NCBI RefSeq assembly: GCF_000019905.1
Contig: NC_010556.1
Span: 212,001-276,000, forward strand
Direction: 5' to 3'
Length of the DNA: 64,000 nt
DNA from: Exiguobacterium artemiae 255-15
GTDB lineage: Bacteria; Bacillota; Bacilli; Exiguobacteriales; Exiguobacteriaceae
The notes below the pieces were generated by a model. The model had not been told where the DNA came from. It saw only the letters and a list, made by a program, of their open reading frames with translations, and did no database searches. Position numbers and translations under genes: made by a program. Position 1 is the first letter of the stretch, and every line of letters begins with the position of its first letter. This document shows, piece by piece, positions 1 through 64,000 of this stretch.

Positions 1-660
1 AATCGTCGGACCGACTGCAGGAGCAAGAATCATCGCGATTCCGAGCATCCCCATCGCCGCGCCGCGTTTATGAGGCGGGAACAAAGTCATGAAGACATTT
101 GAACCGAGCGGCATTAAAATACCGGCACCGGCTGCCTGAACGACACGGCCGATCATCATGACGGGGAAGTTCATCGCCATCGAACAAATGATTGATCCGA
201 AGAAGAACAATGTCATGGAAACGAGGAACAATTGGCGGAACGTATAACTCCGCATCAAAAAGGCACTGATGGGAATCAGGATGCCGTTGACGAGCATGAA
301 CCCGGTCGTCAACCATTGTGCCGTCGAAGTCGAGACGTTAAAATCATTGATTAGGACGGGTAACGCGACATTGATCAATGTCTGATTCAAAATCGCGATG
401 AACATCCCGATCAAGAGTACCGTCAAGACTTTTGGAATACTGATATCTGCCGTCACGAGCGGCGCCCGCTCCTGCGTTTTTACTTGCGGTGCAGGCATCG
501 GAGCGCTGTCCGGATTGTTGAGTTGCACCTCATCGAGAGGAGCAGGGGCATCAGCAGCACCCGCCAGACGGGCCGGACGTGAACGCCGTGCAATCAGGTT
601 GACACCGATGATCGTGACAACCATAAAAGCGATGTATCCGAAGAGGAAGGTCGTAGACAT
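1..660 (-). CDS. DHA2-family (EmrB/QacA-type) MFS drug efflux transporter, C-terminal part outside window
   Basis: Reading from the ATG at 660 on the minus strand gives an open frame that runs off the window start. A first hydrophobic segment begins right after the initiator. A charged linker follows, then membrane segments with typical DHA2 motifs: an NQTLINVALP stretch and a MIGRVVQAAGAGILMPL stretch (MFS motif C region). The ATG has a good GGAGGG ribosome site at 663-672. The gene lies 12 bases downstream of an HlyD-type adaptor on the same strand, so the two probably form a two-part pump like EmrAB. Here the membrane protein pumps and the adaptor spans the cell envelope. The long linker between the first and second membrane segments is unusual compared with plain EmrB. 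Drug substrate unknown. Confidence 0.85.
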   Translation of the reverse strand, partial: MSTTFLFGYIAFMVVTIIGVNLIARRSRPARLAGAADAPAPLDEVQLNNPDSAPMPAPQVKTQERAPLVTADISIPKVLTVLLIGMFIAILNQTLINVALPVLINDFNVSTSTAQWLTTGFMLVNGILIPISAFLMRSYTFRQLFLVSMTLFFFGSIICSMAMNFPVMMIGRVVQAAGAGILMPLGSNVFMTLFPPHKRGAAMGMLGIAMILAPAVGPTI

Positions 661-672
661 AGACGTCCCTCC

Positions 673-1329
673 TTAATCCTTATGAATGCGGACGGTCACA
701 TTCATACCAGGTCGAATGTCGAGTGATTTTTCTTGTGACAGTGAGACTTTGACCGGAATGACTTGCGCAACTTTCGTGTAGTTGGCAGTTCCGTTTGAAG
801 ACGGCATCATCGAAAATGTTCCAGCTGTTGTCATACCGATTTGTTCGACTTCACCGGATAACGTCGTGTCCGGATAGCTGTCCACGTAAACATCGACAGT
901 CTGTCCGACTTTGACTTCATCAATGTCGGTTTCTTCGACGTTCGCTGTTACCCAAAGCTCATTTAAGTTAAAACCGTAAGCGAGCGGTGTTCCTGCTCCG
1001 ACAACGCCGTTTTCTGTCGCCATCGACTGAACGACTGTTGCTTTTGTTGGCATAGAGATCGCTGTACTGACTGGTTTTTGACCGGCTTGCGCCATCATGA
1101 CGTGACCGAGTGTTGCGTCACTGTCGAGCGTTTGACCTGTTTTGGCTGTCCAGTCCGTCAGTTTACCGGCACCGGGACTTGCGATGGTAATCATTTTTCC
1201 GTCAATCTTGGCATTGTCTGTTTTCACGTAACTTGTCGCTTGATCGTAATAGTAGTAGCCGATCGCGCCTCCACCGATTAAAACAACCAGTGTCAAAATG
1301 TTAATCAATAATACTTTTTTCATGTTCAT
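673..1329 (-). CDS. HlyD/EmrA-family efflux adaptor protein
   Basis: 218 residues. One N-terminal membrane anchor (residues about 5-27) is followed by the barrel-sandwich start YVKTDNAKIDGKM, which is characteristic of EmrA/HlyD adaptors. The C-terminal half holds the NELWVTANVEETDIDEVKVG and GMNVTVRIHKD stretches seen at the end of these proteins. It is shorter than E. coli EmrA (about 390 residues) because the coiled-coil hairpin between the two lipoyl halves is almost absent, as is usual for Gram-positive versions. It is the first gene of the unit with the DHA2 transporter at 1-660 and faces away from the TetR regulator at 1525, which probably controls it. The ATG at 1329 was chosen; a second ATG two codons later is also possible. 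Confidence 0.85.
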   Translation of the reverse strand: MNMKKVLLINILTLVVLIGGGAIGYYYYDQATSYVKTDNAKIDGKMITIASPGAGKLTDWTAKTGQTLDSDATLGHVMMAQAGQKPVSTAISMPTKATVVQSMATENGVVGAGTPLAYGFNLNELWVTANVEETDIDEVKVGQTVDVYVDSYPDTTLSGEVEQIGMTTAGTFSMMPSSNGTANYTKVAQVIPVKVSLSQEKSLDIRPGMNVTVRIHKD

Positions 1330-1388
1330 GATATGAAATGCATCCTTTCTTCCGTATACTCTGAGTTCCCCAGTCGTAACATAAAAAA

Positions 1389-1409
1389 TACTCCTCTGGG
1401 GGAGGAGTA
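1389..1409. repeat. Perfect 8-bp inverted repeat in the efflux/tetR intergenic region
   Basis: Arms TACTCCTC (1389-1396) and GAGGAGTA (1402-1409) are separated by TGGGG. It lies 60 bases upstream of the adaptor start, within the probable promoter region of the efflux genes. It could be a regulator binding site or an RNA hairpin in the leader. Confidence 0.5.
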
Positions 1410-1458
1410 GTTAATATAGTTAATTATATGGAGAAGGAATCAACATACAACCGACAAT

Positions 1459-1500
1459 TTCCGACAAAGTGTTGGAAAAGTCAATGATAGCGGATACAAT
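1459..1500 (+). promoter_or_regulatory. tetR promoter with overlapping palindromic operator
   Basis: A -35 TTGGAA (1472-1477), 17-base spacer and -10 TACAAT (1495-1500) precede tetR. An imperfect palindrome with arms TTCCGACA (1459-1466) and TGTTGGAA (1470-1477) covers the -35. This is the size and place expected for a TetR-family operator giving autoregulation. Binding is inferred. Confidence 0.55.
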
Positions 1501-1524
1501 ATCAAAAAAAGGTGGTTCTAGAAA

Positions 1525-2133
1525 ATGAATTCAGGACAAGATCCACGACCAAAGCGGTCACGTGACCGTATTACAAAAGAATTATTTCGTTTGCTGGACA
1601 GTCATCCTTTTTCGACGATTACCGTCAAGATGTTAACGGACGGAGCGGCGGTCAATCGATCGACCTTCTATGCGCACTTTACGGATAAATATGATTTGAT
1701 GAATCAGATTGTAGACGATCATATGCGGCTTCTGATGGAAGCAATCCGGATTCAGGGAACCGGAGCACCGGCTGCTCCGTCGCTCGATCGAGTCAGCCGT
1801 TACTTCGAACGACTGTTCATCCATATTGAACAACATGAACAATTTTACCGGACGATGTTGCTGAACGGTCCGGTCAAAACGTTCATCTCGCGTTTTCTCG
1901 ATACGTTAAAGGAAAATTATCAGCGGGTGTTCGAAGCGCACACGGTAACGGAAACCCAACTGGTCGATCGTGATTTATTGTTGAATTACGTGATCGGCGG
2001 ACAGCTCGGGCTACTGATTTCCTGGTTACGAAACGGTCGTCCTTATTCGGCGGCCTACATGGCAGATCAACTCAGCCGGATGATTGTTTTCGGAACAGTC
2101 AAGAGCATCGGTTTTCCGGAACAATCGACTTAA
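1525..2133 (+). CDS. TetR/AcrR-family transcriptional regulator
   Basis: 202 residues. The N-terminal helix-turn-helix (about residues 10-56) carries the family signature: ITVKMLTDGAAVNRSTFYAHF then DKYDLM. The C-terminal ligand domain has the LLNYVIGGQLGLLISWL stretch typical of the DhaS/YfiR-like TetR_C group. A strong AGGTGG ribosome site sits about 10 bases before the ATG. It is divergent from the HlyD/DHA2 pump genes and separated from them by 195 bases with two palindromes, so it is most likely the repressor of the pump and of itself. The inducer cannot be read from sequence. Confidence 0.88.
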   Translation: MNSGQDPRPKRSRDRITKELFRLLDSHPFSTITVKMLTDGAAVNRSTFYAHFTDKYDLMNQIVDDHMRLLMEAIRIQGTGAPAAPSLDRVSRYFERLFIHIEQHEQFYRTMLLNGPVKTFISRFLDTLKENYQRVFEAHTVTETQLVDRDLLLNYVIGGQLGLLISWLRNGRPYSAAYMADQLSRMIVFGTVKSIGFPEQST

Positions 2134-2142
2134 AGTGATGTC

Positions 2143-2180
2143 AAAAAACCGCCCTTTCACCGGATGACGGGAAAGGGCGG
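2143..2180 (-). terminator. Intrinsic terminator of the diguanylate cyclase gene
   Basis: Stem CCGCCCTTTC (2149-2158) and GAAAGGGCGG (2171-2180). On the minus strand it is followed by six T, so it ends transcription of the minus-strand gene. It may also stop tetR transcription from the other side, without a T tract. Confidence 0.85.
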
Positions 2181-2183
2181 GAA

Positions 2184-3284
2184 TCAGGCCTGTTCGAGTT
2201 GCAATTGTTTGGTATAGGTCGTGCTCCGGTTGCGTCCACTGTCCTTCGAATGATACAGCGCTTTATCTGCCTGCTGTAAGGCTTCAAGAGACGTATGCGA
2301 GCTGCTCGAGTGCGCGATGCCGAGAGAAATCGTAATCTGCAGATCAGGGACGGCTGTCGTCGGAAACAGATTTCGGGCAACCGTCGTCCGGGCAAGTTCC
2401 GCGATGCTCTTCGCATCGGCGAGTGAGGTGTTCGGGAGAATGATTAAAAATTCTTCGCCGCCGTAACGTCCGACCAGATCATCCGGTCGTGCCAGTGAGG
2501 CTAACGTCGTCCCGAGTTGCCGCAAGACGTCGTCACCGGCGTCATGACCATATGTATCGTTGACGTGCTTAAAGAAATCAATGTCAATCAGGATCAGCGA
2601 GTAGCCTTCTTCTGCTGAACCGACGAGTGACAGGGAGTCATCAAGCCGGCGGCGGTTGGCGAGCCCTGTCAAGGCGTCGGTCATGGCCAGTTTTTGCTGG
2701 TACTGGATATTTTCAAAGTGTCGTCGTAACTCTGTCAACAGATGATAGGTCACGAAACCGGCAATCAGGTTAAAGAATATGTAAGCCAGGGAAATCTCGA
2801 TGAAGGTCGTCCAGCTGTTCGTCAGCAGATAGATGCCCGGTAACGAATAGACGATACCGATGCCGATCATCAGTTCGAAGTTCCAGAAGGTCAACCGGAT
2901 ATAGCGACGGACGACGGCAATCGTCAGGATTAACACTCCGATGACGATTGTTGACACGACAGCGGCATCCATTTGTTCGACCGGTGTCAGTATAAAACGT
3001 GTCACGATAATCATCGCACCGGTGACGAGAGCGCTCGGTAAACCGCCGAACATCATGGCGATGACGACAGGAACAATCCGTAAATCAATCCGGGCGACAT
3101 CAATCTGGATGCTGTTGAGCATTAATAGGACAGAAATCAGGCCGGCGATGCCTCCTAACACGAGTCGAACGTTCAGGTTCGTTTTCGGTGTAATCCGCGG
3201 ATGATTTCGAAAAGGCAGAAACAAAAGAGTAATCGTTGTAAACAGTAGACAAAAATTGATGATGAAATTATTCATGATGGACAA
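2184..3284 (-). CDS. Membrane diguanylate cyclase (5TMR-LYT plus GGDEF)
   Basis: The N-terminal half is six or so hydrophobic segments resembling the 5TM-5TMR_LYT sensor region (FGGLPSALVTGAMIIVTRF). The C-terminal GGDEF domain starts at LAMTDALTGLANRRRLD and carries an intact GGEEF active site. An RPDD inhibitory (I-site) motif lies exactly five residues before it, so it should make c-di-GMP from two GTP and be product-inhibited. No EAL domain is present. Start choice: the ATG at 3305 has no ribosome site. A GGGAGG at 3290-3295 fits a TTG at 3284 (5-base spacing) or an ATG at 3275. It stands alone between terminators. The signal sensed is unknown. Confidence 0.87.
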   Translation of the reverse strand: MSIMNNFIINFCLLFTTITLLFLPFRNHPRITPKTNLNVRLVLGGIAGLISVLLMLNSIQIDVARIDLRIVPVVIAMMFGGLPSALVTGAMIIVTRFILTPVEQMDAAVVSTIVIGVLILTIAVVRRYIRLTFWNFELMIGIGIVYSLPGIYLLTNSWTTFIEISLAYIFFNLIAGFVTYHLLTELRRHFENIQYQQKLAMTDALTGLANRRRLDDSLSLVGSAEEGYSLILIDIDFFKHVNDTYGHDAGDDVLRQLGTTLASLARPDDLVGRYGGEEFLIILPNTSLADAKSIAELARTTVARNLFPTTAVPDLQITISLGIAHSSSSHTSLEALQQADKALYHSKDSGRNRSTTYTKQLQLEQA

Positions 3285-3395
3285 CAAATCCTCCCAGCTC
3301 CTCATAAACGCATTTTCAATAAGTTACTTCTAATATACCCCTTTTAATAACGGCAAGAAATGGAAAAATGTTTAGCGGAAGATGATGAAGTCAAC

Positions 3396-3431
3396 AAAAA
3401 AGACAAAGTACACAGTCAAGTGAACTTTGTC
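3396..3431 (-). terminator. Terminator of the marR-type gene
   Basis: Arms GACAAAGT (3402-3409) and ACTTTGTC (3424-3431), with an inner CAC/GTG pair. It is followed on the minus strand by six T. It lies 36 bases after the stop codon. Confidence 0.85.
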
Positions 3432-3467
3432 GGCGGAAAAAATAAATATTTTTTCAAAAGTAATTTT

Positions 3468-3917
3468 TTAGGAAGAAATCGCTTCTTCATCCATCGTCAA
3501 GAGGATCTTATCGAAGACGAGAACCATCGCATTCAGCTCTTCTTCCGTCAGGGTGCCGAAACGATCTTGGAGATATTTCCGGCGGACGATTTCAAGTTCG
3601 CGGAAAGCGGATTCTCCTTCTTCCGTCAGTGCTAAAACAATCGATCTTCTGTCATCCGTCGAGCGCGTCCGCGTGACGAATCCGGCTTTGTACAGACGAT
3701 CAGTCAAAGCTGTTACCTGACTTGTCGCAAGCTCAAACTGCTCTGCGAGTAGAGTCGGACGTTGGGGACCATTTTCGGACAGACTGCGTAAAATGAAAAA
3801 TTCACTTCGTGTCGCGGTCCCTTCAAACAGTCGGTTGAGTTCACGGCGTAATGTCCGGAGAATGATCCGCATTTGTTCCTCTAATCGATAAGTCAGTTGA
3901 TCACGTTCTTGTGGCAT
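3468..3917 (-). CDS. MarR-family transcriptional regulator
   Basis: 149 residues, the usual MarR length. The winged helix covers about residues 30-110, with recognition region LLAEQFELATSQVTALTDRL. The wing is TRTRSTDDRRSIVLALTEEG, the DxRxxxxxLTxxG signature of the family. Helices at both ends form the dimer interface. It is a single-gene unit with its own terminator and a near-perfect 14-bp palindrome in its promoter region (3954-3967), which suggests autoregulation. The next gene leftwards is a diguanylate cyclase and the divergent neighbour is lysP, but neither link is proof of a target. Ligand and regulon unknown. Confidence 0.88.
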   Translation of the reverse strand: MPQERDQLTYRLEEQMRIILRTLRRELNRLFEGTATRSEFFILRSLSENGPQRPTLLAEQFELATSQVTALTDRLYKAGFVTRTRSTDDRRSIVLALTEEGESAFRELEIVRRKYLQDRFGTLTEEELNAMVLVFDKILLTMDEEAISS

Positions 3918-3953
3918 TCAAGCAACATCCTTTCTCTCGGTTAACTTCTATAA

Positions 3954-3967
3954 TTTAGTGTACTAAA
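3954..3967. promoter_or_regulatory. Candidate MarR operator palindrome
   Basis: TTTAGT (3954-3959), GT, ACTAAA (3962-3967). It sits 37 bases upstream of the marR start, overlapping its AT-rich promoter. MarR proteins bind palindromes of about this size. Function inferred. Confidence 0.45.
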
Positions 3968-4012
3968 AATTGCGGATTTTTACCATGAATAGCCGACATT
4001 TCAAAAAAAGAA

Positions 4013-4042
4013 TTGACAATTTAAAGACGTTTTGTGTAACAT
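4013..4042 (+). promoter_or_regulatory. Sigma-A promoter of the lysine riboswitch/lysP unit
   Basis: A consensus -35 TTGACA (4013-4018) is followed after 18 bases by TAACAT (4037-4042). Transcription would start about 45 bases before the riboswitch. Confidence 0.65.
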
Positions 4043-4095
4043 GACGAGGTAATAACGAAATTATAACTAACTTAATTAGTTCTCACTCAACCAGT

Positions 4096-4273
4096 GGGAT
4101 GGAGGTTGCAGTTCTTATAAGTACAGTCACGGATGTCGTCAAGCGGCAGATGAGGTGATTGAAAAGGAAGAATTGCCGAAATCAATCATCGCTTTGAAGA
4201 TGATCGATTGGGATTAGATCGAACAGGTCTAATACTGTCACAGGTCAGATATGACTTGTGGGGAGCTATCTTT
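4096..4273 (+). ncRNA. Lysine riboswitch (L box)
   Basis: The conserved L-box blocks occur in order: a GGAGGTTGCAG start, the AGTA bulge, GAAGAATTGCCGAA in the middle, and GGGGAGCTATC at the end, which pairs with the opening GATGG to close P1. It precedes an amino acid permease of the lysine type, with a terminator hairpin between them. Lysine binding should therefore favour termination and switch uptake off. This fits the known Bacillales arrangement for lysine transporter genes. Confidence 0.92.
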
Positions 4274-4310
4274 CACGACGGTAGAATGGGGCGCATCCTT
4301 TTACTATGTT

Positions 4311-4356
4311 GCGTTCTCATCTTCCTTCTGGAAGGTGAGGGCGCTTTTTGTTTTTT
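4311..4356 (+). terminator. Riboswitch-controlled terminator before lysP
   Basis: GCGTTCTCATCTTCC pairs with GGAAGGTGAGGGCGC (4311-4344), followed by a tract of 11 T and one G. It lies between the L-box and the coding region, as an attenuator should. Confidence 0.88.
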
Positions 4357-4403
4357 CAAAAAGTGTCCTCTCAAAAAATCTTAACAAGAGAGAAGCGAAT
4401 GAG

Positions 4404-5882
4404 ATGAATACTTTACAACCCCAAAGAAAACTCGATTCAACCGAAGAAGGACTAAAACGCGGTCTGCAAGCCCGCCACATGTCGATGATCGCGATTGGCG
4501 GTGCGATCGGAACCGGCTTATTCATTGCCTCCGGTGCGTCCGTTGCTGCTGCCGGTCCCGGCGGTGCATTGTTATCCTATGCCATTGTCGGACTCATGGT
4601 GTACTTCCTGATGACCAGTCTTGGTGAGATGGCAGCATATATGCCGGTCGCCGGTTCATTCTCGACCTACGGCGCGAAATTCGTCGACCCGTCGTTTGGT
4701 TTTGCGTTAGGTTGGAACTACTGGTACAACTGGGCGGTCACGATCGCTGTAGAACTCGTTGCGGCGCAAATCGTCATGAGTTACTGGTTCCCGGATGTTC
4801 CCGGATTTTACTTCAGTGCTTTGTTCCTGTTATTGATGATCGGTTTAAATTACTTCTCCGTTAAAGGTTTCGGGGAAGCGGAATATTGGTTCGCGATGAT
4901 CAAAGTAGTCACTGTCATCATCTTCCTGATTGTCGGTGTCGCGATGATCTTCGGTGTCTTCACATCTGAAGCACCGGTCGGCTTTAAAAACTTTGCGTTA
5001 GGTGATGCGCCGTTCGTCGGAGGCATCCCGGCCGTCATCGGTATCATCCTGGTTGCCGGTTTCAGTTTCCAGGGAACAGAACTTGTCGGAATCGCAGCCG
5101 GTGAGTCGGAAGATCCGAAGAAAAACGTTCCGAAAGCCGTGAAACAAGTCTTTTGGCGGATTCTTCTGTTTTATGTGTTTGCGATTTTCGTCATCGGAAT
5201 GTTGATTCCGTACACAAGCCCGAACCTCGTTTCGAATGACATTACCGATGTAGCGGTCAGTCCGTTTACACTTGTCTTTGAAAAAGCCGGTCTTGCGTTC
5301 TCGGCAGCATTGATGAACGCTGTTATCCTGACGTCTGTCTTATCGGCAGGAAACTCCGGAATGTATGCGTCGACACGGATGCTGTATACGTTGGCACGCC
5401 AAGGTGATGCACCGAAATTGTTCGCACAAGTCTCAAAAAATGGTGTTCCCCGCAATGCGTTGCTTGCGACCGGTGCCATCGGAGCACTTTGCTTCCTGAC
5501 ATCGATGTTCGGCGGTCAAGTATATCTGTGGCTGTTGAATGCATCAGGGATGACCGGTTTCATCGCATGGCTCGGTATCGCGATCAGCCACTACCGTTTC
5601 CGCAAAGGATTCCTTGCGCAAGGTCATTCGCTCAGTGATTTGCCGTACGTGGCACCTGCTTTCCCGTTTGGACCACTCTTTGCGTTCGGACTTTGTTTTC
5701 TCGTCATCGTCGGTCAAAACTACGCCGCGTTCCTCGCGGATCAAATTGACTGGGTGGGAATTGCCGCAACCTATGTCGGTATCCCGTTATTCCTTGCCTT
5801 TTGGTTAGGTCATAAATTTAAAAACCGGACATCGGTCGTTCCTTATGAAGAAATGGAATTCCCGGAGCATCCGCGTCCGTAA
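4404..5882 (+). CDS. lysP: Lysine-specific permease (APC superfamily, LysP-like)
   Basis: Proton-coupled amino acid importer of the amino acid transporter (AAT) family with about 12 membrane segments over 492 residues. The N-terminus has the family motif GLKRGLQARHMSMIAIGGAIG with GTGLFIASG in segment 1. A GTELVGIAAGESEDPKKNVP stretch follows around residue 235. The substrate call rests on resemblance to LysP/YvsH and on the lysine riboswitch directly upstream. The ATG at 4404 was chosen because the upstream frame overlaps the riboswitch terminator and cannot be coding. The ribosome site before this ATG is weak (GAGAGAAG). It is a single-gene unit ending at its own terminator. Confidence 0.92.
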   Translation: MNTLQPQRKLDSTEEGLKRGLQARHMSMIAIGGAIGTGLFIASGASVAAAGPGGALLSYAIVGLMVYFLMTSLGEMAAYMPVAGSFSTYGAKFVDPSFGFALGWNYWYNWAVTIAVELVAAQIVMSYWFPDVPGFYFSALFLLLMIGLNYFSVKGFGEAEYWFAMIKVVTVIIFLIVGVAMIFGVFTSEAPVGFKNFALGDAPFVGGIPAVIGIILVAGFSFQGTELVGIAAGESEDPKKNVPKAVKQVFWRILLFYVFAIFVIGMLIPYTSPNLVSNDITDVAVSPFTLVFEKAGLAFSAALMNAVILTSVLSAGNSGMYASTRMLYTLARQGDAPKLFAQVSKNGVPRNALLATGAIGALCFLTSMFGGQVYLWLLNASGMTGFIAWLGIAISHYRFRKGFLAQGHSLSDLPYVAPAFPFGPLFAFGLCFLVIVGQNYAAFLADQIDWVGIAATYVGIPLFLAFWLGHKFKNRTSVVPYEEMEFPEHPRP

Positions 5883-5886
5883 ATGA

Positions 5887-5924
5887 AAAGTCGATTCCGT
5901 TTCAAGCGGAGTCGACTTTTTTTT
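5887..5924 (+). terminator. Terminator of lysP
   Basis: AAAGTCGATTCCG and CGGAGTCGACTTT form the stem and are followed by a T tract, five bases after the stop codon. Confidence 0.9.
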
Positions 5925-6009
5925 GTGCCTTTTGAAAAAGAAATCATCTGGAAAACGTATCAAACGGAGAGAAATCGATTAAGATAAAAGAAAAATGGAG
6001 GCGACCTCA

Positions 6010-6192
6010 GTGAACTATTGGTATCACTTTAAACGGGCATTCATCCCGATTGCGATTTTACTTGTGACGTTAGCAATCTATCAGATGCTGTACCGCATGA
6101 ATAACATGTGGTATTCGTTCGGTGGATTAATTTTAGTATTTGCGGCGATTTATTTTGTCATGCGCCGCTTAAAAGCGAATCCCGAAGATTGA
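6010..6192 (+). CDS. Small two-span membrane protein of unknown function
   Basis: 60 residues from a GTG start. Two hydrophobic segments (FIPIAILLVTLAIYQML and SFGGLILVFAAIYFVM) are joined by a short RMNNMW loop, with a basic N-terminus and a charged tail. The ATG at 5995 lies just ahead of the GGAGG at 5996-6000. That GGAGG stands nine bases before the GTG at 6010, so GTG is the better start. It stands 70 bases ahead of msrAB on the same strand with no terminator between. No family was recognised. Confidence 0.65.
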   Translation: MNYWYHFKRAFIPIAILLVTLAIYQMLYRMNNMWYSFGGLILVFAAIYFVMRRLKANPED

Positions 6193-6261
6193 CTGAGCAA
6201 GATAGTAGGGTAGCCGCACGGAACGCGTTAAAATAGACCTATACAGAGGAGGGGAAGCTAG

Positions 6262-7209
6262 ATGGCAAAAGCAATATTCGCAGGTGGCTGTTTCTGGTGC
6301 ATGGTCAAGCCATTCCATAAATATGATGGTGTCGAACAAGTCATTTCCGGTTATACAGGTGGTCATACAGAAAACCCGACTTATAAAGAGGTCTGTTCTG
6401 AAACGACAGGACATTTAGAAGCGGTCGAGGTCACGTATGATCCGTCTGTCATCACATATGATGAGTTGCTTGAAATTTTTTGGCGGCAAATTGATCCGAC
6501 GGACGGCGGCGGACAGTTCAATGACCGCGGTCAATCGTACGAACCGGCCATTTTTTATGTCGATGAAGATCAAAAACAGGCGGCAGAACGTTCGAAAGCG
6601 GCACTTGATGCGTCCGGTCGTTTCTCGAAACCGGTAGCAGTCGATATCCGTCCGGCCAAACCGTTTTGGCCGGCAGAGGAGTACCATCAGGATTATTACA
6701 AAAAAAATCCGTTCCGTTATCAGATGTACAGTGTCGGATCGGGACGTGCCAAATTCGTCAAAGAAGCCTGGAAAGATCAAGGCAAGGAGCAGGAGTTGAA
6801 ACAACGCCTGACACCGATCCAGTATAAAGTTACGCAGGAGAACGGGACAGAGCCCGCTTTCCGCAATGAATACTGGGATGAGGAGCGACCGGGTCTCTAC
6901 GTTGATATCGTCGACGGGACACCGCTCTTTACGTCGAAAGACAAGTTTAACTCGAACTGTGGATGGCCGAGTTTCGCGAAGCCGATCTCAGAGGATAAGA
7001 TGGAAGTCGAACTCGATACGAGTCACGGCATGACGCGGACAGAAGTCCGTTCTGCGAATGCCGACAGTCATCTTGGTCATATCTTTGATGACGGTCCGAC
7101 TGAACTCGGAGGTCTCCGCTACTGCATCAATTCAGCAGCACTCCGATTTATTCCGGTAGAAGAGCTTGATTCGGCTGGATACGGGGAATATAAAAAGCAC
7201 TTCGAATGA
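6262..7209 (+). CDS. msrAB: Fused methionine sulfoxide reductase A/B
   Basis: Repairs oxidised methionine; the A domain reduces the S form and the B domain the R form. The MsrA domain (residues 1-165) has the catalytic Cys10 in GGCFWC. The MsrB domain (about 170-312) has its catalytic Cys in [11 protein letters not shown] near the C-terminus. The two CxxC zinc motifs of many MsrB proteins are absent, so this is the metal-free type. The fusion order A-B is one of the common natural ones. The ribosome site GAGGAGGGG is strong. It is cytosolic, since no signal peptide is seen. A terminator follows 10 bases after the stop. Confidence 0.95.
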
Positions 7210-7218
7210 AGGTAAAAG

Positions 7219-7251
7219 ACAGCAAAGCGGATTCGTTTTGCTGTTTTTTTT
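7219..7251 (+). terminator. Terminator of msrAB
   Basis: ACAGCAAA pairs with TTTGCTGT, followed by eight T. Confidence 0.85.
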
Positions 7252-7272
7252 CTAGACAAAGGAGGGTTTTCC

Positions 7273-8562
7273 ATGTTCACGCAAGTCTATGAGGAAATTC
7301 GGCAACTGACAATCTCAAAAGTACTCGATTTCTACGATCATGAAGTCCGCAGACTCGATGAAGCGGCACGGCAAACGAAGTATCAAAAGATGAGTGCAAG
7401 TCCGTTTCTCTTTTTCCGCGGCAGTTCCCATCTGTTTTATTATGACGTGACCCGGATTCCGCTCGGATTTGATACGCCGCCTGAGACACCGACCTGGATT
7501 CAAGGGGATCTCCACTTCGAAAATTTTGGAGTCCACGGCAATGCCAAAGGAGAAATCATTTATGACGTCAATGACTTTGACGAAGGGTATCTCGGATCCT
7601 ACCTGTACGATTTAATCCGGATGGCCGTCTCGGTTCAACTGTTCGCAGAAGAAGCCGGATATGATGCCAAGCCGGCCATTGCCGCCTATGTTCAACACTA
7701 CTTAGATGACTTACGCCAATATGCGAAAGGAAAAAATCCGAGCAAAGTCTGTTTTACGACTGACAATACAAAAGGACCGATCCGTAAATTGATCAAAAAA
7801 GCGGAGAAAAAGAAAGCGGAATTACTCGGAGAGCGGACGACGGTCGTCGACGGACAACGCCGGTTCGCCGACTTACCGGATATGAAGCGGCTTGATTCTT
7901 CCGCTTACACAGCGATTGAAGCGGTTTGGCCGGAGTACATCGCATCAATCGATGCTGAGGACCGGCAGGAAGATGGATTCTACGCCATCAAGGATATCGT
8001 CTATAAACTCGACAGCGGAACGGCTTCGATTGGTCTTGAGCGCTACTATATTTTGGTCGAAGGAACAGGAGGAGAGCATGAAGACCTGATTCTTGAGATG
8101 AAACAAGCCCAGTCATCCGTTCCGTCACTGTTTGTACCCGCCTATTTGCAGGAAGTCGAAACGGTTCACCAAGGTCGTCGGATCGTAACTTCACAAAAGG
8201 CGATGCAGGCACATGAAGATCCGTATCTCGGTTACGTGACGATGCATGGGAAAGAATATTATGTCCGGGAACGTTCCCCATACAAAAAAAAGTTGAAAGC
8301 CAAGCACATCAAAAGCCAAGATGACCTCGAAAACGTCCTTTCAATTCAAGGTCAAATTACCGCCAAAATCCACGCACGGGCCGACATGGATGCGGGAGTT
8401 GATGTCGATATCTTACATCATCATGCAGACGTCGTCATCATCGAATCAATCGGTGTATCTGACGCTGAGTTCATTCGTCAAATTCAGCGGTGGTCAAGTG
8501 CCTATGCAGCGCGTACAACGCTTGATTTCCAAGTGTTTTTAAGTTGGTTAGCTAACCGCTGA
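7273..8562 (+). CDS. DUF2252 family protein (kinase-like fold)
   Basis: 429 residues. QGDLHFENFG (residues 77-86) and DVNDFDE (98-104) resemble the catalytic and metal-binding loops of aminoglycoside-phosphotransferase-like kinases. They are the signature of DUF2252, but here they lie near the N-terminus rather than mid-protein. The order of kinase elements therefore looks permuted relative to APH enzymes. Later conserved parts are KDIVYKLDSGTASIGLERY and LEMKQAQSS. AGGAGG lies before the ATG. No substrate is established for the family as far as I know. It is a single-gene unit between msrAB and the bcaP-like permease. Confidence 0.85.
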   Translation: MFTQVYEEIRQLTISKVLDFYDHEVRRLDEAARQTKYQKMSASPFLFFRGSSHLFYYDVTRIPLGFDTPPETPTWIQGDLHFENFGVHGNAKGEIIYDVNDFDEGYLGSYLYDLIRMAVSVQLFAEEAGYDAKPAIAAYVQHYLDDLRQYAKGKNPSKVCFTTDNTKGPIRKLIKKAEKKKAELLGERTTVVDGQRRFADLPDMKRLDSSAYTAIEAVWPEYIASIDAEDRQEDGFYAIKDIVYKLDSGTASIGLERYYILVEGTGGEHEDLILEMKQAQSSVPSLFVPAYLQEVETVHQGRRIVTSQKAMQAHEDPYLGYVTMHGKEYYVRERSPYKKKLKAKHIKSQDDLENVLSIQGQITAKIHARADMDAGVDVDILHHHADVVIIESIGVSDAEFIRQIQRWSSAYAARTTLDFQVFLSWLANR

Positions 8563-8594
8563 ACACTATTTTCGAAGACCTTTTATTAGGCAAA

Positions 8595-8641
8595 GATTCC
8601 TTCTGAATACCAGTTCATACTGGGATACGAAGGGATTTTTT
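8595..8641 (+). terminator. Probable terminator after the DUF2252 gene
   Basis: ATTCCTTC and GAAGGGAT bracket an inner CAGT/ACTG stem, followed by a T tract. The stem is imperfect. Confidence 0.65.
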
Positions 8642-8702
8642 GATGAATAAAAAATCATGTAAGCGAAACGCATTCTACAAATGGGTCTAATGACCTATAT
8701 CA

Positions 8703-8717
8703 ATTTATCTGAAAAAT
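8703..8717 (+). promoter_or_regulatory. CodY-like box upstream of bcaP
   Basis: The 15-mer ATTTATCTGAAAAAT matches the CodY consensus AATTTTCWGAAAATT at 12 of 15 positions. It lies 76 bases before an orthologue-like permease whose B. subtilis counterpart is CodY-repressed. An AT-rich imperfect inverted repeat (about 8739-8762) lies between box and gene. Confidence 0.5.
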
Positions 8718-8792
8718 TCGTAAATTTTGGATTAAGTAATTGCAAAACTTTTTTGTAATTCGAACTAAACACACAACAGGGGGAGTATCATC

Positions 8793-10226
8793 ATGAGTTT
8801 GACGCGGAAAAAAGATGTTTCCGCTATGATTGCTGCGAGTCAGCGTAACAGTGGACTTGCTCGAAATCTTGGCGCAATGGATTTAACGTTTTTAGGAATT
8901 GGCGCCATCATTGGTACAGGGATTTTCGTCCTAACCGGAACAGGAGCATTGACAGCAGGACCTGGTCTTATCGTCTCATTCATTTTATCTGCCATTGCCT
9001 GTGGGTTAGCAGCACTCGCTTATGCGGAATTCGCTTCGACGATTCCGGTCAGTGGTTCCGTCTACACGTATACGTATGCCACGATGGGAGAAATTTTCGC
9101 TTGGATCATCGGTTGGAACTTAATCTTGGAATATGGACTCGCCTCGAGTGCCGTTGCGGCAGGGTGGTCAGGTTACTTCCAGTCCTTACTCGGTGGATTC
9201 GGTATTCATCTTCCGACAGCACTCTCAGCAGCTCCTGGCGCGGTAGAAGGTGCTAAAACATTCTTCAACTTACCGGCCTTCCTGATTTTACTCGCAATTA
9301 CAGGTCTTTTATCAATGGGAATCAAGGAAACAAAACGTGTCAACAACATCATGGTTATCATTAAATTGGCAGTCGTTGTTTTATTCATCGTCGTTGGTGT
9401 CGGCTATGTTGAACCTACGAACTGGGCACCATTTACACCGTTCGGATGGGGCGGCGTATTCTCTGGAGCAGCCATCGTCTTCTTTGCTTACATCGGATTT
9501 GATGCTGTTACATCGGCAGCAGAAGAAGTACGTGAGCCGCAAAAGAACTTGCCACGCGGTATCATCGGTTCCCTTGCTGTCTGTACAGTTCTTTACGTCA
9601 TCGTTGCAGCCATCATGACAGGAATCGTCCCGTACCAAAAATTTGCGGGTGTCGATCACCCGGTCTCACTCGCCATTCAAATGGCTGGACAAAACTGGGT
9701 TGCAGGATTCATCGATTTAGGTGCCATCCTCGGGATTACAACCGTTATCCTCGTCATGACATACGGAATGGTACGTTTAGCGTTCGCCATCTCACGTGAC
9801 GGCATGTTCCCGAAAGTATTTTCGGAAGTACATCCAAAATACAAAACACCGTTCAAAGCAACATGGATGATTGGTCTTGGTAGTGCGACAGTCGCAGGAC
9901 TCGTTCCACTCGATGTCATCGCAAACCTCGTTAACATGGGGACACTCGCAGCATTCGTCTTAATCTCTGTTGCGGTCTTGATCCTTCGTAAAACACAACC
10001 GGATCTTCCACGTGCATTCAAATGCCCGGGAATGCCGTACGTGCCGATCGCAGCAATCGCTTCTTGTCTCTTCTTGATGTTCAACTTGAAACTCGAAACA
10101 TGGATTGCTTTCTTCATCTGGCTGGCGATTGGACTTGTCCTGTACTTCGCCTTTGCCCGAAAGAACTCGAATCTGGAACCGGGAAATATGCCGGCTGCCG
10201 AACTCGCAGCTTCAGACGACAAATAA
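8793..10226 (+). CDS. bcaP: Branched-chain amino acid permease BcaP/YhdG-like (APC, CAT family)
   Basis: 477 residues with 12 membrane segments. The start LGAMDLTFLGIGAIIGTGIF, the GPGLIVSF loop and PVSGSVYTYTYATMGE in segment 3 are typical of the cationic amino acid transporter (CAT) branch. Later stretches such as AGVDHPVSLAIQMAGQNWVAG closely resemble B. subtilis YhdG (BcaP), an isoleucine/valine uptake system. The substrate is inferred from that likeness and from the CodY-like box upstream; threonine or another neutral amino acid remains possible. GGGGGAG ribosome site. Shares a bidirectional terminator with convergent glpD. Confidence 0.85.
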   Translation: MSLTRKKDVSAMIAASQRNSGLARNLGAMDLTFLGIGAIIGTGIFVLTGTGALTAGPGLIVSFILSAIACGLAALAYAEFASTIPVSGSVYTYTYATMGEIFAWIIGWNLILEYGLASSAVAAGWSGYFQSLLGGFGIHLPTALSAAPGAVEGAKTFFNLPAFLILLAITGLLSMGIKETKRVNNIMVIIKLAVVVLFIVVGVGYVEPTNWAPFTPFGWGGVFSGAAIVFFAYIGFDAVTSAAEEVREPQKNLPRGIIGSLAVCTVLYVIVAAIMTGIVPYQKFAGVDHPVSLAIQMAGQNWVAGFIDLGAILGITTVILVMTYGMVRLAFAISRDGMFPKVFSEVHPKYKTPFKATWMIGLGSATVAGLVPLDVIANLVNMGTLAAFVLISVAVLILRKTQPDLPRAFKCPGMPYVPIAAIASCLFLMFNLKLETWIAFFIWLAIGLVLYFAFARKNSNLEPGNMPAAELAASDDK

Positions 10227-10259
10227 AAAAATGCGATCCCGTGAGGGGTCGCATTTTTT
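10225..10259. terminator. Bidirectional terminator between bcaP and glpD
   Basis: ATGCGATCCC, GTGA loop, GGGGTCGCAT, with A and T tracts on both sides. It serves both converging genes. Confidence 0.92.
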
Positions 10260-10277
10260 GTTGTGATAAACAGAAGA

Positions 10278-11936
10278 TTAAGATGGTAAAGACGTTTTGA
10301 TTCGAACGGCATCAAACTCACGTTGGATGCTGGCATTGGCTTTCGCTTCTTCTTCCGCTGACCAGCCGAGTTCGCTTCGCATTAGAGCGAGAACACCGTC
10401 GGCATATTTTTCAGCATTCGGGAAGTCGAAGAAGACAGCAGAGGCACGCCGGTTCAGGAAATCACCCGGTTGCATGACGAGTTCCGCTTCGAGTCCGTAT
10501 AATAATCCTCCGAACCAGTGAAGGGGAAGTTGATAACGTTCCGCCTCACTGCCGCGCGAACGGATCAATTCAAAGACACGTTCAACATCCGTACCGTAAC
10601 GTTGAATCAACCAGGTCGCTTCTTTTGGAGAGAGTCCAAGCGCTTCACCTTTCGGCTGCTGTTCTTTCAAGTAACGGGCAAATCCTTTACTGCCGTCAGG
10701 ATGCCCACCGCCGAGCAGGATATCATGAGTCCGTGAAGCCAGGTAAATCCGATTTTCTTCTTCTTTGAACTGATCCGCGACCATATCAATGATTCGTTCC
10801 GCCATCTTCCGGTAACCCGTCAATTTTCCGCCGGCAATCGACATCAATCCGGATTTCGAAACGAAGATTTCGTCTTTCCGTGACAGTTCGCTCGGATCTT
10901 TGCCGTCTTCGTGAATCAACGGACGCAGACCGGACCAGGTGGATTCGACATGTTCCGGCTGAAGATCAACGTTAAACATCTTATTGGTCGCATCGAGAAT
11001 ATAATCACGGTCTTCTTCTGTCACACCCGGCTCGAGAATATCACCCTGATAGTTCGTATCTGTCGTACCGACATACGTTTTTCCTTCGCGGGGAATCGCG
11101 AAAATCATCCGGCCATCCGGAACATCAAAGTAAACCGCTTGTTGCAACGGGAAGTGGGCTTGGTCGATGACGAGATGAATACCCTTCGTCAAATGAAGTG
11201 ACTTGCCGGATTTTGAGCCGTCTTTTTCGCGTAATTCATCGACCCATGGACCGGTTGCATTAATGATTTTTTTCGCCCGAATTGTATAGGTCTTACCGGT
11301 TAAGACGTCCTGCACTTCGACACCGACGACTTTCCCGTTATGGTAGACGAGAGACTCAGCCTTCGTATAGTTCACGGCACGTCCGCCGTACCCGACCGCA
11401 GCTTTTAATACTTCGACCGTTAATCGGGCATCGTCCGTTTTATATTCAACATACCGTCCGCCTCCGACAAGATGTTCCGACCGCAACAGCGGTTCATATC
11501 GGAGTGTTTCTTCTTTTGATAACATCGTCCGTCGTTCATGGCGCCGGACACCTGCCAATTGGTCGTAGACCCGCAAACCGATCGACGTCGAAAAGCTTCC
11601 GAATGTCCCGCCTTCGACAAGCGGTAACATCATCCATTCAGGTGTCGTGACGTGGGGCGCATTTTCATAGACGATGGCCCGTTCTTTCCCGACTTCTGCG
11701 ACTAACTTGATTTCAAATTGTTTCAGGTAACGTAAGCCCCCGTGTACGAGTTTCGTCGAGCGGCTTGATGTCCCTTCTGCGAAATCCTGCATTTCAATCA
11801 ACCCGGTCCGCATACCCCGGCTTTGAGCATCGAGTAAAATCCCGGCACCTGTAATGCCACCACCAATGACTAATACATCAAGCAATTCCTGTCCCATCTC
11901 TTCCAGCCATGCGGTTCGTTCCGTACTTGAAAACAT
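10278..11936 (-). CDS. glpD: Aerobic glycerol-3-phosphate dehydrogenase
   Basis: FAD enzyme of 552 residues that oxidises sn-glycerol 3-phosphate to dihydroxyacetone phosphate and passes electrons to quinone at the membrane. The FAD dinucleotide motif VLVIGGGITGAG is at about residues 21-32. Other family stretches are SSRSTKLVHGGLRYLK and NATGPWVDEL, plus a C-terminal DAO_C domain from about 400. AGGGGG ribosome site before ATG. glpF and glpK are not in the window. The gene follows a Gfo/Idh/MocA oxidoreductase by 35 bases on the same strand, so they may be co-transcribed. I see no GlpP-type antiterminator leader in that short gap. Confidence 0.95.
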   Translation of the reverse strand: MFSSTERTAWLEEMGQELLDVLVIGGGITGAGILLDAQSRGMRTGLIEMQDFAEGTSSRSTKLVHGGLRYLKQFEIKLVAEVGKERAIVYENAPHVTTPEWMMLPLVEGGTFGSFSTSIGLRVYDQLAGVRRHERRTMLSKEETLRYEPLLRSEHLVGGGRYVEYKTDDARLTVEVLKAAVGYGGRAVNYTKAESLVYHNGKVVGVEVQDVLTGKTYTIRAKKIINATGPWVDELREKDGSKSGKSLHLTKGIHLVIDQAHFPLQQAVYFDVPDGRMIFAIPREGKTYVGTTDTNYQGDILEPGVTEEDRDYILDATNKMFNVDLQPEHVESTWSGLRPLIHEDGKDPSELSRKDEIFVSKSGLMSIAGGKLTGYRKMAERIIDMVADQFKEEENRIYLASRTHDILLGGGHPDGSKGFARYLKEQQPKGEALGLSPKEATWLIQRYGTDVERVFELIRSRGSEAERYQLPLHWFGGLLYGLEAELVMQPGDFLNRRASAVFFDFPNAEKYADGVLALMRSELGWSAEEEAKANASIQREFDAVRIKTSLPS

Positions 11937-11971
11937 GCATATTTCCCCCTGTTCGTCTGAAATGGATTATT

Positions 11972-12940
11972 TTAATCTACTTCTATCCATGTACCCTCTT
12001 TTACACTTTTTTGAGCACAATCAATAATTTTCATAACGAGCAGAGCTTGTTCCGTTGTGACGGTAAGAGGGGACTCATGACGCAAGGCGTGTGCCAAATC
12101 ATGATAGTAGTCGGCAAAACCGGAATCGACGAAGGGGCGTTCTTCCAAAGGCTGTTCAGGTCTTCCCCACGTATAAGTCGACCGTTTCGTATCGACGCTG
12201 TCGACGAAATAACTCGCTTTTGTCCCGTGGACGGCGAGCGAAGGACCGGGTGCCGGAACGAGTGATCCGATATGCAGAATGGCGCGGCGCGTTCCGAAAG
12301 CGAGAATCAGATGCGTGTAGTCTTCGACCGGACCGTCCGGACGTTGGATCGTCTGATCACAAAAGACGCGATCCGGTCGTTCACTGAACAACATCAACGC
12401 CTGGTCAATTAAATGGGAACCTAAATCGTAAAGCAGACCGGCGCCTGGGACGTCCTGTTCCCGCCAGCGTGCCCGAACGGTCGGACGATAGCGGTCATAG
12501 TGCGCCTCGAAGGTCTGGACGACACCCAGTTCATCAGCTTGAACCAGTTCGAGCAATGTCCGGAAGTCTTTTGTGTACCGGCGGTTATGGTAAACTGTCA
12601 GTAATCGATTTTGTTGACGGGCAAGATCCGTCAACTGTTCGGCCTCCAGTAACGTGACCGTAAATGGTTTCTCAACGAGGACATGACAGCCGGCTGAAAG
12701 TGCCGTCTTGGCGAGGGGATAATGTTCGGCGTTCGGTGTCGCGATCACAACGAGTTCAATCGTTTCAGCAGCCAACAACTCTTCAAGCGAAGAATAGACC
12801 GGCACATCCGGATAACGCGTAGCGACTGCCTCCGGACGACTGGACTGAACCGCAACCAGTTGATAATCAGGTGCTGTGAGATACGGGGCGTGCAGATGTT
12901 CACCGGCAAGTCCAAAGCCAATTAGAGCAGTACGAATCAT
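11972..12940 (-). CDS. Gfo/Idh/MocA-family oxidoreductase (YvaA/IolW-like)
   Basis: 322 residues. The N-terminal Rossmann domain has GFGLAGEHLHAPYL (about residues 8-21), with VLVEKPFTVTLLEAE around residue 90 carrying the family's EKP motif. The C-terminal domain has DRYRPTVRARWRE and LLYDLGSHLIDQALMLF. These resemble B. subtilis YvaA (IolW), an NADP-dependent scyllo-inositol dehydrogenase, but the family is broad and the sugar substrate is not proven. The ATG at 12940 was preferred over 13018 because AAGGAAG stands 8 bases before it. Its promoter must lie in the 55 bases shared with divergent ywdI. glpD follows. Confidence 0.82.
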   Translation of the reverse strand: MIRTALIGFGLAGEHLHAPYLTAPDYQLVAVQSSRPEAVATRYPDVPVYSSLEELLAAETIELVVIATPNAEHYPLAKTALSAGCHVLVEKPFTVTLLEAEQLTDLARQQNRLLTVYHNRRYTKDFRTLLELVQADELGVVQTFEAHYDRYRPTVRARWREQDVPGAGLLYDLGSHLIDQALMLFSERPDRVFCDQTIQRPDGPVEDYTHLILAFGTRRAILHIGSLVPAPGPSLAVHGTKASYFVDSVDTKRSTYTWGRPEQPLEERPFVDSGFADYYHDLAHALRHESPLTVTTEQALLVMKIIDCAQKSVKEGTWIEVD

Positions 12941-12995
12941 GGAGGACACTTCCTTTTCAGTTAATACATTCAATCTATCATATGAGGTGAGCAAG

Positions 12996-13262
12996 ATGAT
13001 TACAGAACAACAAGTCATTGAAAAAATGCGGCAGACGATGTCAAAAATCGAGCAGTCGAGCGGGACGGGACAAATCGAACAAATCGCGGCGATGAAGGCC
13101 TACTGTGAATTATTGCTGGATCAACCGCAAAGCGTTAGGGAGCCTTCGGTCATCACGCCGACCACTCAACCGAAACCGCCCGAAGTCGATCCGATGTTGG
13201 CCCGCTTCATGGGAGTCGCTCCGGAAAAAGAAGAAAAAGGGCCCTCGCTGCTTGATTTTTGA
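12996..13262 (+). CDS. ywdI: DUF5327 family protein (YwdI-like)
   Basis: 88 residues, cytosolic. It is mostly a helical N-terminal half (ITEQQVIEKMRQTMSKIEQ) followed by a proline-rich linker and an acidic/basic tail ending in LLDF. It resembles the small YwdI protein of B. subtilis, whose function is unknown. The ATG at 12996 has a GAGGTGAG ribosome site; the frame upstream of it overlaps the divergent oxidoreductase gene. ywdK (DUF423), a neighbour of ywdI in B. subtilis, is at 20117 here. Confidence 0.65.
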   Translation: MITEQQVIEKMRQTMSKIEQSSGTGQIEQIAAMKAYCELLLDQPQSVREPSVITPTTQPKPPEVDPMLARFMGVAPEKEEKGPSLLDF

Positions 13263-13319
13263 GTAAATCAAATCAAATGTGGGAATAGAGTAAAAGGAAA
13301 AAATAAGGGGGAACAGAAT

Positions 13320-13970
13320 ATGAAAACAGTCATCGTCATCGGAGCCGGTCCGGGAAACGGAGCCGAAATCAGTAAGCGGTTCGGTAAAGAAGGTTTCCAA
13401 GTCGTCTGTGCCGCTCGGACACAGGAAACACTGGCAGCCGTCATCACGGAGCTGAAAGAACAAGGGATCGAAGCAGTTGGTGTCGAATGTGATGCTTCAC
13501 GCCGTGCCGATCTCGAATCGCTCGTGGAATGGACGAAAGAACAGTACGGACAAGTGGATGTCCTCGTTTATAACGCGTCGATCCTGCACCAAGCTTCTGT
13601 GCTTGAGGTATCAGCAGAGCAGATTACGAAAGAATTTGAAATTGATGTTCTCGGAGCATTGCATGCTGCACAAATCGTCGCACCGGATATGGTGGCACGA
13701 AAAGACGGAGCCATCTTAATCACAGGCGGCGGAGCAGCACTACATGCGATTAAATCTTTGCCGGGTCTGTCGATCGGGAAAGCCGGTGTCCGTCAACTGA
13801 CGCATATGTTGCATGATACGTTGAAAGACGACAATGTCTATGTCGGGACCGTGACGATTGCCGGTGAAGTTAAACGCGGAACGGCACTGGATCCGAAAAA
13901 TGTTGCCGAAGCCTTTTATACGCTGTATACGAACCGTACGGATGTCGAAAAGGTCCTCGAAGCAAAGTAA
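13320..13970 (+). CDS. Atypical short-chain dehydrogenase/reductase
   Basis: 216 residues. The Rossmann cofactor motif VIVIGAGPGNGAEISKRF is GxGxGNG rather than the classical TGxxxGxG. NAS replaces the NNAG motif. The expected active-site YxxxK reads LSIGK, so the catalytic tyrosine is missing and only the lysine is kept. The region ITGGGAALHAIKSLPGLSIG also lacks the usual catalytic serine position. It may bind NAD(P) with altered or no dehydrogenase activity; the sequence after LSIGK looks intact, so it is not a decayed gene. GGGGG ribosome site. It lies 57 bases after ywdI. Confidence 0.8.
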   Translation: MKTVIVIGAGPGNGAEISKRFGKEGFQVVCAARTQETLAAVITELKEQGIEAVGVECDASRRADLESLVEWTKEQYGQVDVLVYNASILHQASVLEVSAEQITKEFEIDVLGALHAAQIVAPDMVARKDGAILITGGGAALHAIKSLPGLSIGKAGVRQLTHMLHDTLKDDNVYVGTVTIAGEVKRGTALDPKNVAEAFYTLYTNRTDVEKVLEAK

Positions 13971-14023
13971 TCGGGAAGCAGCACAAGTAACAGGAGATAC
14001 GATTTAGACTGGAAAGCGTCGAC

Positions 14024-14046
14024 GCGCCTGATGTCGGCGCCTTTTT
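14024..14046 (+). terminator. Weak terminator after the SDR gene
   Basis: GCGCC and GGCGC with a 7-base loop, followed by CTTTTT. The short stem makes it a modest candidate. Confidence 0.5.
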
Positions 14047-14070
14047 GAATCCGATGAGAGGGGGCAACTT

Positions 14071-14811
14071 ATGAAACGAATAGTATCTCAACTGTTTTTA
14101 GTAATGACGATTCTATTTTTGAGCGGATGCGCACTGGATTCAGAACCGGATGATCCACAGACGGGCATCCCGCAACCGGATGAAGCGAAAGTGACGGAAG
14201 CGACCGTCGAGCGTGTCATCGACGGAGATACGGTGAAAGTCCGGCTGAAGAATGGTCAAACGGAAGATGTCCGCTTTTTATTGATCGACACACCGGAAAC
14301 CGTGAATCCGGAAAAGCCAGTTCAACCGTATGGTCCGGAAGCATCACGCTTCACAAAAGAAGCGTTACCGGCAGGCAGTGAGGTATTGCTCGAACGCGAT
14401 GAATCGAAAACAGACCGGTATGGTCGATTGCTGGCGTACGTTTGGGCGGACGGGAAGATGATCAATCAGGAATTATTGCGAAAAGGATTGGCACGGGTCG
14501 CCTACATTTATGAACCGGACACCCGGTACGTCGAGACATTTCAGGAAATCGAAGACGAAGCAAAAGAGGAAAAGTTAGGAATCTGGCAGACAGACGGATA
14601 TGCGACGGACCGCGGATTCGATACTTCGGTCATGAAAGGAACACCGGCAGAGCCAACAGACTGCGCCGACATCAAAGGTAATATCAACCGCCAAGGAAAG
14701 AAAATCTATCATATCCGAGGGGGACGTTCCTATGATGAAGTGAACCCGGAAGAGATGTTTTGCAGTGAACGGGAAGCAAAAGAAGCCGGATTCGTCCGGG
14801 CGGCAAACTGA
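14071..14811 (+). CDS. Thermonuclease-family (SNase) lipoprotein
   Basis: 246 residues. A type II signal peptide ends in LFLSGC (lipid-anchored Cys20), so the protein is displayed outside the membrane. The staphylococcal nuclease domain (about 45-175) has RVIDGDTVKVRL, LLIDTPET and the catalytic stretch LLERDESKTDRYGRLLAYVW, with the metal Asp residues and both catalytic arginines in place. The C-terminal segment (about 195-243) with CADIKGNI, KIYHIRGG and EEMFCSEREAKEAGF is the sunset-like cysteine module often attached to such nucleases. Probable role: degrading extracellular DNA or RNA. AGGGGG ribosome site. Confidence 0.9.
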   Translation: MKRIVSQLFLVMTILFLSGCALDSEPDDPQTGIPQPDEAKVTEATVERVIDGDTVKVRLKNGQTEDVRFLLIDTPETVNPEKPVQPYGPEASRFTKEALPAGSEVLLERDESKTDRYGRLLAYVWADGKMINQELLRKGLARVAYIYEPDTRYVETFQEIEDEAKEEKLGIWQTDGYATDRGFDTSVMKGTPAEPTDCADIKGNINRQGKKIYHIRGGRSYDEVNPEEMFCSEREAKEAGFVRAAN

Positions 14812-14830
14812 CTGAAAAGAGGATGACGCC

Positions 14831-14875
14831 AAAAAGATAAGGAGGGCAGATTATTATTCTGCCCTCCTTATCTTT
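14831..14875. terminator. Long perfect hairpin between convergent genes
   Basis: AAAGATAAGGAGGGCAGA pairs exactly with its complement across a 6-base loop. The minus strand continues into TTTTT, while the plus strand has only TTTG. It separates the nuclease gene from the converging CDF transporter. Confidence 0.85.
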
Positions 14876-14910
14876 GTAGAGATTGAATTTTAAGTCAGCT
14901 TCTTTGTGCA

Positions 14911-15882
14911 TTACGGTTGTGTAGGCGGCTGATAATGTTGAATCTTATCATCTTCATCAAAGGAAATCGTCACATCCGTGATTCCTTTGAGAATCCGGAT
15001 CTGTAGTTCAAGACGATCTTTAATATCATCTGCTTGAGCAATTGTCAGTCCGGGATCAACTTCGATCTCAATCTCGACGTGGAAATGATCCCCTTCTTTG
15101 ATGACTTCAAGTTTTTCGATATCACGAACGTCCGGATCACGCATCAGGATTTCTCCGATTTTTGCAGTCAGTACTTCATCAATCTCACCAAGCGCACCGG
15201 CAGCATTTTGAATAAAGACATTATAGACGACATAGAACATCATCAAGCCGATCAAAATCGAAGCAATTCCTTCTGCCTGATAAAACGACGTATAATGCGA
15301 AATCAGGACGGCAATGATGGCGATGACACCACCGAGCGTCGCGACTAAATCTTCCATGAAGACGAGTCGTGTCGCCGGTTTTGCCTGCGATAAGTTGGCG
15401 AAGCTTTGACCGACCAGCGTCAGACCACGGGATTTTAATCCCGTCTCATGGGCAATCTCGGTCATCGCTTTGTAGAACACACCGACTTCAAGTACAACGC
15501 CGATTCCGAGTGCGGTCAGGATGATCCAAAGGCCGCTGGTTTTTTCACCCGGAGCATGCAGGATGTGCAGGACACCTTCACGGATGGTTTCGTAAGCAAG
15601 AATGGCAACCACAAGGATGGCGGCCAGTAAAACAAGGTTGACGAGTCGACCGAATCCATTCGGGAACCGCTTGGTCGGTGCTTTTTTACTTAATGCCGAT
15701 CCGACATAAACAAAAAACTGGTTGGCTGCGTCACCGATTGTATGCATCATTTCTGCAAACATGGCGATATTTCCCGTCAAGATGTAAGCGACGAATTTGA
15801 TAAGAGCGATAACCGTATTGACGATGGCAGCAGCGAGAGCCGATTTATTCCCACGCCTGAGCAGAGTAAAAAAGTTCGACAT
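14911..15882 (-). CDS. Cation diffusion facilitator (CDF) metal efflux transporter
   Basis: 323 residues with about five or six membrane segments and a C-terminal cytosolic ferredoxin-like domain (LEVIKEGDHFHVEIEIEVD). The metal site in segment 2 reads MMHTIGDAANQ, with the second site in the region ATRLVFMEDLVATLGG. Probable substrate zinc, with manganese or cobalt possible. The form is close to the SLC30A9-like branch rather than CzcD. GGGAGG ribosome site. Gap of 38 bases to the gdh gene, which ends at 15921; all three genes 14911-17579 run the same way and could share transcription. Confidence 0.88.
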   Translation of the reverse strand: MSNFFTLLRRGNKSALAAAIVNTVIALIKFVAYILTGNIAMFAEMMHTIGDAANQFFVYVGSALSKKAPTKRFPNGFGRLVNLVLLAAILVVAILAYETIREGVLHILHAPGEKTSGLWIILTALGIGVVLEVGVFYKAMTEIAHETGLKSRGLTLVGQSFANLSQAKPATRLVFMEDLVATLGGVIAIIAVLISHYTSFYQAEGIASILIGLMMFYVVYNVFIQNAAGALGEIDEVLTAKIGEILMRDPDVRDIEKLEVIKEGDHFHVEIEIEVDPGLTIAQADDIKDRLELQIRILKGITDVTISFDEDDKIQHYQPPTQP

Positions 15883-15920
15883 GAAGGTTCCTCCCTTTTA
15901 AGAGAAGCAGAAACGCGGGG

Positions 15921-16721
<801 letters not shown>

Positions 16722-16724
16722 TTA

Positions 16725-17579
16725 TTATTGCTTCGTAAATCCAATCATGATGCCACCGACGACGACTAGGATACAGCCGATCACGACGAAGGTCATTTCT
16801 TTTTTTGTTTTTGCTTCTTTCAGCAGGACGACACCACCAATTGTCGAGATGACGACACCGGTTTGTGATAATGAGAAGCTGGTCGCAACACCGACTTTAG
16901 CTGTTGCAAACAATAAGGCGATGTTACCGACTGCCCACATGAGACCGCCGATCGTGTTGCCGGCTGTTTTTTTCGTGAACAGGTTTCCTTTACGTAAAGA
17001 CAATAGAACGGCACTGATGACCATACCGATGGCTTGTGGCAAGACAGCTTCCCAGCCGTTGATGTTGAACCAGCGGGCGATGACGACATAGCCGACATAA
17101 CCGACTGTCGAAATGAGGAGTAACAGTAAGCCTTTTCCGATATTTTCATCCTGTTTGCTTTTATCTTCTTTATAAGAAGTGAAAGCGGCACCGGCCACGA
17201 TTAAGACAAGTGCACTGATACCGAGAATCAAAGCAGTCCGGTTCGACCACTCGCCAAAAGCGAGAACACCGAACAGAGACGTCCCGACGAGTTGCATCCC
17301 GGTTGAAATCGGCATCGTTTTTGAGACACCCATCTGTTTAAAAGCTGCGAACTGATTCATTTGGCCAAGGGCCCAAAAAGCACCGGAGAAGAATCCGGCG
17401 ACCCAGGCTGTCGTCGAAAGTTCAGGGCTGACAAAAAAGAACGTGATGATGGCGAATGCTAAAGCTCCAAGTGTCGTTCCGATAATTTGTTGTTCCGTCG
17501 AACCACCGATTTTGGAGACGACCAATGGAAGACTCCCCCACATCAAGGCAGGTACGAGCGCAATTAAGATATCAATCAA
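16725..17579 (-). CDS. glcU: Glucose uptake protein GlcU (DMT superfamily)
   Basis: About 284 residues with ten membrane segments. The start [14 protein letters not shown], then [20 protein letters not shown] and [15 protein letters not shown], are the hallmark stretches of GlcU/RhaT-type sugar permeases. It moves glucose by proton symport, feeding Gdh in the next gene. Start choice: a GTG at 17588 sits too close to the GAGGTG ribosome site. The TTG at 17579 has proper spacing and matches the N-terminus of Bacillus GlcU. First gene of the glcU-gdh pair. No cre site was found upstream. Confidence 0.9.
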
Positions 17580-17680
17580 GTGTTTCACCTCTTCTACATT
17601 TCTTTCTATCTACTTGAAGTTGTACCCCGGGAACAGATCTGAAAAACATAGAAAAACAAAAAAACATTATTTCAAAATAA

Positions 17681-17707
17681 AAAAAACGCCCTCTCAAAAG
17701 GACGTTT
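17681..17707 (-). terminator. Terminator of the ABC1 kinase gene
   Basis: AACGTCC and GGGCGTT (one mismatch), followed on the minus strand by eight T. It separates the ABC1 gene from downstream glcU. Confidence 0.75.
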
Positions 17708-17713
17708 CAGTAA

Positions 17714-19342
17714 TTATTTAAACGGTTCGTCGGCAATCCGGACAATTTGCCGTCCGATGCGTCGACCGTTCCATAAAGCAACGATGGCAATGGCGAGCGA
17801 AATGCCCATCAAATCATAATGAGCAAGGAAGTAGCCGGTGTAACTGACCGGGAGGCTGACGATTCCGACGAGGGAGCTGGTCCATTGACGGATTTTCAGC
17901 GATTCCATGTTAGCGACGCGGGAAAACTTCTGTTGTTCAAACAGTCGCCACCGGGTCGGTTCGCTCAAGGCATCGTTGACGAGGCGGGGGAAGGCAAGCA
18001 GCCGTGCCCCGTAAGAACCGGCGATTTGCAAGTAGCGATTCTGATTTTTTCCTTCTTCATCGAGCCATCTTCGGACCATCGGTTTAGCAAGTTCGAGCAA
18101 ATTGATTTTAGGTGATAAGATTTGCAGAATTCCGAGAATCGTTGAGGCAGCCCGGCCGAAAAAGGCAAACTCTGCCGGGAGTTGGATCGGTTCGTTTCGG
18201 ACCAGTAATTCAATATCGGATAATACTTTTTCAATCAACTTCGTATCAATGTTTTCCATGTCACTTTCAAGATAGAAGGTAACGGCTTTTTCAATCGCTT
18301 GCCGGATATTTTGTTTGTTGGCATTTGGCAGTAAAAAGCGCAAATCTTCTAGACCGTCGACGATGGCGTCGTAGTCGAGCGTCACGAACGACTGCAGAAT
18401 TCGCTGGATCGCGCGCATGTCATCAGCCGTCGTCGCACCGATCATCCCGAAGTCGAGCAGGACGATCCGGCCGTCACTTTGGACAAGGACATTACCCGGA
18501 TGGGGATCGGCATGGAATTTTCCGCCGAACAATAACTGTTCCCCGGCATTCAGGAACAGGTTCCGGGCCAGTTCATCGCGGTCGATGTTATGTTCCGCTA
18601 AGTAATCAAGATCCGTGATGCGTGTCCCTTCAATCCATTCCATGACAAGGACACGGTTCGTACAATGTTCTTCAAAGTAATCTGGAATATAGATGACCGG
18701 ATTCGTTTCGTACATTTTTTTGAAGTAGAGACCGTTTTTTAATTCTGTCCGATAGTTCAGCTCATCTCCGATGACGAAGACCATTTGACGGTACAGACTC
18801 TGTAAATCGGTTGATTTATTGAGCGACGTCCGGCGGAGCATCGCAATGACGAGTCGCATCGCCCGGAAATCGGTTTTGATAATTTGTTCGATGTTCGGCC
18901 GTTGCACTTTAATCGCTACTTTGCGTCCATTGGATTTCAGGGTTGCGCTGTAGACTTCACCGATCGAAGCAGAAGCAATCGGTCGGGGGGAAATATCATC
19001 GACGATATCTTCGATCGCTGTTCCCCAGTCCTCTTCGATGATTTTCCGGGATTCACCGAGTTTGCTTGACGGGACTTTATCGACAAGTTCCGTCAGCTCC
19101 ATTAAGACGGATGGAGGAAACAGGTCGGCCCGAATCGACAGGAACTGACCGAGTTTAATGAGGAGTCCTTCGAGACGAAGGGCTTTTTTCTTATAGTCAC
19201 GCGCAATCGTAATCATGATGCGCTCAAATTCTTCATTATTCGTACCGGGTCGGTTCTTCCGGGTGAATCGATAAATCGTCCAGATGTAACGAGCGAACAT
19301 CGTTACGATGATGAAAATCCGATAAAGCGCCCAACGTTTCAT
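17714..19342 (-). CDS. ABC1/UbiB-family atypical protein kinase
   Basis: 542 residues. The ABC1 core is complete. The family-specific KxGQ motif is in LIKLGQFLSIRADL, the A-rich loop is SASIGEVYSATL, and the ATP lysine is in VAIKVQRP. HADPHPGNVLVQ follows with the DFGMIG metal loop. Two C-terminal membrane segments (from about residue 490) anchor it. Relatives (UbiB, COQ8) bind ATP and support quinone or lipid synthesis, so a role in menaquinone is possible but inferred. The ATG at 19342 was chosen over 19411 for its strong AGGTGGAGGT ribosome site. Confidence 0.9.
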   Translation of the reverse strand: MKRWALYRIFIIVTMFARYIWTIYRFTRKNRPGTNNEEFERIMITIARDYKKKALRLEGLLIKLGQFLSIRADLFPPSVLMELTELVDKVPSSKLGESRKIIEEDWGTAIEDIVDDISPRPIASASIGEVYSATLKSNGRKVAIKVQRPNIEQIIKTDFRAMRLVIAMLRRTSLNKSTDLQSLYRQMVFVIGDELNYRTELKNGLYFKKMYETNPVIYIPDYFEEHCTNRVLVMEWIEGTRITDLDYLAEHNIDRDELARNLFLNAGEQLLFGGKFHADPHPGNVLVQSDGRIVLLDFGMIGATTADDMRAIQRILQSFVTLDYDAIVDGLEDLRFLLPNANKQNIRQAIEKAVTFYLESDMENIDTKLIEKVLSDIELLVRNEPIQLPAEFAFFGRAASTILGILQILSPKINLLELAKPMVRRWLDEEGKNQNRYLQIAGSYGARLLAFPRLVNDALSEPTRWRLFEQQKFSRVANMESLKIRQWTSSLVGIVSLPVSYTGYFLAHYDLMGISLAIAIVALWNGRRIGRQIVRIADEPFK

Positions 19343-19502
19343 ACCTCCACCTACGCTTCCTGTACAGTTTGTTTCAGTATAGGTTACTTTACCTAAAAAC
19401 GACACTTGCAAACGGTCGAATCGGTGACAGAAAAAATAAGCTTGCCGGAATCGAAAAAGAGCGTATAGTAAGTATTGGAATTTCTAATGGGAAAGGTGAA
19501 AT

Positions 19503-20120
19503 GTGCGTATGTCCTGGGACTTGTTGAATATCATCGGCACGGTGGCGTTTGCGATGAGTGGCGCGATTGTCGCGATGGAAGAAAAGTATGATTTGTTTGG
19601 CGTTTGGCTGCTTGCTTTAATCACGGCCTTCGGCGGTGGTGCCATCCGCAACCTGTTGATTGGTGTCCCGGTTTCTGCGCTTTGGTCGCAAGGCGGACTG
19701 TTTTTAATCGCGATTTTGGTCGCGTTGCTGATCTTCATTTTACCGCAATTATTTTTACCGCACTGGACGCGGTGGGGGGTGCTCGCTGATGCACTCGGTT
19801 TATCCGCCTTTGCGATTCAAGGTGCGTTGATGGCTTCCGCTAAAGGCCTGCCGTTATCGGCAACGATCTCGGCAGCTGTTTTAACAGGAGTCGGTGGTGG
19901 CGTCATCCGCGATCTACTCGCCGGACGTAAACCGCTTGTCCTGCATAAAGAAATCTATGCGATGTGGGCCGTCATGGCGGCACTTGTGATTGACCGGTTC
20001 GAATTGACGAATCCACTCCATTTGTTCACATTACTCGGTCTGATCACAATTTTACGTATGCTATCCTATTATTATGAATGGAATTTACCAGCACGACGTT
20101 TAGGGGGAGATAAGGAATGA
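19503..20120 (+). CDS. TRIC-type (UPF0126/YicG-like) cation channel protein
   Basis: 205 residues with seven membrane segments made of two three-helix repeats. Each repeat has the glycine-rich motif of the trimeric intracellular cation channel family: GGGAIRNLLIGVP in the first and GGGVIRDLLAGRKP in the second. Prokaryotic TRIC proteins form trimeric potassium/sodium pores. Start is GTG at 19503 or ATG at 19509; AAAGGTG serves either. Stop and start of the next gene overlap as ATGA, so translation is coupled to the DUF423 gene. Confidence 0.88.
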   Translation: MRMSWDLLNIIGTVAFAMSGAIVAMEEKYDLFGVWLLALITAFGGGAIRNLLIGVPVSALWSQGGLFLIAILVALLIFILPQLFLPHWTRWGVLADALGLSAFAIQGALMASAKGLPLSATISAAVLTGVGGGVIRDLLAGRKPLVLHKEIYAMWAVMAALVIDRFELTNPLHLFTLLGLITILRMLSYYYEWNLPARRLGGDKE

Positions 20121-20485
20121 AAATTTTCATCATGATCGGAGCATTATCGATGATGCTCGCCGTGGCACTGGGAGCGTTCGGTGCGCATGCCTTAAAAGAT
20201 ATGTTATCAGAGCGGATGCTTGCGAACTGGCAGACGGGTGTCTTGTATCAAATGGTTCACTCGCTCGGAATTCTCGCACTCGGCGGGATGTTATTGAAAG
20301 TATCGATTTCTCAGTTCTCATTGGCCGGTTGGCTGATGCTTGCCGGAATCGTTTTCTTCTCAGGCAGCCTGTACGTGATGGCGCTGACGGGTGTGACGAA
20401 ACTTGGGGCTGTGACGCCGATCGGTGGCGTCCTGTTCATCGCAGCCTGGATTTTTGTTGCAATCGGGGCTTATAAAGGGCTGTAA
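20117..20485 (+). CDS. ywdK: DUF423 membrane protein (YwdK-like)
   Basis: 122 residues with four membrane segments. The N-terminus GALSMMLAVALGAFGAHALK and the WQTGVLYQMVHSLG stretch are the DUF423 signature. Function unknown. Translationally coupled to the TRIC gene by an ATGA overlap, which suggests they work together or at least at equal level. A T-rich terminator follows 11 bases after the stop. Confidence 0.88.
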   Translation: MKIFIMIGALSMMLAVALGAFGAHALKDMLSERMLANWQTGVLYQMVHSLGILALGGMLLKVSISQFSLAGWLMLAGIVFFSGSLYVMALTGVTKLGAVTPIGGVLFIAAWIFVAIGAYKGL

Positions 20486-20496
20486 AGACAATAAGA

Positions 20497-20551
20497 ATCT
20501 ATCCGCTTCACGCGACTCGAGCAGAGAAACGTGAAACGGATAGATTTTTTT
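20497..20551 (+). terminator. Terminator of the TRIC-DUF423 operon
   Basis: ATCTATCCG and CGGATAGAT with an inner TCACG/CGTGA pair, followed by a T tract. Confidence 0.9.
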
Positions 20552-20556
20552 GTTCG

Positions 20557-20595
20557 CAAAAAAACCGGTAAACAGATTTTGATCTGTTTACCGGT
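20557..20595 (-). terminator. Terminator of the small 49-aa gene
   Basis: Perfect 14-bp stem ACCGGTAAACAGAT and its complement with a 4-base loop, followed by seven T on the minus strand. It lies 27 bases after the stop codon of the small gene. Confidence 0.88.
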
Positions 20596-20621
20596 ACGAT
20601 AGAGCGACAAAAGCAATAGCT

Positions 20622-20771
20622 TCAGCGCTTGGCAGGTTGTGTTTTATTTAGCTTCGATAATGCTTGCTCATAGCGGTCCAGTACGCGTTCCGCGACTGGC
20701 TTTAGCTCTTTTGAAAGCACAGCGAATTGCAATTCACGCGATCGTGTTGATCGGTTCATAGCATTCCCCAT
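20622..20771 (-). CDS. Small 49-aa protein with a sigma-B-type promoter, function unknown
   Basis: The frame reads MGNAMNRSTRSRELQFAVL, then helical KELKPVAERVLDRYEQALSKL and a basic tail ending PAKR. Mostly amphipathic helix, no membrane segment, net basic. GGAGGAATT stands eight bases before the ATG. A promoter with GTTTCA, 14 bases, GGGAAT (20826-20851) and a perfect terminator (20557-20595) bracket it, so it is a complete transcription unit of its own. No family was recognised. It is a plausible general-stress protein on promoter grounds only. Confidence 0.72.
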   Translation of the reverse strand: MGNAMNRSTRSRELQFAVLSKELKPVAERVLDRYEQALSKLNKTQPAKR

Positions 20772-20825
20772 GGTAATTCCTCCTTCAGGTACAAATCTGA
20801 CAGTTTTTGTGGCCGCAAAGAGTAT

Positions 20826-20851
20826 ATTCCCGTAGGGTTTTCCTATGAAAC
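20826..20851 (-). promoter_or_regulatory. Sigma-B-like promoter of the 49-aa gene
   Basis: On the minus strand GTTTCA (20851-20846), 14-base spacer, GGGAAT (20831-20826). The consensus for sigma-B is GTTTAA, 12 to 15 bases, GGGTAT. It gives a leader of about 45 bases. Confidence 0.55.
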
Positions 20852-20864
20852 GTGATTTAGCAGA

Positions 20865-21641
20865 TTAAAGTGCGAAATGTGCTTCGAGATCTGTTGTTTC
20901 GAGGCGGTTCCCGATAAAGAACTCACCAAACTCACCGTATTTGGCACTGACTTCGTCAAAACGCATTTCATAAACGATTTTCTTGAACTGCAGAATATCA
21001 TTGGCGAACAGCGTGACGCCCCATTCCCAGTCATCGAATCCGGTTGATCCACCGATGATTTGCTGAATCTTGCCGGCGTAGCTCCGACCGATCATTCCGT
21101 GACGGTACATGAGTTCTTTTCGTTTTTCCATCGAAAGCGTGTACCAGTTGTCGCCGTCGCGGCGTGACTTGCTCATCGGATAGAAGCAGATGTGCTTCGA
21201 TTTCGGCAGAATCGGATAGAGACGGTCGCGGACGTACGGGTTTTCATACGGGTTACCTTCTCCTGAACCGCGGTATGTACCGAGTTCGACGACAGACACA
21301 TAGGAATACGTCGGAATCAGATAGTCGTATAGATCAAGCTTCTGCATCTTCACTTCAACGTCCTGAATCTCTTCCATTGTCGGACGCAGAACCATCAGAA
21401 CGAGATCCGCTTTTTGACCGATGATCGTATAGAGGGCATGACTGCCTTCTTTTTGATCTTCTACTTGTGCGAGTTCGCCCAAGAATGCCTGGAACTCCTG
21501 TACCATCTTCGTCCGGACGGAAGCATCGACCTGTTTCAGACGGGCCCAGTCAATCCGGCGGAAATCATGGAATGTATACCAGCCATCGAGTGTTTCGGCG
21601 GCTTGTTGCGTAACGGTTGGTTCGGATGATTGATGTTGCAT
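20865..21641 (-). CDS. hemQ: Coproheme decarboxylase HemQ
   Basis: 258 residues, chlorite-dismutase fold. It performs the last step of the coproporphyrin-dependent haem pathway of Gram-positives, turning coproheme III into haem b with peroxide. Family stretches are LDGWYTFHDFRRIDW at the N-terminus, TYSYVSVVELGTYRG with the catalytic Tyr in the middle, and FYPMSKSRRDGDNWY then GSTGFDDWEWGVTLF in the C-terminal half. AGGAGG ribosome site. Divergent from pta; the hemQ-pta neighbourhood is shared with B. subtilis (ywfI-pta). Confidence 0.95.
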   Translation of the reverse strand: MQHQSSEPTVTQQAAETLDGWYTFHDFRRIDWARLKQVDASVRTKMVQEFQAFLGELAQVEDQKEGSHALYTIIGQKADLVLMVLRPTMEEIQDVEVKMQKLDLYDYLIPTYSYVSVVELGTYRGSGEGNPYENPYVRDRLYPILPKSKHICFYPMSKSRRDGDNWYTLSMEKRKELMYRHGMIGRSYAGKIQQIIGGSTGFDDWEWGVTLFANDILQFKKIVYEMRFDEVSAKYGEFGEFFIGNRLETTDLEAHFAL

Positions 21642-21897
21642 ATGAAAACCTCCTAAATCTGTAATGGTGAACGTGTTAATCCATGTTCAATCTTACCATA
21701 TCTTTTTGGTTTCCCCGTAAGAAAACGGGTTCGTTTTTGGAGCGGACCCGACATACAAAAACGGAAAGGGGGGGTATGAGGTAAAAGGGTGTGATAAAGA
21801 GGTTCTGTTTTTCCCTGTACTATATTAAAAAAGATACTGTAATAGTATTCAAAAAGTCAGGTATAAGAATAGAAAAAACACTTTTTTGCAAATTGTT

Positions 21898-21925
21898 TTA
21901 ACAACGAAACAGAACTGTGTATAAT
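21898..21925 (+). promoter_or_regulatory. Sigma-A promoter of pta
   Basis: TTAACA (21898-21903), 16 bases, consensus TATAAT (21920-21925) preceded by TGTG. The start codon is 63 bases downstream. Confidence 0.65.
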
Positions 21926-21987
21926 GAACAATGGAATGGAACAACAACAAAAACCGACACTTATTCGCCACAAAAGGAGCTAATATC

Positions 21988-22974
21988 ATGCAATTATTCG
22001 AAATGCTTGAGACAAAAGTCAAAGCCCACCAGCCGACGATCGTTTTCCCTGAAGGAATCGATGCACGTGTTCTCGGTGCAGCTGTACGTTTGAAAAAAGA
22101 CGGTTTAGTTACACCGATCGTCATCGGACCACGCGGTCAAATCGAAGAGACAGCTTCAGCAAACAACATTGATGTTGCAGATCTTGAAACGATTGATCCG
22201 GCTTCATATGAAGGAATCGAAGAACTCGTTGCTTCATTCGTTGAGCGTCGTAAAGGAAAAGCAACGGAAGAACAAGCCCGCGCCCTCATCCTGAAAGACG
22301 TCAACACGTTTGGTACGATGCTCGTCCACACAGGAAAAGCAGAAGGTCTAGTTTCCGGTGCGATGCACGCAACAGGTGATACGGTTCGTCCGGCACTTCA
22401 AATCATCAAAATGCAAGAAGGCTATAAAAAGACATCAGGTGTCTTCATCATGGTTCGTGACGACGAGCAGTATGTGTTCGCCGACTGTGCAATCAACATC
22501 GCACCGGACGCTAACGATTTAGCTGAAAATGCAATCGCGTCTGCGAAAACGGCAAAAACATTCGGAATCGATCCGAAAGTTGCGTTGCTCAGCTTCTCGA
22601 CAAAAGGTTCAGCGAAATCACCGGAAACAGAGCGCGTTGTCGAAGCAACATGTTTGGCAAAAGAACGTGCACCTGAACTCTCAATCGACGGTGAATTACA
22701 ATTTGACGCAGCATTCGTCCCGAGTGTCGCAAAATCAAAAGCGCCGGAATCAGATGTTGCCGGTCAAGCAAACGTCTTTATTTTCCCAAGCCTTGAGTCT
22801 GGAAACATCGGCTATAAGATTGCCCAGCGTCTTGGCGGTTTTGAAGCAATCGGACCAATTCTGCAAGGACTCAACAAACCGGTCAACGATTTGTCGCGCG
22901 GATGTAACGAAGAAGACGTCTACAAACTGGCGATCATTACAGCGGCACAAGCTGTCGAAGAACGCCAAGCGTAA
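21988..22974 (+). CDS. pta: Phosphate acetyltransferase
   Basis: 328 residues, the short Pta/EutD type. Converts acetyl-CoA and phosphate to acetyl phosphate and CoA, the first half of the Pta-AckA overflow pathway. Motifs: IVFPEGIDARVLGAAVRL at the N-terminus, LVSGAMHATGDTVRPALQII mid-protein, and NVFIFPSLESGNIGYKIAQR near the C-terminus. The ATG at 21988 has AAAGGAGC seven bases before; an upstream in-frame ATG at 21931 lacks a ribosome site. ackA is not in the window. An inverted repeat TCCATTTT/AAAATGGA follows the gene without a T tract. Confidence 0.95.
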   Translation: MQLFEMLETKVKAHQPTIVFPEGIDARVLGAAVRLKKDGLVTPIVIGPRGQIEETASANNIDVADLETIDPASYEGIEELVASFVERRKGKATEEQARALILKDVNTFGTMLVHTGKAEGLVSGAMHATGDTVRPALQIIKMQEGYKKTSGVFIMVRDDEQYVFADCAINIAPDANDLAENAIASAKTAKTFGIDPKVALLSFSTKGSAKSPETERVVEATCLAKERAPELSIDGELQFDAAFVPSVAKSKAPESDVAGQANVFIFPSLESGNIGYKIAQRLGGFEAIGPILQGLNKPVNDLSRGCNEEDVYKLAIITAAQAVEERQA

Positions 22975-23057
22975 TCCATTTTCGAAAAAGACTTTACTTT
23001 TTCAGTGAACTCCGTAAAATGGAACACATCACGCATCAACGAATAAACGTATAGCAA

Positions 23058-23126
23058 CGCTCGTATAATAGTGGGGATTGGCCCACGAGTCTCTACCGGA
23101 TCGCCGTAACGATCCGACTACGGGTG
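23058..23126 (+). ncRNA. Purine riboswitch, guanine type
   Basis: All conserved blocks are present: TCGTATAATA, GGGATTGGCCCACGAGT, CTCTACCGGATCGCCGTAAC, then GATCCGACTACG. The base that sets specificity in the last block is C (GACTACG), as in guanine/xanthine-controlled xpt switches; adenine switches have T there. P1 closes between CGCTCG and CGGGTG with wobble pairs. It controls xpt-pbuX through the terminator at 23150-23191. Confidence 0.95.
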
Positions 23127-23130
23127 GTGA

Positions 23131-25103
<1,973 letters not shown>

Positions 25104-25120
25104 GATTTGTAACCCTTATG

Positions 25121-25167
25121 AAAGGAGCAGTCATGTATACTATTCGGTATAGGTGGTTGCTCCTTTT
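25121..25167 (+). terminator. Terminator of xpt-pbuX
   Basis: AAAGGAGCA and TGCTCCTTTT with an inner TATAC/GTATA pair, 17 bases after the pbuX stop. Confidence 0.8.
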
Positions 25168-25226
25168 ATGTACCGTTACATAAATCAGAATATTTCGAGT
25201 ATGTGGGATTCGGAGAAAATATCTCT

Positions 25227-25264
25227 TGAAAACGTTTACAAAACGGACACAATTTCTTTATACT
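25227..25264 (+). promoter_or_regulatory. cre (CcpA) site overlapping the permease promoter
   Basis: TGAAAACGTTTACA (25227-25240) fits the cre consensus TGWAARCGYTWNCW at every position. The last six bases, TTTACA, are also the -35; after 18 bases comes the -10 TATACT (25259-25264). CcpA bound here should repress the gene when glucose is present. Confidence 0.75.
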
Positions 25265-25326
25265 GACAACGTAGCGGTTAGGGGAACTGCTAAGAAACAA
25301 ACAGAGACGGGAAGGACGTCGTACAG

Positions 25327-26703
25327 ATGAAACAACAGACAGAACTGAATCGGGGATTAGAAGAACGTCACATTACACTGATGTCGCTGGGGGCGGCGAT
25401 CGGTGTCGGACTGTTCCTCGGATCCGCAAAAGCGATTCAATTAGCTGGACCAGGAATACTGATCGGGTACTTAATCGGTGGTCTCATTATCTTCATTATC
25501 ATGCGGGCTCTTGGGGAACTCGCAGTTCGTGAACCGGTATCAGGCAGCTTTGCCGAGTATGCCCGAAAATATGTCAGCCCGCTTGCCGGTTTCCTGACAG
25601 GGTGGAATTATTGGTTGCTCTGGATTTTCACATGTATGGCCGAAATTACGGCCGTCGGGATTTATATGCAGGAATGGTTCCCGAATTCACCCACTTGGAT
25701 GTGGGCGCTTGGTGCACTGATTTTGATGACGAGCATCAACTTCATTGCCGTTAAGTTTTACGGGGAATTCGAATTCTGGTTTGCATTAATCAAAATCGTT
25801 GCCATCGTCGCAATGATCATTCTTGGAACGCTGACAATTGTCATCGGGTTCGGGAACGGCGGTACGCCGGTCGGGATTTCAAATCTTTGGTCACATGGCG
25901 GATTCCTGCCGAACGGGTTCGGCGGTGTTCTACTTGCGATGCAAATGGTCATGTTTGCCTTCTTAGGGATTGAAGTGATTGGGGTCACAGCAGGAGAAGC
26001 GAAAAATCCGAAGAAAACCATCCGCAAAGCGGTCAACAATGTCTTCTTACGAATTTTAGTCTTCTACATCGGTGCTCTGTTCGTCATTCTTTCGATTTAT
26101 CCATGGGATCAAGTCGGACAGAATAACAGCAGTCCATTCGTTTTATTATTTGATTCACTAGGCATTCCGGCAGCTGCCGGAATCATTAACTTCGTTGTCT
26201 TGACGGCGGCTTTATCGTCATGTAACTCGGGAATTTTCTCAACAGCCCGGATGATGATGAACTTGTCACAAAATCAGGAAGCACCGAAACGTTTTGCAAA
26301 GATTTCTAAAAACGGTGTACCGGCACTTGCGACGATCCTTTCTGGCGTTGCCTTGCTGGTCGGTGTCGCACTCAACTACTTCTTGCCGGATGATGTCTTT
26401 GCGATTGTCACAAGTATCGCGACATTCGGAGCTGTCTGGACATGGGCGATGATTTTGATTGCTCAGATGCGGGCACGGAAAGTGCACGGATCAGCTGAAT
26501 TCGGAGTTCCGTTCTTCCCGATTGCGAACTATCTTGCGTTAGCCGCACTCGTGGGTGTCATCGTCCTGATGGCATTTGATGCCGGAACACGGATTGCACT
26601 GATTGTCGGACCGCTCTGGTACGTGATTTTGATTGCTGTGTATTATGCACGGGGAATGCATAAACAAAAGCGTCAACCACTGGATCGGGCATCCGGAGAA
26701 TAA
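25327..26703 (+). CDS. Amino acid permease, AAT family (APC superfamily)
   Basis: 458 residues, 12 membrane segments. N-terminal ELNRGLEERHITLMSLGAAI and GVGLFLGSA in segment 1, then GELAVREPVSGSFAEYARKY, mark the proline/aromatic/D-serine branch of AAT permeases (YdgF/AapA/ProY-like). The exact amino acid cannot be read. The perfect cre site in the promoter says it is a catabolite-repressed uptake system, fitting use of amino acids as a carbon source. It lacks a normal strong ribosome site (GGAAGGACG precedes). Single-gene unit with its own terminator. Confidence 0.85.
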   Translation: MKQQTELNRGLEERHITLMSLGAAIGVGLFLGSAKAIQLAGPGILIGYLIGGLIIFIIMRALGELAVREPVSGSFAEYARKYVSPLAGFLTGWNYWLLWIFTCMAEITAVGIYMQEWFPNSPTWMWALGALILMTSINFIAVKFYGEFEFWFALIKIVAIVAMIILGTLTIVIGFGNGGTPVGISNLWSHGGFLPNGFGGVLLAMQMVMFAFLGIEVIGVTAGEAKNPKKTIRKAVNNVFLRILVFYIGALFVILSIYPWDQVGQNNSSPFVLLFDSLGIPAAAGIINFVVLTAALSSCNSGIFSTARMMMNLSQNQEAPKRFAKISKNGVPALATILSGVALLVGVALNYFLPDDVFAIVTSIATFGAVWTWAMILIAQMRARKVHGSAEFGVPFFPIANYLALAALVGVIVLMAFDAGTRIALIVGPLWYVILIAVYYARGMHKQKRQPLDRASGE

Positions 26704-26709
26704 GAACTG

Positions 26710-26735
26710 GAGATCAGCTTCGGCTGGTCTCTTTT
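26710..26735 (+). terminator. Terminator of the AAT permease gene
   Basis: GAGATCAGC, TTCG tetraloop, GCTGGTCTC, then TTTTG. Confidence 0.85.
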
Positions 26736-26795
26736 GTTCTGTTTCGACGTCAGTTTTGCTACACTGGACACAGATGAAATAAGAGGAGGATTATT

Positions 26796-27095
26796 ATGAA
26801 AACGATTCATGTCGATGAACTGCAAGAAAAGCTTGAAGCGGGTGAAGCATTACACGTCGTAGATGTCCGGGAACAGGACGAATACGATGCCGGTCATATT
26901 CCGAATGTCCGCTTTATACCGATGTCTGAAATCGGAGAAAGGTATACCGAGTTGCAGGAAGGCGAAACGTACTATCTGATTTGTAAAGCAGGCGGCCGGA
27001 GCGAAAACGTCGGACGGTTCCTCGAACAGTACGGCTATGACGTCATCAACGTCGAAGGCGGGATGATGAACTGGAAAGGCGATCAAGAAGCGTGA
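26796..27095 (+). CDS. Single-domain rhodanese (sulfurtransferase)
   Basis: 99 residues. A rhodanese fold alone, with VVDVREQDEYDAGHIPN at the N-terminal side. The active-site loop CKAGGRS holds Cys63, which carries the persulfide during transfer. No membrane segment. Likely acts in cytosolic sulfur trafficking or detoxification; partner unknown. GAGGAGG ribosome site. Isolated unit between two terminators. Confidence 0.92.
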   Translation: MKTIHVDELQEKLEAGEALHVVDVREQDEYDAGHIPNVRFIPMSEIGERYTELQEGETYYLICKAGGRSENVGRFLEQYGYDVINVEGGMMNWKGDQEA

Positions 27096-27109
27096 TTGCT
27101 GAAAAATTG

Positions 27110-27146
27110 GAAGCGGATTCCTAAACGGATCTGCTTCTTTTTTTTG
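27110..27146 (+). terminator. Terminator of the rhodanese gene
   Basis: GAAGCGGAT and ATCTGCTTC, then a tract of T. Confidence 0.88.
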
Positions 27147-27154
27147 ATTTTCTG

Positions 27155-27180
27155 TGAAAAGTATACATTTTAACCGATAA
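27155..27180 (+). promoter_or_regulatory. Possible sigma-D (flagellar) promoter of the chemoreceptor gene
   Basis: TGAA (27155-27158), 14 bases, ACCGATAA (27173-27180). Sigma-D consensus is TAAA, about 15 bases, GCCGATAT. HemAT has a similar -10 at 61790-61797. Confidence 0.4.
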
Positions 27181-27225
27181 AGAAACTAGAACGGCGAGTA
27201 CGTAGCTCGAGAATGGGAGTTGGAT

Positions 27226-29205
27226 ATGGAACAGAAGAAAAAACGCACGTTGAGTATTAAACAAAAGTTGATCCTGACATCGATGCTCTTATTATTGATT
27301 CCTTCTTTATTGATCGGTTTTGTTTCTTACAGCCAGGCCAAACAAAAAATCATGAATGAAATTTTACAGTCGGCTCATGCCGGTGTCGATCGGATGAATG
27401 ATGAAATCATGAATATCATCGATCCGATGCGACGGGATGTCGCCTTTTTTGCGGACCGGATTGACGGGACGTTGTATCAATCAGGCAAACAGAATCTCGA
27501 CTTAAAAGAAAAAATGACCGAATACTTAGATACGCATCCGCAAGCCGCTAATATTTATTATGCGACGACATCCGGCGAGATGACGATTTATCCGGAGCAG
27601 TCGATGCCGGATGATTATGATCCGCGTGAGCGTCCATGGTACAAAGCAGCCGAAGACGCCAGTGGAAAAGTCGTCATCACGGATCCATACGTTGACGCTG
27701 CATCGGGCAAGATGATGGTGACGCTCTCGCAAACAGGTGGAAACGGACGTGGTGTCATCGCAATCGACGTCGATGTCGACCGGATTGCCGACATCGCCAA
27801 GAAAATCAAAATCGGGAAAGAAGGATATGTCACGATTTTAGATTCAAAGAAAAATTTCGTCACTCATCCGACGTTAAAACCGGGTGAAACAGCAACTGGC
27901 AACTGGGTCGGACCTCTTTATGCCGGGAAAGAAGGACGCTTCTCTTACTTATTTGAAGATGAAGACAAACAGATGGACTTCATGACGAACGGTCTGACCG
28001 GCTGGAAAGTCGCCGGTACGTTGTACGACCGTGAAATCACGGACGAAACAGCCAGTATTTTATGGACGACATTAGGTGTCATTGCCGGTACGTTTCTCCT
28101 GGCTGGACTCCTGCTGTTCTTTATCCTGCGTTCGATCATCAGCCCGCTGAACCGCTTGACGAAAAGTGCGGAGCGGATTCAGGAAGGTGACTTAACGGAA
28201 GAAGTCGTCGTCGAATCGAACGACGAAATCGGAAAAGTCGCGGAAAGCTTTAACACGATGATTCTGTCACTGCGCGGGATCATCTCAAATCTTGATCAAT
28301 CAATCGGTCAGGTCGCGGCTTCTTCCGAGGAACTGATGGCGAATGCCGCACAAACGACGGCAGCTTCGGAACAAATTGCCGGCTCGATTCAGGAAATGGC
28401 GGCCGGAGCCGGTCAATCGAAACGCCAGCTCGACGGGAATGCGGTTTCGCTGCAAGCCATCACATCGGGTGTCATGCGGATTGCCGAGAGCTCGACGAAT
28501 GTGTCGGAACTATCACGGGCGACCGCTTCAGAAGCAGAAGACGGAACGGCCGCGGTCACAAAAAACGTCGAACAGATGAAAGCAATCGATTCATCGGTCG
28601 AGAACTTTGGTGAGGTCATCCAGTCGCTGGCCCATCGTTCGAACGAAATCGGGAAAATTGTTGATGTCATCAACGGCATTGCGACCCAGACGAATTTACT
28701 GGCCTTAAATGCGGCGATTGAAGCGGCACGGGCGGGTGAGAACGGAAAAGGGTTTGCCGTCGTTGCCAGTGAGGTGCGGAAGCTTGCGGAACAGTCGCAG
28801 GAATCGACGAAACAAATCTCCCATCTGATTCAAAACATCAAACAGGAAACGGAACGTTCGGTCTTCCTGATGAAAGAAGTTTCGCATCATACGAAAGCGG
28901 GACTCGAAACGACGGAAGATTCAGCCGTTCGTTTCAAACAAATCATGTTGCGGACGCAAGAAATGACACCGCGGATCGAAGATGTCACGGCAACGGTCGA
29001 AGAGATTGCTGCCAACGTCCAGGAAGTCTCGGCATCCGCAACGGAAATCGCTCATATCGCAGATGAAAATTCTGCAGCATCCGAGCGCGTCGCAGCGACG
29101 ACGGAAGAACAGCTTGGCTCGATGGAAGATATTTCACAATCGGCTAAAACCTTGTCTGATATGGCGGAAGAATTGCAAGTCCTCGTATCACGATTCAAAA
29201 TATGA
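27226..29205 (+). CDS. Methyl-accepting chemotaxis protein with dCache sensor
   Basis: 659 residues. Membrane segment at about 15-37, then an extracellular double-Cache domain with the small-ligand binding signature [11 protein letters not shown] and [21 protein letters not shown] second membrane segment lies near 280-300, followed by a HAMP domain and the signalling hairpin, whose tip [20 protein letters not shown] is fully conserved. It senses small molecules outside the cell (often amino acids or organic acids) and controls CheA; no flagellar or che genes are in the window. Start: ATG at 27226 fits GGGAG; a TTG two codons earlier is less well spaced. Confidence 0.95.
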
Positions 29206-29213
29206 TTTTAAAA

Positions 29214-29248
29214 ACGACCGTCCTCTTTCGAGGATGGTCGTCTTTTTT
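29214..29248 (+). terminator. Terminator of the chemoreceptor gene
   Basis: ACGACCGTCCTC, TTTC loop, GAGGATGGTCGT, then CTTTTTT. Confidence 0.9.
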
Positions 29249-29358
29249 GGAAAAAGACGCGATCTTCAACCAGATTTCTAATGAATGTTGCTTGAATAAA
29301 ATAAGAAACGGGAAAATACAAGTGTAGACTGGCAGCTTGTAATCGGGAGGTGTTGGTG

Positions 29359-30552
29359 ATGGCACGACAGACGAAATTAATGGAGTGGCAACAGGCGGGT
29401 TTGATTGATGCAGAGACAGTCGACCGGATTAAAGCGTATGAAGGTCACCGTCAAAAAAAGAAACGTGTGCCGTTGTTGTTGATTGTCGGATTGACCTTTG
29501 TCGGGTTAGCTTTGCTCAGTTTCTTGGCTGCCAATTGGCAAGCGATTCCTGCCCTCATTAAAATTGGTTTAGTGTTGGTCATCATGGTCAGTTGTTATGT
29601 GTTGGCCGACGTATCGGAACGACGGACGATTTGGAATCCGGTTGCTTTTCGGATTCTTGGACTGGTTGCCTTTGCCGGAGCGCTCATCGTCACCGTCCAG
29701 AGTTTTCATATGTCCATGCAAGGTTCGTTTATCGGTTGGGCCGTCTTCCTCGCCGCGCTCGCCCATTTCTTTACGTGGCGTCATCCCGCCTATGCGATTG
29801 TTGCCTTCATCTCAGGTTTGAATATCTTTACCGGAGTCGGCGGATTTGGAACGGAGCATGCCACGTTTCTCGACTGGACATCGATTGTCCTCGTCGTGAT
29901 CGTATCGCTTGCCTGGTTCTATTTCAGCCAGTCCTTCCCGTCCCTGATTCTCAGTTGGTTATTTCTTTATCTGTCGGGACTTGAGTTGTTTGCCCTTGTC
30001 TCTTACGACGGTGTCCTTTGGCCGATCTGGACCTTATTCGTGCTTGTCCCGCTGTTACTCGTCGTTAAACAAGACAGCGATCGTCATTTTCTATACCATC
30101 TGTATCTGATTGTCGCTGCCATCAATTCACTGGTTTATTTAACGGTCCGTGCCGAAACGACGGACTCCGTCATTCCTTTAGGAGAAGCCGTCGCACTTGC
30201 TGTTTTCGGTCTCGCAATCGGCTACTTGATTTACCAAAAATTCCGTCCGTTACTTTGGATTTTACCGCTCGGTTTGTTCGGATTCCTTTGGTTGGACGAA
30301 CAGGCCATCTTGATTGCTGCGCTCGTCGAAATCATTGCCTTTGTTTATTTGATTGTGCAGGAGCGCCAAGGTCGTCGCCTGACGATTCCATTCGTTTACT
30401 TCATCGCCGTCCAACTGACGATTTATTTCATCTATGCCTGGGATCGCCTCGATATGTCGTTATTCTTCCTTGTCGGTGCATTGCTCGTCTTCCTGATTGC
30501 CGGTGTCCTGTGGTGGATTCGAAAACGTCATGAAGGAGGGGTTCCGTCATGA
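29359..30552 (+). CDS. DUF2157 multi-span membrane protein
   Basis: 397 residues. The cytosolic N-terminus (LMEWQQAGLIDAETVDRIKAYE) with a following KKKRVP is the DUF2157 signature, followed by about 12 hydrophobic segments. Function unknown. The ATG at 29359 stands eight bases after GGGAGG. It overlaps the GDYXXLXY gene by ATGA, a pairing that recurs in other bacteria and suggests a joint membrane complex. The ending ...RKRHEGGVPS is basic and cytosolic. Confidence 0.85.
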   Translation: MARQTKLMEWQQAGLIDAETVDRIKAYEGHRQKKKRVPLLLIVGLTFVGLALLSFLAANWQAIPALIKIGLVLVIMVSCYVLADVSERRTIWNPVAFRILGLVAFAGALIVTVQSFHMSMQGSFIGWAVFLAALAHFFTWRHPAYAIVAFISGLNIFTGVGGFGTEHATFLDWTSIVLVVIVSLAWFYFSQSFPSLILSWLFLYLSGLELFALVSYDGVLWPIWTLFVLVPLLLVVKQDSDRHFLYHLYLIVAAINSLVYLTVRAETTDSVIPLGEAVALAVFGLAIGYLIYQKFRPLLWILPLGLFGFLWLDEQAILIAALVEIIAFVYLIVQERQGRRLTIPFVYFIAVQLTIYFIYAWDRLDMSLFFLVGALLVFLIAGVLWWIRKRHEGGVPS

Positions 30553-30992
30553 AACGGTATCTGTTTCCAGTCCTGCAAATCATCGTCGTCCTCGGTGTGA
30601 TCCTCAGTTTTTACTCCATTTCCTGGTTCGGTGACAGTTACCGCTTTCGGGCGGAACCGTATGATCCGTTCAGCCCGGTCTATGGTGAATATGTCATGTT
30701 GCAGTATCCTGATTTGAAACCTGCGGATTCCGTCAAAAAAGGATTGGTCTACGTTACGTTTACAACGGATTCAGATGGTTATGCCAAGATCGACCGTATC
30801 TCAAATGACCGCTTTTTCGGTTCCGTTGCCGGAGATTATTACGACAAGTACGTCACGATTCCCCAATTAAACCAGTATTATGTGGAACAGGGAACAGGAA
30901 AAGGGTACGAGGATGCAAAAAAATTAGTCGTCAAAGCCGATGTCTCGCCGTGGGGTACGGTTCGGGCAACCGATTTGAGTGTTCGAAATTGA
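30549..30992 (+). CDS. GDYXXLXY-domain protein
   Basis: 147 residues. One N-terminal membrane segment (LQIIVVLGVILSFYSISWF), then an extracellular domain with the naming motif as YGEYVMLQY (Gly-Glu-Tyr variant) near residue 50. Translationally coupled to the DUF2157 gene by ATGA. Function unknown. The stop codon at 30990-30992 abuts the structured element at 30992-31385. If that element encodes a guide RNA, the last bases of this gene occupy the guide position. Confidence 0.82.
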   Translation: MKRYLFPVLQIIVVLGVILSFYSISWFGDSYRFRAEPYDPFSPVYGEYVMLQYPDLKPADSVKKGLVYVTFTTDSDGYAKIDRISNDRFFGSVAGDYYDKYVTIPQLNQYYVEQGTGKGYEDAKKLVVKADVSPWGTVRATDLSVRN

Positions 30993-31377
30993 ACTACCTC
31001 CACCTACGCTTCGCTAAGAGGTGGAGGATTCCTGAGTTAGTCAACCTAGCGGTCAAAAATTTATCAGGCTAACCCCGTCGTCCCGACGGTTGAACGTTGA
31101 TCTTGTCCGTTTCTTTTATGCGGATGCCTACTCTGCTTGGTTTTCGCTACTTCGGTCATCCGCAAGGTGAACGTTGAAGATTTTACGTGACAGACGAACT
31201 TCCTGTCACAACCCTATATCTTCAGTTTTCAAAGAACATGACTATTTTTTATTCCTGATTTTAATTGTTTTCAAACCAAGAGTGTCGGGCAATTGACGTG
31301 TCGCAAGACACGCTTTGCCCGAAGACGATTCATCCCCCACTTGCACTAGGGCCTCGCCCTGAACGTTTAGAAGTGGG
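30992..31377 (-). ncRNA. Array of six hairpins, probable TnpB-type guide RNA (omega/reRNA) scaffold remnant
   Basis: Six inverted repeats follow one another with no other gene. Read on the minus strand they are: AAGTGGG/CCCACTT (31377-31336) with inner AGGGC/GCCCT; TCGGGCAA/TTGCCCGA with inner CGTGTC/GACACG (31322-31285); GTGACAG/CTGTCAC (31209-31187); GCGGATG/CATCCGC (31163-31120); CCGTCG/CGACGG (31089-31075); and CCTCCACCT/AGGTGGAGG (31027-30997). After the last stem comes TAGTTCAA. A decamer TGAACGTTGA occurs at 31091-31100 and 31168-31177. The layout resembles the 3' region of IS200/IS605-type tnpB genes, where the last coding bases and the region after the stop form the guide-RNA scaffold. 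Family assignment is from pattern memory, not a search. Confidence 0.5.
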
Positions 31378-31385
31378 AGTATTCT
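31242..31385 (-). pseudogene. Possible C-terminal remnant of a tnpB/orfB-like gene
   Basis: An open frame on the minus strand reads LLNVQGEALVQVGDESSSG, then KACLATRQLPDTL, and ends in GLKTIKIRNKK at a TAG (31242-31244). Upstream of about 31385 the frame runs into the cstA terminator, so no N-terminal part exists here. The same bases form the first two hairpins of the array. This fits the dual coding/scaffold use at TnpB 3' ends, but none of the catalytic DED or zinc-finger residues are present. It could also be a chance frame. Confidence 0.4.
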
Positions 31386-31400
31386 CGTCTGATTTTGATA

Positions 31401-31448
31401 AAAAGACCGCCTGGATGGATACACGAAATCCATGTACAATCCAGGCGG
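31401..31448 (-). terminator. Terminator of cstA
   Basis: CCGCCTGGAT and its complement (31407-31416, 31439-31448), followed on the minus strand by TCTTTTT. It lies seven bases after the cstA stop. Confidence 0.85.
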
Positions 31449-31454
31449 TTTTAA

Positions 31455-33248
31455 TTAAGCTGATTTTTTCACTTTTTCCCAACGCGGTGAGTTGAGCAAT
31501 TCAATCCATTTCCGGACCGCTGAAATCGTGATGACGATAGCTAAGATCCCCATCGTGAACGACAGAATCGTATTCAGGATACTGAAGCCGGCAGAAGCCG
31601 GATTCGCATAGACATTGGCGACCATCCAGATATCAGCGAACGTCACTGTTACAAGCAAGTAGACAAGCGGAATGAATGTCGTCAAGGCATACACTTTTTT
31701 GTCGGCAATCTTCAGGATGATTGTCGTTCCGATAATTAAGCCGATCGACGCCATCAACTGATTGGAGACACCGAACAAGGCCCAAATCGAACCGATGTCG
31801 CCGGAGAAGAGCAGGTACCCCCAGAAGAACGTACCAAGCGCACTGGCGAAAATCGCACCCGGGATCCAGTCGACCCGTTTTAACGGTTTGTAGAATTCAC
31901 CGAAGAAATCTTGGATCAAGTAGCGGGCAACGCGTGTTCCGGCATCGATCGCCGTCAAAATGAAGACCGCTTCAAACAGAATGACGAATTGGAAGAAGAA
32001 GCCGGCAATTTCACGGAACCAGGGAATGGCCCGGAAGATGAACGTCATACCGACGGCCAGTGAAACGGCTCCACCGGTCCGTCCGGCGAGATCGAGTCCG
32101 ATTTCCCGTGATAATTCATCAAGGTAAACGGTGCTCATACCGAGTGTCGCAAAGACTTCCGGTGTCGAATTGATGGCGAAGTAATCTCCGACTTCAAGAG
32201 ACGTTGCGGCAATCAACGCCATGACAGCGACGAGACACTCAACAAGCATCGCACCGAAGGCGACCGGTTTGATATCACTCCAACGATTGATCATCTTCGG
32301 TGTCGTTCCGGAGCCGACGAAAGCGTGGAAACCGGAAATCGCGCCACAGGCAATCGTGATCGAGATGAATGGCCAGACCGGACCGGCAATGATCGGACCG
32401 CCACCGTTGACGAATTTCGTGAACGCCGGGAAACGGATATCCGGATTGATGATGAAGACACCGACGATCAAGGCAAAGAAAACACCGATTTTCATGAAAC
32501 TTGATAAGTAATCACGCGGTGCAAGCAACAACCAGACCGGCAGTGCTGCAGCGAAGAAGGCATAAATCGGTAACGCAATCGCGAGTTGACGTGACGACAG
32601 GTCGAACCATGTTCCGATGAACGTGTCAGTCAACTGGGGACCGAAACCGATTGCAGCAAGAATCAATAGGAAACCGACGACGGAAGCCAAGGCGAGATTG
32701 CCGCCTTTTCGTAAGTAGATGCCGACCCCCATTGCGATCGGAATGGTCGAGAAGACAGCAAATGTTCCCCATGGATTATGCTCCAGGGCATGCAGGACGA
32801 CCATTGATAATCCGGCCATCGTGATGGTGATGATGAAGAGCATCGCGAGACCGGCACAAAAACCGGCGACAGGTCCGAGCTCTTTTTTAGCGACTTCAGA
32901 TAACGACTGTCCATCTTGACGCATGGAAGCGAACAAGACGACCATATCGTGGACGGCGCCACCGATGACGGCACCAATCAAGAGCCATAACAGTCCCGGT
33001 AAATAACCGAACTGGGCAGCAAGTACAGGACCGACGAGCGGGCCGGCAGCAGCGATCGCTGCGAAGTGGTGACCGAACGACACCCATTTGTTGGTCGGGA
33101 CATAATCTTTTCCATCCGCAAACTTATGAGCCGGTGTTTCCCGGTCCTCTTTGATTTTTAAGACTTTGACAGCCATGAATGTGCCATAAAGACGATAAAC
33201 GATCAATAAAATACAAATGACGGCAATAACAATGGGTGTAGCACTCAT
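31455..33248 (-). CDS. cstA: CstA-family transporter (probable pyruvate or peptide uptake)
   Basis: 597 residues with about 16 to 18 membrane segments. N-terminal GHHFAAIAAAGPLVGPVLAA and GAVHDMVVLFASMR are the carbon-starvation protein A signature; FHAFVGSGTTPKMI lies mid-protein. E. coli members are peptide (CstA) or pyruvate (BtsT) transporters. Here the next gene upstream is a LytS/LytT-type two-component system, the arrangement that in E. coli (BtsSR) senses pyruvate and drives btsT, so pyruvate is the favoured substrate. A near-consensus cre site lies 46 bases before the start, indicating catabolite repression. GAGGAGG ribosome site. Confidence 0.9.
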   Translation of the reverse strand: MSATPIVIAVICILLIVYRLYGTFMAVKVLKIKEDRETPAHKFADGKDYVPTNKWVSFGHHFAAIAAAGPLVGPVLAAQFGYLPGLLWLLIGAVIGGAVHDMVVLFASMRQDGQSLSEVAKKELGPVAGFCAGLAMLFIITITMAGLSMVVLHALEHNPWGTFAVFSTIPIAMGVGIYLRKGGNLALASVVGFLLILAAIGFGPQLTDTFIGTWFDLSSRQLAIALPIYAFFAAALPVWLLLAPRDYLSSFMKIGVFFALIVGVFIINPDIRFPAFTKFVNGGGPIIAGPVWPFISITIACGAISGFHAFVGSGTTPKMINRWSDIKPVAFGAMLVECLVAVMALIAATSLEVGDYFAINSTPEVFATLGMSTVYLDELSREIGLDLAGRTGGAVSLAVGMTFIFRAIPWFREIAGFFFQFVILFEAVFILTAIDAGTRVARYLIQDFFGEFYKPLKRVDWIPGAIFASALGTFFWGYLLFSGDIGSIWALFGVSNQLMASIGLIIGTTIILKIADKKVYALTTFIPLVYLLVTVTFADIWMVANVYANPASAGFSILNTILSFTMGILAIVITISAVRKWIELLNSPRWEKVKKSA

Positions 33249-33293
33249 GCGTGAACCTCCTCATAAACTGGTATGAGAAAAGTGTACTTGATT

Positions 33294-33307
33294 TGGAAGC
33301 GCTTTCT
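33294..33307 (-). promoter_or_regulatory. cre-like site upstream of cstA
   Basis: AGAAAGCGCTTCCA on the minus strand matches TGWAARCGYTWNCW except at the first base. It lies 46 bases upstream of the cstA start codon. Confidence 0.65.
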
Positions 33308-33383
33308 TTTGTTGAGTGGATGAACCGTTCGTTTTGACCGATGACATGTCGAAAAAGGAGGATGAACGGAAAAAAGAAAACCC

Positions 33384-34079
33384 TTAAATACCGAGAGCTT
33401 CCTTCAAGACTTTGACATAGGTCCGACTGACAGGTACATCAATCTGCTGGATCTTGATCGTATAGGCACCGTTGAACCAGGGTTCGATTGCTTCGATGGC
33501 AGCCAGGTTGACGAGATAGGAGCGGTGGACCCGCAGAAAACGGTGACCGGATAATTTTCGTTCAAGTTCCTGTAACGTATCATTTGACGGATAGGATTCG
33601 GAACGCGTCACGAGTTTTGTTTTTCCGCTTTCGGCGACGATGTAGTCGACATCCTGTGGGGAGAGCAATTTTAACTGCTCGCCGGATTCGACAGCCAATC
33701 GTTCAATCCGTGGTGTTTTCAGCGCCGGTTTGCGCATGATTTTTTCAATCGCCCGGCTGATCCGCGACGGATCGTATGGTTTGAGAATGTAATCGTAAGC
33801 ATTCAGTTCGAAGGCTTCGAGGGCATGGGTATCATACGCTGTCACGAATAAGATTGCAGGCGGATGCGGCATCGATTGCAGGCGTTTTGCGACATCGAGT
33901 CCGCTTCCGTCAATCAGTTCGATATCTAAAAACACGAGATCCGGCTGTAACGTCCGAACGAGTTGCTCGGCTTCACCGACGTGGCCCGTTTCTGCGATGA
34001 CGTCGAGTCCGGCCCGGACGACATGGTACCGCAACTCGTCCCGGGCAAGCGGCTCATCTTCAATTAGGATCGTGCGCAT
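33384..34079 (-). CDS. LytTR-family response regulator
   Basis: 231 residues. Receiver domain (1-120) with the acidic pocket in LIEDEPLARDEL and the phosphoacceptor Asp in LVFLDIELIDGSG, and KPYD later. The C-terminal LytTR DNA-binding domain (about 135-231) has LLSPQDVDYIVAESGKTKL and HRFLRVHRSYLVNL. The ATG at 34079 has AAAGGAGG six bases before it; it overlaps the kinase gene end by 20 bases, so the pair is co-translated. Likely target: cstA directly downstream. LytTR proteins bind pairs of direct repeats; I could not pin these down in the 135-base gap. Confidence 0.92.
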   Translation of the reverse strand: MRTILIEDEPLARDELRYHVVRAGLDVIAETGHVGEAEQLVRTLQPDLVFLDIELIDGSGLDVAKRLQSMPHPPAILFVTAYDTHALEAFELNAYDYILKPYDPSRISRAIEKIMRKPALKTPRIERLAVESGEQLKLLSPQDVDYIVAESGKTKLVTRSESYPSNDTLQELERKLSGHRFLRVHRSYLVNLAAIEAIEPWFNGAYTIKIQQIDVPVSRTYVKVLKEALGI

Positions 34080-35826
34080 GGGAAACCTCCTTTCCTGTTT
34101 CAATGGGCAGATGGATGGTGATGGTCGTACCTTCTCCCGGTTGACTGGTCAGCCGGAACGAACCGTTTTCAGCATACAGACTTTTAATCCGTTCGGCTGT
34201 ATTGAAAAGGGCAGTGCCGGTACCGTTGGATTCAACGACTTCCCGACCGAGGCGTGTCAGGCGTTCCGCGTCGATCCCGCGTCCGTTATCGACGACTTCC
34301 AAAACGAGTTGATCCGCGGTTAACCAGGCCGTGACGCCGACATATCCGGTTTGACCAGGACTAAACGCATGCTGGAAGGCATTTTCGATCAACGGTTGGA
34401 GTACGAAAGGCGGAACAAGTAATTGTTCCGTCCCGTCCTCTAAATCAATATCAACAAACGGGCGGCTCGGAAAACGGGCCGCTTCCAGTGAGATATAGGC
34501 TTCGATATGTTCCAGTTCTTTTTGGAGCGGAATTTTCGTCGAGCGGGCACCCTGCAGGTTGCTGCGGAAAAACGTCGACAGTTCGAGCAATAAGGTCCGT
34601 GCCTGTTCGACATCTGTCCGACATAACGCGTAAATCGTATTGATGGCATTAAATAAAAAATGCGGATGGATCTGTGCTTCGAGGGCCCGGATTTCAGCAT
34701 CCTTTAACAGACCGGCTTGCCGCTCGGCTTTCCCGAGGGCGAGTTGGGTCGAGAAGAGCTTGGCCAGTCCTTCGATCAATTCGACTTCGACGGCGTCGAG
34801 CAATTCAGGATGAGGATAATACACTTTGAGTGTCCCGATTGTCGTTTCGCCGATTGTTAACGGAGCAATGATGCCCGCCTGTAACGGGCAATCTGCTTTT
34901 GGACAACCGATCTCATCCCGATCGGTGACAAGCCTCAGTTGTCCGTCTGTCAAAACATGCTCCGTCGGACGGGTCGTCCAGTGCCCGCCGGATTGGTGAT
35001 GGTCACTGCCGACACCTATATGTGCCAAAATGACTGATTGATCCGTCAAGGAGACCGCATCGGCGCGTGTCTGTTGTAATAAAATATCTGCCACGGCTTC
35101 CGCGGTTTGGATAGTTAAGCCGCGTGTCAAATGAGGTAAGGTCAAATCCGCGATATGCAGGGACCGTTCCGCTTCACGGGCCCGAACGTGTTCCTCTTCC
35201 CGCGCGGCGAGACGGATGATCGATAAGAACAGCCAGACGCCGAGGACGTTGACGACGGTCATCGGAAGAAAGATGAACTGGATGAGTTCGAGGGCGGCCG
35301 GGAACGGGTCGGAAAACAGAAGAATCAATGACATTTCGAAAACCATTAAAAAACCCGTCAGGCAAATCGGCAGTAATGCCCGACTGCCGAGACGGTCGCG
35401 CCAGTAGGGACGGAGTAATCCACTGACACCGCCTGCGACGACGGTCGAGAGGGCGCAGGCGAAAGCGGTAAACCCGCCAAGTGTATAGCGGTGAATCCCA
35501 ACGAGGAGACCGGTGATCGTTCCACCGATCGGACCGGCGAGCAATCCGCTGATGACGACAATCATCGTCCGTGTGTTGGCGATTGCTGATGTACCGTCAA
35601 CCTGTTCGAGCCAAGTGTGCGGTAAGAACTTGGCTAAATCGACCTTGACTCCCGTGTAATTACTCAAAATCCCATAGGTGGCGAAAATTAGAATCAGCAA
35701 CCCAAACTGCCAGCCGGCTTCCGGCTGTTTCAGTAAACGCCGCGTCGGTCCCCACTGGGCGAGGATGAACGCTAAAATGATCATGATGCCGAGCCGTTCC
35801 AGTAAAAAGGGTATGAGTTCAAACAT
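34060..35826 (-). CDS. LytS-type sensor histidine kinase
   Basis: 588 residues. The N-terminus has about six membrane segments forming a 5TMR-LYT domain (RTMIVVISGLLAGPIGGTIT) and is followed by a GAF-like region. Next is the His-kinase region with phosphoacceptor His in EAQIHPHFLFNAINTI. The C-terminal ATPase has VLQPLIENAFQHAF and DNGRGI. It resembles LytS/BtsS/YpdA, sensors of pyruvate or of membrane state. GGAGGG ribosome site. Followed by its response regulator and cstA. A cre-like site lies just upstream of the start. Confidence 0.93.
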   Translation of the reverse strand: MFELIPFLLERLGIMIILAFILAQWGPTRRLLKQPEAGWQFGLLILIFATYGILSNYTGVKVDLAKFLPHTWLEQVDGTSAIANTRTMIVVISGLLAGPIGGTITGLLVGIHRYTLGGFTAFACALSTVVAGGVSGLLRPYWRDRLGSRALLPICLTGFLMVFEMSLILLFSDPFPAALELIQFIFLPMTVVNVLGVWLFLSIIRLAAREEEHVRAREAERSLHIADLTLPHLTRGLTIQTAEAVADILLQQTRADAVSLTDQSVILAHIGVGSDHHQSGGHWTTRPTEHVLTDGQLRLVTDRDEIGCPKADCPLQAGIIAPLTIGETTIGTLKVYYPHPELLDAVEVELIEGLAKLFSTQLALGKAERQAGLLKDAEIRALEAQIHPHFLFNAINTIYALCRTDVEQARTLLLELSTFFRSNLQGARSTKIPLQKELEHIEAYISLEAARFPSRPFVDIDLEDGTEQLLVPPFVLQPLIENAFQHAFSPGQTGYVGVTAWLTADQLVLEVVDNGRGIDAERLTRLGREVVESNGTGTALFNTAERIKSLYAENGSFRLTSQPGEGTTITIHLPIETGKEVSHAHDPN

Positions 35827-35849
35827 GACATCCCTCCATTCGTCCTAAG

Positions 35850-35863
35850 TGTAAACGTTACCG
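35850..35863 (-). promoter_or_regulatory. cre-like site upstream of the LytS-type kinase gene
   Basis: TGTAAACGTTACCG (read on plus) fits the cre consensus except for the last base. It lies 24 bases before the start codon, so CcpA bound here could block transcription of the sensor pair. Confidence 0.55.
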
Positions 35864-35880
35864 AAAAGGAGGACAACGAA

Positions 35881-35917
35881 AAAAACTCCAACCGATCCGA
35901 AGATCGTCTGGAGTTTC
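35881..35917 (-). terminator. Terminator of folE2
   Basis: AAACTCCA and TGGAGTTT around a CGATC/GATCG stem with loop CGAA on plus (TTCG on minus), followed on the minus strand by T. Nine bases after the folE2 stop. Confidence 0.85.
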
Positions 35918-35925
35918 GTTAGTTA

Positions 35926-36831
35926 TTATTGAGCATCTTTATCGAATGTAATTCGAGCGATCGCATCATGCTGGTGAATCGTTTCTTCGTTACGGCATTC
36001 GACGAAGAACGATGCAATCGGGTCCATTTCGTAAAGGTCGGCAGCGATTAAGCGCACCATATCTTCTACGAAACGCGGGTTTTCATAAGCCATCTCTGTA
36101 ACACGCTTCTCATCCGGACGTTTTAGGACCGGGTGCAGAGGTGCTGATGCATTGGATTCCGCTGCATCAAGAAGTTCCTGCTTCCAGTTGAAATCATCGG
36201 CTTCATCGCGTAATGAAGCTTCCATTGTCACGTAACCGCGTTGGTTATGTGCACTGTATTCGCTGATTTCTTTTGAACATGGGCAGAGTGTCGTGACGTT
36301 GATTGTCAGACCGACTGATAAAGTTGCTTCGTTTGTTTCTGTGTTGACGCTGACCGTCTGCCAGACTTCCGCGTTCATCAATCCGCTGAGTCCTGTTGCC
36401 GGTGCTTTGCGTGTGAAGAACCATGGGTAACGGATTGTCAGTTGTCCTTCGGATTGTTCCATGCGCTCCGCCAGTTCGCGGGCGAATTGGATGAGTGATT
36501 CGTTTGTGACGACCCAACCTTCGTTGTGGTACTGATCCAGTTGTTCCGTCAAACGGCTCATATTGATCCCTTTACGGTCCTGGACAAGTGAAGTCGAAAG
36601 TTCAAATGTCGCAATCGTTGCTTGTGTTGTTTCGCCGTCTTGAATGACGACCGGGTGTTTGACGTTTGAGATTCCTACAGCATCGAGTGCGAAGAGGAAG
36701 TTCTTCGGTGTGTTCTGCAAGTCGATCATTTTATCTTTTTCAGTCGGCTTCGTTCCTTTAATAGGAGGAACAGAGCCAAACAGCTTGTGGCGCTCTTCTT
36801 TGGTTGGCAGTGTAACCGGGTAGGTAGACAT
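35926..36831 (-). CDS. folE2: GTP cyclohydrolase FolE2 (type IB)
   Basis: 301 residues. Makes dihydroneopterin triphosphate from GTP, first step of folate synthesis. It is the metal-flexible alternative to zinc-dependent FolE. Motifs: SNVKHPVVI, LCPCSKEISEYSAHNQRG with the catalytic Cys, and FFVECRNEETIHQHDA near the C-terminus. The ATG at 36831 was preferred to 36867 because GGGGC stands nine bases before it. In B. subtilis the orthologue is zinc-responsive (Zur); I looked for a Zur-like AT-rich palindrome in the upstream 310 bases and saw none that convinced me. Confidence 0.95.
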   Translation of the reverse strand: MSTYPVTLPTKEERHKLFGSVPPIKGTKPTEKDKMIDLQNTPKNFLFALDAVGISNVKHPVVIQDGETTQATIATFELSTSLVQDRKGINMSRLTEQLDQYHNEGWVVTNESLIQFARELAERMEQSEGQLTIRYPWFFTRKAPATGLSGLMNAEVWQTVSVNTETNEATLSVGLTINVTTLCPCSKEISEYSAHNQRGYVTMEASLRDEADDFNWKQELLDAAESNASAPLHPVLKRPDEKRVTEMAYENPRFVEDMVRLIAADLYEMDPIASFFVECRNEETIHQHDAIARITFDKDAQ

Positions 36832-37141
36832 TCGTATCGGCCCCTTTGTCCTTTTGTAGTAGTGCAAGTAGTAATAACATGACAGGAATGCTAGAGACGA
36901 GCAAGTCTGGTGATTCCGTGAATGTGTTGTCGCGACGTATCGTTGCTATGAATTTTATCACGAACCTTCCTAAAAACAAAACTTACAAGACTCGGAAGAA
37001 ACAGTTTACGTATTTACAGGTATAACTTGCTTGCAATCGGGTATATTATCATATAGTATGTGTTCATGTGAACGTGTAAATGACGTATCTAATGAAAATT
37101 GATTTTCAATGAAAAATCGTAAACAGGAAGGAATGAAGTAG
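36832..37141. other. Intergenic region between divergent folE2 and terC, with two palindromes
   Basis: 310 bases without a convincing gene. On the terC side are GTTCA/TGAAC (37062-37073) and TGAAAAT/ATTTTCA (37093-37108), the second 34 bases before the terC start. On the folE2 side there is a long leader (a TAAAAT -10 candidate near 36955-36960) with no recognised riboswitch. Confidence 0.5.
37093..37108. promoter_or_regulatory. Perfect 7-2-7 palindrome before terC, Fur-family-like
   Basis: TGAAAAT, TG, ATTTTCA. Size and base content resemble Fur/PerR/Zur boxes (TGATAAT N ATTATCA) without an exact match. TerC proteins are linked to manganese or metal export, so metal-dependent control is plausible. 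Confidence 0.4.
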
Positions 37142-37999
37142 ATGGATTGGCAGTTAGTACTTCAATATGCCTGGGTTCTCCTCGTCTTAATCGCTTTAGA
37201 GGGACTACTTTCGGCGGATAACGCACTCGTCCTGGCCGTCATGGTCAAACACTTACCGGGCGAACAGCAGAAAAAGGCTTTATTTTATGGATTGGCAGGA
37301 GCATTCGTTCTTCGATTTGCAGCATTGTTCGCGATCTCATTCCTCGTCGATATCTGGCAGATCCAAGCACTTGGTGCCGCCTATCTGTTGATCATGGGGC
37401 TGCGGCATATTTATAAAACCGTTAAAGCCCGGCGGATCGGTGAGAATCACGGAGCAGAAAACGAGCTCGACGCTGAGCCGAAATCAGAGGAGCCGGTCTC
37501 GAAAGCCGAGTTCTGGAAAACAGTCGCGAAGATCGAATTCGCTGACCTTGCGTTTGCGGTGGACTCGATTTTGGCAGCCGTCGCCCTTGCCGTCGCCCTT
37601 CCGAACTGGGGAACCGGTGAAATCGGTGGATTGAACACGGGTCACTTCGTCGTCATCCTGACAGGTGGACTGATGGGTGTCGTCCTGATGCGTTTTGCAG
37701 CCCGCGTTTTCGTCAAGTTACTGGCGGAACGTCCGGGTCTTGAAACGGCAGCCTTCGCGATCGTCGCCTGGGTCGGGGTCAAGCTTGCCGTCCTCGCGCT
37801 CGAGCATCCGAAATACCATGCATCCATCGAAGGCACGATTTTCGAAGCGTTGAAACTCCCGGAAGGATTCGCCCACAGTACACCGTGGCAGATCTTCTTC
37901 TGGACCGTCATGGTCGGTCTCGCACTTTGGGGCTGGTTCTCTTCTCCAAAGACGAAATCAAATCCCGATGCTGAAAAGAAAATCGAAAAAAATCTGTAA
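37142..37999 (+). CDS. TerC-family membrane protein (first of two)
   Basis: 285 residues, about seven membrane segments. The family motif LLSADNALVLAVMVKHLP near residue 23 and EFADLAFAVDSILAAVALA mid-protein supply the acidic residues thought to bind metal. A long charged loop (about residues 100-118, rich in Glu) separates the halves; this loop is shorter in the second copy. TerC relatives YkoY/YceF in Bacillus help manganese efflux or metallate secreted proteins. GGAAGG ribosome site. The next gene is a paralogue on the same strand after a terminator. Confidence 0.9.
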   Translation: MDWQLVLQYAWVLLVLIALEGLLSADNALVLAVMVKHLPGEQQKKALFYGLAGAFVLRFAALFAISFLVDIWQIQALGAAYLLIMGLRHIYKTVKARRIGENHGAENELDAEPKSEEPVSKAEFWKTVAKIEFADLAFAVDSILAAVALAVALPNWGTGEIGGLNTGHFVVILTGGLMGVVLMRFAARVFVKLLAERPGLETAAFAIVAWVGVKLAVLALEHPKYHASIEGTIFEALKLPEGFAHSTPWQIFFWTVMVGLALWGWFSSPKTKSNPDAEKKIEKNL

Positions 38000-38008
38000 T
38001 CTTCATCA

Positions 38009-38037
38009 GGCTCTCCTTCCGGGGGAGTCTTTTTTTG
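38009..38037 (+). terminator. Terminator of the first terC gene
   Basis: GGCTCTCC and GGGGAGTC with two wobble positions, followed by seven T. Confidence 0.75.
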
Positions 38038-38152
38038 TCTAATCATCCGGAAGTTCGGGTAAAAAGAACAGTCAGATTCAAGTGTTCAGTCTTTTGCTTT
38101 TAGATAAGCGGCCTTATAATAAACTTACTGAACAAAAAGGGGATTCGTTTTT

Positions 38153-38908
38153 ATGGATATTGGATTAATTACACAGTATGCGACGGTTGGACTTGTTTTA
38201 ATCATCTTACAAGGTCTGCTGTCAGCCGATAACGCCATGGTCATGGCTGTTCTCGTGCGTCCGTTACCGGACGATCAACGTAAAAAAGCACTGTTTTATG
38301 GATTGATCGGAGCACTTGTCCTGCGTTTCGTCGCGATTTTCTTTGCGTCGTACTTAGCGACGATTTGGGAGTTGCAGGCGCTCGGCGCCATTTATTTGTT
38401 CTATGTGGCGTTCAAGGGGATTGTCGAAGCCCGTTCGAACAAACATCAGATTCCGGAGTCCGCTTCTGCTAAAAAAGCATCACCGAATTTCTGGTGGACA
38501 GTCGTCAAAGTCGAATTCTCCGACTTGGCGTTTGCGGTCGATTCAACGCTTGCAGCCGTTGCGATGGCAACGACGTTACCGATGATTGGCGGAACAATTG
38601 GCGGTTTGAACACAGGACAATTCTGGGTTGTCTTCTTCAGCGGAATCATCGGACTTGTCATCATGCGTTACTTTGCCAGCTGGTTTGTTGTCTTGTTACA
38701 AAAACGACCAGGTATCGAAGAAGCGGCCTTTTGGCTTGTTGCCTGGGTCGGCGTCAAGTTGGTCGTTATGACGCTTGCGCATCCGTCGATTCACGTCTTA
38801 CCGCATGAATTTCCGGAAAGTACGCTTTGGCAGACGATTTTCTGGGTCGTCCTCGCCTTGATTTTAGTACTCGGTTGGTTCAGAAGCGGTCCGAAAACAG
38901 ACAAATAA
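38153..38908 (+). CDS. TerC-family membrane protein (second of two)
   Basis: 251 residues, a paralogue of the gene before it. LLSADNAMVMAVLVRPLP and EFSDLAFAVDSTLAAVAMA occupy the same places, and GGTIGGLNTGQF matches GEIGGLNTGHF of the first copy. The two look like an old tandem duplication. It has its own terminators on both sides, so the copies can be expressed apart. AAAAGGGG ribosome site. Confidence 0.9.
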   Translation: MDIGLITQYATVGLVLIILQGLLSADNAMVMAVLVRPLPDDQRKKALFYGLIGALVLRFVAIFFASYLATIWELQALGAIYLFYVAFKGIVEARSNKHQIPESASAKKASPNFWWTVVKVEFSDLAFAVDSTLAAVAMATTLPMIGGTIGGLNTGQFWVVFFSGIIGLVIMRYFASWFVVLLQKRPGIEEAAFWLVAWVGVKLVVMTLAHPSIHVLPHEFPESTLWQTIFWVVLALILVLGWFRSGPKTDK

Positions 38909-38916
38909 TAATTCGA

Positions 38917-38951
38917 AACGGACAGGGTCATCATTCCTCTGTCCGTTTTTT
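38917..38951 (+). terminator. Terminator of the second terC gene
   Basis: AACGGACAG and CTGTCCGTT, followed by T. Confidence 0.88.
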
Positions 38952-38967
38952 ATGAGGAGAGATGACA

Positions 38968-40101
38968 ATGCAAAACGGTAATTTTATTCGTATGCTGACA
39001 CGGATGCAAAATGTCCCGCGCTGGGATGAATACGCACCACGTTTTCCAGATAATGCGGCAAGTCACAGCTTCCGCGTCGCGTTATTCAGTTTGATGGCGA
39101 GTTATCTTGAAGAAGAGGCGACAGACATCAAATACGATCGGTTGACGTTACTCGGGAAAGCCCTGTTCCACGATATGAATGAGGTCATCACAGGACCGAT
39201 TAAACACCGGACAAAAAAAGAACCGACCTTGCATGCGCACATCCAGGCGATGGAGCGGCAGGCGAGTGAAAAACTCGTAGCGTTGCTGTCGAAGTCCCTT
39301 CAACCGGATTTTACGAATTATCTGGTGTTCGCAGAAGATGACTCGCCGGAAGGACAGCTTGTAGAAGCGATTGATACATTTGATGCGATGTTGTTTGCGA
39401 AGAGGGAAGCGGAAGTAACGGGATCCGCATTTTTCCTTGCGAAGACGAATGAGCTCAAAGCGGCACTCGAAATCCATCCGTCGCCTGCCATCCGGACGTT
39501 AACCGCATCAGTTTGGGCAAAAGATGATATGTCGCGTTTCATCGATAACGTCTTGATGATGGATACGATCCGCCGCTGGAAAGGACGATTCAATACGATT
39601 GATGACAATGATGCAACCCATGCGTTTCGCGCAGCGTCACTCGGATTGTTTAACGGCTTGATTGAGTCCAAAAAGTACGGAGTCAACATCAATACGGCAG
39701 AAGTCGTGTCGCGTCTGTTATGTCATGATTTGGTCGAAGGGACGACAGGTGACGTCCTCGGTCCCGTCAAGCATGCGACGCCGGTCACGGCAGCGGCTTT
39801 TGAAGCCTATGAGCGAACGGAAGGCGAAGCGTTGATTAATCTGTTGCCGTCTTCAATGCGAAAAGAATTTCATCGGTTCGTCGTCGAAGCGAAAGACGAG
39901 ACGTACGAAGGACAGATGGTTGATGTCGTCGATAAGCTCGATGCGTTGATCAAGATGAATATGGAACGGAAATTGAATGGTGTGGAATATGAGACCGGTT
40001 ACCGGGCCCAGTTGAAGAAAGTCCAAACGGTCTATGAAAATCCATCCGTCGTCTTTTTCCTGGCGTATGTCTTACACGATTTGGATTATGTGACATCTTA
40101 A
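38968..40101 (+). CDS. Protein with two YfbR-type HD phosphohydrolase domains
   Basis: 377 residues, twice the length of YfbR (5'-deoxynucleotidase, about 200). Domain 1 (about 1-185) has ASHSFRVALF, then FHDMNEVITGPIKH and VEAIDTFDAML. Domain 2 (about 186-377) has DATHAFRAAS, then CHDLVEGTTGDVLGPVKH and VDVVDKLDALI. Both keep the metal ligands H...HD...D and the Glu after HD, so both may be active on nucleoside monophosphates. The ATG at 38968 fits GAGGAG better than the one two codons earlier. The MFS gene follows after 16 bases, probably one operon. Confidence 0.85.
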   Translation: MQNGNFIRMLTRMQNVPRWDEYAPRFPDNAASHSFRVALFSLMASYLEEEATDIKYDRLTLLGKALFHDMNEVITGPIKHRTKKEPTLHAHIQAMERQASEKLVALLSKSLQPDFTNYLVFAEDDSPEGQLVEAIDTFDAMLFAKREAEVTGSAFFLAKTNELKAALEIHPSPAIRTLTASVWAKDDMSRFIDNVLMMDTIRRWKGRFNTIDDNDATHAFRAASLGLFNGLIESKKYGVNINTAEVVSRLLCHDLVEGTTGDVLGPVKHATPVTAAAFEAYERTEGEALINLLPSSMRKEFHRFVVEAKDETYEGQMVDVVDKLDALIKMNMERKLNGVEYETGYRAQLKKVQTVYENPSVVFFLAYVLHDLDYVTS

Positions 40102-40117
40102 ATAAAGGAGGAAAATC

Positions 40118-41317
40118 ATGACGAACACTTCACCGATTCAAACGAAACGATTGACTCTAATCCTGATTTTAGGATCACTCGCCGCACTCGGTCCACTGTC
40201 GATTGACATGTATTTACCGGCATTTCCCGATATGTCGCGTTCATTTGGCGCCAGTGCGTCCTCGATTCAACTCAGCTTGACGGCCTGTATGCTCGGGATG
40301 GCACTCGGGCAGATCATCGTCGGTCCGCTCAGTGATGTCCGGGGACGGAAACGTCCGTTGCTCCTGGCGTTATCTGCGTATTTACTGGCATCACTTGCCT
40401 GTGCCTTTGCGCCAACGATTGAAGTGCTGATTGCACTGCGGTTTGTCCAAGGCGCAGCCGGTGCATCGGGGATCGTCATTTCACGGGCGATTGTCCGCGA
40501 TTTATTCGAAGGACCCGAACTGACGAAGTTTTTTGCGGCATTATCACTGGTCAACGGAACGGCACCGATTCTGGCACCGATCATCGGCGGACAGATTTTA
40601 CGGTTCGGCGATTGGCGTATCGTCTTTTATCTGCTGGCCGTCTTAAGTACGTTAATGCTGATTGCCGTGGCGTTCCGGTTGCCGGAAACCCTGCCTGTCC
40701 ATCACCGGGTTGAAGGGAATTTGAAGACGACGTTCCAAACGTTTGGACGGCTGTTATCGGACCGGACCTTCATCGGGTATGCCTTTGCCCAAGCCTTTGC
40801 CATGGGCGCGATGTTCGCTTATATTTCCGGTTCACCGTTCGTCTTACAAAACATCTACGGCGCAAGCCCGCAACAATTCAGTTTCCTGTTTGGTCTGAAC
40901 GGCATCGGAATCATTTTGGCAGCACAAACTGCCGGACGGTTGGCCGGACGCGTCGACAGTGAAAAGATGATGCGGATTGCCTTGACAGTCGTCGCTATGG
41001 CCGGAATCTGTCTGTTTCTTGCCCTGACGTTATCCGATTCCTTGATTCTCGTCATGATTCCGCTGTTCTTCGTCGTCTCGAGTGTCGGGATGATTTCGAC
41101 GCTCGGTTTTACCTTGGCAATGCAGAATTATGGTTCGACAGCAGGAAGTGCGTCCGCGTTGCTCGGTTTGTTACCGATGCTTGTCGGCTCACTTGTCTCA
41201 CCGCTTGTCGGCGTGATGGGGGAAGAGTCGGCGTTACCGATGGGCTTGATCATCATGACGCTCGATTGTCTGGCACTGCTCGTCTATACATTACTGATTG
41301 TGCGCAGAACACAATAA
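40118..41317 (+). CDS. Bcr/CflA-family MFS multidrug exporter
   Basis: 399 residues, 12 membrane segments. N-terminal LGSLAALGPLSIDMYLPAFP is the Bcr/CflA signature. MFS motif A is present as GPLSDVRGRKRPLL and motif C as RFVQGAAGASGIVISRAI. E. coli Bcr exports bicyclomycin and dipeptides; the substrate here is unknown. AAAGGAGG ribosome site. It follows the double-HD gene closely, which may be chance or may hint at nucleoside export. Confidence 0.9.
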   Translation: MTNTSPIQTKRLTLILILGSLAALGPLSIDMYLPAFPDMSRSFGASASSIQLSLTACMLGMALGQIIVGPLSDVRGRKRPLLLALSAYLLASLACAFAPTIEVLIALRFVQGAAGASGIVISRAIVRDLFEGPELTKFFAALSLVNGTAPILAPIIGGQILRFGDWRIVFYLLAVLSTLMLIAVAFRLPETLPVHHRVEGNLKTTFQTFGRLLSDRTFIGYAFAQAFAMGAMFAYISGSPFVLQNIYGASPQQFSFLFGLNGIGIILAAQTAGRLAGRVDSEKMMRIALTVVAMAGICLFLALTLSDSLILVMIPLFFVVSSVGMISTLGFTLAMQNYGSTAGSASALLGLLPMLVGSLVSPLVGVMGEESALPMGLIIMTLDCLALLVYTLLIVRRTQ

Positions 41318-41336
41318 AAAGATAGATTCGCTGAAG

Positions 41337-41368
41337 CCGATTCCTCTTTGAGGGAATCGGTTTTTTTT
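41337..41368 (+). terminator. Terminator of the MFS gene
   Basis: CCGATTCC and GGGAATCGG, then eight T. Confidence 0.9.
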
Positions 41369-41417
41369 ATTGAAGACCGTATTTGGAAAAAATGTTGTCA
41401 GAAAAAAACAGTCATTT

Positions 41418-41444
41418 TGAAACTATTTCCAAAAGTAAACCGTA
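41418..41444 (+). promoter_or_regulatory. Sigma-W-type (ECF) promoter of the flotillin operon
   Basis: TGAAAC (41418-41423), 17 bases, CGTA (41441-41444). The consensus for sigma-W is TGAAAC, 16 to 17 bases, CGTA. The B. subtilis yuaF-floT-yuaI operon is a known sigma-W target, which supports the call. Confidence 0.7.
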
Positions 41445-41483
41445 AATAAAGAGGAGCTCAGTACAGAAGAGAGGAGCAGTCGG

Positions 41484-41735
41484 ATGAAAAAACGATCTTT
41501 TTCAGATACACGGCCGGTATCTGAATCAAACAACCCTCGGACACTCGAAAGTTTGCTCGCGCGGCATTATGCGGCACAAAAAAAGTATGCCCGCCGGTAT
41601 CAGGAAGCAGACAGTCCACGGGAGAAAGAATTAGCCGAATTGTTATATGAAGAAAATCGACATGCGTATCTTCAAGCCTATCGGCAACTGTATGGATCGA
41701 ATCCGTTTATCGAGGTGACCGAAGATGGACGTTAG
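41484..41735 (+). CDS. Uncharacterised 83-aa protein, first gene of the flotillin operon
   Basis: Soluble, highly charged, mostly helical (LESLLARHYAAQKKYARRY then EKELAELLYEENRHAYLQAY), with a disordered N-terminus and no membrane segment. GAGAGGAGC ribosome site. Its end overlaps the NfeD-like gene by 11 bases, so translation is coupled. I recognise no family. Position directly behind the sigma-W promoter and ahead of nfeD and floT suggests a membrane-stress role with those proteins; this is inference from context only. Confidence 0.75.
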   Translation: MKKRSFSDTRPVSESNNPRTLESLLARHYAAQKKYARRYQEADSPREKELAELLYEENRHAYLQAYRQLYGSNPFIEVTEDGR

Positions 41736-42246
41736 TACGCTTTATCTGTATGCACTTGCTGCAGCTGCCTGCGGCGTTTTATTGTCTGTCGTCTTTTCCG
41801 ATTTGATTCCGGGCATCGATCAAATCTTTCATCCGACGTTAATCCTGTCCTTTGTCATTTTGACGTCCGCTTTCGGATTCGGACTGGAACACCTGACGTT
41901 ACTTGGTTCGCTTGTTATTTTGCTAATCAGTGCCGGTATCAGTCTCATCTTGACGTCTTTGTTGCATTTATTCATTTTTGTACCGCTTGCGAAAGCGGAG
42001 CAATCCATCAGTTTTTCGGAACAGACGCTTGAGGGACGCAGTGCCATCGTCATCCTCCCGATTCCGGAGGACGGTTACGGTGAAATTCTCGTCGATGATG
42101 TGTCAGGACGAATTGCCAAATCCGCCGTTCTTTTTGAAGGTCCGGCTCTGGCACAAGGAACAAAAGTCATCATCATTGAAATTAAACAAGGCGTGGCGCA
42201 TGTCATGACCTACCCTACGCAGTGGAAAGAGGAGATGTTTTCATGA
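41725..42246 (+). CDS. yuaF: NfeD-like membrane protein (YuaF type)
   Basis: 173 residues. Three or four membrane segments, then a C-terminal OB-fold of the NfeD type (about 105-170: LEGRSAIVILPIPEDGYGEI, GTKVIIIEIKQGVAHV). It resembles YuaF, the partner of FloT in membrane-fluidity domains. It overlaps both neighbours: 11 bases with the gene before and ATGA with floT after. Like YuaF it lacks the ClpP-class protease domain of long NfeD proteins. Confidence 0.85.
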   Translation: MDVSTLYLYALAAAACGVLLSVVFSDLIPGIDQIFHPTLILSFVILTSAFGFGLEHLTLLGSLVILLISAGISLILTSLLHLFIFVPLAKAEQSISFSEQTLEGRSAIVILPIPEDGYGEILVDDVSGRIAKSAVLFEGPALAQGTKVIIIEIKQGVAHVMTYPTQWKEEMFS

Positions 42247-43763
42247 ATCCGATTATTATTGTAGCAATCATAGCCGGTGCACTGATTTTAGCGCTGATCG
42301 CCTTATTCGTCACAAAGTACCGCACAGTCGGACCGGAAGAAGCGTTGATCGTGTCCGGGAGTTATCTCGGGAATAGTCCGACCGTCAACACGGATGAATC
42401 CGGCAACCGGGTCAAAATCATCCGTGGCGGCGGAGCGTTTATCTTACCTGTCTTTCAGCAAGCATCCCCGCTCAGTCTGCTGTCGAGCAAGCTCGAAGTG
42501 ACGACACCGGAAGTCTATACAGAGCAGGGTGTTCCGGTCATGGCAGACGGGACAGCCATCATCAAAATCGGCAGCTCGATTTCGGAAATCGCGACGGCAG
42601 CCGAACAATTTCTCGGGAAATCAAAAGAAGACCGCGAAGGCGAAGCGCGGGAAGTCCTTGAAGGGCACTTACGGTCAATCCTCGGTTCGATGACAGTTGA
42701 AGAGATTTACAAAAACCGTGATAAGTTTTCGCAGGAAGTCCAACGGGTCGCGTCACAGGATTTAGCGAAAATGGGACTGATCATCGTATCGTTTACGATC
42801 AAAGACGTCCGCGATAAGAACGGTTATTTGGAATCACTCGGGAAACCCCGCATTGCCCAGGTCCGCCGCGATGCCGATATCGCAACAGCCGATGCAGAAA
42901 AAGAAACACGGATTAAACGGGCAGAAGCCTCAAAAGATGCGAAAAAAGCTGAACTGGAACGGGCGACGGAAATTGCGGAAGCGGAAAAAGAAAATCAACT
43001 GAAGATGGCCGATTACCGCCGTGAGCAGGATATCGCGAAAGCAAAAGCCGACCAAGCGTATGATCTTGAGAATGCCCGCGCTCAGCAGGAAGTCACGGAA
43101 CAACAAATGCAAATCAAAATCATCGAACGTCAGAAACAAATTGAACTCGAAGAACGCGAAATTCTCCGCCGTGAGAAACAATACGATGCGGAAGTGAAAA
43201 AACGAGCTGACGCGGACCGTTACTCCATCGAGCAGGCGGCCCAGGCCGACCGGGCGAAACAATATGCGGAAGCCGATGCCACGAAATACCGGATTGAAGC
43301 TTCTGCGAAAGCCGACGCTGAACGAATTCGTCTTGATGGTCTGGCCAAAGCGGAAGCAGAGCGGGCACAAGGGGAAACAGAAGCCGATATCATCCGTCTG
43401 AAAGGTCTTGCAGAGGCCGAAGCAAAAGAAAAAATCGCGCAAGCGTTCGAACAGTTCGGACAAGCGGCGATTCTCGATATGGTCGTCCGGATGATGCCGG
43501 AATATGCGAAACAAGTCGCGGCACCACTCGGCAACATCGACAAGATTACAGTCGTTGATACAGGGAGCGGCGAGGGCGGCGGTGCAAACCGGGTGACCGG
43601 ATACGCGACCGACTTGATGGCCTCGTTACAGGAGACGCTTAAAGCGTCATCCGGCATCGATGTGAAAGACTTGATTGAAAACTTCTCGGGTAAAGGAACG
43701 GCGAAACCATTGACGGTCAACTTGAATCAAGGAGAGCCGGTCGCATCAGGAAAATCTGAATGA
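42243..43763 (+). CDS. floT: Flotillin FloT
   Basis: 506 residues. N-terminal membrane hairpin (IIVAIIAGALILALIALFV), SPFH/PHB domain (about 30-200: VGPEEALIVSG, DKFSQEVQRVASQDLAKMGL), then a long coiled coil with alternating Ala-Glu-Lys repeats (KAEAERAQGETEADIIRLKG) as in all flotillins. It forms oligomeric scaffold domains in the membrane and affects fluidity and cell-wall enzyme traffic. GAGGAG ribosome site; its start overlaps the stop of yuaF. Regulated with the whole operon by the sigma-W-type promoter. Confidence 0.95.
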   Translation: MNPIIIVAIIAGALILALIALFVTKYRTVGPEEALIVSGSYLGNSPTVNTDESGNRVKIIRGGGAFILPVFQQASPLSLLSSKLEVTTPEVYTEQGVPVMADGTAIIKIGSSISEIATAAEQFLGKSKEDREGEAREVLEGHLRSILGSMTVEEIYKNRDKFSQEVQRVASQDLAKMGLIIVSFTIKDVRDKNGYLESLGKPRIAQVRRDADIATADAEKETRIKRAEASKDAKKAELERATEIAEAEKENQLKMADYRREQDIAKAKADQAYDLENARAQQEVTEQQMQIKIIERQKQIELEEREILRREKQYDAEVKKRADADRYSIEQAAQADRAKQYAEADATKYRIEASAKADAERIRLDGLAKAEAERAQGETEADIIRLKGLAEAEAKEKIAQAFEQFGQAAILDMVVRMMPEYAKQVAAPLGNIDKITVVDTGSGEGGGANRVTGYATDLMASLQETLKASSGIDVKDLIENFSGKGTAKPLTVNLNQGEPVASGKSE

Positions 43764-43814
43764 AACCGAACATAATTTAACAGGTTTCGTAAATCATAGA
43801 TTATGAATAAAGTA

Positions 43815-43879
43815 CAAAAAAATCCGAATGCTCCCATCCCTCTGTCAATAAGAAGAGGTGGGGACATTCGGATTTTTTT
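43815..43879. terminator. Bidirectional terminator between floT and degV
   Basis: AATCCGAATG and CATTCGGATT with an inner CCCTCT/AGAGG stem; A and T tracts lie on either side. It serves both converging genes. Confidence 0.88.
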
Positions 43880-43888
43880 AATGACGAA

Positions 43889-44737
43889 TCAGGCCGGTAA
43901 ATCATAGCCGATGACGATTAATCCGGGACCAGTGTGAGAACCGATCGCCGCTCCGGCAATCGTAATCAAGACTTCACTCGGTGAGAATTGGGCTTCGATC
44001 AACTGTTTCAGTTGTTCCGCCCGTTCGATTGAATCGCCATGACCGATGATGATCCGGTGTCCATCAATGGATGGACGTGCTTCTTCCATCCATTCGACAA
44101 TCCGGTTCATGACTTTTTTCTGACCGCGGATCTTTTCTTTCGGAATCAGTTTCCCGTCTTCGACCGTCAAAAGCGGAAGAATCGACAGCAGACCGCCGAT
44201 GAAGGCACTGGCCCGCGAAACACGGCCGCCGCGCATCAGGTATTCCAGCGATTCAACCGTAAACAAATGACGGATTGTATTTACTTTTTGCTCGGCATAC
44301 GCTTTGGTTTCTTCGAAGTTGTGTGTCTTTGAAAACTCAGCGACATCTAACACGAACAGTCCTTGACCGGTCGAGGCTGTTTTCGTATTGATGATCGCAT
44401 AGGGGACATCCGGATACGTTTCAGCAAGTTCTGCTGCGAGCATCGTCGCCGTTTGATACGTCCCGGACAATTCACTGGAAAATGCCAGATAGAGAAACGG
44501 TTCACCTTGTTTAAAGTGTTCTGTAAAGACTTCGACCATCCGTGACACTTCGACCTGAAACGTCTTTGGTGCCGCCCCGTTCCGCATTTTTTCATATAGT
44601 TCGACCGGTGAAATCGATTCGCCGTCGAAAAATGTTTCTTCGTCAATCAATACGCCGAACGGCATCACCGTGAAGCCGTACGCGTCGAGTAATTCTTTGG
44701 GTGCATCGGCACCGCTGTCAGTAATAAAACGTACCAT
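43889..44737 (-). CDS. DegV-family fatty-acid-binding protein
   Basis: 282 residues. N-terminal FITDSGADAPKELL and FPDVPYAIINTKTASTGQG-type core with GGRVSRASAFIGGLLSILPL mid-protein mark the EDD/DegV fold. Proteins of this family bind a long fatty acid; FakB proteins present it to the kinase FakA for phospholipid synthesis. No fakA gene is in the window. The ATG at 44737 has AAAGGAG nine bases before it; a TTG at 44758 overlaps lipL and is rejected. It follows lipL by 17 bases. Confidence 0.9.
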   Translation of the reverse strand: MVRFITDSGADAPKELLDAYGFTVMPFGVLIDEETFFDGESISPVELYEKMRNGAAPKTFQVEVSRMVEVFTEHFKQGEPFLYLAFSSELSGTYQTATMLAAELAETYPDVPYAIINTKTASTGQGLFVLDVAEFSKTHNFEETKAYAEQKVNTIRHLFTVESLEYLMRGGRVSRASAFIGGLLSILPLLTVEDGKLIPKEKIRGQKKVMNRIVEWMEEARPSIDGHRIIIGHGDSIERAEQLKQLIEAQFSPSEVLITIAGAAIGSHTGPGLIVIGYDLPA

Positions 44738-44754
44738 GTTCGTTCTCTCCTTTA

Positions 44755-45576
44755 TCAACCTAGGACTTTTTCATTTCGATCCAACATCCGACCCAGGTTT
44801 ACACCGAAGCGTTCGTTTTCGACTTCGCTCAGGACAGACGGCGTGAGTGTCGCGCCAAGTTCCATCAAGGAGCGGTAAACACGTACCAAGCAGTCTTCGA
44901 CCGTCAAAGGACGTTGCAATAGCTCTTCTAAAGAGGCCATTGTTTCCGGAACGACTGTCGGATACACGAACTTGGTCGTTTCCCCTTGCAGGGCGGCAGC
45001 ATAAAAATCACGGACAAGTTGCGCCCGGGCACTGCCACTGCCGTTCACGCAGAGATAAATTTGAACGGCGACGCCACCGCGGACACGCCGCTGTGAAATC
45101 CCAGCAAACTTTTTGCCGGCAATCGATAAATCATACGATCCCGGACAATAGGATCCGACGACTTCGCCGGCATTGATAGCATCGGTCTCTTCGGCGAACA
45201 TCCGACGGACAAGTGCGAGCATCGCTTCATAACCGCTGTCGATATCGATTCCGCCACGTTCCGGAAGGACAAGCGAGATGTTCAGAACACCGGCATCAAG
45301 GACAACGGCAAGCCCGCCGGAATTGCGGATGACCGGCTGGAAACCATGGGCGTGTAAGACGTCGATCCCATCATCGAGGTGAGGGAGGCGTGCATCTTGA
45401 ATCCCGAGGACAACCGTTTCGTGGTGGACCCAGGAACGGATGGCGGCACCTTCTGTAGCGACTGAGGCGCACAATGTATCGTCCATCGCAAACGATTGTG
45501 TGGCATGAAAGGTATTTCCGAGTGACGTTTGATCAAAAATACGATAATGTTCTTGTTTTAAGAGTTCGATTCCCAT
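44755..45576 (-). CDS. lipL: Octanoyl-GcvH:protein N-octanoyltransferase LipL
   Basis: 273 residues of the lipoate-ligase/transferase fold. The sequence [20 protein letters not shown] holds the catalytic Cys144, which accepts octanoate from GcvH, and Lys155; [20 protein letters not shown] binds the acyl chain. This Cys and the length separate LipL from LplA ligases. It passes octanoate to E2 subunits in lipoate assembly. The same gene (ywfL) lies in the ywf region of B. subtilis. It is the first gene of a unit with degV. The promoter must be in the 155 bases shared with ywfO. Confidence 0.92.
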
Positions 45577-45731
45577 AGGCTCGTTCCTTTTTTTCTAGAT
45601 TTGCGACATTATTATAGCATACGACAATGTAAAATTTTTAATAAGAAGCCAGTGAAGCAACAGGAACGGACCGTTTCAAACCGAACTATGAACTATAACG
45701 ACAGAGAACGAGCCATTAAAGGAGAGAGTGT

Positions 45732-47036
45732 ATGTATCAGTCACTGGGACAATTAAAGGAAACGAAAGTATTCAAAGATCCCGTTCATCGCTATATCTAT
45801 GTCAGCGACCAATTGATCTGGCAATTGATCGGAACGAAGGAATTTCAGCGTTTGCGCCGGATCAAACAACTGGGAACGTCATTTTTGACATTTCATGGAG
45901 CGGAGCACACACGGTTCCATCATTCGCTTGGTGTATATGAGATTACCCGGCAACTGATTGACGTCTTTAACGGCCGGGCGGACTGGGACGACCAGTACCG
46001 GGAGCTGACACTGGTCGCGGCCCTGTTACACGACGTCGGGCACGGACCGTTCTCCCATGCTTTCGAAAACGTCTTTGGTGTCGATCACGAAGAATGGACA
46101 GAACGGATCATCCTCGGGGATACGGAAATCAAACAGGTCCTCGATCAGGTCGGGGAAGGGTTTGCGGAAGAAGTCGCCTCAATCATCAATAAAACCCATC
46201 CGAATCAATTGCTTGTGACGATGATCAGTTCCCAGCTTGATGTCGACCGGATGGATTACTTGTTGCGGGATGCCCATTTTGCCGGTGTCAGCTACGGAAA
46301 GTTTGATCTCGAACGGATGCTGCGTGTCCTGCGTCCGGCACCGAATCAGATGGTCGTCAAGCAATCCGGGATGCACTCGATCGAAGATTACATCATGCGC
46401 CGTTATCAGATGTACTGGCAGGTCTATCTCCATCCGGTCACACGGTCGAGCGACTATTTATTAAAAGCGATTCTTGAACGGGCAAAAGAACTGTATACGA
46501 GCGAGTACGCGTTTACGATTGATCCGGTTCATTTAAGTCCGCTCTTTACGAAGGAGATGTCCTTAAAAAACTATCTGGCACTAGACGAAACCATCGTCTA
46601 TTTCTACTTCCAACAGTGGGCGGAAGAAGAGGATACGGTGTTAAGTGATCTGGCGCGACGGTTCGTTGACCGGAAATTATTTAAATACGTCGATTATCCG
46701 GCAGAAAAACGCGCCCTTGTCCATGAGAAACTGTGTACGTTATTTGAAAAAATCGGGCTCGATCCCACTTATTATCTGCTCGAAGACAAGCTCAGCCGCC
46801 TGCCGTACGACTTATATGGAGATAATGGCGAAATCAGTAAACAACCGATCATGCTGCAGATGAAAAATGGTCAGATGAAAGAGATTTCGCAAGTCTCACC
46901 GCTTGTTCAAGCGATTGCCAACTCACGGCAAACGGATGAAAAGCTATTTTTCCCGCAGGAAATCCTGCATGACTTACGGGAATTTGCGAACGAGAAGATG
47001 CAAATCGATCAATTGTTACTTGGAGAAGAAATATGA
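45732..47036 (+). CDS. ywfO: HD-domain dNTP triphosphohydrolase-like protein YwfO
   Basis: 434 residues. N-terminal KVFKDPVHRYIYVSDQLIWQ and the metal motif HTRFHHSLG (about residues 57-65), LLHDVGHGPFSHAFE and DVDRMDYLLRDAHFAG are the SamHD1/YwfO signature. Relatives cleave dNTPs to nucleoside and triphosphate. AAAGGAGAG ribosome site. The stop overlaps the start of the next gene, so the kinase-like protein is made with it. Syntenic with B. subtilis. Confidence 0.93.
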   Translation: MYQSLGQLKETKVFKDPVHRYIYVSDQLIWQLIGTKEFQRLRRIKQLGTSFLTFHGAEHTRFHHSLGVYEITRQLIDVFNGRADWDDQYRELTLVAALLHDVGHGPFSHAFENVFGVDHEEWTERIILGDTEIKQVLDQVGEGFAEEVASIINKTHPNQLLVTMISSQLDVDRMDYLLRDAHFAGVSYGKFDLERMLRVLRPAPNQMVVKQSGMHSIEDYIMRRYQMYWQVYLHPVTRSSDYLLKAILERAKELYTSEYAFTIDPVHLSPLFTKEMSLKNYLALDETIVYFYFQQWAEEEDTVLSDLARRFVDRKLFKYVDYPAEKRALVHEKLCTLFEKIGLDPTYYLLEDKLSRLPYDLYGDNGEISKQPIMLQMKNGQMKEISQVSPLVQAIANSRQTDEKLFFPQEILHDLREFANEKMQIDQLLLGEEI

Positions 47037-47884
47037 ACAATATCATCGCAACCATCTTAAAGTATGCCGGCTTGGAAGGGAAAGCGGTTATCCCTTTAAA
47101 AGGAGCGACTTCCTCGTACGTGTTTCGAGCGGGGGATAGTGTTTTTCGAATTCATACCAATCCTGCCTGGCTAGAGCAGGAACCGGACCTCGTCGCGCAC
47201 GAGGTCTTTGCGTTACGGGCGACCGGTAGATTAGGACCGGATGTCGAAAATTATCAATTGACGTGGGAGGGGGAGATTCCCCCATGGATTCAAATGACGT
47301 GTTTACCGGGAGAAGTCCGACTCGAACCGTTAAATCGAGCGTACCTCAAACAATTGGCAAAAACGTTAGTTGCGATTCATCAACTGCCGGTTCCAGAAGC
47401 CCGGTACCAGTATGCACCATACGTGACAAAGCGAACGGTTCCTTTTTGGGCAGTTCAAAAGGAGATGTGGCAACGGGCTGTGGCAGAACCGCCGGCAACG
47501 AGTCAACAAGTTCGATTCATCCACCGTGATTTTCATCCGGTCAATGTGTTATACGAATCAGCTGAAAAGTATAACGTAGTCGATTGGATTAATGGCTGTG
47601 TTGGACCCATTGAAGCAGATGTCGCCCATTGCCGATTAAATCTGATGTTGCTTGAATCGGTCGAAGCAGCAGATCAATTTTTAGCTGAATATATTGCATA
47701 CAGTGGATTTTCGTACGATCGGAAATGGGATTTAACAGCTGTTTTTGACTTTGAACCGGACACCCTCAATGTTTATCCCGGTTGGAAAGCATATGGGAAG
47801 GCAAACATCAGTCAGGGCAATGTTCGGGAACGGATGGAAAACATTGTATTGAAAGTTTATGAAAATGACGAAAGCGGTTACTAA
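47033..47884 (+). CDS. Aminoglycoside phosphotransferase-like kinase (APH family)
   Basis: 283 residues. Catalytic loop HRDFHPVNVL (His164, Asp166, Asn171) and the metal Asp in VVDWINGCVGP (Asp184) are intact; the N-lobe (YVFRAGDSVFRIHTN) is short. The family phosphorylates small hydroxyl compounds such as choline, sugars or antibiotics; the substrate is unknown and drug resistance should not be assumed. Its base composition is slightly more AT-rich than that of its neighbours. Coupled to ywfO by an ATGA overlap. No terminator is seen behind it. Confidence 0.85.
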   Translation: MNNIIATILKYAGLEGKAVIPLKGATSSYVFRAGDSVFRIHTNPAWLEQEPDLVAHEVFALRATGRLGPDVENYQLTWEGEIPPWIQMTCLPGEVRLEPLNRAYLKQLAKTLVAIHQLPVPEARYQYAPYVTKRTVPFWAVQKEMWQRAVAEPPATSQQVRFIHRDFHPVNVLYESAEKYNVVDWINGCVGPIEADVAHCRLNLMLLESVEAADQFLAEYIAYSGFSYDRKWDLTAVFDFEPDTLNVYPGWKAYGKANISQGNVRERMENIVLKVYENDESGY

Positions 47885-48008
47885 ATGAACTTTACCCCTT
47901 GCAGTTCTTCCGAATGTTGATTATTGTAGTAATTGGGAAAGAGATTGAACGTCAGACCTCGTACTTATGTACAACTGATAAAATAAACTATGGAATGAGG
48001 GATAGTTC

Positions 48009-49187
48009 GTGAAATATTTAATCGCAATACTGGGACTTGTCATCGTGTTTGGTTTGGCATACCTTGTCAGCAGTAATCGTAAAAGCATCAAATTGAAACC
48101 GCTTGCGGTCATGCTAGTGCTTCAGCTTGTACTTGGATACATCCTGTTGAATACGTCGTTCGGATATGTCGTCATTAAAGGTGTCGCTCAAGTCTTTGAG
48201 AAATTGCTCAGTTATGCCGCAATTGGAATCAACTTCGTCTTCGGTGGATTAGCGAACGAAGGCGCCCAACCATTCTTCATCAACGTCCTGTTACCAATCG
48301 TTTTCATCTCGGCTTTGATCGGGATTTTACAGTTCACGAAAATCTTACCGCTCTTAATGCGCGGAATCGGCTTAGTCCTCTCGAAAATCAACGGCATGGG
48401 ACAGCTTGAGTCATACAATGCCGTAGCGTCAGCAGCGATCGGTCAATCAGAAGTATTCATCACGGTTAAAAAGCAAATTGGTAAATTACCGCCTCACCGT
48501 CTGTATACATTATGTGCGTCTGCGATGTCGACAGTTTCGATGTCAATCGTCGGAGCGTACATGACGATGGTCGAACCCAAATATGTTGTTACAGCAATCG
48601 TCTTGAACTTATTTGGTGGATTCATGATCGTTTCAATCATCAATCCGTATACAGTTGATCCAAAAGAAGACATTTTGGAAATCGTTGAAGAAAAACAAAC
48701 GTTCTTCGAAATGCTCGGCGAATACATCCTGGATGGATTCAAAGTTGCCATCATCGTCGGTGCGATGTTGATCGGATACAATGCTTTGATCGGCATGGTC
48801 AACGATATCTTCTTGATGGTTCTCGGCATCTCGTTCCAGGATATTCTAGGCTACATCTTCGCACCATTCGCTTTCATCATGGGGATTCCATGGGCGGAAG
48901 CAGTCAGTGCCGGTAGCATCATGGCAACGAAGTTGATTACAAACGAATTCGTCGCAATGCTCAGCCTGCCTGAATACGCAAAAGAATTCTCGGCACGGAC
49001 ACTTGGAATCGTTTCGGTCTTCCTAATTTCATTCGCCAATTTCTCGTCAATCGGGATCATCGCGGGTGCTGTCAAAGGACTCGACGATCGTCAAGGAAGT
49101 GTTGCAGCGAGCTTCGGACTGAAATTACTTTACGGAGCAACACTCGTCAGTGTCTTGACGTCAATCGTCGTCAGTATCTTACTCTAA
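48009..49187 (+). CDS. nupC: Concentrative nucleoside transporter NupC
   Basis: 392 residues, about ten membrane segments. GTG start with GAGGGA ribosome site. Family stretches: GGLANEGAQPFFINVLLPIV, GQSEVFITVKKQIGKL and ASAMSTVSMSIVGAYMTMV mid-protein, and SFANFSSIGIIAGAVKGLDD near the C-terminus. It imports nucleosides with protons or sodium. Single-gene unit with terminator. Like xpt-pbuX it serves salvage, although no riboswitch is seen before it. Confidence 0.93.
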   Translation: MKYLIAILGLVIVFGLAYLVSSNRKSIKLKPLAVMLVLQLVLGYILLNTSFGYVVIKGVAQVFEKLLSYAAIGINFVFGGLANEGAQPFFINVLLPIVFISALIGILQFTKILPLLMRGIGLVLSKINGMGQLESYNAVASAAIGQSEVFITVKKQIGKLPPHRLYTLCASAMSTVSMSIVGAYMTMVEPKYVVTAIVLNLFGGFMIVSIINPYTVDPKEDILEIVEEKQTFFEMLGEYILDGFKVAIIVGAMLIGYNALIGMVNDIFLMVLGISFQDILGYIFAPFAFIMGIPWAEAVSAGSIMATKLITNEFVAMLSLPEYAKEFSARTLGIVSVFLISFANFSSIGIIAGAVKGLDDRQGSVAASFGLKLLYGATLVSVLTSIVVSILL

Positions 49188-49223
49188 ATCGTATACGACT
49201 GGCAGAGCTGTCATTTCTTAAAC

Positions 49224-49259
49224 AAAGCAGGACCCGACTAGAAATCGGGTCCTGCTTTT
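49224..49259. terminator. Terminator between nupC and the convergent oxidoreductase gene
   Basis: AAAGCAGGACCCGA and TCGGGTCCTGCTTTT, 12-bp stem with a 7-base loop. Confidence 0.88.
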
Positions 49260-49273
49260 GGTTTCTACTATTT

Positions 49274-49903
49274 TTAGCCGCGTGAAGCAATTCCGACCCG
49301 TTCGCGATGGAACAGCCCTTCATCGTAAACTTCGTAAGCGAAGCGGGCGACATTGATCCGTGGGATTGGACCGGTTTCGTGAGTGAATCGATTGGATTCA
49401 ATCAAGACGTCCTCGATTGCATCTTCTTCGACGAGTTGTGTCGGGCAAATGATCGTATAGTCGACATCCGCGTCTTTTAACGTCAAATAGGCTTTAAGAT
49501 GATCTTCAGCCGCAATCGTCGAGCGACGACGGGATTCACTGGACTGGAACCGGTATTTTCCCGGTTCTTCCGAAGCATCAAGGATGCCGGCCGTTCCGAC
49601 GAACACGATTCGTTCGATCTGCTGTTCTTTCATTTTAATGATGAGGTTTGGAACCGCAACGGAAAGAATTTGTTTTTGATCAGTTCCTAAACAGCTGAAG
49701 ACGGCAGTCGTCCCTTCGATGACCCGTTCGAGATTATCTGCATCCGTCGCATCCCCTTTTATAACCGTTAAGTGGGGGTGGTCAGGCAGGCCGTGTTTTT
49801 CCGATCGGACAAGGACCCGAACTTCATGTCCTTTCTCCAATAACAGATCCAGTAAAGGCCGTCCTGTACGTCCTGTTGCCCCAAGTAAGCTGACTTTTGC
49901 CAT
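49274..49903 (-). CDS. NAD(P)H-binding protein (atypical SDR, YwnB/NmrA-like)
   Basis: 209 residues. Cofactor motif VSLLGATGRTGRPLLDLLL at the N-terminus, GDATDADNLERVIEG and IVFVGTAGILDA mid-protein are typical of the NAD(P)-binding group related to YwnB and NmrA. The YxxxK site is not seen. Function unknown; relatives act as redox sensors or epimerase-like enzymes. Convergent with nupC; a hairpin separates it from ywhB upstream. Confidence 0.82.
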   Translation of the reverse strand: MAKVSLLGATGRTGRPLLDLLLEKGHEVRVLVRSEKHGLPDHPHLTVIKGDATDADNLERVIEGTTAVFSCLGTDQKQILSVAVPNLIIKMKEQQIERIVFVGTAGILDASEEPGKYRFQSSESRRRSTIAAEDHLKAYLTLKDADVDYTIICPTQLVEEDAIEDVLIESNRFTHETGPIPRINVARFAYEVYDEGLFHRERVGIASRG

Positions 49904-49937
49904 GATGATTCATCCTTCCTATGATAAGTATATGGAA

Positions 49938-49970
49938 CAGGAGGAACGACGGGTTAAATCGTTCCTCCTG
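49938..49970 (-). terminator. Hairpin after ywhB
   Basis: CAGGAGGAACGA and TCGTTCCTCCTG form a perfect 12-bp stem between ywhB and the next minus-strand gene. No clear T tract follows, so it may act as RNA end protection or a weak terminator. Confidence 0.6.
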
Positions 49971-49978
49971 AAAAGTGT

Positions 49979-50164
49979 TTATTTGTCGGCGAACATGACG
50001 CCGGCTTGACCGTAATCGGTTTTCTCCATCTCTTCGATGAAAACCGTAATATTTTCTTTTGGCGCATCGACGGATTCAGAAACGGCCGCTGTAACTTTTT
50101 CGATCAACGCACGTTTTTGTTCCACCGTGCGTCCGGCTAACATTTTTACGGTAACGTAAGGCAT
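49979..50164 (-). CDS. ywhB: 4-oxalocrotonate tautomerase-family protein YwhB
   Basis: 61 residues. Begins Met-Pro so that Pro1, the catalytic base, becomes N-terminal after Met removal; then YVTVKMLAGRTVEQKRALIE and ITVFIEEMEKTDYGQAG. The length and motifs match B. subtilis YwhB, a small tautomerase of the 4-OT group with promiscuous keto-enol activity. GGAGG ribosome site before the ATG at 50164; the longer frame upstream is not coding. ywhD is close by at 50931, as in B. subtilis. Confidence 0.92.
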   Translation of the reverse strand: MPYVTVKMLAGRTVEQKRALIEKVTAAVSESVDAPKENITVFIEEMEKTDYGQAGVMFADK

Positions 50165-50332
50165 GTAAAATTCCTCCTTCTGGCATAAGTACAATACGCC
50201 ATCAGTATACCGTATGTCACCCGGGTTCCGTCAAACCGCACATGGAAATTGGAAAAGATGGGTATAGAACAGGAGTAGTCTGTCGGAAGCAAGAAATAGG
50301 TACTTAAGAAATGATGAGGATGAGGTGAGAGC

Positions 50333-50860
50333 ATGGAAATGGAACCGGTGATTCGTAAAAAAATCCATACGCTACTGATTTTTGACCGCGCTTTACCAGA
50401 AGACAACACATACCCGTTATCAGGCGCAAAAGGTCTCGAAGTCGCAGATGTTTTGTTTGATCAAAATATTCCGTTTGGACGGCTCGTAACGGATAAGGAA
50501 TTGGCAGCGCTTGTCGGAAATGAAGAAGCAAAACGCTACGGGATGTTGACGTTGCTTCGGGATGAGGACCGCTTCAAACCGATTTTTCAAAATCGTAAAC
50601 CGACAACTGACATCGAAGACGAGTTGGCAGAGCGGATTCGGGAACTGGCCAAGCAATTACGGGCGATTCGTTCGAAATGTTCATCATTGGAGCGGATTGT
50701 TCTGTTCGGTCGTGCCTCGCAAACATTGTATGACCGGGCATTGGTGCAACTGGAAGAGCTGAATCCACCCGCTCACGAAGAGCTCACGTCCCTCGAATGT
50801 CTGCGGTTACCAACGATCCGTCGTGTCACCCGGGAGCAGCTCGAGATACTCAAACGGTAA
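50333..50860 (+). CDS. Uncharacterised 175-aa protein
   Basis: Soluble, no signal peptide or membrane segment. N-terminal half carries IHTLLIFDRALPEDNTYPLS and a FGRLVTDKELAALVGNEEAK stretch; the C-terminal half is mainly helical, with LAERIRELAKQLRAIRSKCS as a probable coiled coil. GAGGTGAG ribosome site. It lies between divergent ywhB and ywhD, where B. subtilis has ywhC (a protease), but it does not resemble that. I do not recognise the family. Confidence 0.78.
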   Translation: MEMEPVIRKKIHTLLIFDRALPEDNTYPLSGAKGLEVADVLFDQNIPFGRLVTDKELAALVGNEEAKRYGMLTLLRDEDRFKPIFQNRKPTTDIEDELAERIRELAKQLRAIRSKCSSLERIVLFGRASQTLYDRALVQLEELNPPAHEELTSLECLRLPTIRRVTREQLEILKR

Positions 50861-50930
50861 ACGAAGGCTTGCACCGACTGTTGGATGCGGTATGATAGAA
50901 GCAACAGTAGTAAAAGGGGACAAGTAAACG

Positions 50931-51425
50931 ATGGAAAAGAAAATTAACTTCAATATCATTTCAGATAACTCAACGGACGGGCATGGTGGATTTGGTGTCG
51001 GAACACTTAGTCTGAACAGCATGTCACCGGTCATCATCTCACCGGAAGACGGTGAAGCCTATATCGATATGGGTGCGATGCATGCGAAAGCAGCCATCGA
51101 GAAACGGATTAAATTCACGACGGACAAGGCGGATTCACCAAACGGAAAGCTGTACTGGATCGTTTGGGTGACGGTCGGCCGGAAACCGGAAGGATTTTAT
51201 TACGGCGGCGTCGCAGCGTGTGACCTGTTAGTCGATGTCGAAGCACGTCGCGGCTTTAAGATCTTGGCGGATCATGTCAATAAGATGGATAAATCGTTAA
51301 AAGGACGGATTGTCGTCGATCATATGGACGAAACGTCGAAACACTTATTGCGTGACTTCCTGCAGACACATAAACCGGAGATGTGGGAAAATGCCGAGCC
51401 GGAATTACATGAAGCACTCGCTTAA
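50931..51425 (+). CDS. ywhD: YwhD family protein
   Basis: 164 residues. INFNIISDNSTDGHGGFGVG at the N-terminus, GEAYIDMGAMHAKAAIEKRI mid-protein and ADHVNKMDKSLKGRIVVDHM mark the YwhD family. Soluble and conserved in Bacillales; function unknown as far as I know. The ribosome site is weak (GGGGACAAG). The IS1182 element begins two bases after its stop codon, so the native terminator may have been replaced by the element's own hairpin. Confidence 0.92.
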   Translation: MEKKINFNIISDNSTDGHGGFGVGTLSLNSMSPVIISPEDGEAYIDMGAMHAKAAIEKRIKFTTDKADSPNGKLYWIVWVTVGRKPEGFYYGGVAACDLLVDVEARRGFKILADHVNKMDKSLKGRIVVDHMDETSKHLLRDFLQTHKPEMWENAEPELHEALA

Positions 51426-51463
51426 AAAAAAAAGAGGCTGGGACATAACTCAGTTTTATAAAT

Positions 51464-51508
51464 GAGAAGGCCCTCGAAACGTTTTTCGTTTCAAGGGCCT
51501 TCTTCTAT
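51464..51508. terminator. Left subterminal hairpin of the IS1182 element
   Basis: GAAGGCCCT, GAAACG, loop, CGTTTC, AGGGCCTTC. It probably insulates the transposase gene from outside transcription and may now serve as the ywhD terminator. Confidence 0.75.
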
Positions 51509-51594
51509 GATGAAAAACCGATTTTAAGTAAACAAATAAGGACTGCCTCTGATAAAGTTAAAGTGACCAAACCATAACTATCGGAGGTGTCCTT

Positions 51595-53178
51595 ATGTTT
51601 AAAAATTATACCATGAACCAGCTGGTTCTACCTTTAGATTTAGAAATTCGTCTTCAAGAAAACGATATCGCATTCGCCGTTCATCATCTTGTCGAGTCCA
51701 TTCCCGACGATGCCTTTGAACCTTTTACTCGAACGACAGGCTGCCCCGCCTATCATCCACGCATGATGATGAAGATCATTTTATGCGCCTATACGCAATC
51801 GGTCTTCTCTGGTCGGAAGATCGAAGGACTCCTTCAAGACAGCCTGCGTATGATGTGGCTCGCTCAAGGGAATGAACCGAGCTATCGTAGTATCAATCGC
51901 TTTCGAGTGCACCCGGCAGTCACACCTATCCTTAAGCAGGCGTTCGTCACCTTCCGTTGCCATCTCGTCGAGATGGGAGAAATTAAGGAAGAAGCGATCT
52001 TCATTGATGGTACGAAACTAGAAGCGAATGCGAATCGATATACGTTCGTCTGGCGAAAATCCGTCGAGCGATATAGTGCGTCGCTCGTTGAAAAGTCTAA
52101 TCTTCTCTATGAAGAACTCGTCGCACAAGAAATCTTACCGGAGATTGAACGAGAAAGTCCAGACGAACTGACCCTTCCTGAACTCGAGCACATCGGTGAT
52201 GTTTTGGAGGGACGAATCGCTTCTATCAATCAAGAAATCGAGGCAAGTTCAGATACGCAGGAGAGAAAACGGCTTCGTTCCGAACGAAAGCAACCCCATC
52301 TTTTCCGAAAAAAGTTCGCTGAGTTCGTGGAAAGAAAAAGGAAGTATGCCGTCCAAAAGGAAACGTTCGATGGACGGAACAGCTATTCGAAAACGGATAC
52401 GGATGCGACGTTTATGCGGATGAAGGAAGATCATATGCAAAATGGACAACTCAAGCCGGGGTACAACGTGCAGATTGCGACCGAAGGTCAATATACCCTC
52501 GCTTATGATGTCTATCCCAATCCGACCGATGCCCGCACGTTAATCCCATTTTTAGATGAGGTTTCCTCGTATCTTACTTTACCGAAACATATCGTTGCGG
52601 ACGCCGGCTATGGAAGCCAAGAAAATTATCAGGAGATTCTGATGCGCCGAGGGCGCATTCCGCTCGTTCCCTATACGATGTTTCAAAAAGAGAAGACGCG
52701 AAAATGGCGTGATGATCCTTTTAATCTCGTCAACTGGTCCTACGATGAAACGACCGATCACTTTGTATGCCCGAACGGGCAGAACGTGACGTTCCGTTAC
52801 ATGTCTAAGAGAACGGATCGATATGGTTTTACCCGCGATTTCAAGGTGTACGAAAGTGAGAGTTGTGATGACTGCCCGCTTCGATCCCTCTGTACCAAGG
52901 CAGAGAAGGGTCGTCATCGCCAAGTCCGAGTAAACGTTTCGTGGGAAGAGCAAAAGGAACAGGTAAAGGACCTGCTTTCAGATCAAAAAACCGGGAAAAT
53001 CTACGCGAAACGTAAGATAGACGTAGAACCAGTTTTTGGGAATCTGAAGGCTAATTTGCGTTTCACTCGTTTTTCCGTAAGAGGAAAAGCAAAGGTGAAA
53101 CGTGAGCTTGGCTTCATCCTTATGGCAGTAAATCTGAGAAAGTGGCTCACCCAAAGTATTGCCCGAGGGGCATTTTAA
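51595..53178 (+). CDS. IS1182-family transposase
   Basis: 527 residues, intact. N-terminal DUF772-type domain with FTRTTGCPAYHPRMMMKIIL and GRKIEGLLQDSLRMMWLAQG. The catalytic DDE domain has FIDGTKLEANANRYTF (first Asp), IVADAGYGSQENY (second Asp) and VEPVFGNLKANLRFTRFSV (Glu). A cysteine cluster CDDCPLRSLCT precedes the last block. GGAGG ribosome site. No frameshift or early stop, so the element may still move. Confidence 0.93.
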   Translation: MFKNYTMNQLVLPLDLEIRLQENDIAFAVHHLVESIPDDAFEPFTRTTGCPAYHPRMMMKIILCAYTQSVFSGRKIEGLLQDSLRMMWLAQGNEPSYRSINRFRVHPAVTPILKQAFVTFRCHLVEMGEIKEEAIFIDGTKLEANANRYTFVWRKSVERYSASLVEKSNLLYEELVAQEILPEIERESPDELTLPELEHIGDVLEGRIASINQEIEASSDTQERKRLRSERKQPHLFRKKFAEFVERKRKYAVQKETFDGRNSYSKTDTDATFMRMKEDHMQNGQLKPGYNVQIATEGQYTLAYDVYPNPTDARTLIPFLDEVSSYLTLPKHIVADAGYGSQENYQEILMRRGRIPLVPYTMFQKEKTRKWRDDPFNLVNWSYDETTDHFVCPNGQNVTFRYMSKRTDRYGFTRDFKVYESESCDDCPLRSLCTKAEKGRHRQVRVNVSWEEQKEQVKDLLSDQKTGKIYAKRKIDVEPVFGNLKANLRFTRFSVRGKAKVKRELGFILMAVNLRKWLTQSIARGAF

Positions 53179-53197
53179 CAAGAGGTGATGAAAAAAA

Positions 53198-53236
53198 ATA
53201 AGGGATTGCCATCGTGACGATGGCAATCCCTTATTT
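53198..53236. terminator. Right subterminal hairpin of the IS1182 element
   Basis: AAATAAGGGATTGCCATCG and its perfect complement with loop TGA, followed by TTTTC. Probably ends the transposase transcript. Confidence 0.8.
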
Positions 53237-53281
53237 TCTTTAAAAGCCAGCTAGTTATGTCCCAGCCTCTTTTTTTATGAA

Positions 53282-54124
53282 TCATGTACGTAACGTCACG
53301 ACGATCAACTCGGGATGATTAAAGATCCGGAACGGAAATAAACTGTTACCGAGACCGCGGCTGATGATCAGCCGTGTGTTCTCCATCGTATGTTGTCCGG
53401 CGGTCAGGTCAGGGAAAAACCCTTGACCGGGGGCATACATCCCGTCCGTGAACGGCAGGCGGATCTGTCCGCCGTGGGCATGACCGGATAATACGAGGTC
53501 CACCTTGCGTTCCGCATATAACGGCAAATATTCCGGACGGTGCGCCATCAACAGCTGGAAGGAACGGGTCTCGGCAGTCGACTGGGCTTGATCGAGACTT
53601 TGACGGATGCCGTCCGGCTCCTGCAGTCCTTCACTCCAACGGGTCGTCGTCGGATCATCGATTCCAAGCAACTCAATGAACTGACCGTTTTGCTCGAGTG
53701 AAACGGATGTATTTCGAAGAACGGTTACCCCAAGCTGTTCCAGTTTCGGTAAAATCGTTAAGTTCAGACGGACTTCATGATTTCCCGTCACGAAATAAAC
53801 CGGATAGTCGGGTGTCAGCTGCTTCATCAGCAGGAGGGCTTCTTCTTCTCCGTTTCGTCTGGAATCAATCAAGTCACCCGTCATTAAGATGACATCCGGC
53901 TGCAGTTTATTCACTTTTTTCAAAAGAACCTTTTGACGGGAACCAAAGGATTTACCATGCAAATCGGCAATCTGTAAAATCTTATAGTCATTAAACGCGG
54001 CAGGTAATTTATCCGATTGAACCGTTACTGCCGTCGTGTCGATTTGATTATTTTCCCGGTACAAAAACCAGCTGCTGAGAGCGAGAATGCCGATGGGAAT
54101 AAACCATTTTTTCTTGACGCGCAA
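53282..54124 (-). CDS. Membrane-anchored metallophosphoesterase (YkuE-like)
   Basis: 280 residues. One N-terminal membrane segment (FIPIGILALSSWFLY), then a calcineurin-like phosphoesterase domain facing outward. Metal motifs in order: QIADLHGKSFG, MTGDLID, VTGNHE, LLMAHRP and SGHAHGGQ. Relatives (YkuE, LpxH-like) act on phosphodiesters such as lipid head groups; the substrate is unknown. The TTG at 54124 was chosen because GGTGAGGAC precedes it, and the ATG at 54178 lies inside the terminator of the upstream gene. The IS1182 element ends five bases from its stop. Confidence 0.85.
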   Translation of the reverse strand: MRVKKKWFIPIGILALSSWFLYRENNQIDTTAVTVQSDKLPAAFNDYKILQIADLHGKSFGSRQKVLLKKVNKLQPDVILMTGDLIDSRRNGEEEALLLMKQLTPDYPVYFVTGNHEVRLNLTILPKLEQLGVTVLRNTSVSLEQNGQFIELLGIDDPTTTRWSEGLQEPDGIRQSLDQAQSTAETRSFQLLMAHRPEYLPLYAERKVDLVLSGHAHGGQIRLPFTDGMYAPGQGFFPDLTAGQHTMENTRLIISRGLGNSLFPFRIFNHPELIVVTLRT

Positions 54125-54156
54125 GTCCTCACCCCTTTTCTTATATTCAGCATACC

Positions 54157-54195
54157 AAAAAGACCCTGACTTCCGCATGACGGAAGACAGGGTCT
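54157..54195 (-). terminator. Terminator of opuD
   Basis: AGACCCTG and CAGGGTCT with inner TTCCG/CGGAA, followed by TTTTT on the minus strand. Confidence 0.88.
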
Positions 54196-54203
54196 GACTG
54201 CAG

Positions 54204-55757
54204 TTAGGCTTCTTTTTTCAACTGGTCGGCTGATTTTGCAGCGTCCGGTTCATTGGACAGATCCATGAACAGGGCAATGACCATCATCCCGACGACGAAG
54301 ATGAACGGGAAGGCGGCAAGAACGGCTGCGGCCTGCAAGGCGCTGAGTCCACCTGAGTACAGGAGAACAGCTGCAATCGATGACTGGATGATTCCCCAAG
54401 TCAACTTGATGCGGAGACTCGGCAACAGACTACCGCCGGAAGATAACATCCCAAGGACATATGTCGCGGAGTCGGCAGACGTGATGAAGAACGTCGTGAT
54501 CAAGAAGACAGCAATGATACTGAGGAATGTTCCGAGACCACCGAATGTTTCGAACAAGGCGAACATACCGGTTTCGACCCCTTTTTCGTTGACCGTTGAA
54601 ATGAGATCAACATTATTGAACAGTTCGTTCCAGATCGCGGATCCACCGAAGACGGAGAACCACAGTAAACCGAAAATCGTCGGTACGAGCATGATACCAA
54701 GAACGAACTCACGAATCGTCCGTCCTTTTGAGACACGGGCGATGAACGTTCCGACGAACGGCGACCAGGAAATCCACCATGCCCAGTAGAAGATTGTCCA
54801 GTCATTGATCCATCCTCGTTCATCGGGATTGAAGGCTGACGCCCGGAAGCTCATTGTCGGTAGGTTTTGCAAGTAAGCACCTGTCGTTTGAACAAACAGA
54901 TCCATGATGAAGCTGAACGGTCCGAGGAACAGAACCCCAACCATCAAGAGGATCGCCAAGACAATATTGGCGTTGCTCAAGCGGACGATTCCTTTATCAA
55001 GACCGGAAGCGGCACTCATCATATAGAGGACGGATACGACTAAAATGATGATTAATTGGGTCATGAAGGAGTTCGGGATGCCGTCGACAAGGAAGTGAAG
55101 TCCACCTGAAATTTGTTGGGCTCCGAGACCGAGTGACGTGGCAACACCAAATGCAGTTGCGACGATGGCAAGTACTTCAACCGTTCCTTTACCGGCCGCT
55201 TCGTACTTCGGTTTCATCAGGGAAGCAACGGTATCACCGATTGTGGCCGGACGTCCTTTACGGAACGTCGAGTAAGCGATGGCGAGGGCGACGACCGCAT
55301 AGAGTGCCCACGGATGCAGACCCCAGTGGAAAAAGGAATAACGCATGGCGAGTGGAGCAGCATCTGTCAGGTCGTTTGTCGCGACCGGGGGGGTATGAAA
55401 ATGGGTCAGTGGTTCTGAGACACCCCAAAAGACTAAACCAATCCCCATACCGGCACTGAACAGCATCGCGAACCAGGAAATTAAACCGTATTCCGGACGA
55501 TCGGAATCTTTACCGAGTCGGATTGAGCCGAAACGGGAAAAAATGAGAAAGATAGCAATTAATAAAAAGGCACTCATACCAAAAAGATAAAGCCAGCCGA
55601 AGCCGTTCGAAACAAAGCTTTGGGCGATGCCTGTAACATTTCCGAGATTTGCGGCACCAATGAGTGATTCAGGCAAGATTCCCCATATGGTAAAGAGCAC
55701 ACAGAAAATGACAGAGATGATAAAGACATTCGTAATTTTACTTTTTCGTTTATTTTC
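54204..55757 (-). CDS. opuD: BCCT-family glycine betaine transporter (OpuD-like)
   Basis: 517 residues, 12 membrane segments. Family core: GLISWFAMLFSAGMGIGLVF and WGVSEPLTHFHTPP, and the substrate box WTIFYWAWWISWSPFVGTFI with its aromatic cage. It imports betaine or related compatible solutes with sodium for osmotic and cold protection. The acidic, charged C-terminal tail is the likely osmosensor. AAGAAGG ribosome site before the ATG at 55757. A sigma-B-like promoter lies 71 bases upstream, in line with stress induction. Confidence 0.92.
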   Translation of the reverse strand, partial: ENKRKSKITNVFIISVIFCVLFTIWGILPESLIGAANLGNVTGIAQSFVSNGFGWLYLFGMSAFLLIAIFLIFSRFGSIRLGKDSDRPEYGLISWFAMLFSAGMGIGLVFWGVSEPLTHFHTPPVATNDLTDAAPLAMRYSFFHWGLHPWALYAVVALAIAYSTFRKGRPATIGDTVASLMKPKYEAAGKGTVEVLAIVATAFGVATSLGLGAQQISGGLHFLVDGIPNSFMTQLIIILVVSVLYMMSAASGLDKGIVRLSNANIVLAILLMVGVLFLGPFSFIMDLFVQTTGAYLQNLPTMSFRASAFNPDERGWINDWTIFYWAWWISWSPFVGTFIARVSKGRTIREFVLGIMLVPTIFGLLWFSVFGGSAIWNELFNNVDLISTVNEKGVETGMFALFETFGGLGTFLSIIAVFLITTFFITSADSATYVLGMLSSGGSLLPSLRIKLTWGIIQSSIAAVLLYSGGLSALQAAAVLAAFPFIFVVGMMVIALFMDLSNEPDAAKSADQLKKEA

Positions 55758-55827
55758 CATCGTGATCAACACCTTCTTTCGAATTTTACATGTAGTTTTG
55801 TAACTCTTTTAGACAACGACATTAGTA

Positions 55828-55853
55828 ATACCCGTGTCATTTGAAAACAAAAC
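55828..55853 (-). promoter_or_regulatory. Sigma-B-like promoter of opuD
   Basis: On the minus strand GTTTTG (55853-55848), 14-base spacer, GGGTAT (55833-55828). The -10 is an exact match to the sigma-B consensus. Confidence 0.62.
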
Positions 55854-56148
55854 CTTATCACGCAAGTTCTAACCGTAACAAAGTTGGAGCGGACTGGCAA
55901 ACGAAAATGGGTAATGATGGGAAGGGAGGGGTCAAGAAACAAAGCGTTGTAATCTAGAAAAACCCTGGAATAAAGCCTTTGAATTGATGAAACAGACAGA
56001 ATGAAAAAGTTTGATTATTTATTATTTCCCGGTTCTTCTATTTTGTAACATGCATTTAAGATACATTGATGAAGCAAAATAACAGACGGAGTGAAACTGG
56101 TTTGATATCGTATCAGGTAGTCATCATATTACTCAGGAGGAATCAGTC
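55854..56148. other. Intergenic region before the nitroreductase gene
   Basis: 295 AT-rich bases without an open frame of note. A short inverted repeat GATA/TATC (GATATCGTATC) lies near 56105; no confident promoter or operator could be assigned. Confidence 0.4.
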
Positions 56149-56823
56149 ATGAATCACGATCAGACAAAACAACAGATTATCGATGCTTTTCAGTTCCGTC
56201 ATGCGACGAAATCATTTGATCCGACTAAAAAAATACCGGCGGATGATTTTCAATTTATCCTCGAAACAGCCCGTCTTTCACCGAGTTCTTTCGGATACGA
56301 ACCATGGAATCTGCTTGTCATTCAAAATGAAGCCGTTCGAAATGATATTCGGGACGTCTCATGGGGCGCACAAGGTCAATTGCCGACAGCGAGCCACTAC
56401 GTCATCTTCCTCGCCCGGACAGGTGGACAGATGCAACCGGACGGGGCGCACGTGAAACATATGATGGATGTACTCGGTCTGTCGGATGAAGCAAAAGCCG
56501 GCCGGACAAAACGGTATGGTCTGTTCCTCGAAGAAGATTTCAAGATTGGGGATAATGAAAAGGCGATGACCGATTGGTCGGCGAAACAAGCCTATATCGC
56601 GCTCGGAAACATGATGTCGACAGCAGCGCAAATCGGCATCGACTCGTGTCCGATTGAAGGATTCGATCAGCAGGCGGTGGAACAGATTCTCGAACGGCAC
56701 GGTGTGCTCGACCGGTCTGTTTTCACCGTACCGGTCATGGTCGCATTCGGCTACCGAGCGGATGAACCAAAACGGTCGAAGCAGCGTCGGTGCCTGGATG
56801 AAATCGTCACGTTCGTCGACTAA
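56149..56823 (+). CDS. Nitroreductase-family flavoprotein (NfsB/YfkO-like)
   Basis: 224 residues. FMN-binding start FQFRHATKSFDPTKKI, SPSSFGYEPWNLLVIQN and the C-terminal KQRRCLDEIVTFVD region are typical for NAD(P)H-dependent nitro/quinone reductases. It reduces quinones or nitro compounds in the cytosol; Bacillus relatives respond to quinone and aldehyde stress. GGAGG ribosome site. Single gene; the gap to speE contains a TATACT -10 candidate (56875-56880). Confidence 0.9.
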   Translation: MNHDQTKQQIIDAFQFRHATKSFDPTKKIPADDFQFILETARLSPSSFGYEPWNLLVIQNEAVRNDIRDVSWGAQGQLPTASHYVIFLARTGGQMQPDGAHVKHMMDVLGLSDEAKAGRTKRYGLFLEEDFKIGDNEKAMTDWSAKQAYIALGNMMSTAAQIGIDSCPIEGFDQQAVEQILERHGVLDRSVFTVPVMVAFGYRADEPKRSKQRRCLDEIVTFVD

Positions 56824-56966
56824 AAAAACAGTCGAATCTTTTCGAATTATATAGAAGTTTCTTTCAAAGTCCGGTATACTCGCATTTGTATGATTAAGAA
56901 GCGCCGTAAACGCCACTCGCATACGAACAACTTTTGTCTTGATGAAAGAAAGGGGTTCTATCGCAA

Positions 56967-57806
56967 ATGGAACAAAAATTAAAGTTATGGTTCACGGAAC
57001 ACCAAACGGAAGATTACGGTATCACATTCCGTGTCAACCACGTTTATGAGAGCGAACAAACGGAGTTTCAACGCCTGGAGATGGTTGAGACGGACGAGTT
57101 CGGTACAATGTTGTTACTTGACGGAATGGTCATGACGACAGATCGTGATGAGTTTGTCTATCACGAAATGGTCGCACACGTTCCACTCTTCACACACCCG
57201 AATCCAAAATCGGTTCTGGTCGTTGGTGGAGGAGACGGCGGAGTCATCCGTGAAGTCTTGAAGCATCCATCTGTTGAGAAGGCGGTTCTTGTCGAAATCG
57301 ACGGAAAAGTCATCGAATACTCGAAAAAATATTTACCAAACATCGCAGGTGGTCTCGATGACGCCCGTGTTGAAGTCATCGTGGGAGACGGGTTCATGCA
57401 TATTGCAGAAGCGGTCAATGAGTATGACGTCATCATGGTCGATTCGACAGAACCGGTCGGTCCGGCCGTCAACCTGTTCACAAAAGGATTCTATTCTGGA
57501 ATCTCGAAAGCATTAAAAGAAGACGGTATTTTCGTCGCTCAGTCGGATAACCCATGGTTCACACCAGAGTTAATCCGTGATGTACAACGTGACGTGAAAG
57601 AAATCTTCCCGATTACAAAACTCTACATTGCTAACGTTCCGACGTATCCGAGCGGTCTGTGGACATTTACGATCGGATCGAAAAAACATGATCCGCTCGC
57701 AGTCGCACCAGAGCGTTTCCACGAGATCGAAACGAAATATTATACACCGGAACTTCATACAGCTGCATTCGCGCTACCGAAGTTCGTCAAAGATTTAACG
57801 ATTTAA
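56967..57806 (+). CDS. speE: Spermidine synthase
   Basis: 279 residues. Transfers an aminopropyl group from decarboxylated S-adenosylmethionine to putrescine. The nucleotide-binding stretch [18 protein letters not shown] and the [15 protein letters not shown] loop with catalytic Asp are intact; the N-terminal beta domain has the [20 protein letters not shown] signature. AAAGGGG ribosome site. Followed by speB after 60 bases; the two make polyamines via agmatine. speA and speD are not in the window. Confidence 0.96.
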
Positions 57807-57866
57807 TTACACATCAGGAGTGTTCCGTTTTCAGGGGCACTCCTTTCTACGAATGGAGGAATAATC

Positions 57867-58739
57867 ATGCGGTTTGATGAAGCTTACTCAGGTAAGGTAT
57901 TTATCGCGAGTCAACCGACTCACGAAGATGCAAAAGGTGTGTTGTACGGTATGCCGATGGACTGGACGGTCAGTTTCCGTCCCGGTTCACGGTTTGGTCC
58001 GGCCCGGATCCGTGAAGTGTCACTCGGACTCGAAGAATACAGTCCATATCTTGACGGTGATATCGCCGATGCAAAATTATTTGACGCCGGTGACATCCCG
58101 TTGCCGTTCGGTAATGCGCAAAAATCACTTGATATGATTGAAGAGTACGTCGACTCGTTGTTGACGGCAGGCAAGTTCCCGCTTGGTATGGGCGGCGAAC
58201 ACCTCGTCACGTGGCCAGTCGTCAAAGCCTTTGATAAACATTACGAAGATTTCGTCGTGCTGCATTTTGATGCACACACGGATTTACGTGATTCGTATGA
58301 AGGCGAACCATTATCACATTCAACACCACTTAAAAAGATTGCGAATTTGATCGGACCGGAAAACTGTTATTCGTTCGGGATTCGTTCAGGAATGAAAGAA
58401 GAGTTCGAATGGGCAAAAACGTCCGGTTACAACCTGTTCAAATACGAAATCGTTGAACCGTTGAAAGCCGTTTTACCAAAGCTTGCCGGTAAAAAGGTCT
58501 ACGTGACGATCGATATCGATGTCCTTGATCCGTCAGCGGCACCGGGAACGGGAACACAGGAAATCGGCGGCGTGACGACAAAGGAATTACTTGAAGTCGT
58601 CCATATGATTGCACGGGCTGATGTTGATGTCATCGGAGCCGATCTCGTCGAGGTTTGCCCGGCGTATGACCAGTCGGACATGACAGCGATTGCGGCTGCT
58701 AAAGTCTTGCGTGAAATGATGATCGGGTTCATTAAATAA
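57867..58739 (+). CDS. speB: Agmatinase
   Basis: 290 residues. Hydrolyses agmatine to putrescine and urea. Dinuclear manganese ligands: GGEHLVT (His), LHFDAHTDLRD (Asp-His-Asp) and SIDIDVLDPSAAPGTGTQE-type loop (TIDIDVLDPS, two Asp). GGAGG ribosome site. Second gene of the speE-speB unit, ended by a strong terminator. Arginase is less likely because the set fits agmatinases of Bacillales next to speE. Confidence 0.95.
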   Translation: MRFDEAYSGKVFIASQPTHEDAKGVLYGMPMDWTVSFRPGSRFGPARIREVSLGLEEYSPYLDGDIADAKLFDAGDIPLPFGNAQKSLDMIEEYVDSLLTAGKFPLGMGGEHLVTWPVVKAFDKHYEDFVVLHFDAHTDLRDSYEGEPLSHSTPLKKIANLIGPENCYSFGIRSGMKEEFEWAKTSGYNLFKYEIVEPLKAVLPKLAGKKVYVTIDIDVLDPSAAPGTGTQEIGGVTTKELLEVVHMIARADVDVIGADLVEVCPAYDQSDMTAIAAAKVLREMMIGFIK

Positions 58740-58747
58740 ACGATAAC

Positions 58748-58789
58748 AAAAAGGTCAGATCCGTTTTTGCGGAATCTGACCTTTTTTTT
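58748..58789. terminator. Terminator of speE-speB
   Basis: AAAGGTCAGAT and ATCTGACCTTT with inner CCG/CGG, followed by T. Confidence 0.92.
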
Positions 58790-59005
58790 CCGGGCAGCGA
58801 TTATTCCATCCAGTTCAAGCGAAAACGCAATGTGCTGTTGTCCTCAACATCAGCACACTCAGATATTTACAGCCCAAAAATATTATTTTAAATTTAATAT
58901 GTCACCACGATAAAAATATTTTTTGGACAGAAGTAATAGTTCTGCAGTAAACGGATTTGTTGGTTTGAGAGCGGAATACATCATGACATGAAAGGTGGAA
59001 AAAAG

Positions 59006-59800
59006 ATGAAGAAACTCTTATCTTTCGTCACAGCTGCTTTGCTATTCGCACTTTTTGTGCTCCCGGTAGGCGCGGCGGACGATGCAATGGTTCGTGTAAT
59101 TCATGCTTCACCTGATGCTCCAGCAGTGGATATCGCCGTCGATGGCAAAAAAGCGGTATCCGGAGCAGAATTCAAAGCAGTCACTGACTATCTCACACTC
59201 CCAGCCGGAGAACATAAAGTAGAAGTCTTCGCAGCCGGTACAACAAAGGATCCTGTACTTTCTCAAACACTCAATATCGAAGCCGGGAAATTCTATTCTG
59301 TAGCTGCAATCGGTAAATTGGCAGATATCAAACTCGCCGTCATGGAAGATAACGGCAAAGGAGAAGACGGCAAATCAATGGTCCGTGTCGCTCACTTTGC
59401 ACCGGATGCACCAGCTGTTGACGTCGCACCAAAAGGTGGAGATCCGCTCTTCAGCGACCTTGAATTCTCGAAAGTCTCAGACTACGGCACACTCGATGCC
59501 GGAACGTATGACCTTGAAGTACGACCAGCCGGTGCGACGGATGTCGTGAAAGCACTCGACGGCATCAAGCTCGACAGCGGTAAAAACTATACAGCACTCG
59601 CAATCGGTTTACTTGAAGGAGAACCGGCATTTGACGTTCTCTTGATTCCGGACGGCGGTGAAATGGCAGCGATGCCGGACACTGGTCTTGGCGGAACAAC
59701 GGGAACGTCATCAATGGCAACAACTTGGGCACTCGTAGCACTTGCTGGAGCAGCGCTGGTTGGGACAGTTTATGTCGTCCGTCGTAAACAAAACGCGTAA
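59006..59800 (+). CDS. DUF4397 surface protein with sortase-type sorting signal
   Basis: 264 residues. Signal peptide to about residue 23 (FALFVLPVGAA). Two DUF4397 repeats follow, each opening with MVRVxHxxPDAPAVDxA (residues about 28-48 and about 125-145). At the C-terminus are MPDTG (223-227), a Gly/Ser/Thr linker, a membrane segment (LVALAGAALVGTVYVV) and the basic tail RRKQ. This is a cell-wall sorting signal of LPxTG kind with Met for Leu. The ATG at 59006 fits AAAGGTGG. The next gene, overlapping by 29 bases, is a sortase, presumably the one that anchors this protein. DUF4397 ligand unknown. Confidence 0.87.
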   Translation: MKKLLSFVTAALLFALFVLPVGAADDAMVRVIHASPDAPAVDIAVDGKKAVSGAEFKAVTDYLTLPAGEHKVEVFAAGTTKDPVLSQTLNIEAGKFYSVAAIGKLADIKLAVMEDNGKGEDGKSMVRVAHFAPDAPAVDVAPKGGDPLFSDLEFSKVSDYGTLDAGTYDLEVRPAGATDVVKALDGIKLDSGKNYTALAIGLLEGEPAFDVLLIPDGGEMAAMPDTGLGGTTGTSSMATTWALVALAGAALVGTVYVVRRKQNA

Positions 59801-60380
59801 TCTCTTATTGTTACTCACCGTGTTGCTTGCAGGATGCGGCGGAGCGGAGGAAACTTCGCCTCCACGCTCTGTGGAACCGGCAACACCTGTCGTCGAGTCA
59901 CCGGCACCAAAGTCTGACGCAAAGACAGAAGCAGTCGAAACATTCATCCCGAATCGTTTGAAGATCCCGGCGATCGATGTGAATGCAAAAATTGAAGTCG
60001 TTGGAAAAGATGCTAAAGGACGGATGAATGTTCCGGAGCAGACGGATCAAGTCGGTTGGTACCGATATGGCGCCAAAGCGAATCAGACCGGCAATGTCAT
60101 TTTGGCAGGACATTTAGATGATACGAACGGTCCGGCTGTCTTTTATGACTTGGCAAAAGTGAAACGGGGACACCGGATTGAAGTAAGCGCTAAAACGGGA
60201 GAGCAGGTTTCATACGTGGTGACGAACGTAATGTCTTATCCCGTTGATCAGGCACCGGTCGGCTCTATTTTCGGAGCGACACTGGCGCAACGTTTGACGT
60301 TAATTACGTGTGTCGGAACGTTTACCCAATCAAAAGGATACGATCAGCGATTGGTTGTGACGGCTGAACAGGAAAAATAA
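59772..60380 (+). CDS. Class F sortase with a lipoprotein-type signal
   Basis: 202 residues. Catalytic triad of sortases: His114 in LAGHLDDTNGPAVFYDL, Cys180 in TLITCVGTF, Arg193 in QRLVVT. The N-terminus is a hydrophobic segment ending in LLAGCG (Cys22), a lipobox. It may therefore be anchored as a lipoprotein instead of by a membrane helix, followed by a Pro/Glu-rich spacer. Start at 59772 lies inside the DUF4397 gene; the ribosome site is poor, so translation probably depends on coupling. The pair looks like a self-contained substrate-sortase cassette. Confidence 0.85.
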   Translation: MSSVVNKTRNLLLLLTVLLAGCGGAEETSPPRSVEPATPVVESPAPKSDAKTEAVETFIPNRLKIPAIDVNAKIEVVGKDAKGRMNVPEQTDQVGWYRYGAKANQTGNVILAGHLDDTNGPAVFYDLAKVKRGHRIEVSAKTGEQVSYVVTNVMSYPVDQAPVGSIFGATLAQRLTLITCVGTFTQSKGYDQRLVVTAEQEK

Positions 60381-60383
60381 ACG

Positions 60384-60416
60384 AAGGGACCTCTCCGCTG
60401 ACGGACAGGTCCCTTT
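60384..60416 (+). terminator. Terminator of the DUF4397-sortase operon
   Basis: AAGGGACCT and AGGTCCCTT with inner CCG/CGG, then TTTTG. Confidence 0.85.
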
Positions 60417-60433
60417 TGTATGTGCTGTTGGTT

Positions 60434-61741
60434 TTAAGCATTCACTTCAGAAGCGGCGACCAAATCCGTCGTTAAGGCAGATAACCCTTGCGTCGTCTGG
60501 CTGATACCTTGAATCGTTTGTACGATTTGGCTTAAATCATTTTTATTACGGCCGAACATCTCCAAGTAGTTCTCCATTTCCTGTTTGACGGTATGGATGC
60601 CGCTCTTGACTTGTTGCAGTTCGTTACGCGAAGCGGAGTTTGATCGTGTGATGTCTTCCATTTGCGAAACGAGTTCATTGATGTTGCCATTATTTTTTTG
60701 GATCAGGCTGTTGATGCTGCTGCTGAGCAGTTTTGCGTTTTCCGCCAGGTTCCGGACTTCAATCGCAACGACGGAGAAACCTTTCCCATGCTCTCCGGCA
60801 CGAGCGGCTTCGATCGAAGCATTCAAGGCGAGTAAGTTCGTCTGGTTAGCGATGTCTTCGATGCCTTGTGTCATTTTGACGATCTCATCTGACGTCGTTT
60901 TCAGTTGCTGGATACTCGTCAATGATGTGCTGACTTGTGACGTGGCTTGAGCAAATTGATGTTCCATCTTTTCCATCTGAGTCTCGTTTTCCGAGGTCAG
61001 TCCGACCAGATTACGGCTTGTTTTTTCCGTCTGGTCCGTTTCAGATAAGATTTGTGTCGCCCGACGACTTGTTTCAGAAATTGCACCTTCCGTCTGTTCG
61101 ACAGTGCTTGCGACTTCCTGACTGACGCGTACGACATCCTGCAAGAGCCGGCTCCGGGATTCATTTGCTGCACTGACTTCGTGTAAGCGGGCATCGACAT
61201 ACTGGCTCGTCACGATTTGAGCATCAAGATTCATCGCGTGGTTCAGTGCAAGAATCGCATTCGTCAATTGTGCCGGTTCATGTTGAAAATGTTCGACGAT
61301 TTTCGGAATCAATAACGTATTGAACGCCGCATAGGAAGCGATGAACCAGGTCACCGGGACAAAGTTACGGTTATGGGTTTTACCCATCCGTGTCCGCATC
61401 GCAAGAAATTTATCATCCATGTTTCCCGTCAGTAAACTGCCGAAGTAGTCAGCGAAGACTTTTTTCAGACGTTCACGTGTCGAAGAAGTTTGAGCAATCT
61501 GTACCATTTCAGGGTGAAGCAGTAAATGATCAAGGACTTGTTCGAGTACTTCATCGAGGATGCTGTTGACGACAGGCGCCATTGCTTTTAGTGTTTGCAG
61601 ATGTTCTTCCGTGTAGCCCATGTATTCTAAGCGTCCGGTTAAGCTCGGATCACTTGTTTTTGTAATGAGTCGTTTGTCTGGAAATCCGATTGTCGCCTGA
61701 TAGGCCGACATCGATGATTTAGCTTTAAATGGATTGCGCAC
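60434..61741 (-). CDS. hemAT: Haem-based aerotaxis transducer HemAT
   Basis: 435 residues, soluble. N-terminal protoglobin sensor (about 10-190) with proximal His123 in MGKTHNRNF, the same number as in B. subtilis HemAT. C-terminal chemoreceptor signalling domain with tip [20 protein letters not shown]. It senses oxygen with haem and signals to CheA. GTG start at 61741 behind GGGGGC; an ATG ten codons later is an alternative. A sigma-D-like -10 GCCGATAA lies about 50 bases upstream. Confidence 0.95.
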
Positions 61742-61789
61742 GATATGCCCCCGATTTTCTTGGAATTAAGATTTTTAGTATCTTGTTTG

Positions 61790-61797
61790 TTATCGGC
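61790..61797 (-). promoter_or_regulatory. Sigma-D-like -10 element of hemAT
   Basis: GCCGATAA on the minus strand, one base from the sigma-D consensus GCCGATAT. No good TAAA -35 at the right distance, so support is partial. Confidence 0.4.
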
Positions 61798-61862
61798 TGT
61801 TTTCAGAAATCTGATAATCTTTTTCTTTAAAAAGTACAGACACAGACAAAATCATTGACTTA

Positions 61863-61893
61863 AAAACAAAAAACTCATGATCGGGGATCATGA
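61863..61893 (-). terminator. Terminator of the 74-aa gene
   Basis: CTCATGATC and GATCATGAG around a GGG (plus) loop, followed on the minus strand by six T. Confidence 0.85.
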
Positions 61894-61948
61894 GTGGAAT
61901 GACCGCTTCTGAAATGAAGGGTACATGCTATATGTGTCACGCGATGAA

Positions 61949-62173
61949 TTAAACAGGCTGATCTTCCTGAAACGCTTTTTGGGCATCGACGATCGATCGC
62001 ATCCGACTTACACAGGTCTGGACGAATTGAATGTCGATGGACGTAAACCGGGTGACAGGTCCTTTGGCTGATTCAGCACTGAATGTGAAGGTTCCGAGAT
62101 TCCAAAGTTCGATTTTAAATCGTTTTCCTTTGTTGTCATCGAAGTGTTCTACGAATTCGATTTTCGGTACCAT
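61949..62173 (-). CDS. Uncharacterised 74-aa protein
   Basis: The ATG at 62173 has AAGGAGG eight or nine bases before it. Soluble: VPKIEFVEHFDDNKGKRFKI, then a central beta-rich stretch and a helical C-terminus (FVQTCVSRMRSIVDAQKAF). No family recognised. It has its own terminator. The IS30 element ends only about 53 bases upstream of its start, so the native promoter may be disrupted or replaced. Confidence 0.7.
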   Translation of the reverse strand: MVPKIEFVEHFDDNKGKRFKIELWNLGTFTFSAESAKGPVTRFTSIDIQFVQTCVSRMRSIVDAQKAFQEDQPV

Positions 62174-62222
62174 ACGAACCCCTCCTTGTAGAACCATTCC
62201 CGTTTTTTTCAAAGACGGTTTG

Positions 62223-63161
62223 TCAAATTAAGTGCAACACTTCTTCCGTGAAGACCTCGTATGCAGTTTTCCAGTTAAGACATTTTCGTGGTCTCCCATT
62301 AATCCAGGCGAGCGCTTGAGCGATTTCAGAACGACTGACCTTTCCGAAATCTGTCCCCTTCGGGAAAAATTCACGGAGAAGACCATTGGCGTTCTCGTTA
62401 CTACCACGCTGCCAAGAAGAATACGGATCTGCAAAATACATGGGTAAGCCTAACGTGTCACGAATTCGTTCATGACAGCTAAACTCTTTTCCACGATCTG
62501 TCGTCGCAGTTTGGAACGTTCCCAACGGGAAGGAAAGATGTAATGCTTGAATCGCAGACTCCATCGATTGAGCGGACCGATTTTCCATCGGTACAGCGAG
62601 ATAAAAACGACTCTTTCGCTCGACGAACGTTGCGACACAGGCTTTTGACGTTCCTCTACCCGATACAACAGTATCAAGCTCCCAATGTCCAAACGTTTGA
62701 CGCCCTTTGACGTCGGACGGACGTTTACTGATTGGCAGTCCGACGTTGAAGCGTCCGCGCGTCTCACGTGGTTTCTGACGCTTTCCCTTTTGCCGAAGAA
62801 GTCCAGAATCGGCCTCGACGAGGCCACTATAAATCCAACGATAAATTGTCTTGAACGAGAGTCCTTCTTCTTGGAATAATCGTCCGGCAATTTGTTCAGG
62901 GGACCACGTCTCCCGTAATTTTTCGAGGATGCAGATTCCTTTTTCGAGCGTAAACTTCGTACGTGCACCGCACTTCTTCTTTCGCTCCACATAACGCTGG
63001 TCAGCATGAGAAGAATCGTAATGAGGATTTCGTTTCAATTCTCGTGAAATCGTAGAAGGTTGACGCCCCAGGCGTCCCGCAATCTTTCGGACAGAGAAAC
63101 CTAGCTCGAGATACGTCTCTATTTTGACTCTTTCTGATATGGTAAGATGAATATAGCTCAT
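62223..63161 (-). CDS. IS30-family transposase
   Basis: 312 residues, intact. N-terminal helix-turn-helix (LGFSVRKIAGRLGRQPSTIS) typical of IS30; catalytic DDE residues in FGHWELDTVVSG, TATTDRGKEFSCHE and QRGSNENANGLLREFF. The reading frame continues through the left inverted repeat, and its TGA stop (62223-62225) uses bases outside the repeat. The C-terminal residues HLI are thus coded by the repeat and the flank. Confidence 0.92.
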   Translation of the reverse strand: MSYIHLTISERVKIETYLELGFSVRKIAGRLGRQPSTISRELKRNPHYDSSHADQRYVERKKKCGARTKFTLEKGICILEKLRETWSPEQIAGRLFQEEGLSFKTIYRWIYSGLVEADSGLLRQKGKRQKPRETRGRFNVGLPISKRPSDVKGRQTFGHWELDTVVSGRGTSKACVATFVERKSRFYLAVPMENRSAQSMESAIQALHLSFPLGTFQTATTDRGKEFSCHERIRDTLGLPMYFADPYSSWQRGSNENANGLLREFFPKGTDFGKVSRSEIAQALAWINGRPRKCLNWKTAYEVFTEEVLHLI

Positions 63162-63255
63162 AACGAATCCTCCGTTGAATTTTGTGTGGTAACTCTATTC
63201 TACACGAGGCCGTTATGGGTTTTTTTTGTGTTTTCAGCTAGGTGTTGCACTTAAT
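62227..63255. mobile_element. IS30-family insertion sequence (about 1.03 kb)
   Basis: Terminal inverted repeats ATTAAGTGCAACAC (62227-62240) and GTGTTGCACTTAAT (63242-63255). One transposase gene. The element lies between the terminator of copZ and the 74-aa gene. I see no 2-3 bp target duplication, but the borders are AT-rich and could be off by a base or two. Confidence 0.85.
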
Positions 63256-63272
63256 ATTACAATTCGTCCAAA

Positions 63273-63310
63273 ATAAAAAAGCCAAACTGCATGTTTCACG
63301 CAGTTTGGCT
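63273..63310 (-). terminator. Terminator of copZ
   Basis: AGCCAAACTGC and GCAGTTTGGCT, followed on the minus strand by six T. It is intact, so IS30 inserted outside the copper operon. Confidence 0.9.
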
Positions 63311-63316
63311 AAAAAA

Positions 63317-63523
63317 TTATGCGGTCGGAACGTCATAGCCGATTTCTTCAATCGCTTCGACAAGACGTTCTGTCGCGACGTCTTCGTGTGTGACGGTGAC
63401 ATTGTTGTCTGCCAGTGAGACGGTTGCATTCGTGACACCGTCGAGTTCGTTTAACGCCGATTCGACGCTTGCTTTACAGTGATTGCACGTCATTCCGACG
63501 ATAGTTAAAGTTGTTTCTTTCAT
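63317..63523 (-). CDS. copZ: Copper chaperone CopZ
   Basis: 68 residues, single heavy-metal-associated domain. Metal site GMTCNHC (Cys13 and Cys16 by count), then [19 protein letters not shown]. It carries Cu(I) to CopA. The ATG at 63523 has AAAGGAGG before it and overlaps the copA stop as ATGA, so both are translated together in the order copA-copZ. CsoR, if present, would be upstream of copA outside the window. Confidence 0.95.
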
Positions 63524-64000
63524 GATTGGTTTCCTCCTTTGGATAGTGGAATACGTTTTAAGCGTAACGCATTTGTGACGACAGAGACAGAGCTGAATGC
63601 CATCGCGGCACCTGCGACCCAAGGGGCAAGCAGTCCGAGGCAGGCAACCGGAATCCCGACTGCATTATAACCGAGGGCGAAAAACAGGTTCTGCCGGATG
63701 TTCTTCATCGTTTGTTCGCTGAGACGGATGGCTGTAATGACTTGCTGCAAATCATGTCCAAGTAACGTGACGTCTGCCGCTTCAAGTGCGACATCGGTCC
63801 CGCTGCCGAGAGCAATCCCGACATTTGCCGTCGCAAGAGCCGGTGCATCATTGATCCCGTCTCCGACCATCGCGACACGCTGTCCGTTTGCTTGAAGCGT
63901 TTTGATGTGATCGGCTTTTTCAATCGGCAAAACGTCGGAAAACACATGGCTGTGTGGTATCTGAAGCTCGGTCGCGAGTTGTAAGGCGACTTCGCGACGG
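63520..64000 (-). CDS. copA: Copper-exporting P-type ATPase CopA, C-terminal part
   Basis: About 159 residues are in the window; the frame enters open from the right edge. The hinge motif [10 protein letters not shown] and [20 protein letters not shown] are P-type ATPase landmarks. The last two membrane segments hold [16 protein letters not shown] and the Cu(I)-specific [18 protein letters not shown]. The phosphorylation site DKTGT lies beyond the window. It pumps Cu(I) out of the cytosol with CopZ as donor. Confidence 0.93.

Follow-up and report, generated by a model that had tools for sequence, protein, structure and literature searches.

A protein-free IS200/IS605-family element of Exiguobacterium joins a conserved structured RNA core to a TnpB-type guide-RNA scaffold

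Elements of the IS200/IS605 family transpose by way of single-stranded DNA and require subterminal hairpins, and the known TnpA transposases need only the element ends. By the rules described for IS608, the right-end hairpin, box and cleavage site are DNA signals for TnpA. TnpB is the ancestor of Cas12, and trans-acting omegaRNAs have reportedly already been proposed for related systems. The TnpB omegaRNA (reRNA), described for ISDra2 (PMC8612924, PMC10097598) and for AmaTnpB with its 106-nt scaffold (PMC10278001), consists of a scaffold formed by the 3' end of tnpB and the right end of the element, followed by a 3' guide taken from the flanking DNA, with a TAM at the left end. The guide comprises ~16 nt of flank (PMC8612924), and published scaffolds measure ~106–116 nt (PMC10278001, PMC10097598). 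The part of the PATE description from Haloquadratum walsbyi that was available (PMC3119063) portrays elements without a transposase, with near-terminal palindromes related to IS605-type ends and no target duplication, some of which retain part of the tnpB C-terminal region.

The window considered here is the whole stretch of 64,000 nt of Exiguobacterium DNA that was analyzed. A sequence-only reading had singled out a gene-free block of six perfect hairpins at 30992–31385 and compared it to a tnpB 3' end with a guide-RNA scaffold. The hairpin block is present and folds beyond chance (z = −5.4 on the minus strand and −4.5 on the plus strand against dinucleotide shuffles), and the absence of a coding gene was borne out, the short ORFs at 31174–31296 (plus strand) and 31242–31439 (minus strand) being without support as genes. 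Nested arms were located by repeat search at 31323–31342/31371–31390, 31285–31292/31315–31322, 31168–31181/31218–31231, 31119–31126/31157–31164, 31090–31105/31163–31178 and 30997–31005/31019–31027, and on the minus strand the last hairpin is indeed followed by TAGTTCAA. The stems are not all perfect, as several arms are only 70–81% complementary, and the block had been drawn 3 and 12 bases too short at its two ends. Positions 30989–31397 on the minus strand constitute an intact, mobile, protein-free non-autonomous element of the IS200/IS605 family, of the PATE type and 409 bp long, which in the minus-strand reading begins at its left end (31397) and finishes at its right end (30989). Its features are:

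31398–31402, minus strand: target/TAM TTTAT, host DNA next to the left end, seen in the empty site
30989–31397, minus strand: whole element, delimited by an empty site, an identical insertion and the end comparison of 25 full copies
31323–31390, minus strand: left-end subterminal hairpin CTCCCACTT...AAGTGGG, occurring likewise at tnpB-element left ends, with a similar one in tnpA-tnpB elements
31285–31322, minus strand: second hairpin CGGGCAAAGCGTGTC...GACACGTCAATTGCCCG, with a similar hairpin (...CTTGTCCG) in distant family members
31246–31274, minus strand: putative sigma-A promoter, TTGAAA (31269–31274), 17-nt spacer and TAAAAA (31246–31251), read by eye
31096–31243, minus strand: conserved core RNA domain, 148 nt, built of an outer helix and two arms, a long one with GGGUUG...CGUAAAAU and another with GCGAAAACCAAGC
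30989–31094, minus strand: TnpB-type omegaRNA 3' scaffold, 106 nt, which is the right end of the element
31064–31093, minus strand: retained last tnpB codons TCAACCGTCGGGACGACGGGGTTAGCCTGA (STVGTTGLA-stop), which also form a hairpin
30997–31027, minus strand: right-end hairpin CCTCCACCT...AGGTGGAGG with GAAT before it, from repeat search
30989–30993, minus strand: right terminus TTCAA, cleavage-site-like, from the empty site and copy comparison
30969–30988, minus strand: predicted guide TTTCGAACACTCAAATCGGT, host DNA past the right end, placed by the guide position known from the ISDra2 reRNA (PMC8612924)
30549–30992, plus strand: GDYXXLXY-type host gene, whose stop TGA (30990–30992) now comes from the right end of the element

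The limits of the element follow from an empty site in a sister species (G014, locus L105), in which the host sequences GTGTTCGTAA and ATAAAAAAACCG meet without interruption. A second genome (G013, locus L104) carries the same insertion as the window, with the element exactly between GTGTTCGTAA and ATAAAAAAACCG. Comparison with the empty site places the insertion directly 3' of TTTAT on the minus strand, with no target duplication. The empty allele of the GDYXXLXY gene ends CGT AAA TAA, and the TGA supplied by the element replaces the native TAA; the C-terminal residues read VRK in the empty allele and VRN with the element.

Three full copies are present in the source genome, the other two 87–88% identical to the window copy, together with one internally deleted copy. 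Approximately 25 full copies, plus fragments, occupy different sites across 19 Exiguobacterium genomes, and many copies at different sites in several species are 97–98% identical. The sequence just before the full copies is TTTAT in most cases and TTTAC, TTCAT or CTTAT in a few, and the copies end in TTCAA (TTCAC in one); their right flanks vary with the insertion site. In sequence, the element has the features of a PATE: a fixed short target without duplication, ends common to protein-coding members of the family, no transposase gene, and multiple dispersed copies. Its ends carry subterminal hairpins and not terminal inverted repeats, as required of a non-autonomous IS200/IS605 element. Internally deleted derivatives of ~180–270 bp (L011, L099, L101 and L102) retain little beyond the ends, with a TTTAT-type flank and a TTCAA terminus.

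Both ends connect the element to tnpB. Over its first 37–75 nt it matches tnpB elements at their left ends, and its left end is also similar to that of tnpA elements in the source genome. The 3'-most 106 nt are 85–92% identical to the right ends of eight tnpB elements of the same genome, as the comparison with a tnpB 3' end had anticipated; this homology, the absence of which would have refuted the sequence-only reading, includes the codons STVGTTGLA-stop. Within the 106 nt lie a CCGUCG-GGA-CGACGG hairpin, CCUGA/UCAGG and CCGACC/GGUCGG stems, the right-end hairpin and TTCAA. The element has two properties of an omegaRNA locus, namely a scaffold whose homology is with a tnpB element's 3' end and a left-end TAM of the related tnpB class (TTTAT here, and TTTAT, TCTAT and TTTAC at three tnpB left ends); cleavage specificity is not covered by this comparison. 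The source genome contains 16 TnpB Zn-ribbon matches and 3 Y1 TnpA matches. Just upstream of the shared hairpin, the Exiguobacterium tnpB elements carry GAAGC-NGAACGNNUCUUA-GCUUC, which from its sequence looks like scaffold stem 1 with a possible pseudoknot strand. This stem 1 region is absent from the gene-free element, and the core sits in its place.

The ends also vary in a coordinated manner. The tnpA-tnpB elements of the source genome (L061, L062, L031 and L025) have TTTAA on the left and GAAG...TTCAC on the right; the gene-free elements and their tnpB-only relatives have TTTAT on the left and GAAT...TTCAA on the right, so that the hairpin-adjacent box and the cleavage site change together. 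A weak match to Rfam RF02841 (Ref70, Enterococcus sRNA 70; E = 0.42) falls on the omegaRNA scaffold at 31012–31095 of the minus strand, and it is possible that Ref70 is itself a guide RNA of TnpB.

The most unusual part of the locus, overlooked in the sequence-only reading, is a conserved RNA domain in its own right, not derived from tnpB. The scaffold adjoins this core directly on its 3' side. The window core scores 163.6 bits against the covariance model (E = 3.9e-42); the core was found in no tnpB element, and its full-length matches in the source genome are confined to the three element copies. Among the Exiguobacterium copies, mean pairwise identity is 94.6% in the core, 90.6% in the right end, 83.7% in the left end and 79.1% in the promoter region. 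Covariation across genomes, a lack of which would likewise have refuted the earlier proposal, proved strong in this middle domain: in 45 sequences, 35 of 39 pairs have changes on both sides, with a covariation score of 0.541 versus 0.168 for shuffles and 0.055–0.076 with the partner strand slid. For 69 distinct sequences from another set of loci, the values were 33 of 39 pairs and a score of 0.502 versus 0.05–0.085. Fitting both alignments to the structure makes the percentage of paired cells too high, although we do not think this sufficient to cause a covariation gap of such size. The single minimum-energy folds of 40 cores have a median z of only −2.1, a modest value, so the case for the structure rests on covariation. 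Very strong as it is, this covariation establishes the core as a structure at the RNA level. G-U cells far outnumber A-C mismatches in the core pairs (156 versus 21), and one pair remains U-G in 44 of 45 rows; the preponderance of G-U indicates that the functional strand is the minus-strand transcript.

Many unpaired positions of the core are invariant. In some Bacilli (L173, L174, L176 and L178), GCGAAAACCAAGC occupies the loop of the other arm instead of an arm of its own, as if it were a relocatable tertiary contact. A pseudoknot between UUUGAA in the core and UUCAA at the right end is possible in Exiguobacterium and is not claimed, because it shows no covariation in other families. No Rfam 15 family matched the core at or near its gathering score. 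Known RNA families were likewise rejected for the locus, none reaching its gathering score, with mir-9424 (in fact the cstA terminator) and Ref70 below threshold; elsewhere in the window, Rfam identified lysine and purine riboswitches at 4092–4276 and 23041–23140, respectively. The possibility that the core is a captured rRNA leader, raised by the boxA-like TTCTTTGAAAACTG, was discarded, this motif occurring in the source genome only inside two of the elements. A putative promoter lies just upstream of the core; it is degenerate, and a consensus scan listed only another site. Across the family, a −10-like box is found just upstream of the core in 0.53 of loci versus 0.15 of shuffles. Transcription of the element is inferred, in the absence of transcript data.

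The core is distributed widely. Covariance model R1 has matches in 44 of 399 Bacilli genomes and in 28 of 145 genera. A genome often holds several of them, and the weakest few may be chance. A pattern scan of 84,980 species (CGTAAAAT, 20–50 nt, GCGAAAACCAAGC) returned at least 118 stretches; among the matches listed are many Bacilli, Clostridium, Synergistales, Desulfovibrio, Desulfobulbus and one Deltaproteobacteria MAG, and some are due to chance, for example one apparently inside a gene (L239). Applied to Synergistales and Desulfovibrio-type loci, model R2 gave E values of about 0.08 to 1e-6, most of them ≤1e-3, so that scores outside the Bacillota are weaker than those within, with the same motifs. 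The core RNA resides in gene-free IS605-like elements of Bacilli, Clostridia, Synergistales and relatives of Desulfovibrio, at least three phyla. Comparison of copies within genomes set element limits in Synergistales, Clostridium tepidiprofundi, Lederbergia, Oceanobacillus and G307, where the left limit coincides with TTTAT or TTTAA or falls just ahead of it and the right limit is TTCAA, TTCAC or GTCAA; in Desulfovibrio only the right limit is clear. Carriage by phages was considered and rejected: three viral pattern matches look like chance occurrences in coding DNA, and phage records share the ends only.

The junction of core and scaffold is a recurrent one. Of 129 cores, 65 have a strict right-end signature on their downstream side, versus 7 of 225 control windows and 2 of 129 shuffles. 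Several families that differ in tnpB type show likeness to the tnpB 3' end from one and the same hairpin (ACCG...) onward, right after the core, and the outer helix of the core closes where the Exiguobacterium tnpB elements have the stem 1-like stretch; from this position it is inferred that the core takes over the 5' part of the scaffold. No tnpA or tnpB was found next to the core in 118 loci by tblastn with the source-genome proteins, the matches obtained representing the shared right end and two distant genes, and the core is on these grounds no part of tnpB or tnpA elements. TnpB matches occur in 36 of 37 core-bearing genomes, the exception (G340) having only a borderline core match, and TnpA matches in 30 of 37, with Y1 TnpA not found in the other 7. 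This co-occurrence of TnpB is weak support, since TnpB is common in Bacilli anyway and is present in 16 of 20 relatives without the core.

The reading preferred here, with a probability of roughly 0.6, is that of a protein-free IS605-type element that makes a trans-acting guide RNA for TnpB and is mobilized by TnpA from elsewhere. A promoter within the left part of the element would produce one RNA comprising, from 5' to 3', the core, the TnpB-type omegaRNA scaffold and ~16–20 nt of host flank as guide. This free-standing guide RNA would be loaded in trans by the TnpB of related elements in the same cell, and TnpB with its guide would then cut the empty site (TTTAT plus guide), allowing the element to be copied back after excision by TnpA made elsewhere. 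The core would replace the 5' part of the omegaRNA (the stem 1/pseudoknot region, which lies inside the tnpB ORF) and would stabilize or present the guide RNA without a tnpB message; because the stem 1 supplied by tnpB is absent, the scaffold may be unusable unless the core substitutes for it. Loading in trans, homing, the function of the core and mobilization by a Y1 TnpA are, like transcription, inferences made without transcript or binding data. The model has to contend with the fact that the source-genome TnpA elements with similar ends use TTTAA/TTCAC and not TTTAT/TTCAA. The sequence-only reading had offered a guide RNA acting in trans and a non-autonomous element as separate options; the latter is confirmed by a mobile, protein-free element with a conserved scaffold, and the two fit together, transcription and activity remaining inferred.

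The right end might have been retained solely for recognition by TnpA, with the core acting as a separate RNA in some other job (regulation of TnpA, binding of a host factor, or resistance to Rho or RNase) and no use made of TnpB. The hairpin, GAAT box and TTCAA do double as DNA signals of TnpA-type ends, the stem 1 part of the scaffold is missing, and deleted copies (L011, L099 and L102) occur without the core or without most of the scaffold. However, the retained segment, 90.6% identical between copies, contains stems from inside the scaffold for which TnpA has no known need, and several families have the core fused to a tnpB scaffold at one common hairpin. This explanation is unlikely but still worth serious consideration. 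The structures might instead work as single-stranded DNA during peel-and-paste transposition, in keeping with the need of IS200/IS605 elements for subterminal hairpins; the core is internal, where TnpA has no known requirement, and its bias toward G-U on one strand and its preserved U-G pair are as expected of an RNA. A role as DNA and not as RNA is very improbable.

The invariant unpaired nucleotides and the mobile GCGAAAACCAAGC motif could befit a self-cleaving ribozyme or a riboswitch, by which the guide RNA that follows would be released or gated; no Rfam ribozyme or riboswitch matched, no catalytic signature was recognized, and little weight can be given to this idea. Least credible of all is a dead remnant of a tnpB element. 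The last tnpB codons without an ORF are what such a remnant would leave, but it is contradicted by intact ends, by numerous nearly identical copies dispersed through several species, and by a covarying core that is more constrained than the ends, and the earlier doubt that this was a dead relic was well placed.

If the preferred reading holds and trans-acting guide RNAs are made, these small non-coding transposons are guide-RNA genes detached from the gene for the nuclease, a separation that CRISPR, too, required, and they would explain how protein-free IS605 elements escape loss upon excision. Tentatively, and with less assurance than for the single element, an RNA domain present in at least three phyla may repeatedly have become fused to 3' scaffolds from different guide RNAs of TnpB, replacing the tnpB-encoded part and giving rise to RNA-only homing parasites that reprogram TnpB in trans. 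The core represents a structured RNA class absent from Rfam and may serve as a natural stabilizer or 5' handle for compact TnpB genome editors. No description of it was found in the literature searched, and its novelty is provisional because that search did not include the main work on IS605 homing.

Among known systems, the eight IS1341-type (tnpB-only) elements of the same genome share with this element the left-end hairpin, the right-end 106 nt and the TAM class, whereas they carry tnpB (only a partial copy in one) and lack the core. For the bcr10 and bcr18 repeats of the Bacillus cereus group, we know of no report of IS605 ends or a guide scaffold. They are comparable as intergenic repeats with a conserved RNA structure, and they are transcribed (PMC3446304). 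The PATEs of H. walsbyi agree with the element in each of the respects given at the outset, from the missing transposase to the remnant of tnpB; they differ in being archaeal and not from Bacillota, their description predates knowledge of guide RNAs, and the part of it available mentions neither a conserved structured RNA core nor a promoter (PMC3119063). The TnpB omegaRNAs match the element in scaffold, predicted guide and TAM, and it departs from them in having no tnpB ORF and, where the 5' part of their scaffold would lie, a conserved domain of ~150 nt.
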